NCBI GenBank assembly: GCA_913058185.1
Contig: CAJXQX010000017.1
Location: 1 to 57,407, forward strand
Direction: 5' to 3'
Source: an uncultured Verrucomicrobiota bacterium
GTDB taxonomy: Bacteria > Verrucomicrobiota > Verrucomicrobiia > Opitutales > Opitutaceae
Length of the DNA stretch: 57,407 nucleotides
This document shows positions 1-57,407 of this stretch, piece after piece (position 1 is the stretch's first letter; each line of letters starts with the position of its first letter). Both the position numbers and the translations under genes were made by a program. The notes under the pieces were generated by a model. That model made no database searches. It was not told the DNA's origin and saw only the letters and a program-made list of their open reading frames with translations.

Positions 1-1
1 C

Positions 2-250
2 AATCCCATGGATGATTTTTGGGAACTTGAATGGCAGAAACATATGCTCGATACCGCCATGGAGCGGTTGGCTCGCCGGGTCCCTCCCAAACACTTTCAA
101 GCTTTCGAGCTTCACGCCCGCCAAGGTCAACCAGTGGCTCAAATCGCCGCCGATCTCGGCATCAACCGCCCCACCGTTTACCTCATCGCGCATCGGCTCA
201 AAAAACAGCTGCGGCACGAAGTGGAGCGCCTGCGAGAATACCATAATTGA
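2..250 (+). CDS. RNA polymerase ECF-type sigma factor, C-terminal part (5' end outside window)
   Basis: The reading frame is open from the first bases of the window, so the gene starts upstream; the ATG at 8 is probably internal. The visible 80 residues look like the end of an ECF/SigZ-like sigma factor: a helix with paired Arg residues, then a region 4 helix-turn-helix (roughly residues 29-70, with the QPVAQIAADLGINRPTVYL segment contacting the -35 element). It lies 51 bp upstream of a membrane-bound Ser/Thr kinase in the same orientation, a pairing common in Planctomycetes and Verrucomicrobia, where the two are thought to form a signalling unit. The family call rests on the HTH only. Confidence 0.7.
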   Translation, partial: NPMDDFWELEWQKHMLDTAMERLARRVPPKHFQAFELHARQGQPVAQIAADLGINRPTVYLIAHRLKKQLRHEVERLREYHN

Positions 251-301
251 AAAGAGCGGACTAGGTCCATTTGACATTGGACCCGGCGGCTAATCCTTGG
301 C

Positions 302-3295
302 TTGCTGGCGTTTGTGCCGACGGAGGATTCCAACCCACCCCCCGTTCCCGACTACGAGTTGCTACGACTCGTCGGGCGCGGTAGTTATGGTGATGTCTGG
401 TTAGCTCGTGGTGCGACCGGTCTCTACTTCGCCGTCAAGGTCGTCTGGCGGGATCGTTTTAACGATATAGGCCCCTACGAACGCGAATTTCGAGGGCTCA
501 GTGATTTCATGCGCCTCACGGGCGGGGAAGCCCGCCAACTCGCCCTCCTCCATGTAGGACGCAACGACGAGGATGGGTTCTTCTTCTATGTGATGGAGCT
601 GGCGGACGATGTGGTGACCGGCCGTCACATTGACCCCTCCTGTTACGCTCCTCTTACCCTCAAAGATCTCCGGGCGAACGAATCGTTTTTGCCGGTGGCC
701 GAGACTCTCCGTCATGGGATCGACTTGGCTCAGGGGCTCACCGAACTTCATACCGCCGGCTTGATTCATCGCGATATCAAACCCTCCAACATCATTCTCG
801 TGGGAGGACGGCCCAAGCTCGCCGACATTGGGTTGGTTAGTGAAGAGTCCGAGGCCATGTCGTTCGTCGGCACCGAGGGATTCGTTCCTCCGGAAGGCCC
901 CGGCACCGCCGCCGCCGACATCTTCAGTCTCGGCAAAGTGCTCTACGAGGTCACGACTGGCTGCGATCGCAATGACTTCCCTCGATTGCCCGCCGACTTC
1001 GGTGAGCGTGAAGACCGGCCCGAACTACTCGAGCTCAACGAGGTCATCATCAAAGCCTGCGCGGGGCATCCCGCAGATCGATACGCCGATGCCGCATCAT
1101 TGCTGGCCGAGCTCAAGCTGCTCGAATCCGGCAAGTCCGTTCGTCGGCTGCGATTCGCCGAGGCGGGTCTAGCAAGAGCGCGCAAATGGATTCTGCTGGT
1201 CGCGACCATCGCCATCATTGCCGGCGCTGGTGTCTTCGCCGAACGCCGTCGGGCCAATCTTGAATCCGCCGGTCGTCGCGCTGCTGAGACAGAACCCGCC
1301 GAACTCACCCGCCGCACGCTCTACGATGCGAGTCTCGCCAACGCACAGCGAGCGCTGGAAATCGGCAATTACGGAGTAGCGCGCACCTCGCTCGGACGTG
1401 CATTTCCGCAACCCGGCGATCCCGACCTACGCCGCTTCGAGTGGCATGCACTCTACCGCGAAGCGCAAGGAGACCCAGCTGAGATCATCCGAAAATCTGG
1501 GGACAATGTCACCCGAATCGAAGCATCCCCCGATGGGCGTTGGATCGCGGTTGATAACCTCTCTCCCTCCATCGAAATTTATGATCAACAATCGGGTGCA
1601 TACGTCAAAACCCTGCAAGGCATCCACCGCATTGCGGGATTCTCTCCAGACGCCACCCGGCTCATTGGCACGACACCCGACTACGGAATCGAAACATGGT
1701 CGATCGAAGAAGGGACCCCAGACTCCCTGCCAGCGAAACCCGGGATAAACCGTCCGTTGCAGGTCCACCCCGAACTTCCCCACATCCTATATTTTGAAGA
1801 CGGACCAGGCGACGAAGATCACCGCCTGGGAATCTGGAACTACAAGACGGGTGAAGGCATCGTGGTTTGGCCAATTCCTAAATACGAAGACGATGGGCTG
1901 AGCACATTTATAGGCGCTTCATCGACTCCTACGCTTTCGCAAGTAACATTGGTCACCATTTCGAATTTGAGTGGAAACCGCACCGAACACCTTCGAGTGA
2001 TTGATATGGAGTCCGGTGCGGTCATTGCATCCGAATCAACGTCCGTCGTGGGACCTTCCGCGATATTTCCGAATGGAGAATACTGCCTGAGTAGAACCGG
2101 GACACTTAAAATTACTTCCGTCTCTCCTTCGAATAGTCCCGCGAGAATACTTCCATTTGATGTCTTCACTGACCGAATAATTTTTCATCGAAACGGCGAA
2201 GAGTTTCTGATCGGAGCGGCGAATAATAGATTGGCTTTAATCGACTCCGATTCGGGTAATCTCATCCGCGAATTCGAGGGAACCGGGAATCAAATCACGG
2301 CCTTCAACTATTCCTCTGACTACAATCAGATCTGGTCAGCGGACCGGAGCGGTGAGATTCGACGATGGGACCGTCATGCCAAGAAAGCACCTCCAGTTAT
2401 AACAACCGTGAACATGCCTTCAGAAAGCCGAATGTTCCAACTCGAGATCAGCAAGAATTCGACGCGGCTTGCGACTGTGAACACGGCGTGGGTTCTTACT
2501 ATTTTGGGTTTAAACGATCTCAAGGTCCTCTGGCGAAAAGAAGAGGTTTTCGCGATCAGTCAATTCGGAGACGATAGCCTGATCGCGCTGACCAGCGACG
2601 GAGAGCTCATACAATATTCAACTAGGCACGGAAGGGAACTAGGTTCTCTCGATCTCTTTGGCCCGAATATTGCCATTAAGTCCAGCGTCACATCGGCAAA
2701 CGAGGAACTACTCCTCGCATTTTCAGAAACCGACGAAGCGGTGCTGTGGGACCTAAAATCCTCACAACAAATCGCACGCTACCCGGTCGATCGCCTGCAG
2801 CGGAGCCACGGAAAATTTTTGGGCATGGTAATGACAAACGAAGGGGTGGTGCTCAGCTGTGATATTCGTCAACAACTGATGGTCTGGGATGGACGAGATG
2901 GATCCGTTCAAAAAGTCATTTCAACCCCCAACCGACCGGGTCGAATCGAATTATCTGCGTAAGGAGATTATGTTATCGCATCGAGCGGTGAAGCACCACC
3001 ACGTGTTCTGAGATTTCCGTCCCTCGATCCGGTCATGACAATCGACGACGGACGTCGTAATGGTGTCGATTACGCGTTTAATCCGACCGAACCAACGGTG
3101 GTGACTCAATTCATGCGTGGAAGTCTCAATTCACTGAATCTCGAAACGGGTCACCGGAGCACACCATTGGAGATTACTGCTGTGCTAGGAGATTCCGACC
3201 TTGACGCGATGGTCTCGCAAATAGCCTTTTCTCCAGATGGGAAAACCTTGGCCACCGCCGACCATCTGGGCCGAATTCGAGTCTGGCGACGTTGA
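302..3295 (+). pseudogene. Ser/Thr protein kinase with membrane anchor and WD40-like C-terminal propeller, interrupted by an in-frame TAA
   Basis: The kinase domain spans residues about 18-275: glycine-rich loop GRGSYGDV, ATP-binding Lys46, catalytic HRDIKPSN with Asp158, and a DIG triplet (175-177) in place of DFG. A single transmembrane helix follows at about 295-313. The remaining 680 residues contain repeats of the form xSPDGxxI/A with WD-type strands, presumably a periplasmic beta-propeller sensor. The frame stops at TAA 2960-2962 but continues in the same frame to TGA 3295, including a typical final blade (FSPDGKTLATADHLGRIRVW). The intact product would be about 997 residues. The start is TTG 302; GTG 314 is the alternative. 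Either a damaged gene or a base error; the truncated 886-residue form would still contain the full kinase. Confidence 0.85.
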
Positions 3296-3303
3296 GCGTA
3301 GGG

Positions 3304-3336
3304 CCAAAAAAGACCGGCGTGGAAAACACGCCGGTC
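3304..3336 (-). terminator. Rho-independent terminator for the 3367-3837 minus-strand gene
   Basis: A perfect 10-bp stem (3312-3321 with 3327-3336) encloses a 5-nt loop and is followed, on the minus strand, by a run of T residues (the A run at 3306-3311 on the plus strand). The orientation fits the minus-strand gene just to its right and confirms that this gene is real. It may also help to end kinase transcription from the other side, but that side lacks a T tract. Confidence 0.85.
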
Positions 3337-3366
3337 AGCAATCCTGAGATACGAATCCTAGGAGAT

Positions 3367-3837
3367 TCAGTGGTGACTATTTCCACCGGGGTATGGTGGA
3401 GGAGGGGGCTGGCTACCTGGACTACCATCACCCATCCGCATGGCTCCACCGGACTCGACTTCAGCACCTGAGCCGACGCCCTTTGGGCACACTTTCAAGG
3501 TGCAGGTCTCGGACGCGTATACCAAATCAGCACCGCTACCGGACCCCGGGAGCATCACCGGTGCATCAACCCGAAGCGGCGTGCCATCAAGACTGGCCTC
3601 ACCGCTCAGCAGAGTGACTTCGACCGGAGTGTCGGTGCCTTGGGCGCCAATCCCCACCATTGAAACTGCGGTCGAGCCGGTTCCACCACCCGGCAATGTG
3701 GTGAAATAAGTAGTGGGCGTTTTCTTGCTAGCATGTTCCGGGCGAAAGCCTTGCCAGGTGACACGCATGTCATTGTCGAGCAGGACGTCGATGCTCGTTA
3801 CTTGGACAAGCTTTTAATTCTTAGTTACTTCACTCAT
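3367..3837 (-). pseudogene. Hypothetical proline/glycine-rich-tailed protein, stop codon at codon 8
   Basis: I do not recognise a family. The long open part (from an ATG at 3768) encodes beta-strand-rich sequence with two Cys near residue 90 and a tail rich in Gly and Pro ending in His-His. The frame extends upstream without interruption to a TAA at 3814-3816, and seven codons further to an ATG at 3837; the segment between (reading KLVQVTSIDVLLDNDMRVTW) is ordinary coding sequence, so the true start is probably 3837 with a nonsense change at codon 8. A strong terminator lies just downstream. There is no signal peptide. If the stop is real, translation could restart at 3768. Confidence 0.6.
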
Positions 3838-4090
3838 GAGTCGATTTTGAGGGGGGTTATCAGATTAGGGCGGCTGCAGAGCACAACCGCTACCTGTGAA
3901 ACGAACAAAATACGCGGTTCTTTCGACGAATTTAGGGGGGGTTGCGATCACGCGGTCTCTCAGCACGGTGAAATTTCTTGTAACCCCTCGCGGGGACCGC
4001 AGTTCCTCCTGCCAACCAACCTGAAATGCCAATTTTTTCGTGCCCGTTTTCGCTCCACAAATGACCTTAGCCTCTGCGCCTTCCGACGCT

Positions 4091-4685
4091 ATGCTATCGC
4101 CTTCTGAACCCATGGAAGAGACCAGCGATCACGATCTGATGCTAGCGGTGCGCGCCGGCGAACTCGGCCGCCTCGGCGATCTGTTCGAACGCCACCACCG
4201 CCAACTCTACGGCTTTCTCGCTCGCTCAATCGGGCAACCGCGACGCCGCCGAAGACCTCGTGCAGATCGTCTTCCAACGGACCCTCAAATACCGCCACAC
4301 CTACCGTGACGAAGGTAAATTCTCGGCCTGGCTTTACCATATCGCTCGACGGGTGGCGGCCGATCACTACCGCCGCTCAGTCCGCCAACCCACCCCAACC
4401 GATCCCGCCGATTTTGATCGAGTATCCGATGAGGTCACCGCGTCCGCCGGCGAGTCAGCCGCGAAACGCGACGACCTCGCCATCATGCAAACCGCCCTCG
4501 AGGAACTTCCTCTCGAACAGCGCGAGATCCTCGTTCTCCACCGCTTCCAGCACCTGCCTCACCAGCAGATCGCCAAGCTCCTCAACATCTCTACCGGCGC
4601 CGCCAAAGTCCGCGTCCATCGCGCCCTCGCGGCACTGCGCGACCGCTTCTTCAAACTCTCCCACCGCCCTTCTCCCCAGGCCTAA
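4091..4685 (+). pseudogene. ECF RNA polymerase sigma factor, frameshifted
   Basis: Region 2 begins in one frame (ETSDHDLMLAVRAGELGRLG, then LFERHHRQLYGFLARS) and continues in another as SGNRDAAEDLVQIVF, the hallmark of ECF region 2, followed by region 4 with LPLEQREILVLHRFQ and an HTH near KLLNISTGAAKVRVHRAL. The switch lies close to 4215-4222; removing one A there restores a single frame of about 198 residues. The downstream neighbours (zinc-finger anti-sigma, DUF4097) form a typical sigma operon. The start is uncertain: ATG 4061, 4091 and 4112 are all possible, 4091 chosen because the upstream residues look non-conserved. Either an indel error or a genuine loss of function. Confidence 0.85.
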
Positions 4686-4699
4686 ATCCATTTTCCACC

Positions 4700-5542
4700 A
4701 TGAACTGCCAACGCATTCAGGATTCCTTCATCGACTACCAATCCGGCACCCTACCCGCGCACCAAGCGAACGCGGTAACCGCGCATCTCAAGACCTGTCT
4801 GGATTGCCAACGCGAATGGGCCGGCCTGCAGCAGGCCCTGCTCACGCTCGACAAACTCCCTCTCCCTGAACCGTCCCCCCGCCTGCAAGCCAACTTCCAG
4901 ATCTGGCTCGACGAAGCTCAGGCCGAGCTCGACTCCCCAAGTCCATTCGCCCTCGCCCGCAGTCGTATCGACTCGTTCTTTGCCGCGCTGCTGCCGAGCC
5001 GTCCCGCCCTACAGTTTGCGCTCACCCTCGCGGTGCTCGTCGCCGGAGTTGCCCTCGGCACGCGTCTTCTCCCCGAGGCTCAACCCGCCGCCGTCATCAC
5101 TCAGCCGGATCCGGGCACCCAACAGGAGCTCGCGGATCTGCGCGCTCAAGTCGAGTCGATGAACCGCGTAGTCAGCACCCACCTTCTCACTCAACCCGCG
5201 TCCGCCCGTCTCCAAAGCGTGATCGCTGCGTTCGATGAAACTGAGATCAACGACCGCACCCTTGCGCGCCTGCTCAACACCCTCGCTTTCGATCCGAGTG
5301 TCAACGTGCGTCTCACCGCCTTGGAAGCACTCTACGCTCACGTCGATCTCGCGCCTATCCGCGCCGGTGTCATGAACGCCCTGCCCCGTGAATCCTCCCC
5401 TCTGGTGCAGGTCGCCATGATCGACTTTGTCGTCGCCTCTCGGGACGGCGGCGCGGCCGCTACTCTCGACCAAATCACTCAGGCACCGGGCATCGACCCC
5501 GTTGTCCGGGAGGCCGCTTACCGGGGTCTCGCTCAGCTCTAA
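4700..5542 (+). CDS. Anti-sigma factor with putative zinc finger (zf-HC2) and HEAT-like periplasmic domain
   Basis: The N-terminus has the zinc-binding pattern of ZAS anti-sigma factors: Cys3, then HLKTCLDC at about residues 29-36. One transmembrane helix follows at about 106-122 (LQFALTLAVLVAGVALG). The periplasmic part contains a short coiled segment and two or three helical repeats (FDPSVNVRLTALEALYAHV, SPLVQVAMIDFVV) resembling HEAT repeats. It starts 14 bp after the sigma gene, so the two are surely co-transcribed; it is expected to hold the sigma factor at the membrane until a signal releases it. Complete at 280 residues. Confidence 0.85.
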   Translation: MNCQRIQDSFIDYQSGTLPAHQANAVTAHLKTCLDCQREWAGLQQALLTLDKLPLPEPSPRLQANFQIWLDEAQAELDSPSPFALARSRIDSFFAALLPSRPALQFALTLAVLVAGVALGTRLLPEAQPAAVITQPDPGTQQELADLRAQVESMNRVVSTHLLTQPASARLQSVIAAFDETEINDRTLARLLNTLAFDPSVNVRLTALEALYAHVDLAPIRAGVMNALPRESSPLVQVAMIDFVVASRDGGAAATLDQITQAPGIDPVVREAAYRGLAQL

Positions 5543-5592
5543 ATTTTAGTATCAACACTTTAACTACATTTAAACCCTTCCCTCGATTCGTT

Positions 5593-6595
5593 ATGAAAAA
5601 TCTCCGCCAATTCTTCGTCCTACTACTCGGTTGCAGCAGTGTGCTGTTCAGCCGCGCCGACGAAACTACTATTCAGTTCTCCGACCCCACCCAACCCGGT
5701 CACCTCACCGTCAACATTGCTCATGGTGAGCTCACCATCGTGGGTGCCGACGTGGACGAAATCACGGTGAACACCGACGCAAAAGAAAATCCTAATAAGA
5801 AGCCGCGAGCCGACGGCATGCGAGTAATCGGATCCAGCACGTCCTACCTGCTAGAGGAAAAGGAGAACCACGCTGTGCTCGAATATGGCACCGACTCCTG
5901 GGGGCAAAATACCGAATTCAATATCGTGGTGCCCCACGACACCCATCTCGAAATCTCCGTGCGCTTCGGCGGTGAGATCCGAGTCGAGAACATCAGTGGC
6001 GACGTTTCGATCAACGGTCTCAACGGCGAAGTCGATCTGGTCGACCTCAGCGAAGGGGCGCTCATCGAATCCATGAACGGTGAGATCGAGGCTTCGTTCA
6101 CGGCCGTCCATCCCGACCGTCCCCTGTCATTTACATCCATGAACGGTGAAATTGAAATCCATCTCCCTGAAGACGCTGCGGCCAACGTGCGCTTCCGTTC
6201 TCAGAACGGCACCATCATGACCAACTTCGACGAAGGCGCCCTCGTCACCACAACGTCATCCGGCCGGGCGTTCGCTCCAGCCCCCCACGAGGAGATCGTC
6301 GAATTTGCCGAAGAGGCTGTCGAGATGGCGATGGAAATTGCTGAGGAAGTTCGCGAAGCCGTCGTCGAGGCCCGGCCGAAACCGCGACGCAGCTCATCGC
6401 AACGAGAACGATACTCATTGGGCCCCTGAGAGCGACACTCCGCATACTCCTCGTGCCCCGAAGGCTCCCCGCAGTCCCAGCATCCCTTCGATGGCAGGCG
6501 GCAAGGTGATCAGCGGCACGCTAAATGGTGGCGGAGTCGATCTACAGATAGCCACCATGAATGGAGACATCGTGGTCCGGAAGCGGAAAGACTGA
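5593..6595 (+). pseudogene. DUF4097-type secreted adhesin-like repeat protein, frameshifted near its C-terminus
   Basis: A signal peptide (residues 1-22) is followed by the stacked short beta repeats of the DUF4097/DUF4098 fold, with recurring NGEI/NGEV motifs (SINGLNGEVDLVDL, SMNGEIEASF, SMNGEIEIHL, QNGTIMTNF). The frame ends at 6429 in unrelated residues, yet another frame running to 6595 carries the missing final repeat (VISGTLNGGGVDLQIATMNG and a Lys/Arg-rich end). A one-base shift between about 6370 and 6430 separates them. DUF4097 proteins commonly follow sigma/anti-sigma pairs in this phylum. The function is unknown; cell-surface or periplasmic location is inferred. Confidence 0.8.
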
Positions 6596-6609
6596 TCCTT
6601 CCGACTTCC

Positions 6610-8262
6610 TCAGTCTTTCGACTCTTCGGTCGCTTCCGCAGACGCGGGAGCGGCCTTTTTCTTGGTCGTTTTCTTAGCTGCTGTCTTCTTGGGCGTGGTC
6701 TTCTTGGTGGTCGTTTTACGCTTCGGTTTGGCCTTCGCGTTCAACCACAAGGTATCGTCCTTGGCGTTGCGATTAAGCCATAAGATTTCGTCGCCGAGTT
6801 CAATAAACGTAGGCTTTTCATCGGCATCTTCCGGGATATCGAGTCCGGCTTTCACCAATACTTCGAATATTTCGAGGGCCGGCTTGCCCAACGCGTCAGA
6901 CAGGGTTCCGATTTCAGCCGAAGCTCCGATGCCGCGTGACTTTGGTTTGAGCAACAAACGCAGCGCGGGCACCGCATTGGGTCCCGGAGCGAAGGTGATC
7001 TCGCCGCCATTTTCCGGCACGGATTTCTCGTCCTTGGCTGAAGTGTCTTTAACCGCTGGCTCTTCGCCATCGGCAGCTCGCTCATCCGAATCTTGCGACT
7101 TCTTTGAAGCTTTATCCTGATCGCGGCAATTGATCCAAACGCCACCGCGGCCGTCCTGCTTGAGCCAAAAGAGCAGACCATCTGCTTCGACAAAACTCGG
7201 CTTCGCTTCCTTGTCCTCGGGCGCCACCAGATCGATCGCCTTCAGCGCCTCGATCAAGGTCTCTTCGGAATGTTTGAGAGCTCTGGCGAGAAACGAAATC
7301 GTGCCCGACATGCCAGGACCACGACGGTTACGGCGCATCTTGGGTTTGAAGACATCCAGCAGAGCTAGACCTTCGGGTAACGGATCGCCTGGCTTCGCCG
7401 CTTCCGCATCTTCCTCAGCTCTGCGCGCAGCTCGTTCTTCGGACTTCTTTTTCTTATCGGTCAGTTCCGCTTGGTGCTCGGAACGAACGTCATCCGCCGA
7501 GGGATCGTCGGCCTCAACCTTCTTGAGCTTAGTCGTCTTGAATTTCGCCCGCGGCTTTTCGCGCACATTGATGAAGAGCTGACCACGGTTGTTACGATTG
7601 AGCCAAAACAGGTCGCCTTCGAAATCGAAATACTCCGGTAACTCCTCGTCGGTTTCCGGGACGACTAGGCCACACTCGACGAGCGCTCCCATAACGTCTT
7701 CCGGTTCCTGATCCCAGCGTTTGGCCAAATAGTCCAAGGCGGCGGCTTCGCCCGGTCCCCGTTGGTTGCGACGCACGTGCGGTTTGATCGCGTCGAGCAA
7801 AGTCGGGAGGTCATCCTCCATGTCGAGGTCGTCCCAATCGTCGAGTCCGATCCCCTCGGCCTCGTCGGCGAGCGCTTCGGGATCATCGTCACGTTCGGTG
7901 TCGCGCAAGGTGCGTAAACCATCCGGAGTGCCGCCTTCTTTGGCGGCGACGGCCTGTTCACGTTCGGCATCCACCTCTTGGTTGGCTTTCTCGATGCGTT
8001 CTTCGGCGAGCCGATGCTCCTCCTCGCGCTTCTTGCGCTCGTCAGCCTTGGCTTGCGCGGCTGATTCCGCCTCAAGGGTCCAGTCACGCTGTGAACCGCG
8101 TCGGGCCAGACCGTTAAAAGCCAACGGATTGTCGGGGGTCGCCCGATAATCGATGATCTCCCATTCGTCCGTGCCTAATTCGTTTAAAAAATTCTCCAGC
8201 AGTTGTGGACTAGCGAAGCCCCCCTTACCGCTGCTAATTACTTTGTATTCCCAGATAGCCAT
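6610..8262 (-). CDS. Multi-repeat protein with DUF4177-like N-terminus and lysine/alanine-rich histone-H1-like tail
   Basis: Residues 1-45 resemble DUF4177 (WEYKVISSGKGGF.. DEWEIIDY). An acidic, highly charged coiled-coil-prone linker follows (about 65-150). Then come three copies of a domain of about 85 residues (near 150-240, 300-385, 428-512), each opening with LLD.. KP..RRN.RGPG and closing with a WLN/WIN strand pair (FWLNRNNRGQLFINVREK, FWLKQDGRGGVWINCRDQ, LWLNRNAKDDTLWLNAKAK). The last 39 residues are almost all Lys, Thr, Ala and Pro, like bacterial H1-type DNA-binding tails. I infer a nucleic-acid-binding role; no catalytic motif is visible. ATG at 8262; converges with the DUF4097 gene. 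Confidence 0.85.
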   Translation of the reverse strand: MAIWEYKVISSGKGGFASPQLLENFLNELGTDEWEIIDYRATPDNPLAFNGLARRGSQRDWTLEAESAAQAKADERKKREEEHRLAEERIEKANQEVDAEREQAVAAKEGGTPDGLRTLRDTERDDDPEALADEAEGIGLDDWDDLDMEDDLPTLLDAIKPHVRRNQRGPGEAAALDYLAKRWDQEPEDVMGALVECGLVVPETDEELPEYFDFEGDLFWLNRNNRGQLFINVREKPRAKFKTTKLKKVEADDPSADDVRSEHQAELTDKKKKSEERAARRAEEDAEAAKPGDPLPEGLALLDVFKPKMRRNRRGPGMSGTISFLARALKHSEETLIEALKAIDLVAPEDKEAKPSFVEADGLLFWLKQDGRGGVWINCRDQDKASKKSQDSDERAADGEEPAVKDTSAKDEKSVPENGGEITFAPGPNAVPALRLLLKPKSRGIGASAEIGTLSDALGKPALEIFEVLVKAGLDIPEDADEKPTFIELGDEILWLNRNAKDDTLWLNAKAKPKRKTTTKKTTPKKTAAKKTTKKKAAPASAEATEESKD

Positions 8263-8442
8263 AATTGCTTGTTGTCAAAAAAAGCGTACCACCCCTCCCA
8301 GATCACCTTCTCCCTGCCGAGACTATTCGTGGTCCCACACCCAATTCCCTCCCCTAACGCCCCAAGCAGAAGTTTAACCAATATGGTTAAAGTGAGCAGG
8401 GAACGGCTCGCCATCTCAACCGGAGATTGTTTTTGATCGGGC

Positions 8443-8739
8443 ATGACACCCGGAGCGAAGATCGAGGTCGAAAACGTGAATGTGCCGGGGCATACGACCC
8501 GGGTAGATGCCGCAAAATACGCTGAAATGAAGCGAGTATTGCTCAAAGTCCTCCCGAAGAAGTCCCCTAGATTGACTCAAAACGAGGTAATCGAAGCCGT
8601 GAAACCGTTGTTGGCGGACGCGTTATTCCCCGGCGGAAGCACGGCAGGTTGGTGGTTCAAGTGCGTGCAACTCGACCTCGAGGCCAAAGGTAAACTCACC
8701 CGCGAACCCACCAAACCCCTCCGCTGGCACCGGAAATAA
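8443..8739 (+). CDS. Small conserved protein of the DUF6958 type
   Basis: 98 residues, no signal peptide or membrane segment. The order of conserved blocks (EVENVNVPG at the start, VDAAKYAEM, the hydrophobic LTQNEVIEAV helix, LFPGG followed by GWWFKCVQLDLEAKG, and the end TREPTKPLRWHR) matches a family of uncharacterised proteins found across proteobacteria and Verrucomicrobia. The helical part with a final WH-like wing suggests a winged-helix fold, but that is my inference. It stands alone, with a 180-bp intergenic region upstream. Confidence 0.75.
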   Translation: MTPGAKIEVENVNVPGHTTRVDAAKYAEMKRVLLKVLPKKSPRLTQNEVIEAVKPLLADALFPGGSTAGWWFKCVQLDLEAKGKLTREPTKPLRWHRK

Positions 8740-8764
8740 CCCGATCAGCGAAAGGTTCAGGCCC

Positions 8765-9937
8765 TCAACGCCTGCAGACTGTCGCCAAAAACTCGCGCAC
8801 GGCATAGGCGGTGAGTTGGCCACCGGGGGCCGTGAGGTTGTAATCGAAAGCGTGGACCGCCCAGGGGAGCTCGACATAGACGTGTGGCACGCCGGCAGCA
8901 TCGAGTCGCTCCGCCAGTCGTTGGCTATGTTTGACCCAACACAGACTATCGACCGTGCCGTGCATGAGCAGCGTAGGTGGGGTCTGGCCTGACCTGACCA
9001 TACCCTGAGCGCTCGCTGAATCGTAGGCGGTTTGATTGGCCGGAGTCGGAGCACCATCGAGGTATTGGTTCATCAATTTGGTCGAATTCAACACGTCGTC
9101 GGGGCGCGAGATTGACCACACGAAATTCATGTCGTAGGCGCCGTAAAGCCCCACCAGTCCCCGCACGGCCGGATCGGGTGCGCCATAAGCTACCGCCGAA
9201 GCAATCTGAGCGCCAGCCGATCGTCCCATGAGCACTAAGCGGGTCGCATCGATGTGCAGTTCGGAGGCATTGGCCTTGAGCCAGTCGATCGCCAGCAACG
9301 TGTCCTCGCGCTGGGCGGGCCAGGGATATTTCGGCGCCAACCGGTAACTGATCGCCGCAACGTTGTAACCCTCCCCCGCCAACCAGTGATTGAACTCCGT
9401 GAGCTGTTCGCGATCTCCGCTGTCCCAACCCCCGCCGTGCACCACGACGACCACCGGCGCACCTGGTTGCTCGGTCGCGTAGAAATCTAGCTTCAATGCT
9501 TCCGGCCAATCGATCGGCGTAAAGGTATGCGTTTTCACTCGAACAGGCTGCACCGCCGGTAACGGGACCCACAAACGTCTCAAATCCACCACGCGTGAGC
9601 TGGAGGGCTTCGTGTCGAATGCTGATTGAAGTTTTGCGGGCAATCCCTGCCCCACTCGCATCGCAAAGGCTACGGGCGATAAAAAGAACCCCGTCGCCGC
9701 CAACGCCAATACGACCGCGATCCCGGCCGGTCGCCAGTAGGGTTGATCCTCGCCCACCATCACCGCCCCGTAGGCCACGATCACGCAAACCAACACCAGA
9801 GTTACCAAACCCAGATAGTGTCCGAATTCCCCGGCCACGATGGCCGCCTTCCACACCACAGTGTTCCACGCCTTCACCCAAGTGAGCAAAGACAACGCGA
9901 ACAACGCGACCGCGAGGCTGAGAAACATCCAACGCAT
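8765..9937 (-). CDS. Membrane-anchored alpha/beta hydrolase (BD-FAE/esterase-like)
   Basis: The N-terminal third holds three predicted transmembrane helices (about residues 4-22, 40-60 and 72-92). The C-terminal domain is an alpha/beta hydrolase of the acetyl-esterase type: oxyanion motif HGGGWDSG at about residue 170, nucleophile in GRSAG, Asp in HGTVDS and His in WAVHAFDYNL. Complete at 390 residues. The substrate is unknown; the family includes carboxyl and feruloyl esterases acting on short esters. A 396-residue ORF in another frame of the same strand is a shadow and has no recognisable domains. Confidence 0.85.
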   Translation of the reverse strand: MRWMFLSLAVALFALSLLTWVKAWNTVVWKAAIVAGEFGHYLGLVTLVLVCVIVAYGAVMVGEDQPYWRPAGIAVVLALAATGFFLSPVAFAMRVGQGLPAKLQSAFDTKPSSSRVVDLRRLWVPLPAVQPVRVKTHTFTPIDWPEALKLDFYATEQPGAPVVVVVHGGGWDSGDREQLTEFNHWLAGEGYNVAAISYRLAPKYPWPAQREDTLLAIDWLKANASELHIDATRLVLMGRSAGAQIASAVAYGAPDPAVRGLVGLYGAYDMNFVWSISRPDDVLNSTKLMNQYLDGAPTPANQTAYDSASAQGMVRSGQTPPTLLMHGTVDSLCWVKHSQRLAERLDAAGVPHVYVELPWAVHAFDYNLTAPGGQLTAYAVREFLATVCRR

Positions 9938-10034
9938 TCCCGACCACTAAAGCATCCAGCTCGCTCGGTGCAACGCCACACCCGAAACAGGAGCTGACCT
10001 TGCGCTTCAAAATCAACCGACCCAATATCTCCCC

Positions 10035-10586
10035 ATGGGAAAAACCTTCGAAACCATTGTCCCCGCCCTGCAGGAGTGGATTGCCCAACGACACGTTTTC
10101 TTTGTGGCGACTGCCCCCCTCGCCACCGATGGACACGTAAATTGCTCACCGAAGGGCAGTGACTCATTTCGCATCCTCAACGACCATGAAGTCGCCTACC
10201 TGGACCTCACCGGCAGCGGCGTCGAAACCATCGCCCACGTGTCGGAAAACGAACGTATCGTGATCATGTTTTGCGCCTTCGAGGCCCCCCAAAAAACCGT
10301 GCGCATCCACGGTCGCGGCGAGGTCGTCCTGCCAGCCGATCCAGATTTCGCCCAACTCAGTGTCCTCTTTCCGTCCCACGCTGGCGCCCGCGCCATCATT
10401 CGGGTGAAAGCCAACCGCATCTCCGACTCCTGTGGATTCACCGTGCCGTTCATGGACTATGTCGAACACCGCGACACCCTCGATCGCTGGACCGACAAAA
10501 AGACGGCCGAAGAACTGGTCGACTACCGAAAACTAAAAAACGAAACCAGCATTAACGGCATCCCGGGTTACCCAACCAAGAGTTGA
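10035..10586 (+). CDS. Pyridoxamine 5'-phosphate oxidase family (split-barrel flavin-binding) protein
   Basis: 183 residues with the split beta-barrel pattern of the PNPOx-like superfamily: an HVFFVATAPLATDGHVNCSP strand pair at the start, then KGSDSFRIL, VAYLDLTGSG.. ENERIVIMFCAFE and VRIHGRGEVV. The NCSPKG segment is typical of the uncharacterised branch rather than PdxH itself, which has a longer C-terminus. Likely a cytoplasmic FMN- or F420-type redox or binding protein; the cofactor cannot be told from sequence. It starts at ATG 10035 and lies 31 bp upstream of the pseudouridine synthase gene. Confidence 0.8.
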   Translation: MGKTFETIVPALQEWIAQRHVFFVATAPLATDGHVNCSPKGSDSFRILNDHEVAYLDLTGSGVETIAHVSENERIVIMFCAFEAPQKTVRIHGRGEVVLPADPDFAQLSVLFPSHAGARAIIRVKANRISDSCGFTVPFMDYVEHRDTLDRWTDKKTAEELVDYRKLKNETSINGIPGYPTKS

Positions 10587-10617
10587 TTCGCTGACCGCTT
10601 CCGTTACGCCTCCATCC

Positions 10618-11325
10618 GTGAAACGCCGCCTCGACCAACTCCTCGCCAACCTGGGATATTGCTCCCGCCGTGAAGCCCGTCGAGGGTTCGGCGGGATGCG
10701 CGTAGCCGTGGAGGGAGACGTCGTTAAAGATTCCGCCATCAAAGTAGAACCGGACACCGTCACGATCGATGGTGAACCGCTCGATCACCCCGACGGTATT
10801 CTGGTGCTGTTGAATAAGCCTATTGGCCTGGTTTGCTCCCACGATGAACGTGAAGGCCCATCCATCTATGGCCTGTTTCCCGGTCGTTGGCGGCGCCGGA
10901 ACCCGGTCATCACTTCCGTCGGCCGACTCGATAAAGACACCAGCGGCCTGCTGCTCGTCACCGACCAGTCCCAACTCGTCCACCGTCTGACTTCGCCCAA
11001 GCACAAGGTGCCCAAAGTCTATCGCGCGACGCTCTCCCGTGATCTCGACCCCGCGCTCATTGAGACCTTCGCCAGCGGCACCCTTCAGCTCGAAGACGAC
11101 AAGGCTCCGCTGGCTCCCGCGACCTTGACCATCCGAGAACCGCGCGTGGCTGAAATCACCTTGATCGAAGGTAAGTATCACCAAGTCCGACGCATGTTCG
11201 CCAGCCAAGGGTGGCACGTGGAATCCCTCCACCGCGAACGCTTCGGCGATCTCACGCTGGGCGACCTCAAACCATCCGAATGGCACGAATTACCTCTCAC
11301 CACTTTTGCCGATAAACAGGGTTGA
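10618..11325 (+). CDS. rsuA: 16S rRNA pseudouridine synthase, RsuA/RluB family
   Basis: An S4 RNA-binding domain occupies residues 1-55 (KRRLDQLLANLGYCSRREAR). The catalytic domain follows, with the motif GRLDKDTSGLLLVTD, whose Asp is the family nucleophile, and a final KYHQVRRMFA block typical of the RsuA group. 235 residues is the usual RsuA length, shorter than RluB/RluF. It converts a uridine of rRNA to pseudouridine; RsuA acts on U516 of 16S rRNA in E. coli, and the exact target here is inferred. GTG start at 10618, placing the S4 domain at the very N-terminus. Confidence 0.85.
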   Translation: MKRRLDQLLANLGYCSRREARRGFGGMRVAVEGDVVKDSAIKVEPDTVTIDGEPLDHPDGILVLLNKPIGLVCSHDEREGPSIYGLFPGRWRRRNPVITSVGRLDKDTSGLLLVTDQSQLVHRLTSPKHKVPKVYRATLSRDLDPALIETFASGTLQLEDDKAPLAPATLTIREPRVAEITLIEGKYHQVRRMFASQGWHVESLHRERFGDLTLGDLKPSEWHELPLTTFADKQG

Positions 11326-11388
11326 GCCTGAACATTTCAGTGCCTTGAATGACGGAGTCTTTCTACTCTAACCCACCCTGCAACAAAC

Positions 11389-11835
11389 ATGAAATACCGC
11401 TCTCTGCTTACCCTCGCTATCCTGCTCAGCTCCTTCGTCGGGCTCAACACTGCCACCGCCGCCCATCACGAAGAGGGCCACACTGAACTCGGCGAACAGA
11501 TGGAGGTTATCGGCAAAACCTTCCGCTCCTTGCGACGCGCCGTGCGTGATCCGGCCAAGAACGCCGAGTCCGCCGCCATGGTGGGTAAGATGCTCAAAGC
11601 CGCTAAGTCAGGCCTCGATCATGAGCCCGCTTGGAAAGCCGAGCAGCCTGCCGGTGAACAAGCCGACTTCGTAGCCAATTTCAAAAAAGAGATGAAGGTG
11701 TTCGTCCAAATCCTGACCGACCTGAAGGCCGCCCTCGAGGCCGACAACAACGACAAGGCCAACGAGCTGATCGAATCCCTGCGCGACCAACAACGCAGCA
11801 GCCACAAGGATTTCAAGAAACCCGACGAGGATTAA
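11389..11835 (+). CDS. Secreted cytochrome b562-like four-helix protein
   Basis: A signal peptide (residues 1-25, ending ATAAHHEE) precedes about 120 helical residues. The pattern resembles soluble cytochrome b562: a Met near the start of helix 1 (GEQMEVIGKTFRSLRR) and a His in the last helix (QQRSSHKDFKK), matching the positions of the Met7 and His102 haem ligands, with spacing and length consistent. A periplasmic location and non-covalent haem binding are therefore likely, though sequence identity looks low. Monocistronic, with a strong terminator directly after it. Confidence 0.65.
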   Translation: MKYRSLLTLAILLSSFVGLNTATAAHHEEGHTELGEQMEVIGKTFRSLRRAVRDPAKNAESAAMVGKMLKAAKSGLDHEPAWKAEQPAGEQADFVANFKKEMKVFVQILTDLKAALEADNNDKANELIESLRDQQRSSHKDFKKPDED

Positions 11836-11861
11836 TCCCCGTCCCATTCTCTTTACCATCC

Positions 11862-11896
11862 ACGACCGCTTCCTCGCCGATGCGGTCGTTTTTTTT
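11862..11896 (+). terminator. Rho-independent terminator after the b562-like gene
   Basis: The 8-bp perfect stem ACGACCGC / GCGGTCGT (11862-11869 and 11882-11889) with a 12-nt loop is followed by eight T residues, 27 bp after the stop codon of the cytochrome b562-like gene. Confidence 0.9.
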
Positions 11897-11934
11897 GCCC
11901 TACCTTCGCGAACTTCAATGCCCCAAACTGCACC

Positions 11935-12768
11935 ATGCTTAACTCTTCTCGCGTCCTTCGATCATTCGTCCTGCTCAGCCTAATACTATCGGGTTCAAGT
12001 TTCGCATCGGCGAACGGGGAAGACGACGGCTGGATCGACCTCTTCGACGGTAAGTCCCTCGATGGCTGGGTCGCGAACCTCGGCACGCGAGGCGACTACA
12101 AGAGCCAACCGCTCGACGACATCTTCACCGTCAACGACGGCACGATCCACGTCTACCGCGACGCCCCCAATCGCACCAAACAATACAACGCCAACCTGCG
12201 CACGAAGAACTCCTACTCGAGTTTCCGCCTCCAGGTTGAATACCGCTGGCTCGATAATCGGTTTCAGCCCCGCCACGGCGCCGTGCGCGATGCCGGGATC
12301 CTGTTTCATATCCATACCGATCCCGACTCCGTGTGGCCTCCTTCGGTCGAGATGCAGCTGGGCGGCGGCGAACCCGGCGCACCCTACGTGTCCGGCGACA
12401 TCTGGATCATCGGCAACACCCGCGCCAAATCACCTGCCGCCATGGAGGGCACCGCCTATTACTACAAACCGGAGGGACCGATCGTCGAATTCAGTGGCAT
12501 CTTCCCCAACGAGGAAGGTCACAAGCGAGCCAGTTACACCTCCGTCGCGGCCACCAAACCACACGGCGAGTGGAACTTGGCAGAGGTGGTGGTCCACGGC
12601 GCGGATCGCGCCGAATATTACCTCAATGGAAAACTCGTGAGTGAAGTCACCGACATGCGCTACCGCGAAGCCGACGGAGAATGGCAACCGCTCGCCTTCG
12701 GACAAATCTCCCTCCAGGCCGAATGGGCCGAGCTCCAATACCGAACCGTGCGGATCAAACCGCTCTAA
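11935..12768 (+). CDS. Secreted DUF1080 protein (3-keto-disaccharide hydrolase domain)
   Basis: A signal peptide (about 1-26) is followed by a single DUF1080 concanavalin-like domain: the entry motif WIDLFDGKSLDGW, then FTVNDGTIHVY, SYSSFRLQVEYRW and DAGILFHIH, and the closing HGADRAEYYLNGKLV and ISLQAEWAELQYRTVRIKPL. The family binds or cleaves sugars; some members hydrolyse 3-keto-glycosides. Its abundance in Verrucomicrobia and Planctomycetes supports the taxonomic guess. Complete at 277 residues, ATG start. The next gene is separated by a cluster of palindromic repeats. Confidence 0.9.
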   Translation: MLNSSRVLRSFVLLSLILSGSSFASANGEDDGWIDLFDGKSLDGWVANLGTRGDYKSQPLDDIFTVNDGTIHVYRDAPNRTKQYNANLRTKNSYSSFRLQVEYRWLDNRFQPRHGAVRDAGILFHIHTDPDSVWPPSVEMQLGGGEPGAPYVSGDIWIIGNTRAKSPAAMEGTAYYYKPEGPIVEFSGIFPNEEGHKRASYTSVAATKPHGEWNLAEVVVHGADRAEYYLNGKLVSEVTDMRYREADGEWQPLAFGQISLQAEWAELQYRTVRIKPL

Positions 12769-12795
12769 GAGCTCGCTCGCGCCCCCGACTCCCCC

Positions 12796-12938
12796 GCTCC
12801 GGGCTCACCGAGCCCGGCTACAACCACCCAGCCTCACCACAATCCCCAAGCCACGCTGTAGCCGGGGTCGCTGACCCCGGTTCGCCTGCCCCTCAGAACT
12901 TCCCCACCGCTCCGCGCTCGCCGAGCCCGGCTACAGTT
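12796..12938 (+). repeat. Cluster of three palindromic REP-like units (BIME-like)
   Basis: Three hairpin units share the frame 'tgtag + stem-gct/acc-stem': an inverted unit GGGCTC..GAGCCC followed by ggctaca (12796-12823), a direct unit tgtagCCGGGGTC gct GACCCCGG (12858-12880, perfect 8-bp stem), and a second inverted unit ending ccggctaca (12912-12935). The alternating orientation is like BIMEs made of REP sequences. The same unit recurs at 30872-30954. They sit between convergent-free genes and have no coding potential. Confidence 0.8.
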
Positions 12939-13022
12939 TCGGATCACATTCCGAACATTCGACCAGTTTCGAGCGGATGAATTGACCACGCCTTCCCCTG
13001 TCGTGAGAGTGGCTGGCCCTAC

Positions 13023-15074
13023 ATGTCCCGACGTCTCTTTACCACCACCCTGCTTTGTCTGACCAGCGTCGCGCTTTCCGCGCAGACACTCGATCCGCTG
13101 ATCGTCAGCGTGCATCGCGACGCGCAGCCGCTTTCCCAACAGCCATTCGCCGTTGATGTGCTGTCCGCTGATGCGCTGCGGGCCAATCCTGCCCTCGCTC
13201 TCGACGACCAACTCAAAGCCTCGGCCGCGTTCAGTCTCTTTCGCCGCGGCGGTAGCCTCTCGGCCAATCCAACCGCCCAAGGCGTGTCATTGCGCAACAT
13301 CGGCCCCAACGGCGCGGGCCGCACCCTGGTGCTGGCCGACGGCATTCCCCTCAACGATCCTTTCGGTGGCTGGGTGACCTGGGCGAAGACTTCGCGTCTC
13401 AATCTTGCGGCGGTGGAGCTCGTGCGCGGCGGCGGCTCCGGCGCCTGGGGCAGCTCAGCACTCGGCGGCACCATCCAGATCCTCTCCCAACCCACGCCCG
13501 AATCGACCCAGTCGGCCGCCCAGTTTGAACTCGGCGAATACGGCACCGCAGCCGCCGAGATATCCACTACACAGGTTTCCGGGGCCAACTCCTTCACTCT
13601 AAGCGCCCGCGGCCTGCATTCCGACGGATTTCGTCGCAAGGCCCCCGGCAGCGCCGGACCCATCGATAGCGCCACCGACCTCGAACAAGGTTACCTCGAA
13701 CTCGAATGGACCCATCGCCGTGAGAGCGGCACCACCGGCCAACTCACCGTGCGTGGCTTTTCTGAAGATCGCGGCAACGGCACCCCCCTCCAAGCCAATC
13801 GCACCCGCGAGTTTAGGGTCGCCGCCCGCGCCGAAGGCACCCGAGAGCTGTTTAGCGACACCGCTCATTGGTCAGCCAACGGCTACTGGCAAACTCAAGA
13901 ATACCGCAGCCTATTCACCGCGGTCGACGCCACCCGCACCACCGAAAGCCCGGTGCTCGACCAATATTCCGTGCCCGCCGACGCCGCCGGAGCTTCCGCG
14001 TCCGCCAGTTGGTCCCGGGAAAACAGCAGCACCACTCTCGGCGCCGACGCGCGATGGGTGAAAGGTGAAACCAGCGAAAACTACTTCCGAGTCGGCAACG
14101 ACTTCGTGCGCAACCGCATTGCGGGCGGCACCCAACGCACCGCCGGCCTCTTCGTCGGCCACAACCGGGCCCTCGCTCCCGACTGGCAACTCGATCTTGG
14201 CGCTCGCCTCGATGCCTGGGAACTCACCGATGGTCACCGCACCGAAACCAATCGCACCAACGGCGCGAACGTCCGTCGCGACCGGTTCGCCGATCGATCC
14301 GACGCCGAGTTCAATCCCCGCGCCGGACTCGTCTGGCAAGCCAACGACGAATGGCGCTGGCAGGTCGCCGCCTACCAAGCCTACCGCTTGCCGACCCTCA
14401 ACGAACTCTACCGCCCTTTCCGGGTGGGCAGCGTCATCACCGAGGCCAACCCAGACCTCAAAACCGAACACCTCGACGGCATCGAACTCGGCACCACCTG
14501 GACCACGGAACGGGCCTCGCTGCGACTGACCGGCTTTGTCACTGAAGTCGAAGACGCCGTGGCCAACGTGACCTTAGGATTTGGCCCCGGCTTCGTGCCC
14601 GGGGCGGGTTTCGTGCCCGCCGGTGGTATCGGCCGCCAACGCCGAAACCTCGACCGCATCACGGTCAACGGCTTCGAATTCGCGGCCACTCAGCGAGTCA
14701 GCGATACCCTGACCCTACGCGCGGACTACCTCTACAGCGACGCCGAAGACGACGCGACCAGCCGCACCCTGCCGCAAGTTTCGCAACACACCTTGGTCAG
14801 CGGAGCCGATTGGACGCCCCATGCCAAATGGCGCGTGAGCATCCAAGGCCGCTACGTGAGTGACGCCTTCGAAGACGACGGCAATACCCTCACCTTAAAT
14901 TCCGCACTTACCTGGGACCTGCGCATTTCCCACCAATTCAGTGACAACGGAAACATCTTCCTAGCGGTGGAAAACATCACCGACAAAAACGTCATCGTCG
15001 GCCGCACCACCTCCAACCTCCTCGACCTCGGCAACCCAAGATTCGCACGCATAGGTATCCGCCGGTTTTGGTAG
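13023..15074 (+). CDS. TonB-dependent outer-membrane receptor (BtuB/CirA-like)
   Basis: A signal peptide (about 1-20) is followed by a short TonB-box region (DPLIVSVHRD) and a plug domain with the usual motifs: RGGSLSANPTAQGVSLRNIG, then GRTLVLADGIPLNDP and VELVRGGGSGAWGSSALGG. The remainder is a beta-barrel ending in Trp with alternating aromatic strands (FARIGIRRFW). 683 residues is typical. It imports a siderophore, vitamin or sugar through the outer membrane, powered by TonB; the substrate cannot be read from the sequence. A TonB-domain protein is encoded 1 kb downstream. No cobalamin riboswitch is visible in the 250-bp upstream region. Confidence 0.9.
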   Translation: MSRRLFTTTLLCLTSVALSAQTLDPLIVSVHRDAQPLSQQPFAVDVLSADALRANPALALDDQLKASAAFSLFRRGGSLSANPTAQGVSLRNIGPNGAGRTLVLADGIPLNDPFGGWVTWAKTSRLNLAAVELVRGGGSGAWGSSALGGTIQILSQPTPESTQSAAQFELGEYGTAAAEISTTQVSGANSFTLSARGLHSDGFRRKAPGSAGPIDSATDLEQGYLELEWTHRRESGTTGQLTVRGFSEDRGNGTPLQANRTREFRVAARAEGTRELFSDTAHWSANGYWQTQEYRSLFTAVDATRTTESPVLDQYSVPADAAGASASASWSRENSSTTLGADARWVKGETSENYFRVGNDFVRNRIAGGTQRTAGLFVGHNRALAPDWQLDLGARLDAWELTDGHRTETNRTNGANVRRDRFADRSDAEFNPRAGLVWQANDEWRWQVAAYQAYRLPTLNELYRPFRVGSVITEANPDLKTEHLDGIELGTTWTTERASLRLTGFVTEVEDAVANVTLGFGPGFVPGAGFVPAGGIGRQRRNLDRITVNGFEFAATQRVSDTLTLRADYLYSDAEDDATSRTLPQVSQHTLVSGADWTPHAKWRVSIQGRYVSDAFEDDGNTLTLNSALTWDLRISHQFSDNGNIFLAVENITDKNVIVGRTTSNLLDLGNPRFARIGIRRFW

Positions 15075-15093
15075 AGTGTTCGGAATAGAACTT

Positions 15094-15389
15094 CTAAGCG
15101 AGACGCTCGCGCCAATGACCCGGCGACCGGTGAAGATGCATCACCGCTACGATCCAGATGTGATCCCACTCATTGAGATAAATGACCGCGAAGGGGAAAT
15201 TGCGCGATAGATTGCGCTGAGCTGGTGGATCGTAGACACGGAAGCATTCAGGGCTGTCCTGATCTCCGCGATCACACGTTCAATCTCATCATAAAATCGT
15301 CCACCGAAATCCTCTCCGCGTTCGGCGTAGTATCGAGCCGCTTCAACATACTCTACGACAGCCTCGGGGTGGAAGCGATGCGGTTTCAC
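15094..15389 (-). pseudogene. ParE/RelE-family toxin, frameshifted
   Basis: The N-terminal half matches ParE-like plasmid-stabilisation toxins (FHPEAVVEYVEAARYYAERG, FGGRFYDEIERVIAEIR). The frame then drifts to a stop at 15147, but a single-base shift near 15250 restores the classical remainder (CFRVYDPPAQRNLSRNFPFA, VIYLNEWDHIWIVAVMHLHR, PGHWRERLA) down to TAG at 15094. The shift falls at the short run GCCC, suggesting a missing base. The full product would be 98 residues. GTG start at 15389 overlapping the antitoxin stop, as in translationally coupled toxin-antitoxin pairs. A broken toxin beside an intact antitoxin is functionally tolerable, so real decay is possible. Confidence 0.85.
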
Positions 15390-15619
15390 CGGCCGACAAT
15401 ATCACGAACTTTCGCCGCCGTCTCTTCGCCAGGGATGCCCGCAACCTCACCGTTGCAAATCTCGTTTAGTCGACGGTTCACGGTCTGAGACCAATCTTTC
15501 ACTTTTTCAGTATCCTGACCTCCGTGCGACTCAAACAGCAAGCGGTCAACGACGTCGGCGACCATATCACGAGGCAGTTCTCGAATCTCGGTTACCAGTT
15601 GGTCGACAGTCATACTCAT
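15386..15619 (-). CDS. Antitoxin of the addiction-module component family
   Basis: 77 residues, mostly helical: MTVDQLVTEIRELPRDMVAD, then VNRRLNEICNGEVAGIPGEE and AKVRDIV. This pattern (a short helical protein with the R.. I..G.v.gipgee.. kvr motif near the end) is that of the TIGR02574/addiction-module component family that pairs with ParE-type toxins. It precedes the toxin gene and its stop overlaps the toxin start by four bases. It should bind and neutralise the toxin and repress the operon. Confidence 0.8.
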   Translation of the reverse strand: MSMTVDQLVTEIRELPRDMVADVVDRLLFESHGGQDTEKVKDWSQTVNRRLNEICNGEVAGIPGEETAAKVRDIVGR

Positions 15620-15751
15620 TCTTAGAATATAGATATTTTCTCTTAGATAGGAAGTCTACGCTTCAACTTCTCATAACCTCCAAATTGTAAGACCCAGTCG
15701 GCTTTGCGCTCAATCATTGACCCGGCGCGGGTGGTGACCTCCTCTTGCGGC

Positions 15752-16045
15752 ATGACTCAACCGATTTTGACTGGGGCCGATCGCCGCTCTTTGCGTGCTC
15801 AAGGTCAGCTCCTAACCGATTTGGCCACGATTGGCCACCAAGGGATCACCGATGCCGTGAAGGCCGAAGTGAATGTTCAGCTCGAGCGCCATCAGCTGAT
15901 CAAAGTCCGTGCCACGGAACTCGACCGCAACGCTCGCAAGGCTTTGTTCGAACAAATCGCCGAGTCCTCCAATGCCGCGCTGATTGGCACCGTCGGACGC
16001 ACCGCCCTACTCTACCGCCCCAACGCCGCAGCCGAGGAAGCCTGA
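15752..16045 (+). CDS. yhbY: RNA-binding CRM-domain protein YhbY-like
   Basis: A 97-residue CRM (YhbY) domain: LTGADRRSLRAQGQLL at the start, the GHQGITDAVKAEVNVQLERH segment corresponding to the family's GxxGlt..v..ei...L..helIKv, and the end GTVGRTALLYRPN. The GxxG loop is present as GHQG. YhbY binds precursors of the large ribosomal subunit and helps their assembly in the cytoplasm. ATG 15752 chosen because the family begins right before the LTGxxR motif; upstream in-frame codons have no homology. Stands alone. Confidence 0.88.
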   Translation: MTQPILTGADRRSLRAQGQLLTDLATIGHQGITDAVKAEVNVQLERHQLIKVRATELDRNARKALFEQIAESSNAALIGTVGRTALLYRPNAAAEEA

Positions 16046-16124
16046 TACACGGAAACGCCGGGCCCGGATGAGGCCGACGTTGACGGAAGGTGGATTTCGC
16101 GGCGGCGAGACGCTAAACTAGCCG

Positions 16125-16982
16125 TTAATTGTTCACCCGAAACCGAAGAGGAACCCGCATCCGAGTGTTCACCGGGCGGCCTTTCTTCATGCCGGGTTTG
16201 AATTGCCACCGGGAAACCCCGCGGATCGCCGCGTTCTCGAATCCGGAGTGAGTAGAACTGCGAACCTTGGCCCACGGAACTCGCCCTTTGTCGTTCACGA
16301 TAAAGTCGACGACCACCTCGGCGTAGGAGACGAGGTTGCGGAGCTCCCGCGGAAAATCGGGCTGCTGCTGAAGCAACGCGGTGGGTTGTTGGTCCAAGTC
16401 TTCCAAATTGAAGAGGTCCTTCATCTGGCCCGGAGTCACGCGGGAACGCGCAATATTAGGCGGGATGGAGAGCACCTTGGCCGAATCGAAGTCCGGTCGC
16501 GGAATGAGCGACTGTAGGTCCAACTGCTGCACGAACACCGCATTGGAATTGAAGGCGGGCACATCTGCCTGCATCGGCACGTATTGCACCGGATCCGGCT
16601 CTTCCTGGTCATTGCTGGCATCGAAGATGTCTTCCGGTTCGTCCAAATTCTCGATGGGCGGCATCTCCATGAAGGTGATCTCGAATTCGGCAACTTCATC
16701 CGCCGCTTCCGCAACCGGGGCGGCATCATTGAAACCCAGCAAAGCATAGGCGTGCAGGCCTCCGGAGAGGACCAACCCGACAACGAACATCATAAGGGAG
16801 GGTTTCTCACTCGGATTATAATGCCAATCGGGCTTTCGCGATGCCCCCCCGGTGGAGGAATCGTCGGGCGATACGGATCGCGGGGAGGATTTGGTCTGAG
16901 AAGGCCGAATCTGGTCGACGGGAGTTTGGCGGGGATAAACTCGCGCCACCGTCGACGAAACGGTGTGGGGCTGAGCTGTCAT
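16125..16982 (-). CDS. TonB-domain energy transducer
   Basis: A basic/Ser-rich cytoplasmic leader is followed by a transmembrane helix (about residues 62-80, SLMMFVVGLVLSGGLHAYAL) and an acidic and Pro-containing periplasmic stretch. The C-terminal 80 residues form a TonB-type domain: PDFPRELRNLVSYAEVVVDF, then GFENAAIRGVSRWQFKPGMK, and the final PVNTRMRVPLRFRV. It would couple inner-membrane proton energy to TonB-dependent receptors such as the one at 13023-15074. No exbB/exbD pair is next to it. ATG 16982 chosen; an in-frame upstream start at 17021 would add 13 residues. Confidence 0.85.
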   Translation of the reverse strand: MTAQPHTVSSTVARVYPRQTPVDQIRPSQTKSSPRSVSPDDSSTGGASRKPDWHYNPSEKPSLMMFVVGLVLSGGLHAYALLGFNDAAPVAEAADEVAEFEITFMEMPPIENLDEPEDIFDASNDQEEPDPVQYVPMQADVPAFNSNAVFVQQLDLQSLIPRPDFDSAKVLSIPPNIARSRVTPGQMKDLFNLEDLDQQPTALLQQQPDFPRELRNLVSYAEVVVDFIVNDKGRVPWAKVRSSTHSGFENAAIRGVSRWQFKPGMKKGRPVNTRMRVPLRFRVNN

Positions 16983-17028
16983 GATGCTGACAGTATATCC
17001 GACCACCGTGATTGGGGCCACGCATCGA

Positions 17029-17093
17029 TTGTTCGTTGTCCCGCAAAAATTAAGCCCACCATTTTGAGGTGACTCTCATTGGTCTCGAAAAAT
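17029..17093. repeat. Left copy of a diverged 65-nt direct repeat flanking the GT-C-like gene
   Basis: Aligned without gaps to 19508-19572, 48 of 65 positions are identical, including a 14-nt exact core agcccaccattttg. The two copies bracket the gene at 17102-19339. The right copy spans the start codon of rsgA; the left copy has ATT where that ATG lies. Confidence 0.7.
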
Positions 17094-17101
17094 TACCGAT
17101 G

Positions 17102-19339
17102 CTATTTGGTTTCGTTGACGAAGCGGGCCTCGGCCACGACTTCACCTTCGGCGTTGCGGAACCGAAGCCAGATGCGGGAGTAAGAGGCTGAAGGAAGATT
17201 TTCCGCAGGGTAGAATCGAAATTCGTGTAAACCAGATACCGCAATGGGCCAGGTCAGAGGCTCAAATGAGGCGGTCGTGTCCGGTTGCTCTTCGAGTGAA
17301 ATGGGACGGGCCTCCAAAGCGGTGTTACCGTGGTGCCAAAACTGGTCGGACGGCGGCATCAGGCCTTCCATCTCAAAAACGGCTAATTCTACCGCGATCA
17401 CTTTTTCATGCGATGGGAGCTCCATCATAAGAGAAACAAAATGAGCGGGACTATCCGAAGAACTGGCTGTCGCAGCCGTGTAGTATTCGGCGATATTAAC
17501 AATCGGTCGGAGATCGTCTTTCTGGCGCCAGAGAGCCAGCAGCCCTACTTCGATCCGAGATTCATAGTCTCTTTCCAAATACGAGAATAACGGAGTCTCT
17601 CGATCTATGAAGTCTCGCAGGTGCGTGTCGACGATCCCGGGCTGCACAATCACCGGGGTTTGGTGGAGACGAAGCTGATCGGCGATCGCTTGTTGGGGGG
17701 CATCCTCCAACAAGGAAAACCAATGCGTGACGTTAGTTTTTGTCGGCGTGTCGAGACCTGTCCAGAGGTTGAAACTAAATGCTCCGGGTAGGGAAAACAG
17801 CGATTCACTACCGAGTTCCGCGTTGCGCGCGATCACGCGAATGGTTGATCCAAGCGAAGGGGAAACTCGTAAGTGCCGGGCTCCAGGAAGATCGAGTGGC
17901 GCGGACATTTTGTAATACGTGAGGCCCGCCTTAAGTTGTCCGATCACGATAGCTCCAGCAACGATTACGACACTCCACGACACAATCTTGCGGAGCCAAA
18001 TCCGGGTCATAGTTAATGTGCCGGATAGGCGACAATAAGACGAATGAATCGCAACGATGGCCAACGGAACCCATAGAAACGTGCCCCACCCAACTTGGCT
18101 TCCGGCAACTGGGTAAGCGTAGAGAAATTGCCAGACGGTAAAGAGGGCTAGCCAGGCCCGAGCGCGGTGAACCGGGAAGCGGCTCTCACCCTCGAAGGTG
18201 ACAAACCACCACACCGTAATACCGAATGTGGTCATCACCAGACCAAGCATACCCGGTGGTAGTGAGAAACCACTGAGAATGACGATCACCACGATGAGAA
18301 TGCTGAGTGCATCGATAACGTATCGCGGGAAACGCAATGATGATTTGAGACGATATAGCAGTGCGCAACCGATGGCTGATAAGAGCGTGCCGATCACCGT
18401 GCCCGGGCGCCAATCGAAGGGAAAGTGGTAAACCCCGGCATGACTCAGGGGGCCGATCAGACTTCCATGAAGCAGTTGCGTTGGAGTCGTGCCACAAAGC
18501 CAAATAGCGAGAGCGATGCCCACGACCACACCACCCCCAGCGGCCACGGCGATCAGGATTGAAGATAGACCGGTATCTGATCTCGAATCACGAACAGTCC
18601 AAGCTCCAATAGATCCAATCGCTACACCACCGACCAGCGCGTAAATCGAGGCCCATGTTTCGCCCAGCGAACGAAACATTAGAACGGCAGGACCACATGC
18701 CGCCACGGCGACGATGAGCCAGTCCAATTGCTTCCCCCAGCGCCCACGGTGCGATCGATTGAGCAACATCCACATACCCCCAGCGGCAGCAATGAATAGG
18801 CCCGCATTGATTTTGACCAGTGCACAGCATGCTGCGGCCAGTGCGACGGTGACGGAAAATGCGGTGATCCGGCGGGCGAGTAGATACTTGATGCTAAACC
18901 CGGCTCCCAGAGCTACCCAGAACGCCAACGCACCGCCGGGGTGCATGGGTTCCGCCGACATCTGCCAGAGGTGAGCAAACGTGCCGGCGAAGGCCAGGGC
19001 ACTTGCCAAGTGAGAGCGCGTGAGCTGAAAGCAAATCCACGCGCAAACCCCCGTAGTGCCGATCCAGTGCCCCAGGGTGACGAAACGACCGATATCATGG
19101 GTCCAGGCGAATCCCCCAACTCTCGCCAGGCCGCCGAATACGAGGTAAAATAGCGGGCCATATTGCGAGTAAACCTGATCGTAGAGACCGCCTCCTTCGG
19201 CGAAGTTGTTCAAACTGATTAGCACGTAACCCTCATCATCATACAACATGAAGAGCGTAAATATCTGCAGATAGCCCGCAACCACCGCGAGAGCGACCAG
19301 CGGAGCCCAAAGCATTCCCCGAAACGTTGGACTAGTCAT
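17102..19339 (-). CDS. Large polytopic membrane protein, GT-C glycosyltransferase-like
   Basis: About 745 residues with some 11-13 hydrophobic helices in the first 450 residues. An acidic motif in the first external loop (YDDEGYV, near residue 34) followed by YSQYGPLFYLV resembles the DDE/ExD loop of the ArnT/PMT/GT39-type GT-C fold, which uses lipid-linked sugars. The C-terminal 250 residues look like a soluble periplasmic domain. A glycosyltransferase role is inferred, not shown. ATG 19339 preferred over GTG 19354. The gene is flanked by diverged 65-nt direct repeats, hinting that it was inserted or duplicated here. Confidence 0.7.
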   Translation of the reverse strand: MTSPTFRGMLWAPLVALAVVAGYLQIFTLFMLYDDEGYVLISLNNFAEGGGLYDQVYSQYGPLFYLVFGGLARVGGFAWTHDIGRFVTLGHWIGTTGVCAWICFQLTRSHLASALAFAGTFAHLWQMSAEPMHPGGALAFWVALGAGFSIKYLLARRITAFSVTVALAAACCALVKINAGLFIAAAGGMWMLLNRSHRGRWGKQLDWLIVAVAACGPAVLMFRSLGETWASIYALVGGVAIGSIGAWTVRDSRSDTGLSSILIAVAAGGGVVVGIALAIWLCGTTPTQLLHGSLIGPLSHAGVYHFPFDWRPGTVIGTLLSAIGCALLYRLKSSLRFPRYVIDALSILIVVIVILSGFSLPPGMLGLVMTTFGITVWWFVTFEGESRFPVHRARAWLALFTVWQFLYAYPVAGSQVGWGTFLWVPLAIVAIHSSYCRLSGTLTMTRIWLRKIVSWSVVIVAGAIVIGQLKAGLTYYKMSAPLDLPGARHLRVSPSLGSTIRVIARNAELGSESLFSLPGAFSFNLWTGLDTPTKTNVTHWFSLLEDAPQQAIADQLRLHQTPVIVQPGIVDTHLRDFIDRETPLFSYLERDYESRIEVGLLALWRQKDDLRPIVNIAEYYTAATASSSDSPAHFVSLMMELPSHEKVIAVELAVFEMEGLMPPSDQFWHHGNTALEARPISLEEQPDTTASFEPLTWPIAVSGLHEFRFYPAENLPSASYSRIWLRFRNAEGEVVAEARFVNETK

Positions 19340-19507
19340 CCTGAAGTGGGCCACCGACGACGAAAGAAATCATACACATGTTATTAAGATACAGTGGCAA
19401 AATGGTGAGTTTGGCACATAATGAACTAGAAGCCTTTGATCTGAGCAACCCTTTGGCAAGGTAGCCCTAAGTCGGTCGCTAGCCCCGCGCTTGCGAAGAG
19501 GTTTAGT

Positions 19508-19572
19508 TTGTCCGTTGCCACGCAAGGATTGAGCCCACCATTTTGGGACAACTCGCATGGGACTCACGGAAT
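19508..19572. repeat. Right copy of the diverged 65-nt direct repeat
   Basis: Covers the upstream region and first five codons of rsgA; see the left copy at 17029-17093. The orientation of both copies is the same. Confidence 0.7.
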
Positions 19573-20639
19573 ACGGATGGAATGATGAATGGGCGGCTGC
19601 CTTCGCACCTCACGCGGAGGCCGGCTACTTTCCGGCGCGCGTAGTCTGCGAGTTGCGCCGCAAGTTCTACGCCGTGCAGGACGAAGATCGCGAGTGGCTC
19701 GGCGAATGTCGGGGCGGCTTCTTTCATAGTCACGCTGCGACCAGCGAGTTCCCCTCGGTCGGCGATTGGGTGGCGGTCAGCAAACGCGAAGATGGCCTGC
19801 GGGTGGACATCCACGCGGTGCTGCCGCGTCGCACCAAATTTTCCCGCCGCGCGTCCGGTGAAGTGCAGATCGAGCAAGTCGTCGCGGCCAATATCGACTA
19901 CGTGCTGCTGGTGAGCGGGCTTGACCGCAATTACAACCCCGCCCGGATTCAACGCTTTCTCGTCGCTACCCGTGAAAGCGGAGCCGAGCCCGTCATCGTG
20001 CTCAACAAGAGTGATGTCATTGAGGATGGCGAACGAGTGGCCACCGAACTGCAAAAACTGGTGCCCGGCGTGCGCATTCTTCTAACCAGCACGATTCGGG
20101 ACGAAGGTCTCACTCCCTTGCATGAACTCGCCCAAAAGGGTGTCACGATCGCACTGATCGGCTCGTCTGGAGTCGGTAAGTCCACGCTCGCCAACGCCCT
20201 GACCAACGACGATTTCCTGCCCACTGCAGAAGTCCGAGCAAAGGACAGCAAAGGTCGCCACACCACCACGCGCCGCGAATTGGTTCGCACGAACAGCGGG
20301 GCTCTACTCATCGACACGCCCGGACTGCGTGAACTTCAGCTTTGGGAAGTCGAGTCGGGCTTGAAAGAGGCATTCGCCGATATCGTCAACCTGATGAGCA
20401 ATTGCCGTTTCTCAAATTGCAAGCACACCAACGAACCAGGTTGCGCGGTCCGCGCCGCTTTGGAGAGCGGAAAACTCGATGCTGTGCGCTATGGTCACTT
20501 CCAAAAACTCGGTGGAGCCTACGCGCTCAAACCCATCGCGCGGAAATCAAGCCGCACCGTGGCCAACCAACCCGGCTGGCGCCGGCGCGTCATCGAACCC
20601 AAACGCGGGGGGGGGCGTATCCATCCTGAAGATACGTAA
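19557..20639 (+). CDS. rsgA: Ribosome small subunit-dependent GTPase A
   Basis: The domain order is that of RsgA/YjeQ: an OB-fold (residues about 40-105), then a circularly permuted GTPase with the G4 motif NKSD (about 150), the G1 P-loop GSSGVGKSTL (about 202-211) and G3 DTPGLRE (about 252), and a C-terminal zinc-binding segment CRFSNCKHTNEPGC. It hydrolyses GTP while checking late 30S subunit maturation in the cytoplasm. 360 residues is the normal length and all key motifs are intact. ATG 19557 inside a repeated 65-nt segment. Confidence 0.95.
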   Translation: MGLTEYGWNDEWAAAFAPHAEAGYFPARVVCELRRKFYAVQDEDREWLGECRGGFFHSHAATSEFPSVGDWVAVSKREDGLRVDIHAVLPRRTKFSRRASGEVQIEQVVAANIDYVLLVSGLDRNYNPARIQRFLVATRESGAEPVIVLNKSDVIEDGERVATELQKLVPGVRILLTSTIRDEGLTPLHELAQKGVTIALIGSSGVGKSTLANALTNDDFLPTAEVRAKDSKGRHTTTRRELVRTNSGALLIDTPGLRELQLWEVESGLKEAFADIVNLMSNCRFSNCKHTNEPGCAVRAALESGKLDAVRYGHFQKLGGAYALKPIARKSSRTVANQPGWRRRVIEPKRGGGRIHPEDT

Positions 20640-20663
20640 ATTGGTGGACATCGTGCATCGTCT

Positions 20664-20752
20664 GAGGTAGGGCGTGTCCGCGCGGGAGCGCCGCAGTCGA
20701 GCAAGCCTCGGAGGCAAAATCGGACGGCCCAGCGGGTCCGTCCCTACCCCAA
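20664..20752 (+). repeat. Palindromic intergenic repeat, second REP-like family
   Basis: The stretch is bounded by gaGGTAGGG and CCCTACCcc in inverted orientation. Inside the right half, GGACGGCCC agc GGGtCCGTCC (20722-20743) forms a 9-bp stem with one bulged T; the left half has a GC-rich, poorer hairpin (gcgtgtccgcgcgggagcgccgc). It fills the space between rsgA and the convergent phosphoesterase gene. It could serve as a bidirectional transcription block. Confidence 0.6.
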
Positions 20753-20755
20753 CCG

Positions 20756-21613
20756 CTACGACACCAGCAGTAGGCTGATTTCTGGGCGGCAGTTGAAGCG
20801 CATGCCATGCAAGTTACCGACTCCGCGCGTGGTGAATATTTGTCGTCCCTGCCACGGATTTAACCCCGCTACATAACCGTGATCACGCACGGGCGCAAAG
20901 GGCGTGCTGCCGAGAAGTGGAATGCGGAGCTGACCACCGTGGGTGTGCCCACAGAACATCACGTCCCAATCATAATCCTTAAACTCATCTTTCGCATCAG
21001 GATTGTGATTGAGCACCAACCTTAGCTCGTCGGGTCGTCGATCTCCCGCCGAAGCGAAGGTGCGAAACGGAGCACAGTCTCCCGCCCAGGAGTCACCTAC
21101 GCCTAGCAAGGTTACCTGCCGAGACCCAACCGTGATCACGGCGGACTCATTCCACAGCAACGGAATCCTCGCACCACCTAACAGCTCGCGCAAGGGATCC
21201 AGCGTGGCCCAACCGCTGGCCGACTGGGCCCACCGGCCGCCATCATGATTGCCCGCGACCGCAAAGGTCGGAGCCACGTCCGACAATGGGCCTAGGACTT
21301 CGGAATACGCATTGATGTGGTGAAATTTGTCCGTCCAGAAATCGCCCGTCATCACTACCAAATCGGGCTTCATCTCCACCCCGAGTTTCACCGCTCGGGC
21401 AATCATCTCGAGCGGCACAACATCCGATGCGTGCAAATCGGAAAGGTGCAAAACCCGAAGCGGATCGGCCACGCCTGTTTGTCCCGTGGCACAAGGCGTG
21501 ATGGTTTGCTCAAACCAATCCGACTCACCAAATCGCATGTAAGCCAGACCTCCGCCTGCCATCGCGCCCAATCCGCCTATACCGGCGACAAATTTACGGC
21601 GAGTTAGTTTCAT
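20756..21613 (-). CDS. Secreted metallophosphoesterase (YaeI-like)
   Basis: A Tat-like or hydrophobic leader (MKLTRRKFVAGIGGLGAMAG) precedes a calcineurin-like phosphoesterase domain: metal ligands in HLSDLHASD, TGDFWTDKF, GNHDGG and GHTHGGQLRIP, all in the usual order. 285 residues. The family of YaeI acts on phosphodiesters, including lipid A-related substrates; the substrate here is unknown. The ATG at 21613 was chosen because the twin Arg leader begins there; the longer ORF to 21694 would run into the upstream dehydrogenase gene. Likely co-transcribed with it. Confidence 0.88.
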   Translation of the reverse strand: MKLTRRKFVAGIGGLGAMAGGGLAYMRFGESDWFEQTITPCATGQTGVADPLRVLHLSDLHASDVVPLEMIARAVKLGVEMKPDLVVMTGDFWTDKFHHINAYSEVLGPLSDVAPTFAVAGNHDGGRWAQSASGWATLDPLRELLGGARIPLLWNESAVITVGSRQVTLLGVGDSWAGDCAPFRTFASAGDRRPDELRLVLNHNPDAKDEFKDYDWDVMFCGHTHGGQLRIPLLGSTPFAPVRDHGYVAGLNPWQGRQIFTTRGVGNLHGMRFNCRPEISLLLVS

Positions 21614-21623
21614 GATCCGGCAA

Positions 21624-22583
21624 TCAAAGGCAGTCGCACATCGATTCGATTTCTCCCTGTTCGAAGTAGGCGAGGTTGGCCAAGAAGTGGTCAATCAAAT
21701 CGCGTTCTGTATGCCGGTGACCTCCGCCATTGTGGGAAGTGATGTAACAGTTTGGCGTGCGCCACAACGCATGTTCCGGCGGTAACGGTTCGGGTTCCGT
21801 AACATCCAAATACGCTTCGCCCACGACGCCCTCCCGCAGGGCGTCCATCAAGGCGTTCTGATCCACCGTCGAGCCGCGACCAATGTTGTAGAATCGCGCG
21901 CCGCGTTTGAGCAGCGCGAGCCGCCGGGCATTCACATAATAGTCTGTCGATGCGTTATGCGGTAGGATGTTCACCAAATGATCCACCTGCGGCAGCACGG
22001 CACTCAACTGTTCCTCGCCGATGACATGGACTCCCGCCTCGCTGTAAGCCCGCCGGCGCAGTGCATAGATCTTCATGCCGAACGGCTGTAACAACTCCAC
22101 CAAACGACGGGCTATCTTACCGAAGCTCAGGATCAATACGGTCTGGCCCGTCAACAGGCCCGCGACATCGCGACGCGCATTGTAAGCCCACGGCGGTGAG
22201 GGTTGTTGTTGATCCGCCCAAGAGTCCGGCAACTTGCGATTCAACGCCAACATCATCGCCAACAGGTGTTGCGCACAGGGCTCCGAGAACACCGAAGACA
22301 TATTGGTGAACCGACCATCACGGGCGCGGAAACTTTCCCTAAACTCCGGCGTATCATACCGCGTGATTCCCGCCGTATTGATCGCTAACCAACGCAAGGA
22401 CTTCGACTGCGCGCAGGCCTCTGGGTTCGGTTGCCCGAAGGCGACATCAAACCCGCCCAAATCCGCCGGATCGGATGGGGCTGCATCGACGTGAGTCAAT
22501 TGATGCGCTGCCGTGGCCGCAGCTAGACGCTCGCGGCCTTGTTCCGACAAGTTCGCATTGGACCATATTCTAAGCACCGCCAT
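21624..22583 (-). CDS. D-2-hydroxyacid dehydrogenase family protein
   Basis: 319 residues in the two-domain arrangement of D-isomer hydroxyacid dehydrogenases. The NAD-binding turn reads LILSFGKIARRLVELLQPFG, with Ser-Phe-Gly replacing the usual Gly-x-Gly. The catalytic signatures follow: NILPHNASTDYY, NIGRGSTVD (Arg), DVTEPEPLPPEHALW (Glu) and HNGGGH (His). It should reduce a 2-oxoacid or oxidise its D-hydroxy form with NAD(P). The altered nucleotide-binding loop is also seen in some family members, so activity remains likely. Five bases downstream of apt. Confidence 0.88.
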   Translation of the reverse strand: MAVLRIWSNANLSEQGRERLAAATAAHQLTHVDAAPSDPADLGGFDVAFGQPNPEACAQSKSLRWLAINTAGITRYDTPEFRESFRARDGRFTNMSSVFSEPCAQHLLAMMLALNRKLPDSWADQQQPSPPWAYNARRDVAGLLTGQTVLILSFGKIARRLVELLQPFGMKIYALRRRAYSEAGVHVIGEEQLSAVLPQVDHLVNILPHNASTDYYVNARRLALLKRGARFYNIGRGSTVDQNALMDALREGVVGEAYLDVTEPEPLPPEHALWRTPNCYITSHNGGGHRHTERDLIDHFLANLAYFEQGEIESMCDCL

Positions 22584-22588
22584 ATCAG

Positions 22589-23140
22589 TTACTCCGATTC
22601 GCTGAACGCGCAGAGAGCGTGCACCGGTAGATTGGCTTCGCGCAGTTTGTCGGATCCACCGAGTTCCGGCAGATCAATAATGGCTGCAACCCCCACGACT
22701 TCGGCACTAATATTTTGGAAGAGTTTGGCCGAGGCCAGTAGCGTGCCACCGGTGGCAATCAAGTCGTCGACGAGGAGAACCCGTTGGCCGGGTTTGCACG
22801 CATCCGTATTGATCTCGATCGTGGCCGACCCGTATTCGAGCGTATAACTTTCTTCGATCGTGGTGTAGGGCAGTTTCCCTTTCTTGCGCACCAGCGCGAA
22901 GGGTTTGTGCAGTTGATAAGACAATGCACCTCCGATGATAAAACCGCGCGCATCGATCGCCGCGATGACGTCGATCTCGCGGAGGGTGCATTCCATCGCA
23001 AACGCCTCGATCATGACGCGAAAAGCCTCCGGATCGTTGAACAGGGTCGTGACATCACGAAAATTAATACCCGGTTTCGGCCAGTCCCGCACGGTGCGGA
23101 TACGTTTCTTGAGGAAGTCGGAGAGTTGGTTGGTTTCCAT
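22589..23140 (-). CDS. apt: Adenine phosphoribosyltransferase
   Basis: 183 residues with every Apt landmark: the N-terminal DWPKPGINFRDVTTLFNDP, the Arg-containing IAAIDARGFIIGGAL, the flexible loop ALVRKKGKLPYTT, and the PRPP-binding motif VLLVDDLIATGGTL at about 120-133. It makes AMP from adenine and PRPP, salvaging purine in the cytoplasm. First gene of a minus-strand group with the dehydrogenase; ATG at 23140. Confidence 0.95.
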   Translation of the reverse strand: METNQLSDFLKKRIRTVRDWPKPGINFRDVTTLFNDPEAFRVMIEAFAMECTLREIDVIAAIDARGFIIGGALSYQLHKPFALVRKKGKLPYTTIEESYTLEYGSATIEINTDACKPGQRVLLVDDLIATGGTLLASAKLFQNISAEVVGVAAIIDLPELGGSDKLREANLPVHALCAFSESE

Positions 23141-23177
23141 GGAATGAGGAGGAGATTTTTTGAGGAAAGGGAAAATT

Positions 23178-24338
23178 CTAAGAAGCCGCGGATCGAATTA
23201 AAGCAGCGGCCGAATTGATGGCGGCAATAGGGTGGGTATGGACAGGATTTTCCCGACCATTTTCGTCCACCAGACCGACTCCAAACGGATCGTCGATAGC
23301 GAGATCGCCCCGCCGAAACGGGGCCCACGCGTAGCCGATTATTTCAGGACGCACTAGGATCGTTGTCAGTTCCTGCCGGCCCGTTCTGAGGGTCGCTTCG
23401 AGCACACTTTCACCATCCAACGCTGCGGCGGCGGGCAGCGACCGAGCCCAATTGTAGTCGACGCGGATTTGCGGGACCTCGCTCGCCACGAGTCCTGGAA
23501 CGGTTGTCAGTATAACATCCGAGGCCGCCGCCGCGGCACTCACAACGGCCGTCGGGGTCGATGCATTCATCAGCGGACTGAACAACAGACATCCAGCGTT
23601 CACTCGCCGGGATGCATCGCGCACGAGGTTGAAATAACGTTGAGAAAACTCGATCGTGAAAGCGGTGAGGTCCTCACCATATGCCGAAGATATGAAGACG
23701 TGTTCGTCGCGCGTGAGTTGGCGCACCGCGCCTCGCCCGGACAGTTCAACCCCCCACGCCTGCGCGACGTGTTCGAGTTCACCGCCATGACGAGCGAGCA
23801 CAAATTCCCACGCCGAATGGTAAGCCCGATAGGCAGGATCGAGGCTCAGGCAAACTTGCAGCAAACCAGGGCGCGTTGCGGGCGAATCGGCGTTAGCCGA
23901 GAAGGCCGGCCCCCACCGCAATTCACTATCGCCCACCCAGCCCGCCAACATCGGGGTCGCGACCACCCCGTTAAATACCTGTTCGATCGTCTCGGCCCAG
24001 ACCGGATCAAACACGTCGGGTAAATACACCCCCTCTTCGTGGATCGCGGGCGCGCCGCATCGGCTAAGCTGCATATCACGAAGATATGGTAAACCCTTGC
24101 CGCAAAACCCATCCACGACGGGCGGCAGCAATAGGTTCACTCCCCACTGCCCCACCTGAGCATCAGCCGGCAACATTCCCACACTCGCATCCAGTCCATG
24201 CACGCCGCAGACGACCTGCGCCTGATCGCGCGGATTGATCCACCACCATTGCCCGGTATTGCGCCGAGCAACGCGAAAGCCCGTTTCACCGCCACGCACG
24301 TTGGGGAATTCGGCCGGAAAGGTCGGAAGAGTGGTCAC
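23178..24338 (-). CDS. Glycoside-hydrolase-like TIM-barrel protein (agarase/GH50-GH86 style)
   Basis: The start has GGETGFRVARRNTGQWWWIN, the usual entry of beta-agarase-like proteins whose catalytic domain begins with a description of the food-like binding strand. Further landmarks are LAGWVGDSELRWG, with the presumed acid/base Glu, SQRYFNLVRDASRRV near the end of a barrel helix, and GLVDENGRENPVHTH as the closing block. No signal peptide is visible. The family is only remotely recognisable; a role on plant or algal polysaccharides is inferred. Its start codon overlaps the divergent gene at 24331 by 8 bp, which is unusual. Confidence 0.6.
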   Translation of the reverse strand: MTTLPTFPAEFPNVRGGETGFRVARRNTGQWWWINPRDQAQVVCGVHGLDASVGMLPADAQVGQWGVNLLLPPVVDGFCGKGLPYLRDMQLSRCGAPAIHEEGVYLPDVFDPVWAETIEQVFNGVVATPMLAGWVGDSELRWGPAFSANADSPATRPGLLQVCLSLDPAYRAYHSAWEFVLARHGGELEHVAQAWGVELSGRGAVRQLTRDEHVFISSAYGEDLTAFTIEFSQRYFNLVRDASRRVNAGCLLFSPLMNASTPTAVVSAAAAASDVILTTVPGLVASEVPQIRVDYNWARSLPAAAALDGESVLEATLRTGRQELTTILVRPEIIGYAWAPFRRGDLAIDDPFGVGLVDENGRENPVHTHPIAAINSAAALIRSAAS

Positions 24339-24681
24339 AGAGCGAGACAGTGAGGAGAAGACCGAACGAGGGAAAGCGTGTTATCGTATCGTCGCGCTAT
24401 CCCTCAATCAAGCCACCGGCACCTGCACGGCCCTGGTGGTCGCCATTCCGAAAAACGAAGTCCGCCATCATCAGGAACACTTGCTCGAAGTAGGGGTGAG
24501 GCCTCGTCGGATCGAATTCACTCCCCTCATCACGCTCGGAGCGATCAAATCTCATTTTCCGGGCGAAATCATCGGACCACACTTCGAAGACATTAAACTC
24601 TCCGGCTTGGAACGCTTCGACGAAGAAGATGGCCTAAGTTTCGAGTTCACCATGATTCCCGTAGGAGGTGAAGATGCCTGA
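24331..24681 (+). CDS. PilM/GspL-like fragment, apparently lacking its N-terminal half
   Basis: 116 residues from a GTG. The readable part (LVVAIPKNEVRHHQEHLLEV followed by GVRPRRIEFTPLITLGAIKS) resembles the second half of actin-like PilM/GspL proteins, where a predicted kinase-like fold tells off the lipid-facing neighbour. Families of this kind are about 350 residues, so the gene is short by two thirds. Its stop overlaps the PilO-like ATG at 24674 (ATGCCTGA), indicating translational coupling. The upstream boundary abuts the divergent glycosidase gene with no promoter room, which suggests a deletion or a misassembly. The family call is tentative. Confidence 0.5.
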   Translation: MVTERDSEEKTERGKACYRIVALSLNQATGTCTALVVAIPKNEVRHHQEHLLEVGVRPRRIEFTPLITLGAIKSHFPGEIIGPHFEDIKLSGLERFDEEDGLSFEFTMIPVGGEDA

Positions 24682-25219
24682 AGTGCTGCTCAACTTTTGG
24701 CGCAACCAACCTTTTGTCAGCGCGTGCATTGGCATCTGCCTATTGAGCTTGGGCGGCATTTGGTGGATCGATGGACAAGTAGATTCCTATGAGACCGAAC
24801 TGGACCGCGTCACCACCCAAGGCGCGGAAGTGCTCAGTTTGGTGGCCACTCGGCCCATGATGGAAACCGAGCTCGAAAACGTGCGAGCTGCCGTGCGGCG
24901 CACCGAGGATAACTTGGTGGTCGAAGACAATCTCGCCGAGAACCTCTGGTATTTCTACAGCATCGAAAGTCGCACCCAGACCCGCCTCCCCGATCTCCAT
25001 CAGCTTGACGTGCCCAACCCGAGCGAAGCAGATGCCTATCTGCGCGTGCCCTATGAAGTGAGCGCAGTCGGTGACTTCGAGGGGATAAGCGAATTTCTTC
25101 GCCAACTGGAAATCGGCCCCCGACTGATGCGCGTCAAAGACTTCAGTTTTCGTCGGGAACCCTCTGGCGATGAGCTATTGTCACTCGATCTCTCCATTGA
25201 ACTTTTAGGCCGCAAATGA
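24674..25219 (+). CDS. PilO-like type IV pilus/type II secretion assembly protein
   Basis: A short cytoplasmic N-terminus precedes one transmembrane helix (about 13-30, FVSACIGICLLSLGGIWWID). A coiled-coil region (about 32-85) is followed by a ferredoxin-like fold with the PilO/GspM-type segment AVGDFEGISEFLRQLEIGPR and the end LLSLDLSIELLG. It would link inner-membrane and periplasmic parts of the pilus machine. A clear Shine-Dalgarno (AGGAGG at 24663-24668) supports ATG 24674 over GTG 24668. Same operon as its two neighbours. Confidence 0.7.
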   Translation: MPEVLLNFWRNQPFVSACIGICLLSLGGIWWIDGQVDSYETELDRVTTQGAEVLSLVATRPMMETELENVRAAVRRTEDNLVVEDNLAENLWYFYSIESRTQTRLPDLHQLDVPNPSEADAYLRVPYEVSAVGDFEGISEFLRQLEIGPRLMRVKDFSFRREPSGDELLSLDLSIELLGRK

Positions 25220-25770
25220 GGATTTCACTTATCTCCATCTGCACCGCCGCAATCAGTTTGAGTTCGGCCCCACTCCTCCAAGCACAAGCCACCGTTCGGG
25301 AGGAGCTAGAGAAACGCCAAATCGAGATTCGGCAGAAACTCGACGATCTCTTTGCCCATCGGGACAATCCCATTCCTCAATTGGACAACGCCCTTAATCC
25401 CTTTTACCGGAACGTCGCAGAGTAGGCCCTGCCGGAACCCGAGGATGATGAGCCCCGTCCCATCGCTCCACCCACCCGCAAAGATTCACAGCTCCTCGCG
25501 GAGATCGCCCAAACGATGGTGATCAGTGGCACCGTTTCATACAACAATCGCATGCTGATCGTGATCAACCAAACTCCGACTCCAGCGGGTCGCAGAATCG
25601 CGATCGAATTCGAAGGCATCAGACGATTCGTGCGGGTCGAAGAAATCCACTCGAATCGCGTGGTGCTGGCCCTCGGCTCCGCGATCATGGCCATGCCCAT
25701 CACCGCGGAGGAGAAACTCGAAGGTGAAGCCGAAGAAGAAGAAAAAGCGACCTCCCGGTTCGGATTCTAA
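25216..25770 (+). pseudogene. PilP-like pilus/secretion lipoprotein, interrupted by an in-frame TAG
   Basis: A signal peptide (SLISICTAAISLSSAPLLQA) and a helical segment are followed by TAG at 25423-25425; the same frame goes on to TAA 25770 as LPEPEDDEPRPIAPPTRKDS, then a PilP/GspC-like small beta domain (TMVISGTVSYNNRMLIVINQ, VRVEEIHSNRVVLALGS). The intact product would be 184 residues. The ATG overlaps the PilO-like stop (ATGA), the standard pilNOP arrangement. The expected secretin gene pilQ does not follow. A codon such as GAG would fit the acidic context at the stop. Confidence 0.75.
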
Positions 25771-25830
25771 CCAACTTCGGAGGGCAGATTCCCTCTCGCG
25801 CCAGTCGAATCACCTCCTAATCTGAGGCCT

Positions 25831-26526
25831 ATGTCATCTCCTCCCACTTTTCGCGATGCCTGCCAAACGGGGCTTCGCGGAGCTCGGGCCAATCTTGTGC
25901 CGGGGCTCGTTCTGCAGGCGTTCGCTCTTGCATTGGTGCTGGGGTATTACTTTGCCCCGGGGGTCGCCGAGGCACTCAAAGAATTCGAAGCATTTCGGTT
26001 CCGGGTCGGCATTCCTTACAGCGTGATTTCTACCGCTGTATTCGGTGGGTTGATTCCTTGGCTTTATATCAAATCGCACCCCGCGACGCGGAATCGCTAC
26101 AACATAAAACAGGGCGCAGGGTTGCTGACTTTCTGGGCCTACAAAGGGCTGGAGCTGCATCTGCTCTACACCGGTTTAGCTGCGCTGTTCGGCCACGATA
26201 ATTCGTTCGCAACGATCGCTAAGAAAGTCGTCTTCGACCAAACGCTCTACGGACCGCTCTTGGCGGCACCCGGGATGTGGCTCGCATACAAATGGGTGGA
26301 GGGACACTTGGCTGTTTCGCCGGTAATCGCGAGTATCCGGAAACCCGGTTGGTTCCTGCGCGAACTGTTGCCCGTGATCATCGCCAACCTCGGGGTGTGG
26401 CTACCAACCGTCACCATTGTCTATACTCTGCCGACCGTCCTTCAGCTCCCGTTGGAAAATCTGGTCCTCTGTTTCTTCACACTGATGCTGGCTCATATGT
26501 CGCTCGCCGAAAACGCGCCCGAATAA
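25831..26526 (+). CDS. Polytopic membrane protein, possibly Mpv17/PMP22-like
   Basis: 231 residues with five or six hydrophobic helices. The second half, with FDQTLYGPLLAAPGMWLAYK, then ELLPVIIANLGVWLPTVTIV and a final LVLCFFTLMLAH, follows the pattern of Mpv17-type proteins (DQ at the start of a helix, WP in the next, a conserved WN-type end), which are mostly eukaryotic. I would not assign it with confidence. Monocistronic; starts at ATG 25831 and is followed by a repeat-rich region. Confidence 0.6.
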   Translation: MSSPPTFRDACQTGLRGARANLVPGLVLQAFALALVLGYYFAPGVAEALKEFEAFRFRVGIPYSVISTAVFGGLIPWLYIKSHPATRNRYNIKQGAGLLTFWAYKGLELHLLYTGLAALFGHDNSFATIAKKVVFDQTLYGPLLAAPGMWLAYKWVEGHLAVSPVIASIRKPGWFLRELLPVIIANLGVWLPTVTIVYTLPTVLQLPLENLVLCFFTLMLAHMSLAENAPE

Positions 26527-26533
26527 AACGTAA

Positions 26534-26676
26534 TCCCCCCTCTCTTTATCTTACTCGTTCTCGTTCTCTCGGGGGGGGGGCTGGATGGAGTGGCTGAGGG
26601 GCACGGCGGGGAGAAAGATAAAGAAGAAAGAGGGGATGCTCCCTCTGAGGCAGGATTCCGAGAATGAGTAAGAGAA
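26534..26676. repeat. Nested imperfect inverted repeat with a poly-G tract
   Basis: TCTTACTCGTTCTCG (26549-26563) is matched by its inverse at 26659-26673 with one mismatch, and the adjacent CCCCCTCTCTTTATCTT (26536-26552) by AAGATAAAGA..AGAGGGG (26615-26635) with a 4-nt insertion. A run of ten G lies between (26571-26580). The two inverted pairs cannot form at the same time. The 170-bp region has no coding potential and lies between convergent genes. Confidence 0.55.
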
Positions 26677-26699
26677 CGATTCGGTGCCTTTGGCGCGGG

Positions 26700-27692
26700 T
26701 CAATACGGGCCGCGGATGTGGGCCACGACTTGATCCCGGTAGATCGCTCGCAGTTGTTCGTGCAGTTCAGGCGAAAGAGCCGGTAGATCAGAAGCTTTGA
26801 TATTGGTGCTCACTTGGGCGGGATTGCGGGCACCGGGAATGAGGACACTCACGGCCTCGTGATCGAGGCACCAGCGAAGCGCCATCTCCGCCATGCTTAT
26901 ACCTTCGGGCACCAACGGACGGATCGCCTCGATGATTTCCAAACCTTTCGAGAACGGGAGTCCGCTAAATGTTTCGCCCACGTTGAAGGCCGCACCATCA
27001 CGGTTGAAATTGCGGTGATCGTCTTCAGCAAAAACGCTCGCGGCGGACATTTTACCTCCGAGCAAACCACTCGCGAGGGGCAGTCTCACGATTAGAGCAA
27101 CGTTCGCCGCTTTGGCCTGATCGAAAAGCATACCGATTGATTTTTGCCGAAGCACATTGAAGATGATCTGTAGTGATGCGCAGCGGCCGTCTTCGATACA
27201 GGTCAGGGCCTCCTCCATGGATTCCACACTTGCGCCGTAGGCTTTGAGTTTCCCTTCGTCGACGAGTTCATCGAGACAACCAAAAAGATCGCCTTTGCGG
27301 AGCTCCTCGGGTGGCACGCAGTGGAGTTGCGTCAAATCAACTGAGTCCAATTGTAGCCGCTTTAGGGAGGCTTCGGTGTGCTGGCGAACTGCCGCCCGGG
27401 TAAAGTTTTCCGGCCAACCGGGATCCCCGCCGCGTCCGAGCTTAGTCGCCACAAACACAGATTCACGTGCGCCGGGTGTTTCGCGTAAAAATCGACCAAT
27501 TCGCTCCTCACTCAAGCCGGCCCCATAGACGTCGGCCGTGTCATAAAATGTCACCCCACCGTCATAAGCCGCTTGCAGCGTCGCGATGGCATCGGCCTCC
27601 GCCACGTCTCCCCAATTACCCCCGATCTGCCAGGTCCCGAGTCCTACTTCTCCGACGGATCGACCGGTGCGTCCAAATGTGCGTGTATTCAT
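26700..27692 (-). CDS. Aldo/keto reductase
   Basis: 330 residues with the (beta/alpha)8 reductase signatures: GLGTWQIGGNWGD, the tetrad members FYDTADVYGAG (Asp, Tyr), VFVATKLGRG (Lys) and LDSVDLTQLHCVP (His), then IPGARNPAQVSTNIKA that binds the NADPH phosphate. It reduces carbonyl compounds with NADPH in the cytoplasm. ATG 27692 preferred: it follows an AGGAG Shine-Dalgarno, and the upstream 14 residues of the longer ORF lack homology. It overlaps nothing and is divergent from the cysteine synthase gene. Confidence 0.9.
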   Translation of the reverse strand: MNTRTFGRTGRSVGEVGLGTWQIGGNWGDVAEADAIATLQAAYDGGVTFYDTADVYGAGLSEERIGRFLRETPGARESVFVATKLGRGGDPGWPENFTRAAVRQHTEASLKRLQLDSVDLTQLHCVPPEELRKGDLFGCLDELVDEGKLKAYGASVESMEEALTCIEDGRCASLQIIFNVLRQKSIGMLFDQAKAANVALIVRLPLASGLLGGKMSAASVFAEDDHRNFNRDGAAFNVGETFSGLPFSKGLEIIEAIRPLVPEGISMAEMALRWCLDHEAVSVLIPGARNPAQVSTNIKASDLPALSPELHEQLRAIYRDQVVAHIRGPY

Positions 27693-27780
27693 ACTCCTGC
27701 CATCGTAGAGCAGGTATTCTTTAAGCTCAACCATCCGCTGAACTCAGGTTACGCAACGTTGAGCCCCCTCCTCATTTCCC

Positions 27781-28725
27781 ATGTCTTCCTCCCGCACCGC
27801 GAATCGCGCCACCCCCATCCTGGCCCAAATTGGCAACACCCCACTACTGGAGCTGCACTTCGAAGCCGAAGACGTGACGATCTTCGCCAAAGCCGAATTT
27901 CTCAATCCCTCCGGATCAATCAAAGACCGACTGGCTCAGACGATTCTCGTGGATGCCCACGATCGCGGTGTGCTGCAGCCGGATTCCGTTATTTTGGAAT
28001 GCACCTCGGGCAACACGGGCATCGCGTTGGCCATGGTCGGAGCGGCCATGGGATATCGGGTGAAAATTCTCATGAGTCACCAGGCCAGCGTAGAACGTCG
28101 TCACCTCATTCGCCAACTCGGCGGCGAAATCGAACTTTTCGAGCCCACGGAGGGTTACGCTACGGGCATCAACCGGACGGACGAAATGGCGGCCGCGGAT
28201 CCGCGCTATTTTCTACCCCACCAATTTGAAAACCCTCTGAACGCTGCGGACCACGAAAACGAAACAGGGCCCGAAATCCTCCGTCAGATTTCCGGTGGTC
28301 ACGTGCACTCCTTTGTCTCCGGCTAAGGCACGGGCGGCACGATCACTGGCTGTGGCCGGGCATTAAAGGCGGCGAATCCCGCAACGTTGGTTGTAGCCAT
28401 GGAGCCCGACGAAGCCGCCATGCTTTCCGGCGAGATGCCTTGCTGCCACGCTATCGAGGGAATCGCCGGCGGCTATATTCCGCCTCTCGTTCTCCAAGCT
28501 TCCATCGACCAAAAAGAACGCGTATCGAGTGCCGACGCCATCGCCATCATCAAACGCCTGTGCCGCGAATTCGGTCTTTTGGTCGGCACCTCATCCGGAG
28601 CAAACCTGTGTGCAGCGATTAAGATCGCTCGCCAACTGGGTCCTTCCGCGAAAGTCGTGACCATCCTGTGCGACCGAGCTGAACGTTACTATTCCACGTC
28701 GCTATTTGAGCCCACAATTGACTGA
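27781..28725 (+). pseudogene. cysM: Cysteine synthase (CysM/CysK family), interrupted by an in-frame TAA
   Basis: The PLP-dependent enzyme is recognisable throughout: the IGNTPLLEL start, PLP-Lys in NPSGSIKDR, TSGNTG substrate loop, then HVHSFVSG followed by TAA at 28324-28326 and, in frame, GTGGTITGCG, EPDEA, HAIEGIAGGYIPP and VGTSSGAN. The stop sits exactly in the phosphate-binding Gly-rich loop, normally G-x-G-T-G-G-T, so one loop residue has been replaced. A residue of the type Ser or Leu in that place is one base away from TAA. Without it the protein would lose PLP binding. Complete length would be 314 residues. Confidence 0.88.
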
Positions 28726-28802
28726 ATGTTAGCTGCTGCGTCCTAAACGGGGAACAAATTGCGAATGTAACCCCTCCCACATTCTCGTCCCTTTCATTTG
28801 TT

Positions 28803-30869
28803 ATGCGATTCCGCCTCCCAACACTTTTCCTTCTTTTACTGATCTCCGCGACCTCCGGGTTGAGTCAGGATCAAGTCAAAGGCTCCCTGGTATCATTGCG
28901 CACGGGCGTGCAACCCGGTTCCACTTTCACCGTCGCCCTGCGGCTCGAACACCTTCCGCACTGGCATACCTATTGGGTGAATCCTGGCACCGGTTACCCC
29001 ACTTCGATCGAGTGGGATCTCCCCGAAGGATGGACCACTGGAGAGATCCAATGGCCCACTCCCATCATCATCCGTGACAGTCACGGCTCAATCACGGGCA
29101 ACGGGTATGAAGAGGTCGCCTACCTCCCTCTCGAACTCACCCCACCCGGCAATCTCGCGCCCAGCAGTAGCGTGACGTTAAAGGGACACGCCGATTGGCT
29201 CATGTGTGCCGATGTGTGCATCCCCGGTGACTCCGCCATCGAACTCACGTTACCGGTGGTCGACTCGGCGGCGCCGGTAGATTCCACGCACGGCGAAGCG
29301 ATCCAAAACGCGCTCGAGTCACAACGCGGCTTGCCCGACGGCGTATCACTCACCGCCATCAAAACGGGTGACACCATCACCCTGCAGCTCGGAGGGCTAA
29401 GCGGTCCCGTGACCAACCCGTGGTTTTTCGCCAGCGACGCCTTGGTGCAATTTGATCTACCCCAAACGGTCGATCAGTCTACTCCCGGCGAACTCACCCT
29501 CACTTTGCCCGTCTCTGAGTTCTATGAAGGTGACGGCACTCATCTCGTCGGTGTGCTTCGCCAAGACGGTAGTTGGGACGAGAATGGCAACGTGGCCGGA
29601 CTGACGATCGACCTGCCATTCGGCACATCCGTCGGGGCCTCAGCCCTCACGCCATCGGCCGCTTCGGCCGCCACCGGTTCCCTCCTCGGCACGCTCGCCT
29701 TCGCCTTTGTGGGCGGTCTCATTTTGAACCTCATGCCCTGCGTCTTTCCCGTGCTTGGGATCAAGATCATGGGCTTCGTCAATCAAGCCGGCGAAGACCG
29801 CCGCAAGGTCGCCCTGCACGGTTGGGTGTTTTCGCTCGGCGTGCTTTCCTCGTTCTGGAGTTTGGCGACCGTGCTCGCCGTCTTACGCGCCGGCGGTGAT
29901 CAACTGGGTTGGGGATTCCAACTCCAGTCTCCCGTCTTCGTGTTCGTGCTCGCTGCGGTCATGTTGATTTTTGCCTTGGCCATGAGTGGCGTGTTCGAGT
30001 TCGGCCTATCCGCCACCGGAGTTGGCGCAAAGCTACAATCCAAGGATGGCCTCACCGGATCATTCTTCACCGGGGTTTTAGCCACGGTCGTCGCGACTCC
30101 ATGCAGCGCGCCGTTTTTGGCGCCCGCTCTGGGCGCCGCACTCGCTCTACCTACGATCCAATCCTATCTCGTTTTCACGGTCATAGCAGTTGGTCTGAGT
30201 ATGCCCTATCTCCTACTGTCTCTGTTTCCTGATGCCGTGAAAGTTCTTCCCCGCCCCGGCGCGTGGATGGAGACCTTCAAGCAGGTCATGGCATTTCCGC
30301 TGTATGGCAGTGTGGGGGCCCTAGTGTGGGTGCTCTCCGGACAGACATCCGAAGGTGGATCACTCAACGCCATCCTCGGTCTCACCGTCATCGCTCTCGC
30401 CGTTTGGCTATATGGCCGCTACGCGAAGTTTGGCGCCCCTACCAAGAGTCGACGCATCGGCATCTGGGGTGGCTTGGCTGTTCTCATAGTGGGCGCTGCA
30501 ATGGGTTGGCCACGAAGCCCAGCACCGACCGACATCGTCTGGGAGAAGTGGTCCTCTGAAGCCATCGCTTCCGCCCAAGCAGAAGGTCACCCGGTCTACG
30601 TCGACTTCACCGCGCGGTGGTGTGCCACGTGCCAAACAAACAAGAAACTCGTATTCGGATCAGACGAAGTGAAAAAATTCTTCCGCGAAAACAACGTCGT
30701 CACCCTCAAGGCCGACTGGACCAAGAAAGACGCAGCGATCACCAAGGAACTAGCGAAATGGGGCCGCAGTGCGGTGCCATTCAACTTGGTCTATCTACCC
30801 GATACCGCCGAGCCACAAATCCTACCCGAACTCCTCACCCCGGGCATCGTGTTGGACGCACTGCGATAG
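28803..30869 (+). CDS. Thiol:disulfide interchange protein, DsbD/ScsB-like
   Basis: Signal peptide (about 1-21), then a periplasmic N-terminal domain carrying the pair MCADVC (Cys135 and Cys139), the ScsB-type spacing rather than that of E. coli DsbD. An eight-helix CcdA-type membrane domain follows with redox cysteines in NLMPCVFPVL (near 313) and TPCSAPFLAPALGA. The C-terminal thioredoxin domain has WCATC in FTARWCATCQTNKK. Electrons from cytoplasmic thioredoxin pass through these three pairs to periplasmic partners. All six cysteines are present. 688 residues; ATG start; palindromic repeats follow. Confidence 0.92.
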   Translation: MRFRLPTLFLLLLISATSGLSQDQVKGSLVSLRTGVQPGSTFTVALRLEHLPHWHTYWVNPGTGYPTSIEWDLPEGWTTGEIQWPTPIIIRDSHGSITGNGYEEVAYLPLELTPPGNLAPSSSVTLKGHADWLMCADVCIPGDSAIELTLPVVDSAAPVDSTHGEAIQNALESQRGLPDGVSLTAIKTGDTITLQLGGLSGPVTNPWFFASDALVQFDLPQTVDQSTPGELTLTLPVSEFYEGDGTHLVGVLRQDGSWDENGNVAGLTIDLPFGTSVGASALTPSAASAATGSLLGTLAFAFVGGLILNLMPCVFPVLGIKIMGFVNQAGEDRRKVALHGWVFSLGVLSSFWSLATVLAVLRAGGDQLGWGFQLQSPVFVFVLAAVMLIFALAMSGVFEFGLSATGVGAKLQSKDGLTGSFFTGVLATVVATPCSAPFLAPALGAALALPTIQSYLVFTVIAVGLSMPYLLLSLFPDAVKVLPRPGAWMETFKQVMAFPLYGSVGALVWVLSGQTSEGGSLNAILGLTVIALAVWLYGRYAKFGAPTKSRRIGIWGGLAVLIVGAAMGWPRSPAPTDIVWEKWSSEAIASAQAEGHPVYVDFTARWCATCQTNKKLVFGSDEVKKFFRENNVVTLKADWTKKDAAITKELAKWGRSAVPFNLVYLPDTAEPQILPELLTPGIVLDALR

Positions 30870-30871
30870 GA

Positions 30872-30954
30872 CGATCCCCGGGGTCAGCGACCCCGGCTAC
30901 AATTCAATCTAAACACCCTAGTCAGATGTAGCCGAGGTCGCTGACCTTGGGGAT
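30872..30954 (+). repeat. Pair of palindromic REP-like units in head-to-head orientation
   Basis: Unit 1 is CCGGGGTC agc GACCCCGG followed by ctaca (30878-30901; perfect 8-bp stem); unit 2 is tgtag followed by CCGAGGTC gct GACCTTGG (30927-30949; imperfect). Both are flanked outside by gatc and together make a larger palindrome. The same sequence as in 12858-12880, in the reverse orientation. Starts 2 bp after the DsbD-like stop codon, so it could also end transcription. Confidence 0.8.
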
Positions 30955-31046
30955 CGGACCGCTTCCGCTAGGAACTCCATCCGACATTTCAGTCGAAATG
31001 GTGCGTGCAGGCGCCTTCGAGGTGTGTCGATACTCTTGGCAGACCT

Positions 31047-31397
31047 ATGGCTGCAAAAATCAAATTCAACGATGACCGCATTCAGGTCACGGCTATTGCC
31101 GTGCTCTTGCTCGCCCGGGAACGCATGGGGCGCGCCCAAGCCTATAGTTTGATCACATCATCACTCGAGGGCTTCCGCGACGACTATGCAGGCTACAAGG
31201 CCAGCTTCCCCGATCGAACCCTAGCTCATGCGCAAGACGGCAGCCCTCTCACCAACAAGGCTCGTCGAAAGGACTACTTCAAAATCGTCAACGCCATGGA
31301 TACCGTGCTGGCCCGCATCAAGCGCAACAAAACCTCATTCAGCAGCCTCCAGGAACTGGACAACTACTTCGCGTCCAGCCTGAAGACTTTTGACTAA
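31047..31397 (+). CDS. Small hypothetical protein
   Basis: 116 residues, no signal peptide, mostly helical and basic (AVLLLARERMGRAQAYSLIT, NAMDTVLARIKRNK). I recognise no family. The start ATG 31047 was chosen over the upstream in-frame ATG at 31005 because the region between them has repeat-like sequence and no conserved pattern. The 177-bp upstream gap holds the two palindromic units. It converges with the ExbD-like gene. Confidence 0.6.
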   Translation: MAAKIKFNDDRIQVTAIAVLLLARERMGRAQAYSLITSSLEGFRDDYAGYKASFPDRTLAHAQDGSPLTNKARRKDYFKIVNAMDTVLARIKRNKTSFSSLQELDNYFASSLKTFD

Positions 31398-31417
31398 GAG
31401 CAGGTGGTCGAAGGGGT

Positions 31418-31798
31418 TCAGACCTCCCGGCCCAGCGGCACTTCTTTTACGCTAATCGAAATGCTCTTGGTTTCGGTTTTTCTGAGAGCATCGATGGCAT
31501 TAACAAAGTCGCCATAGGTGACGCCCTCTCGAATGTGCACCGCAAGGTAGGGCGCCTCTTCAGCGGACATCGTGGTGTTCAAGTATGCGATCAAACCCTC
31601 TGCTGATAGCGGGACACCTTCATGGCTGATGTGAGCGGACTCGATGACCAGAACAACGAACTTATTCTCACCGAAGGTCGCAGTTCCCGAGCTCGGGACG
31701 ACCATCGAAACCGGAGGATGAGTGACTCGTCCTTGCTGACCAAAAACGGGGGATGAAACGCCAAGAGAGAGCACTGCGCTGATGATGAATCTTTTCAT
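31418..31798 (-). CDS. Secreted ExbD/TolR-like periplasmic-domain protein
   Basis: A signal peptide with a cleavage site near residue 20 (SSPVFGQQ) leads to about 105 residues with the ExbD/TolR periplasmic pattern: HEGVPLSAEGLIAYLN, YLAVHIREGVTYGDFVNAID, ALRKTETKSISISV. Normal ExbD carries an N-terminal transmembrane anchor with a proton-channel Asp; here that anchor is replaced by a cleavable signal peptide, so the domain would be free in the periplasm. A good Shine-Dalgarno (AAGGA) precedes the ATG at 31798. No exbB lies nearby. Confidence 0.7.
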   Translation of the reverse strand: MKRFIISAVLSLGVSSPVFGQQGRVTHPPVSMVVPSSGTATFGENKFVVLVIESAHISHEGVPLSAEGLIAYLNTTMSAEEAPYLAVHIREGVTYGDFVNAIDALRKTETKSISISVKEVPLGREV

Positions 31799-31972
31799 GA
31801 TTCGATCCTTTCTTTTAGGGTTATAATGACCGACCGGGATAAGGCTATATGTTGATAATTTAATGATGATATGGCCGGCGCTGAATCACGCGCTCGGCGG
31901 GCCTCAATTCTCGATCGATTCACCGCAATAGTCAGGCTCGCTCCGTTCGTCGGGAGCGGTTTAAGTGCGCTT

Positions 31973-33091
31973 ATGCTACGTCCCCTGATTCGCATCTGCC
32001 TCGGACTCATCATCCCTTCCACCCTCTTCGCTCAGACGGAGTTTCGGTCACCCGATATCGCCGCGAATGGGCAGGTTACTTTTCGTTTGAAAGCACCCGA
32101 GGCGCAAAACGTAGCTCTCCGCGGACAATTAGCGCGGCCAGCCAAGCCGCTCACCCAAGACGAAAGTGGTATTTGGAGTCTTACCATCGGCCCATTGGAA
32201 TCGGGAGTCTACAGCTACTGGTTTGACGTCGATGGCACCCGAGTGATCGATCCGCGCAATCGCTACACCAAAAAGTGGTTGCTGATGGAGAGCGCTTTCG
32301 AGGTGAACGGAAAAACTGATCGCATGTCAGCGATGCGAAACGTTCCCACCGGAAACGTAACGCGCCACACCTACAAGTCGGATGCCCGGGAGGGAGATTT
32401 CACCGCCTACTTCGTCTACACCCCGCCGGGCTACGATCCACGAGCAGAAACACGTTATCCGGTGATCTTTTTGCTGCACGGATTCGGCGATGACGAACAA
32501 GCGTGGCAGGAGTTTGGTCGCGCCCATGTGATCGCCGACAATCTCCTCGCCGCGGGCAAAGCTGTCCCCTCAATCGCCGTGATGCCTCACGGTCATCCGG
32601 AACCCATTCCCTTCGGCTCCGGCTTTAATCGAGACGACTACGGCTCGGCCAATCACGCTCGCATGAATCAGCAGGTGGTGGCAGAAATCCTACCGCAGGT
32701 AAACGCGCACTACCTCACCAAAACCGGCCGCGACCACCAAGCGATCGTCGGCCTTTCTATGGGTGGAGGGCATGCCCTTGGTATTGGTGGTCAAAATCTG
32801 GATACTTTTGGCTGGATTGGCGGTTTTAGTTCCGGTGGGGCCGCTCGGGACTATGAGAATTATCTGACCCCGTTACTCGAAATCGCGAATGCTCCCCATA
32901 CCGCCCCCCACCTACTCTGGATCGGCTGCGGCGAGGACGACTTCCTGATCGAGACCAACCGCAACCTGGTCGCGTGGCTCAAAACCAACGGAGTCGAGCA
33001 CACCTATGTCGAGACCGAGGGCAATCATAGCTGGCCCATATGGCGAGACTACTGGGAGCGGTTTCTCCCGCTCCTGTTCAAGGACCGGTAA
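31973..33091 (+). CDS. Secreted esterase with E-set/CBM48-like N-domain (feruloyl esterase-like)
   Basis: A signal peptide (about 1-20, ICLGLIIPSTLFAQ) precedes an E-set domain (about 25-105) with VTFRLKAPEAQNVALRG and GVYSYWFDVDGTRV, typical of esterases that act on plant cell-wall esters. The alpha/beta hydrolase follows: VIFLLHGFGDDEQAW, nucleophile Ser in GLSMGGGHAL, Asp in CGEDDFLIE, and His in GNHSWPIWRDYW. 372 residues from ATG 31973; the longer ORF starting at 31871 has no good leader. It would release ester-linked groups outside the inner membrane. Confidence 0.85.
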   Translation: MLRPLIRICLGLIIPSTLFAQTEFRSPDIAANGQVTFRLKAPEAQNVALRGQLARPAKPLTQDESGIWSLTIGPLESGVYSYWFDVDGTRVIDPRNRYTKKWLLMESAFEVNGKTDRMSAMRNVPTGNVTRHTYKSDAREGDFTAYFVYTPPGYDPRAETRYPVIFLLHGFGDDEQAWQEFGRAHVIADNLLAAGKAVPSIAVMPHGHPEPIPFGSGFNRDDYGSANHARMNQQVVAEILPQVNAHYLTKTGRDHQAIVGLSMGGGHALGIGGQNLDTFGWIGGFSSGGAARDYENYLTPLLEIANAPHTAPHLLWIGCGEDDFLIETNRNLVAWLKTNGVEHTYVETEGNHSWPIWRDYWERFLPLLFKDR

Positions 33092-33121
33092 TCTTATCGT
33101 CTCGCGAGCACAAGTCGACGC

Positions 33122-33967
33122 GTGAGCACCCCCGCCCAACATCGACAAGCCGTCGGTTTGCTGGTCTTTGCGGCCCTGCTTTGGAGCGTGGGCGGACTGC
33201 TCATCAAATACATCGAATGGCCTCCATTGGCCATCGCGGGTGGACGGGGGATCTTCGCGGCTATTTTCCTGATCACCACCAACCGAAATCTGAAGTTCAC
33301 GTGGTCGCGACCCCAGTTACTCGGGGCCTTTTTCTACGCGGGTTGCACGGTTTCTTTTTGTGTCGCAACCAAGCTCACCACGGCGGCCAATGCCATCCTT
33401 CTCCAATATGGCGCGCCGGTCTGGGTTGCGTTATTCGGATCGCTGTTTTTGAGAGAACGAGCGACGCGAGTGGACTGGATCACGATCGTGGTCGCACTCG
33501 GCGGCATGGGGCTGTTTCTCGCCGGAGGCCTCGCTGCCGACAACGTGCTCGGTGATACGTTTGGCGTGCTCTCGGGAGTCTTCTTCGCCGGAATGATCAT
33601 CGCGCTACGCGCCCAGAAGGATGGGTCACCCGTAGAGTCGATCATTCTGGGCAACCTCCTCGCATTCGTCATTGGGCTGCCGTTCATGGTCAGTGGCGGC
33701 AACCTTTCGGGGTCGGGCTGGGGAGCACTTATCATTCTGGGGATCGTGCAGCTGGGAGTTTCCTATCACTTCTACTCCCGCGCGATCAGACACGTGACTG
33801 CGCTGCAAGCCGTGCTCATTCCCGTCATTGAACCCTTACTCAATCCCATTTGGGTGCTGCTGCTAATGGGCGAACGCCCCACCCCGTTAGCAATCGTAGG
33901 AGGCGCGATCGTGCTGGGCACCATCACCACCCGCTCCATTATCAGTCTGCGCGCTGCGACCACATGA
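33122..33967 (+). CDS. EamA/DMT-superfamily transporter
   Basis: 281 residues with ten hydrophobic helices arranged as two EamA halves, starting with VGLLVFAALLWSVGGLLIKY and ending with a second half of the pattern AVLIPVIEPLLNPIWVLLLM and GERPT. These proteins export or import metabolites such as amino acids or nucleotides; the substrate is unknown. GTG start at 33122. Its stop overlaps the ATG of the lipase-like gene (ATGA at 33964), so the two are probably translationally coupled. Confidence 0.85.
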   Translation: MSTPAQHRQAVGLLVFAALLWSVGGLLIKYIEWPPLAIAGGRGIFAAIFLITTNRNLKFTWSRPQLLGAFFYAGCTVSFCVATKLTTAANAILLQYGAPVWVALFGSLFLRERATRVDWITIVVALGGMGLFLAGGLAADNVLGDTFGVLSGVFFAGMIIALRAQKDGSPVESIILGNLLAFVIGLPFMVSGGNLSGSGWGALIILGIVQLGVSYHFYSRAIRHVTALQAVLIPVIEPLLNPIWVLLLMGERPTPLAIVGGAIVLGTITTRSIISLRAATT

Positions 33968-34785
33968 AACTGCTCTTCCTCCTCTTATTCTCGATTGCGG
34001 CAATTGCACCTTCAGCAACGGCTGCGCCACCGCCACCCGATAAACAGCCCGTGGCGGTCGTGCTTCATGGCCTCGGATTAGGCAAGTGGGCGATGAAGCG
34101 GGTCGCGGGCACGCTCGAAAAAGAGGGCTACCGCACCATCAACCTGAGTTACGACTCCTTACATGTTCCTCTCGAAGAACTGGTGAAGACATGGCTGCCG
34201 GAACAATTGAAGGCGCACAATATCGGTTTAGAGGAGAGCTCGCCTCCGTTGAATTTCGTCACGCATTCAATGGGTGGAATCGTGCTACGAGGTTGGCTAG
34301 CGGCCCAACCCATCATGCCACCCTCGCTCCACCGGGTCGTCATGTTCGCACCACCCAATCAAGGCTCTGCACTGGTGGATCGTATCGGCACCTGGAAGGC
34401 ATTCAAAATATCCACCGGCGTGAATGGTGGGCGGTTATCGACCGCCGCCGATTCCTATCCTCGTCAACTCGGTCCGTGGCCCGATGGGCCCGACCTTGGT
34501 ATCATTACCGGAGACAGACCGATCAATCCCCTACTCGCCCATTGGACGGGCGGCCCGGGTGACGGCAAAGTGCGGGTCAGCGAAACCAAAATCGACGGCA
34601 TGATAGATCACATCGTGATGCCCTATTCGCACACGTGGATTCAATACCGCCGCAAGCCCATCGCCCAAGTCATCGCGTTTCTCCGCGACGGTAAGTTCAC
34701 CCACTGCATCGCGGAGGAGGTGGACGCAGTTGCAACACCACGTTCGCCACCAAGATCAGCGCGCCCCCGATCAGAAGGTGAGTAG
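33964..34785 (+). CDS. Secreted lipase-like alpha/beta hydrolase
   Basis: The leader MKLLFLLLFSIAAIAPSATA is followed by an alpha/beta hydrolase with the oxyanion turn VVLHGLGLGKWAMK, nucleophile THSMGG, and PPNQGSALVD, as in triacylglycerol and PGAP1-like lipases; the His would be in DHIVMPYSHTW. 273 residues. It overlaps the previous transporter by 4 bp. Its C-terminal 30 residues (VATPRSPPRSARPR and so on) look non-conserved and overlap the convergent transporter by 89 bp, so the original stop may have been lost. Confidence 0.8.
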   Translation: MKLLFLLLFSIAAIAPSATAAPPPPDKQPVAVVLHGLGLGKWAMKRVAGTLEKEGYRTINLSYDSLHVPLEELVKTWLPEQLKAHNIGLEESSPPLNFVTHSMGGIVLRGWLAAQPIMPPSLHRVVMFAPPNQGSALVDRIGTWKAFKISTGVNGGRLSTAADSYPRQLGPWPDGPDLGIITGDRPINPLLAHWTGGPGDGKVRVSETKIDGMIDHIVMPYSHTWIQYRRKPIAQVIAFLRDGKFTHCIAEEVDAVATPRSPPRSARPRSEGE

Positions 34786-35674
34786 AAAGCGCTTCGTTAG
34801 CGTAAGAGATGCCCGCCCAAACTGAAAATAGTCCCGGCAATACTAAGGACGCACCCGAACTCCAAACCGGCTCCGCGCAATAAAGCAGCCCCGCTTCGGT
34901 TGACCTGATCTCTTTTTGCCAACGATTCATCAGTAGAAACGCCCCCAAGGTGCATAGCACGGTGAGCGCCAAGGTGAATCCCCACCACGCAGGCGAAGCC
35001 AATGGCGCGACCAGCGCGTGGGCACTCGGAGTCGTAGCCACACTCAACGCGGTGAAAACCACCGCTTGCACCAGAAACATCACCAACGTCATCGGCACCA
35101 CGCGGTTTGCGACAAACTCCGCCCGTTCGAGCATGAGAATCTGCCCCATAAAGAATACCGAGGCCAACAACGTCTCCGACTCTCCCCGGCCTAACCGCAT
35201 CGCGCCCCAGTCGAACTGCCCAAGCACAGCCACGCCGGCCAGCACCAGCGCACAGGATAACCAAACCGATGCGCCTGGATTTCGCCGCGTCCTCCACGCG
35301 ACCCAGAGTGGAATCAATATCGCGTAGAACTGGGACAGAAATGCCGAGGTCGAGGCCTCGGTAAACTGCAGTCCATCGGCCTGAAATAACATACCTCCAC
35401 TCGCGAATCCGCCGATCAACAAACCTTGTTTATACTCCAGTCGCGTGATCTTCAGCAGCTGCGGCCCGAGCACGATAGCCAGAACGATGACAGCGAGGAT
35501 GTATCGCGGCATGAGCATCATCCCGGTGAAAAACCACGTGTTCGCTTCAGGCGCATGCTGCGCCGCGAGTAGCCCCGCCCCTTTCATCAGGGGAAAGCTT
35601 AGTCCCCAAAATGCCGTAACGAGTAATAGCATGCCGACTGCGCGACGGTGTTGAGGGTTAGCCGAATGAGACAT
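34697..35674 (-). CDS. EamA/DMT-superfamily transporter
   Basis: 325 residues with ten predicted membrane helices, the first reading AVGMLLLVTAFWGLSFPLMK and including the family's usual AFLSQFYAILIPLW segment (helix 4 region) and a RSTEAGLLYCAEPVWSSGAS block in the second half, typical of EamA. Unlike the neighbour at 33122 it has a longer first-half loop. The substrate is unknown. Its C-terminus overlaps the convergent lipase-like gene by 89 bp. Its start ATG faces the PPK2 gene, which begins about 110 bp away. Confidence 0.85.
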   Translation of the reverse strand: MSHSANPQHRRAVGMLLLVTAFWGLSFPLMKGAGLLAAQHAPEANTWFFTGMMLMPRYILAVIVLAIVLGPQLLKITRLEYKQGLLIGGFASGGMLFQADGLQFTEASTSAFLSQFYAILIPLWVAWRTRRNPGASVWLSCALVLAGVAVLGQFDWGAMRLGRGESETLLASVFFMGQILMLERAEFVANRVVPMTLVMFLVQAVVFTALSVATTPSAHALVAPLASPAWWGFTLALTVLCTLGAFLLMNRWQKEIRSTEAGLLYCAEPVWSSGASLVLPGLFSVWAGISYANEALSTHLLIGGALILVANVVLQLRPPPPRCSG

Positions 35675-35782
35675 AAAGCGACAGAAGCTACTACGGTCAC
35701 AGGGACCTCCAAGGTAATAGTCAGCGCAATCCTCTTCGTAGAGCTGGACATTCGCCCTTCCTCACCAACAAGCTGCGCGGCC

Positions 35783-37273
35783 ATGGCGACGGCACCCGGC
35801 GAGACGATTCTGCCCCCTAAAAAGGTCTACGAGGCGAAGGTTGCTCAACTTCGTCAGGAATTGGTGCAGCTCCAGATCGATCTACTCGGTTCACGCACCA
35901 AGATAGTGCTCATTTTAGCCGGCGTTGAAGGGGCGGGGCGCGGGAGCGCACTCAATACCCTCATGGGTTGGCTCGACCCGCGCAATGTAGAGACCATATC
36001 GGTCGGAAAACCATCTGATGAAGAGCGTGAACGACCCCTTATGTGGCGCTTCTGGCGCAGCCTACCATCCAACGGTCGCATCGGGATCTTCGTGGACTCC
36101 TGGTATACCAAGACCCTGCGCGACGAGGTGCGTGGCCCCAAGGACCTCTCCGAGCTGAGCGATGAGCTCCGACGCATCCGACATTTCGAGCGCTTGCTAG
36201 CCGACAGCGACACCCTGGTGATCAAAATCTGGTTTCACCTCAGCAAAACAGAACAGGGGCACCGGCTCACCGAATTGCAGGCCAATCCCGATACGGCTTG
36301 GCGCGTCACCAAAGAACAAAAACTCGCCCATGCGGTGCACGATCGCTGGGCGAAAACAGCCGAGCATATTCTCGCCGAAACTGATCGCCCTGGAGCCCAT
36401 TGGGATGTAGTCGACTCGGTGGAGTCAAAACCACGGAATCTCGCCTTTGCGCAGACCATCGTGAGTCGATTTCACGCCCACCATCGCCGCATTACTCGGG
36501 CTCAACATTCTCCGCCCGCCAAACCTCAACGCATCATCGCGCTGCGACCCGAAGGTCGACAACGACTGCTCGAGCTCGAGCTCGATCAAAAGCTCAGTTC
36601 GAAAACTTATGAGGAGAAGCGCGAGAAATGGTTGGGTCGGCTCAATCGAGCAGTGCGCAAAGCGGCGGCCAAAAAAAAGTCCATTATGTTCGTTTTCGAG
36701 GGCCAAGATGCCGCCGGAAAAGGGGGCGCAATTCGCCGACTAACGAGTGCCATGGATGCGCGCGACTATCGCATCATACCGGTCGCAAAGCCCAACGACG
36801 AAGAGAAAGCCCATCACTATTTGTGGAGATTTTGGCGACAACTTCCCCGCGATGGACGGGTCGCGATCTTCGATCGCTCTTGGTATGGACGCGTTTTAGT
36901 CGAACGAATTGAAGGATTTTGTCACCCCCGCGAATGGAAAAGAGCTTTCGCAGAGATCAATGACTTCGAAGAACAACTCGCTGATCACGGCACCATCGTC
37001 GTGAAATACTGGCTGCAAATTTCCAAGGAGGAGCAGCTCACCCGTTTTCGTTCGCGCGAAGAAACACCTTACAAGCAGCACAAAATCAATGACGAGGATT
37101 GGCGCAATCGCGGCCAATGGCCGGCCTACGAGACCGCCGTGGGCGACATGCTGGCTTTGACCGATAGTACCTTCGCTCCGTGGAATTTGATCCCTGCTAA
37201 TAACAAACGCTTCTCTCGACTCGATGTCCTGCGCAAGGCGGCCAAGAGTATCAACGCAGCGTTGAAGGAGTGA
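35783..37273 (+). CDS. Polyphosphate kinase 2, two-domain (polyphosphate:AMP phosphotransferase-like)
   Basis: Two PPK2 domains lie in tandem (about 20-240 and 265-490). The second has the standard Walker A FEGQDAAGKGG, the RPTAK-like Arg-rich part, WRFWRQLPRDGRVAIFDRSW and GRVLVERIEG. The first has the same layout but a degenerate P-loop, GVEGAGRGSA, lacking the invariant Lys, and WRFWRSLPSNGRIGIFVDSW. Tandem PPK2 proteins act as polyphosphate:AMP phosphotransferases, using polyphosphate to make ADP; the N-domain is regulatory in known ones. ATG 35783 chosen; a longer ORF from 35648 has an unlikely N-terminus. Confidence 0.9.
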   Translation: MATAPGETILPPKKVYEAKVAQLRQELVQLQIDLLGSRTKIVLILAGVEGAGRGSALNTLMGWLDPRNVETISVGKPSDEERERPLMWRFWRSLPSNGRIGIFVDSWYTKTLRDEVRGPKDLSELSDELRRIRHFERLLADSDTLVIKIWFHLSKTEQGHRLTELQANPDTAWRVTKEQKLAHAVHDRWAKTAEHILAETDRPGAHWDVVDSVESKPRNLAFAQTIVSRFHAHHRRITRAQHSPPAKPQRIIALRPEGRQRLLELELDQKLSSKTYEEKREKWLGRLNRAVRKAAAKKKSIMFVFEGQDAAGKGGAIRRLTSAMDARDYRIIPVAKPNDEEKAHHYLWRFWRQLPRDGRVAIFDRSWYGRVLVERIEGFCHPREWKRAFAEINDFEEQLADHGTIVVKYWLQISKEEQLTRFRSREETPYKQHKINDEDWRNRGQWPAYETAVGDMLALTDSTFAPWNLIPANNKRFSRLDVLRKAAKSINAALKE

Positions 37274-37350
37274 TCGATATTCGGCCATGATTACCTATTA
37301 AATTGGTAATCAATAAGTTATTTATATTTCCTCACTTCTGAGCGGCACAA

Positions 37351-37382
37351 AAAAACGCCGCCCCGCAAAACGGGACGGCGTT
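37351..37382 (-). terminator. Rho-independent terminator of the SWIB gene
   Basis: On the minus strand, CAACGCCGtCCCG / CGGGgCGGCGTT with a TTTTG loop is followed by seven T residues (plus-strand coordinates 37349-37355 hold the A run). The stem has 11 pairs with one mismatch. It follows the SWIB stop codon by about 25 bp. Confidence 0.88.
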
Positions 37383-37406
37383 GAGGGTATAAATTCTTTG
37401 GTGGGG

Positions 37407-37670
37407 TTACTTGGTAACGTGTCCGGAAACCAGCTTGGTCATCTCGAACATGCTGACCGACTTCTTACCATCGAATACCGCCTTGAGCTTATCATCAGCG
37501 ATGATCTGGGTCTTCTTCTTAGGATCCTGAAGGTTATTAGCCTTGATGTAGACCCAGAGCTGCTTGGTGAGCTCTGTGCGGGGGAGCGGTTTCGCCCCAA
37601 CAACCGCCGCGAGGGCTGCGTCAGGAGTTACCGGTTTCATGAATGCTGCGTTGGGTTTGCGTTTAGCCAT
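37407..37670 (-). CDS. SWIB/MDM2-domain protein
   Basis: 87 residues, basic N-terminus and a complete SWIB domain: PVTPDAALAAVVGAKPLPRT, LTKQLWVYIKANNLQDPKKK, then IIADDKLKAVFDGKKSVSMF and EMTKLVSGHV. In eukaryotes SWIB domains occur in chromatin remodelling and in plastid proteins; in bacteria they appear in Verrucomicrobia, Chlamydiae and Planctomycetes, often next to or fused with topoisomerase I. Here it stands alone, with its own terminator and a conspicuous set of TTCAGAGG boxes in its upstream region. DNA binding is inferred. Confidence 0.92.
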   Translation of the reverse strand: MAKRKPNAAFMKPVTPDAALAAVVGAKPLPRTELTKQLWVYIKANNLQDPKKKTQIIADDKLKAVFDGKKSVSMFEMTKLVSGHVTK

Positions 37671-37675
37671 ATCGA

Positions 37676-37725
37676 CCTCTGAATATGGACTTCAGAGGAC
37701 CGATGGCAATACGTTTTTCAGAGGT
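37676..37725 (-). promoter_or_regulatory. Three TTCAGAGG boxes upstream of the SWIB gene
   Basis: CCTCTGAA (37676-37683) and TTCAGAGG (37691-37698) form an 8-bp inverted repeat with a 7-nt spacer, only 6 bp upstream of the SWIB start. A third copy of TTCAGAGG lies at 37718-37725. The positions fit an operator or a translation-blocking hairpin in the leader. A TTGCCA / TATTCA pair with 18-bp spacing between them is a weak promoter candidate. Confidence 0.45.
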
Positions 37726-37855
37726 AAATGTGGGTATTTTTTTCGAAAAACGCTTGCCTAATAATCCGATCCCGTGAGGGCACCGATCCCGAGTTAACCG
37801 TTTTACGTATTTGGTATTCAAATACGACGCCTAAAATCAACCCCGAGAGAGTATC

Positions 37856-38395
37856 CTAAGAATTCGGTGCTCGAGCGGCCGCCTCTTGTCTCGCAGCGCG
37901 TCGACGACGCACTTCCGCGGCGACTGCTTCAAGCCGACGACGCTCATCCGTAGGGGTCGGATTGACCCTCACGGTACTGACCAAATCTTGAGAATTATTC
38001 TGCAACCTCACCGGAGATGCTCCTCCCGCTCGAACTCCTGAAATGGTGGCTGCCTGTAGCCCTAACGTCAGCGCGCGGCCGCCTTGGCGAATATTTACCG
38101 TCCCTTGCTCTTGATCGAAAGCGTCGACGAAGACTTCACCAGGACCTTCTTGATCAAGGCGCAACCACGAGGATCGGCTGGTGGCGACGTTGTAGATTAA
38201 GAACCGCTTTTTTTCGCCGTCTCCAAATACGCCACAAAATTGAAATTCAGCATCCTCCACGACCTCGACCACGTCCTCAACCGCTGCGGGAGGTGCAGGC
38301 ATGAAAGGCGAACGAACCGCCTGAGCACTCATGGCAACACTCACGCTGAGAGAGAGTAGACCGATCAAGAGGTGTCGAGTGGTAGGGAAATTCAT
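37856..38395 (-). CDS. Secreted hypothetical protein, PilP/GspC-like small beta domain
   Basis: A signal peptide (about 1-25, ending SVAMSAQA) precedes an acidic stretch and the block FQFCGVFGDGEKKRFLIYN, SWLRLDQEGPGEVFVDAFDQ, GTVNIRQGGRALTLGLQ, a pattern like the small beta domain of the GspC/PilP proteins. The C-terminal 45 residues are helical and Arg-rich. I cannot assign a family firmly. 179 residues; ATG at 38395. Isolated between the SWIB gene and the terC gene on the other strand. Confidence 0.6.
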   Translation of the reverse strand: MNFPTTRHLLIGLLSLSVSVAMSAQAVRSPFMPAPPAAVEDVVEVVEDAEFQFCGVFGDGEKKRFLIYNVATSRSSWLRLDQEGPGEVFVDAFDQEQGTVNIRQGGRALTLGLQAATISGVRAGGASPVRLQNNSQDLVSTVRVNPTPTDERRRLEAVAAEVRRRRAARQEAAARAPNS

Positions 38396-38516
38396 GCGGG
38401 GAAGGGTAGAACGATATTGTCTATGACGTCGCGAGGCGGGTCAAGTGACGGGAATCGTTCAATATTGACTCGTTGCTTGCGCCGAAGGTTCCCACCGCAG
38501 CATCCTGCATGCGTCT

Positions 38517-39434
38517 ATGGAATCTTTGCCACTCTGGGCCTGGGGAGCCTTCATGCTCTTCATCATCGCGATGTTGGCGCTGGATCTCGGGGTTTTCCAC
38601 CGCAAGTCCCACGAAATCGGCGTCAAGGAGGCCCTGTCGTGGTGCGGCGTATGGTTCTCCCTGGCGATGGGTTTCAACGCTATCGTCTGGTGGTGGCTGG
38701 GACCGGACCTGGGCCTGAAATGGACCGCAGGTTACTTGGTCGAGATCGCACTGAGCGTGGACAACGTCTTCGTGTTTATCGTGATTTTTGGCTTCTTCAA
38801 GGTGCCCAAGGAACATCAACACCGCGTGCTGGTTTGGGGCATCATCGGGGCGGCGATCATGCGATTTACTTTCATCCTAGCGGGTATCGCCCTGCTGAAG
38901 CAGTTCCATTGGCTCATCTACCTATTCGGCGCGTTCTTGGTATTCACCGGCATCAAACTCGCGCTTCCGCAGGGCGACGATGTCGACCCGGAAAAGAACA
39001 TCGCGGTCCGCATATTTCGGCGCTTCTACCCGGTGACTAAAACGTATCATGGCCGGAATTTTTTTGTCATCATCGACGGGATTAAAAAAGCCACTCCCCT
39101 TTTCGTAGTGCTGCTAGTGATCGAGACGACCGATGTCGCATTCGCACTGGATTCGATTCCGGCCGTGCTCGGGATCACCGATGTCCCGTTCATCGTATTC
39201 ACATCCAACATCTTCGCGATCCTGGGCCTACGTTCGCTGTATTTTACCCTCAATGGAGTGATCGACATGTTCCGCTTCCTCAACGTGGGGTTGGCGTTGA
39301 TTCTGGTGTTTATCGGGATCAAAATGCTGGTCGGCGGTTACTATCACATCTCCATTGGCGTCTCTCTGGGAGTGATCGCCGCCGTGCTTAGCATCGCGGT
39401 GGCCGCATCGCTCCTTATCCCCAAACGAAATTAA
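38517..39434 (+). CDS. TerC/Alx-family integral membrane protein
   Basis: 305 residues with eight or nine hydrophobic helices. The family motifs are present: LVEIALSVDNVFVFIVIFGF and VVLLVIETTDVAFALDSIPA, the two Asp-containing helices thought to bind Mn2+ or other metals, with an intervening loop VDPEKNIAVR. The Alx branch exports Mn2+ or couples metal loading to secretion. The 120-bp leader does not show an evident yybP-ykoY riboswitch. ATG 38517; the next gene begins 1 bp after its stop. Confidence 0.92.
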   Translation: MESLPLWAWGAFMLFIIAMLALDLGVFHRKSHEIGVKEALSWCGVWFSLAMGFNAIVWWWLGPDLGLKWTAGYLVEIALSVDNVFVFIVIFGFFKVPKEHQHRVLVWGIIGAAIMRFTFILAGIALLKQFHWLIYLFGAFLVFTGIKLALPQGDDVDPEKNIAVRIFRRFYPVTKTYHGRNFFVIIDGIKKATPLFVVLLVIETTDVAFALDSIPAVLGITDVPFIVFTSNIFAILGLRSLYFTLNGVIDMFRFLNVGLALILVFIGIKMLVGGYYHISIGVSLGVIAAVLSIAVAASLLIPKRN

Positions 39435-39435
39435 G

Positions 39436-40509
39436 ATGATCTTCCCCTCTCCCATTTCCTTCCGCTCTGCACCAAGAATTGGATTGATGATGATGGGAGT
39501 GGCTCTGGCCGGATCACTTCAGGCCACTGAGGTTCCCACCAACGAAGAGGAACCCATTCGAGGCATCGTGATTTCGTGCCAAACGTGGGGCCAGGAATGG
39601 GGGACAGACGAGATGGTTGAAGCGATGCGCGAAGTGAAAGCCTTGGGCGCCAATTGGGTGCAGATCCACCCCTACGGTGCAGTCACACGCGAGGGCGAGA
39701 TCCGGATGCGACGCATGCCCGACGATCCGGACGAGGCTCCAATTTGGTTGAAACGCCCAATCGAAGAGGCTCACCGACTCGGTCTAAAAATCTGCATCAC
39801 ACCACACATCGCACCCTGGCGAGCGGGTTGGGGTTGGCGGGGAGAAGTCACGTTTGATTCCAAAGCCAAATGGAATCGATTTTTCAGCGACTACAAAGTG
39901 TGGATCACTCGGCTCGCTCGACTTTGTAGCGATGCCGACGGATTCACGGTTGGTTCGGAACTCGATCAAACCCTCCGCGGTAACGAAGGCAGATGGCGCG
40001 ACATCATCGCCGCAGTGCGCGAGGAAATCGATGCCCCTCTCACGTATTCTGCCAACTGGCCCGACTACAAAAAGGTTCCCTTCTGGGATGCCTTGGACGT
40101 GATTTCGCTGTCCGCATATTTCCCGATGGTAAAGCACCAGCGCATGCCGGAGGCCGCAGAACTGGACCGCACCTGGCAACGCGTCCGGGGCGAAGCGCTC
40201 GCCTACGCCCGCAGCCAAGATAAACGCATCGTCTTCATGGAGCTCGGCTACGATGTCGGGATGAACGCCGCCCGCGAACCTTGGGAAAACGGCGATCGAC
40301 GCGAAGGTGGCGAGGAGTTGCAGGCGCTGCTACTAGATCGGGCCCTGACCGCGGTCGGTGAAGAGGACGATCTCATCGGCACGTTTTTATGGAAATGGTT
40401 CGCTGGCCCCGTCCGGCGCGAAACGTTTATGGTCAGCGCACCACACATTCGAAAAGTCGTGGCCAAACATTGGGCGGAAGACCCGGTCGACAACGCGCCC
40501 AAATTGTGA
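39436..40509 (+). CDS. Secreted glycoside hydrolase family 113-like protein
   Basis: A leader (GLMMMGVALAGSLQA) is followed by a TIM-barrel resembling GH113 beta-mannanases: GIVISCQTWGQEWGTDEMVE with a following ALGANWVQIHPYG, ICITPHIAPWRAGWGWRG, then the presumed acid/base Glu in FTVGSELDQT and nucleophile Glu in IVFMELGYD. The end WKWFAGPVRR... is also typical of the fold. It may cut mannose- or glucose-containing polymers; the substrate is a guess. 357 residues; likely co-transcribed with terC, which ends one base upstream. Confidence 0.75.
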   Translation: MIFPSPISFRSAPRIGLMMMGVALAGSLQATEVPTNEEEPIRGIVISCQTWGQEWGTDEMVEAMREVKALGANWVQIHPYGAVTREGEIRMRRMPDDPDEAPIWLKRPIEEAHRLGLKICITPHIAPWRAGWGWRGEVTFDSKAKWNRFFSDYKVWITRLARLCSDADGFTVGSELDQTLRGNEGRWRDIIAAVREEIDAPLTYSANWPDYKKVPFWDALDVISLSAYFPMVKHQRMPEAAELDRTWQRVRGEALAYARSQDKRIVFMELGYDVGMNAAREPWENGDRREGGEELQALLLDRALTAVGEEDDLIGTFLWKWFAGPVRRETFMVSAPHIRKVVAKHWAEDPVDNAPKL

Positions 40510-40522
40510 GCTCAATCAGGGC

Positions 40523-41074
40523 GTGCTAAAGCCTTGGAAAACTCTGAGTTCCGATCTACTCGTCGATGACCAATGGATGACGCTACGCGCCGACCGTTGC
40601 GAACGCGAAGACGGACTCATCATCGAGCCCTACTATGTTTGGGAAACGCGTGACTTCGGGCATGCGATTCCGGTGCTGGCCGACGGCCGCATCGTGCTCG
40701 TGCGCCAATACCGGCACGCCACCGGTATGTTCGGTCTGGAATTTCCCGGTGGTGTCTTAGACGAAGGTGAAGCGCCACTCACCGGAGCCCGCCGCGAACT
40801 CCAAGAAGAGTGCGGAGCCACCGGCGGCGACTGGTCCAATATTGCCGCGTTCTATCCCAACCCCGCCCGCCAGACGAATCGGTTTCACTGCTTCCTCGGA
40901 GTAGGTGTAGAGCTCACTGAATCCACCGCATTCGACCCCAACGAAGAACTTGAACTGCACTTGCTAACCAGCGCCGAACTCGACCAGGCCATCACTGACG
41001 GCACCTTTCACCAAGCCTCCCACATCGCCGCCTACCTGATGGCAAAAATTCGCTGCAAAGGAGTCCTCGGATAA
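40523..41074 (+). CDS. Nudix hydrolase (ADP-ribose pyrophosphatase-like)
   Basis: The Nudix box is complete: G-x5-E-x7-REUxEExGU read as GVLDEGEAPLTGARRELQEECG, preceded by VLVRQYRHATGMFGLEFPGG, the pattern of the ADP-ribose/NudF group. It hydrolyses nucleoside diphosphate-linked compounds to nucleotide plus phosphate-linked remainder, with Mg2+. Starts at GTG 40523, just after the GH113-like stop codon; an ORF extending upstream overlaps that gene and is not conserved. 183 residues, cytoplasmic. Confidence 0.9.
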   Translation: MLKPWKTLSSDLLVDDQWMTLRADRCEREDGLIIEPYYVWETRDFGHAIPVLADGRIVLVRQYRHATGMFGLEFPGGVLDEGEAPLTGARRELQEECGATGGDWSNIAAFYPNPARQTNRFHCFLGVGVELTESTAFDPNEELELHLLTSAELDQAITDGTFHQASHIAAYLMAKIRCKGVLG

Positions 41075-41079
41075 CCGGA

Positions 41080-41804
41080 CTACTCCAACCACCCGCCGGT
41101 GGCTTGAATAGGGGTTGGGTCGTCACCTCGACTTATCCAGACCGCGATCGCTTGACGCGGTGCTCTGACCGTTTCGTCTACTTCGGGTAACCGTAACTGG
41201 GCCTCTCCAGTCCGCAGACGACGTTGACTCCAACCGAGGACGAGAAATTCGTGCTGCAATTTTTTCCGCGATTCTCACCGGAACTCACCTTGCTCGCGAT
41301 GCCTCCGCCAAGTCGCGCCACGTTCACGTGCAGTTCTTCAGAATGCTTACCGGTCGAGGAATACGAAACGTGCACATCCGCGCCGGTAACTTTGACCTCG
41401 AGCGCCCCGCCATCGGACAGGCCGGGTTGGTCGATGCCACCGTCGCGAATCCGCCACTCCTCTCCACCGCGCGCCAATCCGGGAGTGTAGACTTTTCGCG
41501 CCTTCCACTTACAGGCGTAAGCATATTGACGAGCGGTGAAACGCTTGTTGGCAAACTTGTCAGGCCAGCCGAGGCGGTCCCAATAATTCACATGCCACGC
41601 CACTGGAACGAAGTCCTGCCACAGCCCTTCTTCGTGCCGCAACTCACCCATCCACCGTTCGGCGGGGGGACAACTTGAACAGCCTTCACTGGTAAACAAC
41701 TCGACCAACGGCACCGCCTCATCGCCTCTACGGAAAACGTGTTCGGCCTACGCCACCGCGCCGCCCCACCCTAAAACCATGGCCGCAAATATGCTGATTC
41801 TCAT
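41080..41804 (-). pseudogene. Secreted DUF1223 protein with an in-frame TAG and a frameshift
   Basis: A leader MRISIFAAMVLGWGGAVA is broken by TAG at 41748-41750, exactly at the expected cleavage region; the frame then continues with AEHVFRRGDEAV and the DUF1223 hallmark VELFTSEGCSSCPPAE (thioredoxin-like Cys pair), VAWHVNYWDRLGW and YTPGL. In the last third the frame drifts at a run of six T on the plus strand (41260-41265); adding one base restores the typical end GENRGKKLQHEFLVL and a tail down to TAG 41080. Two independent lesions make functional expression impossible as sequenced. The family's function is unknown (secreted, thiol-containing). Confidence 0.85.
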
Positions 41805-41831
41805 GCCACTAAGAGCGACCACACTGCCCCA

Positions 41832-42743
41832 CTATTCCTCAGGTTCAACGAAATGGGAATCCGCGGGTAGCATCACGACCGGTTCGCCCTCCAACCAACC
41901 GAGCGATCCGAGAAATCGATCCGTCGCGCGCAAGACTTCGTAGTAACGCACGTTTCCCCAATCGCGCCGATTAAAGAATCCGTGAGTCGCCTGTTCGTAG
42001 AGATGGACGTCGCAACGCCCGCCCGCGCGGCGGATCGCATTGGCAAAGGTGCGCATCGTTTCCACCGGAATGAGCGCGTCTTCGGTGCCGAGAAACGTAA
42101 TCGTCGGTGGCGGCACGGCCGGACCGATATTGTGCAATGGTGAAATCTCCTGAAACCGATGACCCACTCGTTCGAATCCGTAACCGGTCGGGCCGTTATC
42201 CAACACGGGATTGTAGAGGATCAAAGCATCCGGCACGCACGAATCGCTGAGTTTCGCGCCCGCTTCATTGAGTCCCGGCAGAAACGCGGTGGCGGCCGCG
42301 AGATGCCCGCCCGCCGACCCGCCGCCGGCCGCGAGGCGTTGGGGATCTATGCCCCACTCTGCCGCGTTTTGGCGCGCCCAGCGCATGGCTGCCTTGGCAT
42401 CTTCGACACATGCAAAGGGATCTACATCGTGCGATTTTTTGGTCCGATACTCCGCTGCCATCGCCACCATGCCACGGGAGGTCAGGTATTCCGAAAACGG
42501 ATAAAATTGATCCGGAGATCCGCCATTCCACCCGCCCCCAAAATAGAACACGACGGCTGGTCGGCGATCCGATGGCTGGAAACCATCGGGCAGGAAAATA
42601 TGCATCTTCAGTTCGCTGCCATCAACTTCTCGATAGGTCACGATCTGGTCGGATTTTTCGTTCTGCGCCGAAAGAACCGTGGCGAATAAGCTTAGGCCGA
42701 TCAGAAGAATCTGACGGAGCGGGGAGATGCCGGGGTAACGCAT
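41832..42743 (-). CDS. Secreted alpha/beta hydrolase (HSL/acetyl-esterase-like)
   Basis: A signal peptide (ILLIGLSLFATVLSAQ) precedes an esterase domain: FYFGGGWNGGSP as the oxyanion hole, AAEYRTKKSH, nucleophile Ser in GGGSAGGHLAAATA, Asp in TFLGTEDALIPVET, and His in YEQATHGFFN. This is the arrangement of the HSL and xylan acetyl-esterase groups. 303 residues. Located 28 bp upstream of the damaged DUF1223 gene on the same strand, so the two are probably co-transcribed; likely acts on sugar acetates or small esters in the periplasm. Confidence 0.88.
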   Translation of the reverse strand: MRYPGISPLRQILLIGLSLFATVLSAQNEKSDQIVTYREVDGSELKMHIFLPDGFQPSDRRPAVVFYFGGGWNGGSPDQFYPFSEYLTSRGMVAMAAEYRTKKSHDVDPFACVEDAKAAMRWARQNAAEWGIDPQRLAAGGGSAGGHLAAATAFLPGLNEAGAKLSDSCVPDALILYNPVLDNGPTGYGFERVGHRFQEISPLHNIGPAVPPPTITFLGTEDALIPVETMRTFANAIRRAGGRCDVHLYEQATHGFFNRRDWGNVRYYEVLRATDRFLGSLGWLEGEPVVMLPADSHFVEPEE

Positions 42744-42799
42744 CCCCTAGTCTTAGGTCCAAAACCTCCGCCACTACCAGCTGACAGTTTGGGTTACCC

Positions 42800-42834
42800 A
42801 AAAAGAACGGCCTCACACCGAAGCATGAGACCGT
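42800..42834 (-). terminator. Rho-independent terminator of the DUF481 gene
   Basis: On the minus strand, ACGGTCTCA and TGAGGCCGT (9 bp with one G-T pair) enclose a loop with a TTCG-like apex and are followed by CTTTTT. Coordinates of the arms are 42826-42834 and 42807-42815. It lies about 35 bp after the stop codon of the DUF481 gene. Confidence 0.85.
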
Positions 42835-42866
42835 GAGTCAAAATAAGTTGTGGTATCGCGATGCAA

Positions 42867-43901
42867 TCAATCCCAGCTCAACACCATCCGGGTATACCAG
42901 GTCGTATCGAGTTCTTCAAAACCAGCTTGGGGCTCACTGCGAAAATCATTGGAGATACCGACGCGGATTTTCCAGGGACCAGATTTCAGAGGCATCTCGA
43001 AGTGACTGTCGTGGGTCACCCGGTAATCAGCGAAATCCTCGAAGGAAGGCACGAAGGTGAGGCTGTTGTTCATCTTCATGTTATCCCACTTGTAGCTGTG
43101 GGCTAAGCCGAAATCCATACCCAGGCTGCTCAAGTCATCCGAGAGCGGGTTGGCGTAGGCCTCATGACGAAAAGACAAACCACCACGTAGCGTGAGTGAT
43201 TGGTTATCCTTCGAGATGACCTTGTATCCAAAACCAGCACCGGCTACGTCGTAGAAGTCGATGGCTTTGATCCGGTCAAAACCGGCCTCATTACGCACAT
43301 ACCAGGAAAGGGCGCCCTTGAAACTATTGGCGTAATCCACGCCAGCCTTGAATTGGTCGGCGGACGTGAGGCCCTCGGATTCTTGCTGGTTGTAATTGGT
43401 GTAGAAAGCGAGGCGGTCATCCTTGCCGTCGAGCACCGCCGAGAACGAAAGGGCGGAAGCGAAGTTTTCGGAGTTACCGGATTTGCCGGTCACGTCCAAC
43501 GATGCTTCGTAACTCCACTTGCGCTGCAAAGCAATGATGGCGGGATCGGTCGCGCCCACGGCCCAAGTTGCGGCCACATCGGTGACGGGGGCTTGAACCT
43601 GTCCGCTGCCACCATCGATGGTGATCGCACCTTCGCCACTCGAAGCGATGGAACCTTGGAGCGTGGTGCCGTTTTCGAGGCGGATCGCGAGCTCGTTATC
43701 CATGGTGAGGCTGGCCACTTCGCTTTGAGCGACCTGAATATCGCCGGCGTAGGAGGTCTTCAGGGTGATCTTACCTCCGTTGATCCCGACGACGGTGCCG
43801 ACCAAACGGGCTCCGTCTTTGGTTTCAATGACATCCGCCATAACTGCGGACATGAGCAGGCATGAAGCGACTGCAGTTTTGATAATTGATGAAATGTTCA
43901 T
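42867..43901 (-). CDS. DUF481 (YdiY-like) outer-membrane protein with N-terminal SH3-like repeats
   Basis: A signal peptide (about 1-22) is followed by two short beta repeats (DGARLVGTVVGINGGKITLK, then ENGTTLQGSIASSGEGAITI) and a DUF481 beta-barrel of about 230 residues with alternating strands and a final aromatic-containing strand (TTWYTRMVLSWD). DUF481 barrels are outer-membrane proteins; some are salt-induced. 344 residues, intact, ATG 43901. Upstream (minus strand) a TTGACA box and an ATAGGG/CCCTAT hairpin (43909-43926) lie within 40 bp of the start, possibly a promoter with operator. Confidence 0.85.
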   Translation of the reverse strand: MNISSIIKTAVASCLLMSAVMADVIETKDGARLVGTVVGINGGKITLKTSYAGDIQVAQSEVASLTMDNELAIRLENGTTLQGSIASSGEGAITIDGGSGQVQAPVTDVAATWAVGATDPAIIALQRKWSYEASLDVTGKSGNSENFASALSFSAVLDGKDDRLAFYTNYNQQESEGLTSADQFKAGVDYANSFKGALSWYVRNEAGFDRIKAIDFYDVAGAGFGYKVISKDNQSLTLRGGLSFRHEAYANPLSDDLSSLGMDFGLAHSYKWDNMKMNNSLTFVPSFEDFADYRVTHDSHFEMPLKSGPWKIRVGISNDFRSEPQAGFEELDTTWYTRMVLSWD

Positions 43902-44027
43902 ATTAATCGTATAGGGGAAAAACCCTATGAAAATGTGTCAACCCTTGCCTTTTTTCAAAGGATTTGTGGCCACAAGCCAAGATTCATTTACACTTTCACC
44001 CCCGCTGTGGCATTGCTGACCGCTACG

Positions 44028-44927
44028 ATGAAGCGCGAATCCTCCTCCATGGCCCTGGCCGAAAAATGGTCTTCTTACCAATTACTTGATGCCGGAAAGG
44101 GTATGAAAATGGAGCGCTGGGGACCGCACACGCTCGTAAGGCCCGACCCGCAAGTCATTTGGCCACGACGCGCCGGGCCCGACTGGGAAGGCTGGGACGG
44201 CTACTATCACCGGAGTGAAAAAGGCGGCGGGGAGTGGGATTATGCCACCAAACTGCCCGATTCGTGGCAAATCGACTACGAATCGCTCGGCCTGCGCTTC
44301 CGTATCTCGCCGACTTCCTTCAAACACACCGGGTTGTTTCCTGAACAGGCCGTCAACTGGGAGTGGTTTTCGAAGCTGATCCACGGCGCTCGCAAGACCG
44401 GCCGGGAAATCTCCGTGCTCAATCTCTTTGGTTACACCGGTGGAGCCACCTGCGCCGCCGCCAAGGCCGGCGCCTCCGTCTGCCACGTCGATGCCGCAGA
44501 GGGTATGGTGAGATGGTGCCGCGAAAACGCTCAACTTAGCGGACTAGCCGAAGCTCCCATACGCTACATCACCGATGATTGCCTCAAGTTCGTCCGTCGC
44601 GAGATCCGCCGTGGTCGGCACTATGATGCGATCATCATGGACCCGCCGACTTATGGACGCGGTAAAGGCGGCGAAATGTGGAAACTCGAAGACGATCTTT
44701 GGCCCCTGATTGAAGCCTGCGGTGAACTCCTCACGGAGAATCCGCTGTTCTTCCTCCTCAACGCCTACACCGCTCGACTCTCCCCCACCGTGGTGACCAA
44801 CCTCATGGGAGAGCTCATGAGCAGCCGCGGTGGCACGCTCTCTGGCGGCGAAGTCGGTCTACCGATCCAAGCAGATGAGAAGATCCTCCCGTGCGGAATT
44901 TACGGTCGTTGGTGCGCGACGGCCTAG
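44028..44927 (+). CDS. Class I SAM-dependent methyltransferase, RlmI/RlmK-like
   Basis: About 299 residues. The SAM-binding fold is visible: VLNLFGYTGGATCAAAKAGA as motif I, HVDAAEGMVRWCRENA as motif II, and IIMDPPTYGRGKGGEMWKLE as the DPPxxG motif IV with the conserved active-site loop. The group methylates rRNA or related RNA bases. ATG 44028 chosen: it is followed by ESSSMALAEKWSSYQLLDAG, the usual start of the family; a GTG ORF from 43935 extends too far. The second candidate is ATG 44049. Followed 13 bp later by the LpxR-like gene. Confidence 0.85.
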   Translation: MKRESSSMALAEKWSSYQLLDAGKGMKMERWGPHTLVRPDPQVIWPRRAGPDWEGWDGYYHRSEKGGGEWDYATKLPDSWQIDYESLGLRFRISPTSFKHTGLFPEQAVNWEWFSKLIHGARKTGREISVLNLFGYTGGATCAAAKAGASVCHVDAAEGMVRWCRENAQLSGLAEAPIRYITDDCLKFVRREIRRGRHYDAIIMDPPTYGRGKGGEMWKLEDDLWPLIEACGELLTENPLFFLLNAYTARLSPTVVTNLMGELMSSRGGTLSGGEVGLPIQADEKILPCGIYGRWCATA

Positions 44928-44940
44928 GGGCGCGAAACTC

Positions 44941-46002
44941 ATGAATCTCTCTCGGTGGAAAAGCGGCATTGGCGGTTGGCTGTTAATGAGCGCTGCCATC
45001 GCCGAACTGCCTCCGCCCGAGCTGAAACGCATCCCTCTGCAATTCGCATCGTTTTCGTTCTACAGCGAAAACGACAAATATTTCGCGGGCACCGACGAAG
45101 ACTACACCAATGGCTTCAAGATATCCGCGATCTCAGCGAAACTCTCGCGTCTCGACGATGAACCGGTGCCTCAACCTATTCGCTTTTTGGCCAGCCAGGC
45201 TCTGCACGCACTTCCGGACGGTCCCGAATATAACGTCGGGTTCTCTCTCGGGCAAAACATGTATACGCCACGCGACACCGAGACCCCCCAATTCATCCCC
45301 GATGATCGGCCCTACTCGGCGTGGCTCTACGGCGGCGTGTCCTTCCACGCTCGATTGAACGACACGCGCCCGATTGCGGGAGGACCTTCCGTGGATCAAC
45401 TCCATACCATCGAACTCAACCTCGGCGTGGTGGGACCGGAAGCTCTGGGCCAAGAAACTCAGGACGCAATCCACGACCTCATTAACACCTATCGCTCGGG
45501 CGGATGGCGGCATCAAATCAAGCACGAACTCGGCGCCAATCTCGTCTACGAACGCAAGTTTCGTTGGTCGATTTCCTCCCGTGCCTCGGGTTGGAGTGCG
45601 GACATTATCCCGCACATCGGATTCAGCCTCGGGAATATCGACACCTACGTGAACGCCGGAGCCGAAATACGAGCCGGGTGGAATCTACCCGACGACTTCG
45701 GCACCAAACTCATTCGCGCCGGTGGCACGTCCAATCGCGCCGAACTTCCGCAGTGGAGTTTGTTTTTATTCTGCGCCGTTGATGGTCGAGCGGTGGAACG
45801 CGACATCTCGCTCGACGGCGATCCTGCCGGCAAAAATTCGCTGATCCAAAAAGAACCCTTTATCGCCGACCTCCATGCCGGGCTCGCCATCGGCGGTCGA
45901 TACGCCCAAATTACTTACGCCCAAGCCCTGCGAACCAAAGCATTCAAGGGTCAGCCGGATTCGTTCGAATTCGGTTCCGTCAGCATTTCATTTTTCTACT
46001 AA
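44941..46002 (+). CDS. LpxR-type lipid A deacylase (DUF2219)
   Basis: 353 residues. Family signatures: ENDKYFAGTDEDYTNGFKIS, with the Asn/Asp cluster that binds Ca2+; QNMYTPRDTETPQFIPDDRP, then PYSAWLYGG; and GFSLGNIDTYVNAGAEIRAG towards the end. LpxR removes the 3'-acyloxyacyl chain of lipid A in the outer membrane and forms a 12-strand barrel. The ORF extends upstream to 44830 but ATG 44941 with a leader (GGWLLMSAAIAELPP) is the natural start. Presence of this enzyme supports a Gram-negative envelope. Confidence 0.85.
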   Translation: MNLSRWKSGIGGWLLMSAAIAELPPPELKRIPLQFASFSFYSENDKYFAGTDEDYTNGFKISAISAKLSRLDDEPVPQPIRFLASQALHALPDGPEYNVGFSLGQNMYTPRDTETPQFIPDDRPYSAWLYGGVSFHARLNDTRPIAGGPSVDQLHTIELNLGVVGPEALGQETQDAIHDLINTYRSGGWRHQIKHELGANLVYERKFRWSISSRASGWSADIIPHIGFSLGNIDTYVNAGAEIRAGWNLPDDFGTKLIRAGGTSNRAELPQWSLFLFCAVDGRAVERDISLDGDPAGKNSLIQKEPFIADLHAGLAIGGRYAQITYAQALRTKAFKGQPDSFEFGSVSISFFY

Positions 46003-46008
46003 TCCGTC

Positions 46009-46737
46009 ATGTCTTCTCCCGCCGAATCCTACTTCGATACCGCTCGCGAAATGCTCAACCGCGCTCGCGACCTCAACGCCGCAACGATCAAAACTGTCGG
46101 CGCATTGATCGGCAAATCCATCGCCGAAGGCGGAGTGCTCCATACTTTCGGTAGCGGCCATAGTGAAATCATCGGCCGCGAGATCATCGGGCGGGCCGGC
46201 GGGCTCATGCCCGTCTCCGGCATCTTCGACCCGGGAGCAGGCTTCTCCGAAAACATTGTCGGCTACGGCACCCGCCTAGCGGAACGCTATGACAACACCA
46301 ACGGTCTGCACGCCGGCGAAGTCATCATCGTGATTTCGAACTCTGGTAAGAACGCCTCACCGATCGAGGTCGCCCTGCACGCGAAAAAGAAAGGCCTCAC
46401 CGTCATCGGCCTCACTTCCGTCGCCATGAGCACCACCGCCAAGACAGTGCATCCCGGCGGCCAGAACCTGCACGCCGTATCGGACCACGTGCTGGACAAT
46501 CTAGGCGTGTCCGGCGACGCCATCGTGAACGTCACTGAAACACAAATGGCCGGCCCAACATCGACCTTCATCGGCGCCACGCTGCTCAACCTACTCGCGC
46601 TCGAGGCGATGACTTGGCTGCGCGACAACGGACACGAGTTGCCCGTCGTGCGTAGTCAAAACCTACCCGGTGGGATGGAAGCCAATATCGAGCTGTCCAA
46701 ACGCTACCGCACCCGCCTCAGCAAACTGATTGGATAA
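46009..46737 (+). CDS. SIS-domain sugar-phosphate isomerase-like protein (UPF0309 type)
   Basis: 242 residues with one SIS fold: GGVLHTFGSGHSEIIGREI, the phosphate-binding VIIVISNSGKNASPIEVALH, and IGLTSVAMS, closing with AMTWLRDNGHELPVVRSQNL. The organisation is that of UPF0309 and of GmhA/MurQ relatives. It probably binds an N-acetylated hexosamine phosphate. The BadF-type kinase gene about 1 kb further is compatible with a sugar-salvage role, but the genes are not adjacent. ATG 46009, 6 bp after the LpxR-like stop. Confidence 0.82.
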   Translation: MSSPAESYFDTAREMLNRARDLNAATIKTVGALIGKSIAEGGVLHTFGSGHSEIIGREIIGRAGGLMPVSGIFDPGAGFSENIVGYGTRLAERYDNTNGLHAGEVIIVISNSGKNASPIEVALHAKKKGLTVIGLTSVAMSTTAKTVHPGGQNLHAVSDHVLDNLGVSGDAIVNVTETQMAGPTSTFIGATLLNLLALEAMTWLRDNGHELPVVRSQNLPGGMEANIELSKRYRTRLSKLIG

Positions 46738-46739
46738 GA

Positions 46740-47165
46740 TCAGCCGAACAGCGCTTGTAGGATCACGACGGAGAGCAGCGTCCACATCACGATGTTTACC
46801 AGCTTCGCCGCCACGGCGACGGACATCGCGCGTCGTATGGTGCTAGCATGCGTCGTGAACTTCAGCGTGATCAACAGGGCGAAGACAGATAACCCATCGT
46901 CGATATGGTAAAAATGATCCGTCTTCAGCAGCGCGTAACCAATCCCACGCACGAGTGTCCCGACGAGCATATCAACCAGCGCGGGTAAAAATATCTGCCC
47001 CCAATCCGCATGAACGTCCGCCCACTTGAAGGCGATTTTCAGCACCACCATGGTGACCAGCGGGCCGAGAACCGACCGCACGGCCAGAGCTAACCAATAT
47101 TGGCTCGGAGGGGGCGGGCCAAGATCGAGGTCCGGAATGCCACCGCCTTCGTGGTGAGCGGTCAT
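46740..47165 (-). CDS. Polytopic membrane protein of unknown function
   Basis: 141 residues with three predicted helices (YWLALAVRSVLGPLVTMVVL, IFLPALVDMLVGTLVRGIGY, VAAKLVNIVMWTLLSVVILQ) after a His/Pro-rich N-terminus. No family recognised. Three bases separate its stop from the convergent SIS-domain gene. The following minus-strand gene lies 33 bp upstream of its start, so the two may be one operon. Confidence 0.65.
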   Translation of the reverse strand: MTAHHEGGGIPDLDLGPPPPSQYWLALAVRSVLGPLVTMVVLKIAFKWADVHADWGQIFLPALVDMLVGTLVRGIGYALLKTDHFYHIDDGLSVFALLITLKFTTHASTIRRAMSVAVAAKLVNIVMWTLLSVVILQALFG

Positions 47166-47198
47166 TTCCTCAATCGATTGGGAGGTCAGTTCCAGTGA

Positions 47199-47576
47199 CT
47201 ACGCGTGGGCGGCCGCCATCTCCGCTTCAAGCTTTGCCATCTCGGCCTGCTGAAGTTCCGTTGCCTCCGGCTCTAACTGGACGACTTCCTCCGCCGCTAA
47301 TCCCTCCGCATCAGCGACGGCCGCCTCGGCCTCACTGATTTCGGCTTCGGTGGCCATGAGCATATTCACGATTGCAGCTGCGACACCGTTCTCAAATTCC
47401 ACGCGTCCGCCATCGGGATACATCCAGATCGCCCGGTCTCCCCGCTCGAGCAAAGAGGTCGGCGGGCCTGCCGCCGCGCGCACTTCGTCCGGAGTCATTT
47501 GATACCTTAGTCCGGCCGCGCCCAACAATCCGACTAACCATAAACTGAGGGATAACCCGATGAACCATCGCTTCAT
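47199..47576 (-). CDS. Membrane-anchored protein with SmpA/BamE-like core
   Basis: About 125 residues from ATG 47576: an N-terminal hydrophobic helix (WFIGLSLSLWLVGLLGAAGL) and the short block MTPDEVRAAAGPPTSL, IWMYPDGGRVEFENG, the kind of sequence seen in SmpA/OmlA domains (BamE). The C-terminal 55 residues are a strongly acidic Ala/Glu-rich helix. The longer ORF from 47642 adds an Arg-rich extension without homology. Role unknown. Confidence 0.6.
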   Translation of the reverse strand: MKRWFIGLSLSLWLVGLLGAAGLRYQMTPDEVRAAAGPPTSLLERGDRAIWMYPDGGRVEFENGVAAAIVNMLMATEAEISEAEAAVADAEGLAAEEVVQLEPEATELQQAEMAKLEAEMAAAHA

Positions 47577-47794
47577 ACGGGCGAGTGCAGTAAAAGACCG
47601 CTTGGCCCTCAACCCTCGAAAAGCCAATGCATTGCACTGCAATTAGCCTATTTTAGTCAGCTGGTCTTCGGGCTCCGCAGTGGATCAGCCCGGGGTAACC
47701 TTCTTGAACGGCCGAAGCACCAAATCAAGCTGTCCAAATGCGTCACCACCCGTTTGAGTGGACGTATCCGACAACCCCCGATCTCTCCTAAGCT

Positions 47795-48682
47795 TTGAAC
47801 TCCACGCCTGCATATAAAATCGGAGTCGACGGCGGCGGCACGAAGACCGAACTCATCCTCATTGATGAGGCTGGTGAGATTGTTTCGCGCCATATCGCGC
47901 CTGGCTCCAATCCCAACATTATTGGACCGGGGAGCGCGCGGGCGGTCATGCTTGACGCCCTCGGACAGCTCCACCGCGACTCCGTTTCTCATACCCATCT
48001 TTACATGGGTGGTGCCCCACTTTTTTGGCGGGAGTTTGGCGCCAGCCTGACGGACTTTGGCGAAGTTTCCACCTTCGACGACTCGAGGCCGGTCCTCGAA
48101 CTGGCGACCGGAGGCCAGCCCGGATTAGTCCTCCATGGCGGAACCGGGTCGTTTGTCAGCGCCCGCGCGCCAGATAACTCCCTCCACTATGGCGGTGGGT
48201 TTGGTTGGCGTTTCGGTGATCCGGGAAGCGGATACGATCTGGGGAAACGAGCCATCGCCGCCGCCATTCCCGAACTACAGGGCTGGGCCAATTCATCCCG
48301 ACTCGGTCAACTGGTGCGAGACCACACCAAGTTACCTAATCCCGATTCCCATCAGGTTCTGCAATTTTACTACCAAACTGAACTGCCGACCCGCACGATC
48401 GCTTCGCTCGCTCCGGCAGTCCTTCACCTGGCCGTCGAGGGAGACGAAAACGCGGTGAAACTCGTGCGTGAATCGGCTCAAGGACTCCTTGATCTGGCGG
48501 TTTCCGTCGCCACGAAACTATTCCCCGACTCCCCTCTCGACGAGGTGCCCACTGGACTCAGCGGACCGATCATGACTCATCCGGCTGTCACGACCACGCT
48601 CATTCCGCGTTCGCCCCTCCCTCTTATTCCCATTAAGGAATCCCCGATCCGCGGCGTGTATAACATCCTGACGCGGCTCTAG
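47795..48682 (+). CDS. BadF/BadG/BcrA-type ATPase (N-acetylglucosamine kinase-like)
   Basis: 295 residues of the ASKHA fold: phosphate-1 loop KIGVDGGGTKTELILID, then SNPNIIG and TYMGG-like LYMGGAP, connecting VLHGGTGSFVSA (adenosine), GGGFGWRFGDPGSGYDLGKRA, which is the family's GxxGWxxGDxGSgyxIG signature. It phosphorylates an amino sugar, by analogy with N-acetylglucosamine kinase. It starts with TTG at 47795; no ATG precedes the P-loop in the frame. Intact to the TAG. Confidence 0.82.
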   Translation: MNSTPAYKIGVDGGGTKTELILIDEAGEIVSRHIAPGSNPNIIGPGSARAVMLDALGQLHRDSVSHTHLYMGGAPLFWREFGASLTDFGEVSTFDDSRPVLELATGGQPGLVLHGGTGSFVSARAPDNSLHYGGGFGWRFGDPGSGYDLGKRAIAAAIPELQGWANSSRLGQLVRDHTKLPNPDSHQVLQFYYQTELPTRTIASLAPAVLHLAVEGDENAVKLVRESAQGLLDLAVSVATKLFPDSPLDEVPTGLSGPIMTHPAVTTTLIPRSPLPLIPIKESPIRGVYNILTRL

Positions 48683-48704
48683 TCCGACTTTGGCGCGCCC
48701 CCCC

Positions 48705-48908
48705 CTACTCCAGTGGGCCTAAACTATCCAAGGCCATCGTGGCGGCCGCGGTGCGATTATCGACGCTCAGTTTTTGGTAAACGTTTTCGAGGTGTTTTTT
48801 AACAGTCGTGAGTTTGACCCCGGTGATGGTGCCGATCTCCGGATTGGTTTTCCCTTGAGCCACCCAAAACAAAACCGGGTCTTCGACCGAGCCAATAAGC
48901 ATCTCCAT
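48705..48908 (-). CDS. LuxR-type HTH fragment, probably truncated regulator
   Basis: The LuxR HTH reads LFWVAQGKTNPEIGTITGVK, then LTTVKKHLENVYQKLSVDNR and TAAATMALD, clearly a C-terminal output domain. But only about 20 residues precede it, in place of the receiver or sensor domain and the usual LTxREaEVL start. The frame is open a little further upstream (to about codon -40) without a start codon. This looks like the end of a degraded response regulator. ATG at 48908; TTG at 48914 also possible. Confidence 0.65.
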   Translation of the reverse strand: MEMLIGSVEDPVLFWVAQGKTNPEIGTITGVKLTTVKKHLENVYQKLSVDNRTAAATMALDSLGPLE

Positions 48909-49048
48909 ACTCAAGAGTTCTGAATTTAACTTCTTACCACGCTGAGCTCCCGACAGAAGCCCTGAAAATTTCGGCTGATCGTTTCAAAGGCTAGGAAGGC
49001 GTAACCAAACCGATTGACCTTCATCCACGGAAACCGGTTGCTGAGCAC

Positions 49049-49987
49049 GTGGTCACATCCTCGCATCATACCAGATTGGCACCCGACGATTGGGCGAAGA
49101 GACGACGTGCCCACGAGGCGCGGGTGGACAAGTGGATCGAACCACACCGGCAACGCGCTTCGCGCCGCGAAAAACATCCCGTGGAGGATTTCCTTTTCAC
49201 CTATTACTCCTTTCGACCCGCTTGGTTGCGACGCTGGCATCCGGGACCAGATGTGTCGCTCGAGGGCGAGTCAGCACGTGAGTTCCTGCGTTGGTCGGAA
49301 TATCAAGAAACGGGCGACGGCGTGCAACTCGACGTTGCGGGGTTTCCGGAAAAACGACTCCGGTTTCTGCGCTGGCTCCAGAAGTTCCTGCAGGCAACGG
49401 ACTCGCGCCCGGCTTTCTTCGGCTGCTACGGTTGGCATGAATGGGCTATGGTTTACCGCCAGACTCCTGAAGAGGTGCGACACAATGCTCACCCTCTACG
49501 CTTTGATCGAAATGAGGTCGCGCGCATTGTGGAAAATGGTCCGGGGTGCTGCACCCACTTTGATGCCTTTCGGTTTTTCACCGAACCGGCACGTCCGCTG
49601 AACCGCCATCAGCCCACGCGCGATACGGACATCGCTATGGACCAACGCGGTTGCCTACACGCGAATATGGATCTCTACAAATGGGCCTCTAAACTCACGC
49701 CGTACTGCCCATCCGACTTACTGGCCGATTGCTTCGCTTTCGCCCGCGACATTCGCGAGATCGACATGCGCGCGAGCCCCTATGATTTGGCCGCTCTGGG
49801 CTACGAACCCATCATGATAGAAACAGCCGAAGGACGCGTTGAATACGAACATCATCAACGTGATTTCGCCCGACGAAGTGAACCCTTGCGGGCCCGACTG
49901 ATCGCGTTGTGCGATCGTTTGTTGAGTTCTAACTCAGGTCCGATGTCGGGCGTTATGGGCCAGATGACAGATGATGCAGAACAATAG
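49049..49987 (+). CDS. Conserved protein annotated elsewhere as 3-methyladenine DNA glycosylase-like
   Basis: 312 residues without transmembrane helices. The opening PHRQRASRREKHPVEDFLFT, then YYSFRPAWLRRWHPG, FFGCYGWHEWAMVYR and CCTHFDAFRFF, LANMDLYKW-like HANMDLYKWASKLTP form a distinct family found in Actinobacteria and Verrucomicrobia. In databases it often carries the name 3-methyladenine DNA glycosylase, but I see no HhH or AlkA/MPG motif, so I treat the function as unknown. The many conserved His, Asp and Trp suggest a metalloenzyme. GTG start at 49049. Confidence 0.7.
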   Translation: MVTSSHHTRLAPDDWAKRRRAHEARVDKWIEPHRQRASRREKHPVEDFLFTYYSFRPAWLRRWHPGPDVSLEGESAREFLRWSEYQETGDGVQLDVAGFPEKRLRFLRWLQKFLQATDSRPAFFGCYGWHEWAMVYRQTPEEVRHNAHPLRFDRNEVARIVENGPGCCTHFDAFRFFTEPARPLNRHQPTRDTDIAMDQRGCLHANMDLYKWASKLTPYCPSDLLADCFAFARDIREIDMRASPYDLAALGYEPIMIETAEGRVEYEHHQRDFARRSEPLRARLIALCDRLLSSNSGPMSGVMGQMTDDAEQ

Positions 49988-50246
49988 GCCTGCATTTGGA
50001 GCTTAATTACTGGGGGAGGTATGGAAAGTTTCGCCCAGCCGATTTTGAACTGGTGGAATCGTCCTTATTCGGTCCTACGAGGATCCTTGATGAAACGGCG
50101 GTTTCGGCGAAACAGCCCTACCTACTAGCACGCATCGACAGGAGAAATAAGGTAGGGAGTGCTCGCCGAGCGCGTCTTTTAGTTTGTTCAAGAGTGTTCT
50201 GCATCACTTGGCACTTCGCCCGTTATGCCCGACATGCCTTAGCTCC

Positions 50247-51681
50247 CTACCGCAAACCGATCAAAGTCTTAGACTCCGCTAACCGAACGCCGAGGGCGGC
50301 GGCGAGGCCAAAGGTCATCAGCAGCGCGCCGTAGCTGGAAGGCTCGGGCACTGTGATCTCGTTGGATCCATAGTCGAATGTCAGCCAGACCGTATCACCC
50401 GGAGTAAACCCGGTGAAGGTGATTCGGGCGGTATTGCTATCGCGCTCGTCAATGGTCACCGCACCGGCGCCACCGGTAAACGAACCGGTCGTCCAGAGGT
50501 CTTGGAATTGGTTCCAGTTGTTCACCGTGATCGTGCTGCCGGCCGTGATTTCGAGAGAGCCAAGATTCAGTTCGATGTTCTCGCCGGCGCCAAAGTCGAT
50601 CACCGTGTCGCCGGTGACCTTGAGGGCTCCGATATCGATTTGGTTTCCATTGCCGGAAAGCGCGAGAACGGTGTCGGACGTCAGTTCGAGCGTGCCACCA
50701 AAGTCGTAGTCGGACGTGATGTTTAAAGTGTTGTTGGCGGTGAGGATCAGCTCACCGGTCGAACCTGCGCCAGAACCGCCGGAGATCGTGCCGCCGTTCA
50801 TCGTGAGGATACCGTCGATGTCGAGGATGCCCGAGGTGTTGAGTTGGTCGATCGTGCCGTTGATCCCTCCACCCATCACCAGGGTGCCCGCTCCGTTGAT
50901 GTTCAGATCGAGGCTGTCGTTGAGGATGTTGCTGGTTCCGACCGTGAAGGTGCCCGCATCTACGTTGACCGTGGAGATCGTGTTGGGGCTGGTGGTGCCC
51001 GTGAGGTTCCCCACCCCGGTCTTGTTCAAAGTGTTGAGCGTATTGGTGCCCGAGAGGGTGGTATCGCCGATCGACTCGATGGTAAGGGTCTGGCCGGAAC
51101 CGGTGACGTTGCCGGTGATCGCGAGGGATGACGCGGCGGAGACTTCGATCTCGGAGGCGGAGGCGACGTTGACGTTGCCCGCCCAGCTGTTGGCTCCGGA
51201 ACTGGCGACGGTTTGCAAGGCGCCGTCGCCGGAGATGCCCGTGCCGTTGATCGTCAGGGTTTCGGCGCCAATTGAGACACCGTCGAGTTGGAGTTGCGCT
51301 CCGGAGGTAACGTTGGTGCCACCGGTGACCGCGCCTAGGCCGAGGTGTCGACGCGCACGATGCCGTCGAACACGTCCACGTCGTCGGTGAAGGTATTGCC
51401 GCCGGAGAGGATCAGCGTGCCGTCGCCAGTTTTGTCGATGCCTCCGTTTTGGATCCGCGCGTTGATATCGAGGGTCGAACCCGTGACGACGTTGATGGTC
51501 TTGTCCGCATCGTTGTTAAAGTCCACGTAGCCATCGATGGTTGCCACTTGGGTGGTGCTAGTGCTCGTGATGCCTCATCAAACGTGGAATTCTTAAAGCT
51601 CTCCGAAACCACTTGGGCATGCGCGGAGGAGCCCAAAAGGACACTGGCGGATAGCGCTAAAATAGGGAGACAGAAAGACAC
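50247..51681 (-). pseudogene. PEP-CTERM, autotransporter-like repeat protein with two frameshifts
   Basis: Three ORFs in different frames make one gene. A signal peptide (SFCLPILALSASVLLGSSAH) is in the first. The second begins at about 51575 and carries the PATR repeat TGDGTLILSGGNTFTDDVDV. The third, from about 51340, continues with GAVTGGTNVTSGAQLQLDGV and many T/G/N-rich beta repeats, ending in TVPEPSSYGALLMTFG and a hydrophobic helix, the PEP-CTERM sorting signal. Both joins need one or two extra bases. Start GTG 51681. It would be a secreted, surface-anchored passenger; no barrel domain is present. Whether mutated in nature or by sequencing is open. Confidence 0.8.
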
Positions 51682-51763
51682 TAGATCCGGCCTGCGGTAT
51701 ACACCCTAGTCCCAGCAAGAAGGAAATTGGCGTATTATTACCTAATGCGAGGGCCAGGATCCA

Positions 51764-52786
51764 CTAGCCGCCCAAATAACTCATCTCGGGTTTATCGCTC
51801 TTCTGTCCCGTTAACGCCTGGTCCGCTCGTTCGTCCGAATAGCGGTCAACTCGACCGCTCCAAATATTTGAAATATAAAGTGTTAGCGCTTCCTGATCGG
51901 CTCCTTTGCGCAGCTCAGCCAGCACATCCCAACCCAAAGAGCTGAAGAGGCAGGTGTGCAGTCGGCCATTGACGGACAATCGAGCCCGGTGGCAGTCCTT
52001 ACAAAATGGCTCCGTGATCGAAGCAATGATTCCTATTTCGCCCGATCCATCCGTGTAGCGGTAACGCGCTGCCACTTCGCCCCGGTAAGCAGGCTCGACG
52101 GGCTCGATGGGCCAGCGTGCATTGATCCGCGATACAATCTCCTGGGCTGGAACAACTTCTTCAGCATTCCAGCCGTTGGTGTTACCCACGTCCATGAATT
52201 CGATAAACCGCAAGGTTTGCCCGCGTTCGCGGAAATAGGCCGCCAAATCTTCCACCTCGTGGTCGTTTATCCCCCGCCTAACCGCAGTGTTGATCTTGAT
52301 CGGCAAACCCAGCGCGCTGGCCTCATCGATCGCCGCCAAAACCTTACGCGAATCGAGTCCGAGACCGTTCATTTTCCCTGCGGTCTCTGCCGCAAGCGAA
52401 TCGACCGAAACATTGAGGCGATCGAGACCGGCATCCCGCAGCGCCTCAGCATAGCGACCGAGCAACCATCCATTGGTGGTCAATGCCACCTCGGGCAGGC
52501 CCACCTCAGATTTCAAGCGACGCACGATCTCTGTCAAGTCCTTACGTAGCAATGGTTCACCACCCGTGAGTCGGATTTTGGTCACGCCTAATTCCACGAA
52601 TGATCGGGCGATTTGCACAATCTCGTCGGCGGACATGAGTTGAAGATCATGCAGAAACGGATAATCCGCCCCAAAAACCTCCTTGGGCATGCAATAAGGA
52701 CACCGAAAGTTGCAACGATCCGTAACCGAAATCCGCAGATCACGTAGGGGGCGGGCGAGTTTATCGGTGACGTTGATGGTGGACAC
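51764..52786 (-). CDS. moaA: GTP 3',8-cyclase MoaA
   Basis: The radical SAM cluster Cys25-x3-Cys29-x2-Cys32 (DRCNFRCPYC) is followed by TGGEPLLRKDL, and by the second iron-sulfur cluster near the C-terminus (FCKDCHRARLSVNGRLHTC). The C-terminus ends with Gly-Gly, required in MoaA. It converts GTP to 3',8-cH2GTP, the first step of molybdopterin synthesis. 340 residues, ATG. Divergent from moeA with a 122-bp intergenic region containing a palindrome. Confidence 0.95.
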   Translation of the reverse strand: MSTINVTDKLARPLRDLRISVTDRCNFRCPYCMPKEVFGADYPFLHDLQLMSADEIVQIARSFVELGVTKIRLTGGEPLLRKDLTEIVRRLKSEVGLPEVALTTNGWLLGRYAEALRDAGLDRLNVSVDSLAAETAGKMNGLGLDSRKVLAAIDEASALGLPIKINTAVRRGINDHEVEDLAAYFRERGQTLRFIEFMDVGNTNGWNAEEVVPAQEIVSRINARWPIEPVEPAYRGEVAARYRYTDGSGEIGIIASITEPFCKDCHRARLSVNGRLHTCLFSSLGWDVLAELRKGADQEALTLYISNIWSGRVDRYSDERADQALTGQKSDKPEMSYLGG

Positions 52787-52852
52787 AGGGGCTTATTACA
52801 TGACGCGATTTTGGGCGGACACAACCCCTCTACGCCATAAATCGAATGCTGG

Positions 52853-52867
52853 CCGAGTTGAACTCGG
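52853..52867. promoter_or_regulatory. 15-bp palindrome between moaA and moeA
   Basis: CCGAGTT G AACTCGG is a perfect 7-bp inverted repeat around one G, in the divergent moaA/moeA region and 42 bp upstream of the moeA ATG. A candidate operator for the molybdenum cofactor genes. No Moco riboswitch is evident in the short leader. Confidence 0.4.
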
Positions 52868-52908
52868 AGTTGCCGCCGGTCGGTAATAATCAACACTGTT
52901 CGCCTACT

Positions 52909-54123
52909 ATGCTTTCAAGCCCCGCCGAAGCCTCCGCCACGATCGCCCAACATTTGCCTAAAATGCCGGTGGAGGATTGTGGTATCGAAGCCGCCCACGG
53001 CCGGGTGTTGCGCTCCGCCATCGTCGCTGATCGACCGATGCCGGTATTCGACCGCGTTACGATGGATGGATTTGCCGTGCGCGCGGCCGACTTCGGGACC
53101 GATAAAAACGCATCCGCCGAGGTCGTCGGATTTCAAGCTGCCGGCATGATTGCTCGAACCCTCAGCAAGCCCGGCACCGCGATCGAAATCGCCACCGGGG
53201 CCGTGCTCAGCGCAGGCGCCGATGCCATCGTGCCCTACGAAGATGCCGACCGCGATGGTGACCGCATCCGCCTGCGCGAAGGCGCTCCCCGCATCGCTGG
53301 CCAAAACATTCACCGCTGCGGCTCAGATTGCGCCGCCGGCAAAGAGCTCGTCGCTCCCGGGACTGTCTTGACCGGCCGCGAGATCGCCGTCGCCGCGAGC
53401 ACCGGGTGCAGCCGACTGCAGGTCTCCGCTCGACCCAGCATCGCGGTCGTCGCTACGGGAGACGAGTTGATCGATGTCGGTATCCCTCAGATCGCTCCGC
53501 ATCAGATCCGAAAGTCCAACGACTACGCGCTGCGGGCTGCCCTGGACCAAAGCCACTTGGCCGGACGCATCGAGCGTTTTCATATCCGCGATCATCGCAC
53601 CGAAATCGAAGCGGCGCTGGGCCAAATTCTAGCCGAGTTCGATGTCGTGATCCTCACCGGCGGCGTTTCGAAGGGTAAAAAAGACCATGTGCCCGCGGTC
53701 CTGGCTGACCTCGGTGCCACCGAGCGACTCCGAGGCATCGCCCAACGTCCCGGCAAGCCCCTGTGGTTTGGCACCACCTCGAGAAATACGCCGATCTTCG
53801 CCCTGCCCGGCAATCCGGTTTCCACCTACACCTGTCTGCACCGTTATGTCTTCCCGGCGCTCCGCCAAATGGCCGACGCGAACCCCGTCGAATGCGAAAC
53901 GGTTTGTCTGACCGAAGCATTTAAATTTCCGCGACCACTAGCTTTCATGCTCCCGGTTAAACTCACCACCGACGAACAAGGCCAACGCGGTGCGCATCCC
54001 GCCGCCTTCAACACTTCCGGCGACCTCGGAGGCCTGCTCAACACCGATGGATTCGTGGAACTCGCGGCGGACAAAACCGAATTCCCCGCCGGCCACCCGG
54101 CTAAACTCTGGCGTTGGATCTGA
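52909..54123 (+). CDS. moeA: Molybdopterin molybdenumtransferase MoeA
   Basis: 404 residues with the MoeA landmarks: RPMPVFDRVTMDGFAVRAAD, IEIATGAVLSAGADAIVPYE, RRCGSD-like HRCGSDCAAGKELVAPGTVL, and the MogA-like domain with VVATGDELID, ILTGGVSKGKKDHVP and LPGNPVSTYTCLHRYV, followed by domain IV. It inserts molybdate into adenylated molybdopterin. ATG 52909 starts the conserved SSPAEAS part; the upstream ORF to 52846 is not conserved. First of a plus-strand series moeA-moaC-moaD-moaE. Confidence 0.93.
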   Translation: MLSSPAEASATIAQHLPKMPVEDCGIEAAHGRVLRSAIVADRPMPVFDRVTMDGFAVRAADFGTDKNASAEVVGFQAAGMIARTLSKPGTAIEIATGAVLSAGADAIVPYEDADRDGDRIRLREGAPRIAGQNIHRCGSDCAAGKELVAPGTVLTGREIAVAASTGCSRLQVSARPSIAVVATGDELIDVGIPQIAPHQIRKSNDYALRAALDQSHLAGRIERFHIRDHRTEIEAALGQILAEFDVVILTGGVSKGKKDHVPAVLADLGATERLRGIAQRPGKPLWFGTTSRNTPIFALPGNPVSTYTCLHRYVFPALRQMADANPVECETVCLTEAFKFPRPLAFMLPVKLTTDEQGQRGAHPAAFNTSGDLGGLLNTDGFVELAADKTEFPAGHPAKLWRWI

Positions 54124-54161
54124 GCTCACCTCAGCAATCGTAATTCCAAAATTTCAAAAAA

Positions 54162-54650
54162 GTGCTCTCGCATCTCGATAAAAACAACCAACCCCGCATG
54201 GTCGATGTCGGCGCCAAAGCCGTCACCCGCCGAACGGCTCACGCCCAAACCATCGTGCACTTACCCGAGCCCCTCGCTCGGTTGCTCGAAGGCGACGAGA
54301 TCGTGGGCAAAAAAGGCCCGATTTTTCAGACTGCAAGTCTCGCCGGAATCATGGCGGCTAAACGCACCAGTGAGTTGATTCCTCTTTGTCATCCACTGCC
54401 GATGGAAGACTGTGCCGTCGACCTGAAGCCCCGCGAACCTGCCGCCGACGGTTCGGTCGAAATCGAGATAGATTGCCGCGTCGCTGTAACCGCCAAAACC
54501 GGCGCCGAGATGGAAGCCTTAACCGGCGCGAGCATCGCGGCGTTAACCCTCTACGACATGGGCAAAGCCGTGAGCAAAGACATCGTGATCCGCGAAACCA
54601 AACTCATCGCCAAATCCGGCGGCAAATCCGACTTCCAAGCTGAAGCATGA
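54162..54650 (+). CDS. moaC: Cyclic pyranopterin monophosphate synthase MoaC
   Basis: 162 residues: MVDVGAKAVTRRTAHAQTIV, then GPIFQTASLAGIMAAKRTSE, LIPLCHPLPMEDCAVDL and the closing TGAEMEALTGASIAALTLYD, MGKAVSKDIVIRETKLIAKS. It rearranges the MoaA product to cyclic pyranopterin monophosphate. GTG start at 54162, 38 bp after moeA, and the stop overlaps the moaD start by four bases. Confidence 0.95.
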   Translation: MLSHLDKNNQPRMVDVGAKAVTRRTAHAQTIVHLPEPLARLLEGDEIVGKKGPIFQTASLAGIMAAKRTSELIPLCHPLPMEDCAVDLKPREPAADGSVEIEIDCRVAVTAKTGAEMEALTGASIAALTLYDMGKAVSKDIVIRETKLIAKSGGKSDFQAEA

Positions 54651-54889
54651 AAACGATCACGGTAAAATACTTCGCCATTCTACGCGAACAACGCGGCCTC
54701 GCCGAAGAATCGCTCAGCACCGAGGCCGCAGACGCCCAATCGCTCTATAACGCACTCCAAACCGCCCACGGCTTCACCCTCCCCGTCGACCGTCTCCGCG
54801 CCGCCGTAAACGGCGAGTTCCGATCCTGGCCCGCCCCGCTCAAAGACGGCGACGAAGTCGTATTCATCCCCCCCGTCGCCGGCGGGTAA
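54647..54889 (+). CDS. moaD: Molybdopterin synthase sulfur carrier subunit MoaD
   Basis: 80 residues of the ubiquitin-like fold, starting TVKYFAILREQRGLAEE and ending FIPPVAGG with the C-terminal Gly-Gly that is thiocarboxylated. It gives sulfur to precursor Z together with MoaE. Overlaps moaC by 4 bp (ATGA), indicating translational coupling. Confidence 0.95.
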   Translation: MKTITVKYFAILREQRGLAEESLSTEAADAQSLYNALQTAHGFTLPVDRLRAAVNGEFRSWPAPLKDGDEVVFIPPVAGG

Positions 54890-54898
54890 ATTACTAGC

Positions 54899-55357
54899 AT
54901 GTCTTTCAAAATTTCAGACGATTCCATTGTCATCGATGAATTCGCTTCTCGCCTAAGTCATGCGCAAGCCGGGGCATGCGCGACGTTCGAGGGGTGGGTG
55001 CGCAATCACAATGAGGGGCAAGCTGTCGCGGCCCTCGAATACGAAGCTTATGCCGAACTCGCGGAGGCTGAGGGCAGTCGTATCATGACGGAAGCGTGCG
55101 AAAAGTTCGACCTGCTGGCCGCTGAGGCCGTCCATCGCGTCGGACATCTCCAAATCGGCGACATGGCGGTTTGGGTCGGCGTTGCCGCTGCTCATCGGGG
55201 ACCGGCGTTCGATGCCTGCCGCTTTATCATCGATGAACTGAAGTCCCGCGTGCCCATCTGGAAGAAAGAACACTACGTCGCCGGCACCTCTGCTTGGATC
55301 AACTGTTCAACCAAAGGTGATTTTGCCCAAAACACCTCGGCTCCTGACTCCGCTTGA
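54899..55357 (+). CDS. moaE: Molybdopterin synthase catalytic subunit MoaE
   Basis: 152 residues: GACATFEGWVRNHNEGQAVA and LEYEAYAELAEAEGSRIMTE, then VHRVGHLQIGDMAVWVGVAA, AHRGPAFDACRFIIDELKSR and PIWKKEHYVAG, the Lys-Lys-Glu active-site motif. It uses MoaD thiocarboxylate to make the dithiolene of molybdopterin. ATG 54899, nine bases after moaD stop. Confidence 0.95.
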   Translation: MSFKISDDSIVIDEFASRLSHAQAGACATFEGWVRNHNEGQAVAALEYEAYAELAEAEGSRIMTEACEKFDLLAAEAVHRVGHLQIGDMAVWVGVAAAHRGPAFDACRFIIDELKSRVPIWKKEHYVAGTSAWINCSTKGDFAQNTSAPDSA

Positions 55358-56046
55358 CCGAACCTGATTCGGGTGCGGCCAAACCGCTCATTATTTTTGA
55401 TGTGGATGGCACGCTGATCGGCGGGGAATCCTACGACTGGAGCGCATTCGAGGCGGCATTTCTCGAGGTCACGGGCGCACCGTTCCCGCCCGGATTCTTC
55501 GATCGAATCACCGAGGTCACTGCGACGGCCATTATCCGCACCGCGTTACCGGAGCTGGATGACGATGCGCTACAATTGACCATCACCCGGGTTTCCGCCG
55601 GGTATCGAGACCGCTTGGCCCGCGATATTATCGCGCACCCCGAGGCTTTTCCCGCCACTCTTGGAGCGGTCGAACTACTAGCCCGGCTCCAGCAGGAAGG
55701 TTTCGATTGCGCCATCGCCACGGGTGATTGGTTCGACTCAATCAGCCTCAAACTCAACGCCGCCAAAATCCCGTGGCGCGGGCTCCCGATGGCCACGAGC
55801 GTGGACCGGCCGATCCGCTCCCAAATCATCACCCTCGCCGCGGAACGGGCACAGCGAGCCGTCGGGGATGCGATCTACGTGGGAGACGGCACCTGGGATC
55901 TACGGGCGACTCAGACCTTAAACATTCCGTTTATCGGATGCGGTAAAAACATCGACCAACTGAAGGCTGCGGGGACTGAATTTGCGGTCCCTGATCTGAA
56001 GCCAGATGCTTTCTTCGCCATCTTGAATCAGCTGTCTCAAACTTGA
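55354..56046 (+). CDS. HAD-superfamily hydrolase
   Basis: 230 residues. Motif I LIIFDVDGTLIGG with nucleophile Asp16 and Asp18, motif II in CAIATGDW, and motif IV IYVGDGTWDLRATQ. The helical cap between 20 and 90 is that of phosphoglycolate phosphatase-like enzymes. TTG start at 55354, overlapping the moaE stop. It is translationally coupled to the Moco operon, but a role in that pathway is not known; it may dephosphorylate a small metabolite. Confidence 0.85.
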   Translation: MTEPDSGAAKPLIIFDVDGTLIGGESYDWSAFEAAFLEVTGAPFPPGFFDRITEVTATAIIRTALPELDDDALQLTITRVSAGYRDRLARDIIAHPEAFPATLGAVELLARLQQEGFDCAIATGDWFDSISLKLNAAKIPWRGLPMATSVDRPIRSQIITLAAERAQRAVGDAIYVGDGTWDLRATQTLNIPFIGCGKNIDQLKAAGTEFAVPDLKPDAFFAILNQLSQT

Positions 56047-56206
56047 AACGCCTCGCCGTCTCATTCCGAAAACAGACATCGAGAACGGCAATCGCACAAA
56101 TTTTCAGAAAAATTCATCACTTCCGGAGTTGTCGGGGCGACCCAACGCGTTTAGGATTCGACTACGCGGGAAAACTCTTCCGGCCACCAAACCTCACCAG
56201 TCCATC

Positions 56207-57355
56207 ATGATTTGCTACGTCCCCGCTGAGACCGTCTCAGGCGAACTCCGCACCGCTCTCACCCCCACCACCGCCGCCGCGCTCACCAAACTTGGCCTCA
56301 CCGTTCAGGCCGAGGCCGGGCTCGGTACGGCCAGTCGGTATTCGGATGACAAATACACCAAGGCTGGCGTCGAACTCGTCGGCGATCCGGCCGCAGCCCT
56401 CGGGGCGGCAGACCTCGTCCTGCGCGTGCGCAAGCCGTCCCCGGAACAAATAGCCGCCCTCAAACCCGGTGCGGTCCACTTAAGTTTCCTCGACCCCTTC
56501 AATGAATCCGCGTTGCTGGAAAACTTCGCCGAAGCGAAGGCCAGTGCCGTGAGTCTCGAAATGATTCCCCGCACAACCCTGGCGCAGAAGATGGATGCCC
56601 TGAGCTCGCAAGCCTCGCTGGGCGGTTACGCCGCGGTCATGCAGGCAGCGGCCCGCATTCGCAGTGCATTGCCGATGATGATGACGCCCGCCGGAACCAT
56701 CATGCCGTGTCGCGTTTTTGTCATCGGAGCAGGTGTCGCCGGACTCCAGGCCATCGCCACCGCCAAACGACTGGGCGCTCGCATCGAGGCCTTTGATACG
56801 CGCCCCGTGGCGGAGGAACAGGTCAAATCCCTCGGGGCCAAGTTCGTTAAAATCGATCTGGGTGACACCGGCCAAACAGCCGGCGGTTACGCCAAACAAC
56901 TCACTCCCAAACAGGTCGCAAAACAACAGGCGGGCATGGCTAAAGTCTGCGCTCAATCCGATATCGTGATCACCACCGCCAAGGTGTTTGGTTGCAAGGC
57001 CCCGATCCTCCTGACCGAGGAGATGATTGCCGGCATGAAAGCTGGCAGTGTGATCGTCGACCTGGCGCTGGAAACCGGCGGCAACGTCGAAGGCGCTGTT
57101 CCAGGGGAAGATGTGGTAACCGCCAATGGTGCCACCATTCTCGGCGATACTTCGCTGGAAAACAGCGTGGCCACTCACGCCTCCCAAGTTCTGGCCGCCA
57201 ACTTCGCTGCCTGGATCACCCACTTTTGGGATGAGGAAACCAAGACCCTAAAATTGGACCGTAAAGACGAAATCCTCCAAGGCTGTCTCATCACTCACGA
57301 TGGCGCCATCGTCCACGAACGTTTTGGGAAAAAAGCTGAAAAGCTGAAAAGCTGA
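56207..57355 (+). CDS. pntA: NAD(P) transhydrogenase subunit alpha, part 1
   Basis: 382 residues of the soluble NAD-binding domain I: PAETVSGELRTALTPTTAAA, the Rossmann turn VFVIGAGVAGLQAIATAKRL, EAFDTRPVAEEQVKSLGAKF, then VITTAKVFGCKAPILLTEEM and VDLALETGGNVEGAVPGEDV. It lacks the membrane segment, so the alpha subunit is split, with PntA part 2 and PntB expected beyond the window. The complex moves hydride between NADH and NADP coupled to proton transfer. ATG 56207 chosen, matching the family start. The adapter begins 26 bp after the stop. Confidence 0.92.
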   Translation: MICYVPAETVSGELRTALTPTTAAALTKLGLTVQAEAGLGTASRYSDDKYTKAGVELVGDPAAALGAADLVLRVRKPSPEQIAALKPGAVHLSFLDPFNESALLENFAEAKASAVSLEMIPRTTLAQKMDALSSQASLGGYAAVMQAAARIRSALPMMMTPAGTIMPCRVFVIGAGVAGLQAIATAKRLGARIEAFDTRPVAEEQVKSLGAKFVKIDLGDTGQTAGGYAKQLTPKQVAKQQAGMAKVCAQSDIVITTAKVFGCKAPILLTEEMIAGMKAGSVIVDLALETGGNVEGAVPGEDVVTANGATILGDTSLENSVATHASQVLAANFAAWITHFWDEETKTLKLDRKDEILQGCLITHDGAIVHERFGKKAEKLKS

Positions 57356-57380
57356 CAGCTGAAATCAACCCTCCCTCCCT

Positions 57381-57407
57381 CTGTCTCTTATACACATCTC
57401 CGAGCCC
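57381..57407. other. Illumina Nextera adapter (Tn5 mosaic end) left at the contig end
   Basis: The last 27 bases are CTGTCTCTTATACACATCT (the 19-bp Tn5 mosaic end used in Nextera) followed by CCGAGCCC, the start of the Nextera read-2 adapter. This is a library artefact, so the last genomic base is at or before 57380. Confidence 0.97.

Follow-up and report, generated by a model that had tools for sequence, protein, structure and literature searches.

In classical winged helices, helix 3 enters the DNA groove. Among described domains, the MarR/ArsR-type and Zalpha domains come closest to the repeats reported here, sharing their predicted H1-S1-H2-H3-S2-S3 order with approximately 61-68 residues aligned at 2.4-3.3 Å, whereas the repeats lack a sequence profile match, have an acidic helix 3 and carry a conserved Arg/Gly loop that connects H1 to S1, as well as an extra short strand before the hairpin; the structural likeness to Zalpha is common to other winged helices too. 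A further point of comparison is the PVC signature protein, which, according to a 2014 paper, is said to bind DNA/RNA unspecifically. In the accessible text of PMC3444138, this protein (CT421.2 family) measures ~53 to over 80 aa and occurs across PVC phyla; like our protein it is a taxon-restricted PVC protein, whereas the complete sequences at hand here span 471-701 aa and are found in one family only. The third relation concerns the N-terminal head, which resembles DUF4177 (PF13783). The B. subtilis DUF4177 protein YjzH is listed in PMC12456014 among proteins of unknown function recovered in an RNA-bound fraction, and the same paper underlines how it resembles the acetyltransferase SpeG. Across 188 genomes of the class, 16 of the 18 other DUF4177 matches above the cut-off lie in frames of 69-226 aa and the rest in frames of 313 and 479 aa, whereas the head described here stands at the start of a repeat protein of 550 residues. 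The protein is uncatalogued and has three copies of a likely winged helix, each with an acidic helix 3, behind the DUF4177-like head.

The window (the whole stretch of DNA that was analysed, 57,407 nucleotides) encodes this protein on the minus strand, with an ATG at 8262 and a stop at 6610-6612, and the start codon is backed by an M..WEYK motif kept at the N-termini of relatives. The protein runs from the head through an acidic stretch that contains a long predicted helix, and on through three ~85-residue repeats, to a Lys/Thr/Ala-rich tail, as follows:

6610..8262, minus strand: whole gene, 550 aa plus stop, matched in 30 of the 37 same-family genomes
8089..8262, minus strand: DUF4177-like head, residues 1-58, better conserved than any other part (mean pairwise identity 71%)
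7813..8088, minus strand: acidic stretch, residues 59-150, with a long predicted helix at 63-108 (full-length model and charge count)
7549..7812, minus strand: repeat 1 (R1), residues 151-238, predicted winged helix (repeat profiles and model)
7750..7773, minus strand: RRNQRGPG loop of R1, residues 164-171, with R164 and N166 identical in 27/27 aligned proteins
7375..7548, minus strand: linker 1-2, residues 239-296, with a predicted helix at 254-288 (full-length model)
7111..7374, minus strand: repeat 2 (R2), residues 297-384 (repeat profiles), folded alone with pLDDT 93.2 and pTM 0.82
7312..7335, minus strand: RRNRRGPG loop of R2, residues 310-317, with R310, N312, R313 and G317 identical in 27/27 aligned proteins
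6985..7110, minus strand: acidic linker 2-3, residues 385-426, mostly of low confidence in the model
6721..6984, minus strand: repeat 3 (R3), residues 427-514, with a diverged opening loop (repeat profiles and model)
6613..6720, minus strand: Lys/Thr/Ala-rich tail, residues 515-550, of low confidence in the model

A terminator-like hairpin on the plus strand (6628-6655) falls within the 3' coding end of the gene; such hairpins are no commoner here than in shuffles.

The protein is apparently restricted to Opitutaceae, the name of the family (f1) being inferred from the titles of relatives. A protein search of 57 relatives gave 30 matches, all within the 37 f1 genomes, and none in 20 genomes representing 20 further families of the same order. 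The repeat profile matched 23 of the 30 listed f1 genomes plus one weak match elsewhere among 286 genomes of the class, and 21 of the 25 listed f1 genomes plus two weak matches elsewhere among 288 genomes of the phylum. By sequence reading, the weak class match G280 (E 0.0026) looks like a glycolate-oxidase-type iron-sulphur protein and is taken as a chance match, and the weak phylum matches G420 and G505 are IF-2. In the 13 f1 genomes that were match-less in the protein and class searches, the full-length profile gave no credible match (G020 reached E 0.64 across a stop codon), and some of these absences may be assembly gaps, because G004 and G021 have a completeness of 82% and 81%. A scan of the named collection with head motifs, which finds relatives and is no test of absence, yielded 179 relatives, of which 80 were kept, with titles naming Opitutaceae, Opitutae/Opitutia, Opitutus, Ereboglobus, Rariglobus, Cephaloticoccus, Oleiharenicola or just Verrucomicrobia, and with an intact 583-aa copy in Ca. 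Synoicihabitans palmerolidicus (L075). The phage and plasmid collections returned no match by tblastn. Relative to the closest relative (L002), dN is 0.12 and dS ~2, the latter saturated or nearly so in most regions, and the gene is under purifying selection.

Iterative searching of the relatives, with a profile started from the copies in the window, located 84 repeat copies in 29 proteins (from 30 loci), with three copies in 27 of them; the exceptions are L017 with two, L026, which is cut short, with one, and L030, which is a short head piece only. (Alignment A1 omits L026, L029 and L030, and alignment A2 omits L026 and L030.) The first-pass annotation had described an 85-residue domain that occurs three times, which cross-profile scores of 53.5-91.0 bits bear out: on the window protein, the R1-only profile scored 91.0 bits for R2 and 54.6 for R3, the R2 profile 88.5 for R1 and 53.5 for R3, and the R3 profile 76.8 for R1 and 67.2 for R2, each profile comprising 27 rows with the window's own repeats among them, compared with 8.2 bits for the best of 2,997 shuffled repeats. 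Moreover, single-position profiles recovered the other two positions in 27/27 proteins (40.5-104.8 bits), and the likeness among the three repeats is not due to chance. The KP..RRN.RGPG opening, proposed for all three copies, is present in R1 and R2 and replaced by KPKSRGIG in R3. In the repeat tree, a branch with a support of 100/98 separates R3 from the remaining copies, and R1 and R2 need two changes each, with the long or diverged L029, L027 and L028 straying and many forks lacking resolution; the simplest reading of these sequences is that the triplication would predate the sampled relatives.

Conservation along the 27 aligned proteins, as mean pairwise identity, is 71% in the head, 63% in R1, 55% in R2, 50% in R3, 43% in the acidic stretch, 29% and 20% in the linkers and 25% in the tail. 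Residues 4-39 of the head align to positions 1-43 of the DUF4177 profile. The assignment, already suggested from the sequence, stays below the curated cut-off of 25 bits in the window protein, which scores 19, whereas the orthologues G219, G022 and G032 pass the cut-off, as do G117 and G013 only if counted with frame neighbours; at E values up to 0.1, the match appears in 22 of 27 orthologues. In NCBIfam, only Sp36_fam matched, over the head, with 12.7 bits where the cut-off is 50.

For the repeats, no model in Pfam or NCBIfam covers the copies in the window protein. When 83 repeats and 27 orthologues were scanned with Pfam, the matches were few, scattered and weak. Neither the window protein nor these repeats and orthologues matched MarR/ArsR families in Pfam, and Zalpha is absent from the 15 Pfam families matched by any of the 83 repeats at E up to 1. 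An enzymatic domain, which would have spoken against a nucleic-acid binder, did not appear in Pfam or NCBIfam for the protein, nor in Pfam for its repeats or its orthologues. PHROGs returned one match at E 0.14, PADLOC none, and PDB sequence searches best E values of 0.75, 0.14 and 0.46. The accessible text of the DUF4177 literature (including PMC12456014, PMC6210493 and PMC13118837) holds nothing on this protein, a search for Opitutaceae with winged helix found no paper, and further searches, one for Verrucomicrobia with nucleoid-associated protein among them, found nothing on it in the text accessible. Together, this fits the initial impression that no characterised protein of this composition is known, the protein being missing from the libraries searched and apparently confined to one family of Verrucomicrobia.

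Structure prediction had been recommended at the outset. AlphaFold2 modelled one repeat, with 83 aligned rows, at pLDDT 93.2 and pTM 0.82 in the order H-E-H-H-E-E-E (H2-12, E22-25, H26-32, H37-45, E61-64, E67-73, E79-85), and by this order of elements the predicted repeat corresponds to the H1-S1-H2-H3-S2-wing-S3 topology of winged helices. Foldseek with one repeat found nothing significant, its best match (E 0.099) not being a winged helix, and the Rag, roadblock and MglB folds (E 0.099 and weaker, TM ~0.35) were dismissed as noise. VIA-align 2, run on the candidate list of Foldseek with neighbours classed by title, returned mostly winged helices at Z 4-6 (best Z 5.7 for one repeat and 6.2 for the full model), among them AbfR against one repeat (Z 5.7, 65 aligned, 2.9 Å) and ADAR1 Zalpha against R3 (Z 5.8, 61 aligned, 2.4 Å). 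Z values of 4-6 are below the level at which a match convinces alone, and they may reflect a common arrangement only. Other folds in the list included, for one repeat, a Spx-YjbH entry as well as CorC_HlyC domains at Z 4.1-4.3, and coiled coils, XRCC4 and KCTD proteins for the full model; matches to TFIIIC TauB (full length, rmsd 18 Å), to KCTD5 (head, Z 5.3, 52 aligned) and to RctB (Z 5.5, 4.1 Å) were set aside. Because of the topology and the drift of the neighbour list, the winged helix is the best reading, and the repeats likely adopt this fold. The full-length model (mean pLDDT 74.3, pTM 0.30) predicts long helices at 63-108, a possible coiled coil, and at 254-288, with low confidence at 109-127, 239-249, 385-420 and 517-550, and at a pTM of 0.30 the mutual placement of the domains is therefore not fixed by the model.

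Helix 3 of the repeats is acidic. Its median net charge in the 27 aligned proteins is -3 in R1 (range -4 to -1), -2 in R2 (-3 to 0) and -2 in R3 (-3 to 0), which, at the level of sequence, places the repeats outside the canonical DNA-reading winged helices with their basic or neutral recognition helix. Conserved basic residues are located instead in the RRN.RG loop and the wing: R164, R165 (Arg or Lys in 96%), R168, R226 and K236 in R1, R310, R311, R313, R314 and R372 in R2, and R435, K483 and K510 in R3. From the acidic helix 3 and the basic loop and wing we infer that any nucleic-acid contact should use the loop before strand 1 together with the wing, the two being placed relative to each other by reasoning from the predicted topology. 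The conservation of these Arg-rich loops, together with the predicted fold, for which nucleic acids are common ligands, agrees with the first-pass annotation, which had taken them as pointing to nucleic acids. Over the whole window protein (net -28), the charges are -3 in the head, -20 from residue 59 to R1, -7 in R1, -1 in linker 1-2, +2 in R2, -5 in linker 2-3, -3 in R3 and +9 in the tail; the medians of the 27 three-repeat proteins (whole protein -20) are, in the same order, -1 (including L029, whose N-terminus was not read from the true start), -15, -4, -2, +3, -6, +1 and +5. The linkers had been described as acidic, which is correct for the stretch from residue 59 to R1 and for linker 2-3, while linker 1-2 is nearly neutral and part helix.

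Such acidic regions also suit a protein-protein scaffold, in which the winged helices would dock as in ScpB/ESCRT-II and the RRN.RG loop and the W..N hairpin would be protein interfaces. ScpB and the ESCRT-II winged helices, which act in protein complexes, are among the structural neighbours, and the long predicted helices together with the acidic helix 3 and stretches are in line with this role; the conserved Arg-rich loops, however, look more like nucleic-acid contacts, and no obvious partner gene lies nearby; we regard a scaffold as rather doubtful. The commonest neighbours are an alpha/beta hydrolase and rsuA. In the window, the repeat gene is preceded on its own strand by a BD-FAE-type alpha/beta hydrolase (8765-9937) that lies upstream, and such a hydrolase occurs within ~6 kb on the same strand in 38 of 80 loci and directly upstream in 29 of 79, the latter count resting on a crude GC3 gene caller of our own with L097 dropped, as the target gene was not called there. 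Of the 80 loci, 45 have rsuA within ~6 kb, encoded on the opposite strand, many of the 80 being truncated by contig ends, and no functional module emerged among the neighbours in these related loci. Divergent from the repeat gene, 8443-8739 encodes a 98-aa DUF6958 protein (E 9.9e-35; 2 of 80 loci), and convergent with it, 4260-6429 holds, one after another, a sigma-factor-like ORF (by reading), an anti-sigma-like zf-HC2 protein that also has a HEAT-like match, and a DUF4097 protein; no more than 3 of 80 loci have this trio close to the repeat gene.

The tail had been likened to histone H1 and taken as a pointer to DNA. It measures 36-38 residues depending on the R3 end chosen rather than the 39 first given, and the Lys/Thr/Ala/Pro composition is confirmed (K11, T9, A7 and P2 in the last 36). 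The likeness to the H1-like HC2 of Chlamydiae extends to the Lys/Ala/Thr-rich composition only: a histone-like Pfam family matched one of the 27 orthologues (HC2, E 0.011), and the window protein gave no HC2 match. Moreover, relatives bear similar tails on RsfS, a protein that binds the large ribosomal subunit. In four of nine same-family genomes, RsfS has a Lys/Thr/Ala/Pro-rich C-terminus of 56-73 residues (G001, G003, G006 and G008, at loci L205, L208, L206 and L212, respectively), compared with non-basic 24-residue ends free of a K/T/A tail in G000, G002, G004, G005 and G007; no K/T/A/P-rich tail was seen on RsfS of three other-family genomes, and the window genome's own RsfS has no basic tail. 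The second match in G001 is this Lys-rich RsfS tail and not another copy of the repeat protein. Because RsfS of relatives bears such tails, the tail is not a histone mark; with an identity of 25% as well, the histone argument from its sequence is weak.

This bears on a DNA-architectural or nucleoid-associated role, in which three winged helices and the basic tail would bridge distant DNA segments. The predicted fold, the tandem modules on flexible linkers, the tail that is basic in most of the 27 proteins (net charge from -2 to +11 with a median of +5), the single copy in the window's genome and the structural neighbours, most of which are DNA-binding regulators by title, would all be compatible with it. 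Against these stand the negative median charge of helix 3 in all repeats of the 27 aligned proteins, the net charge of -28, the unconserved tail sequence, the HU/IHF-family gene already present elsewhere in the genome and a codon adaptation of 0.631, unlike that of an abundant protein. This value ranks 15th of 48 window genes and was obtained with a reference of 20 ribosomal-protein-cluster genes including EF-G, which we recognised ourselves and which, scored against themselves, reach 0.55-0.82. The nucleoid reading offered initially is weakened accordingly by helix 3, charge, the HU/IHF-family gene and middling codon adaptation, and we consider it unlikely.

Our best explanation, put forward tentatively and at somewhat less than even confidence, is a multivalent, family-specific nucleic-acid binder aimed at RNA or the ribosome rather than the nucleoid. 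In this protein, which is probably cytosolic, the DUF4177 head and the long helix would hold copies together, and three winged-helix modules on flexible linkers would each contact the backbone with Arg/Lys of the wing and with the basic loop ahead of strand 1, which is RRN.RG in R1 and R2 and has diverged in R3; the acidic helix 3, going by conservation and charge, would be kept out of the groove, and the basic tail would contribute unspecific affinity. RNA or the ribosome is the more likely target compared with DNA, and the hints to it are weak: a likeness to IF2_N, YjzH in the RNA-bound fraction, the RsfS tails and rsuA nearby. IF2_N (PF04760), from the N-terminal region of IF-2, aligned to the S1-H2-H3 core of the repeat over 28 columns with a low hhalign probability of 18.5, compared with 1.4 for the best of 60 column-shuffled controls, and 9 of 83 repeats matched it weakly (best E 0.015); unlike IF-2, the repeat protein has no GTPase domain, and its wing hairpin is outside the aligned columns. 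An IF-2-like ORF of another genome of the phylum (L163) shows long KKTAAKK tracts between its N-terminal domains. The RNA reading is countered by the negative charge of R1 (-7), R3 (-3) and the whole protein (-28) in the window, by the blank Foldseek result, by gene neighbours that are not functionally tight, by the tail-less RsfS of the window's genome and by the link to YjzH, which concerns the small head domain only. In its most far-reaching form, which we hold to be rather improbable, the protein would represent an undescribed, Opitutaceae-confined subclass of winged helices, carried three times behind an oligomerising DUF4177 head, that binds RNA or the ribosome via an Arg-rich loop at the end opposite the usual recognition helix and serves as a lineage-specific RNA-binding hub in most of the family.

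Overall, most genomes of a family that is widespread in the environment encode this protein and keep it under purifying selection; it carries neither a family name nor an assigned function in the libraries searched, and it provides a context in which the DUF4177 domain could be studied. If the repeats do contact RNA or the ribosome through a non-classical surface, this would add a binding mode to a very common fold, and Verrucomicrobia would gain a lineage-specific RNA or nucleoid factor.
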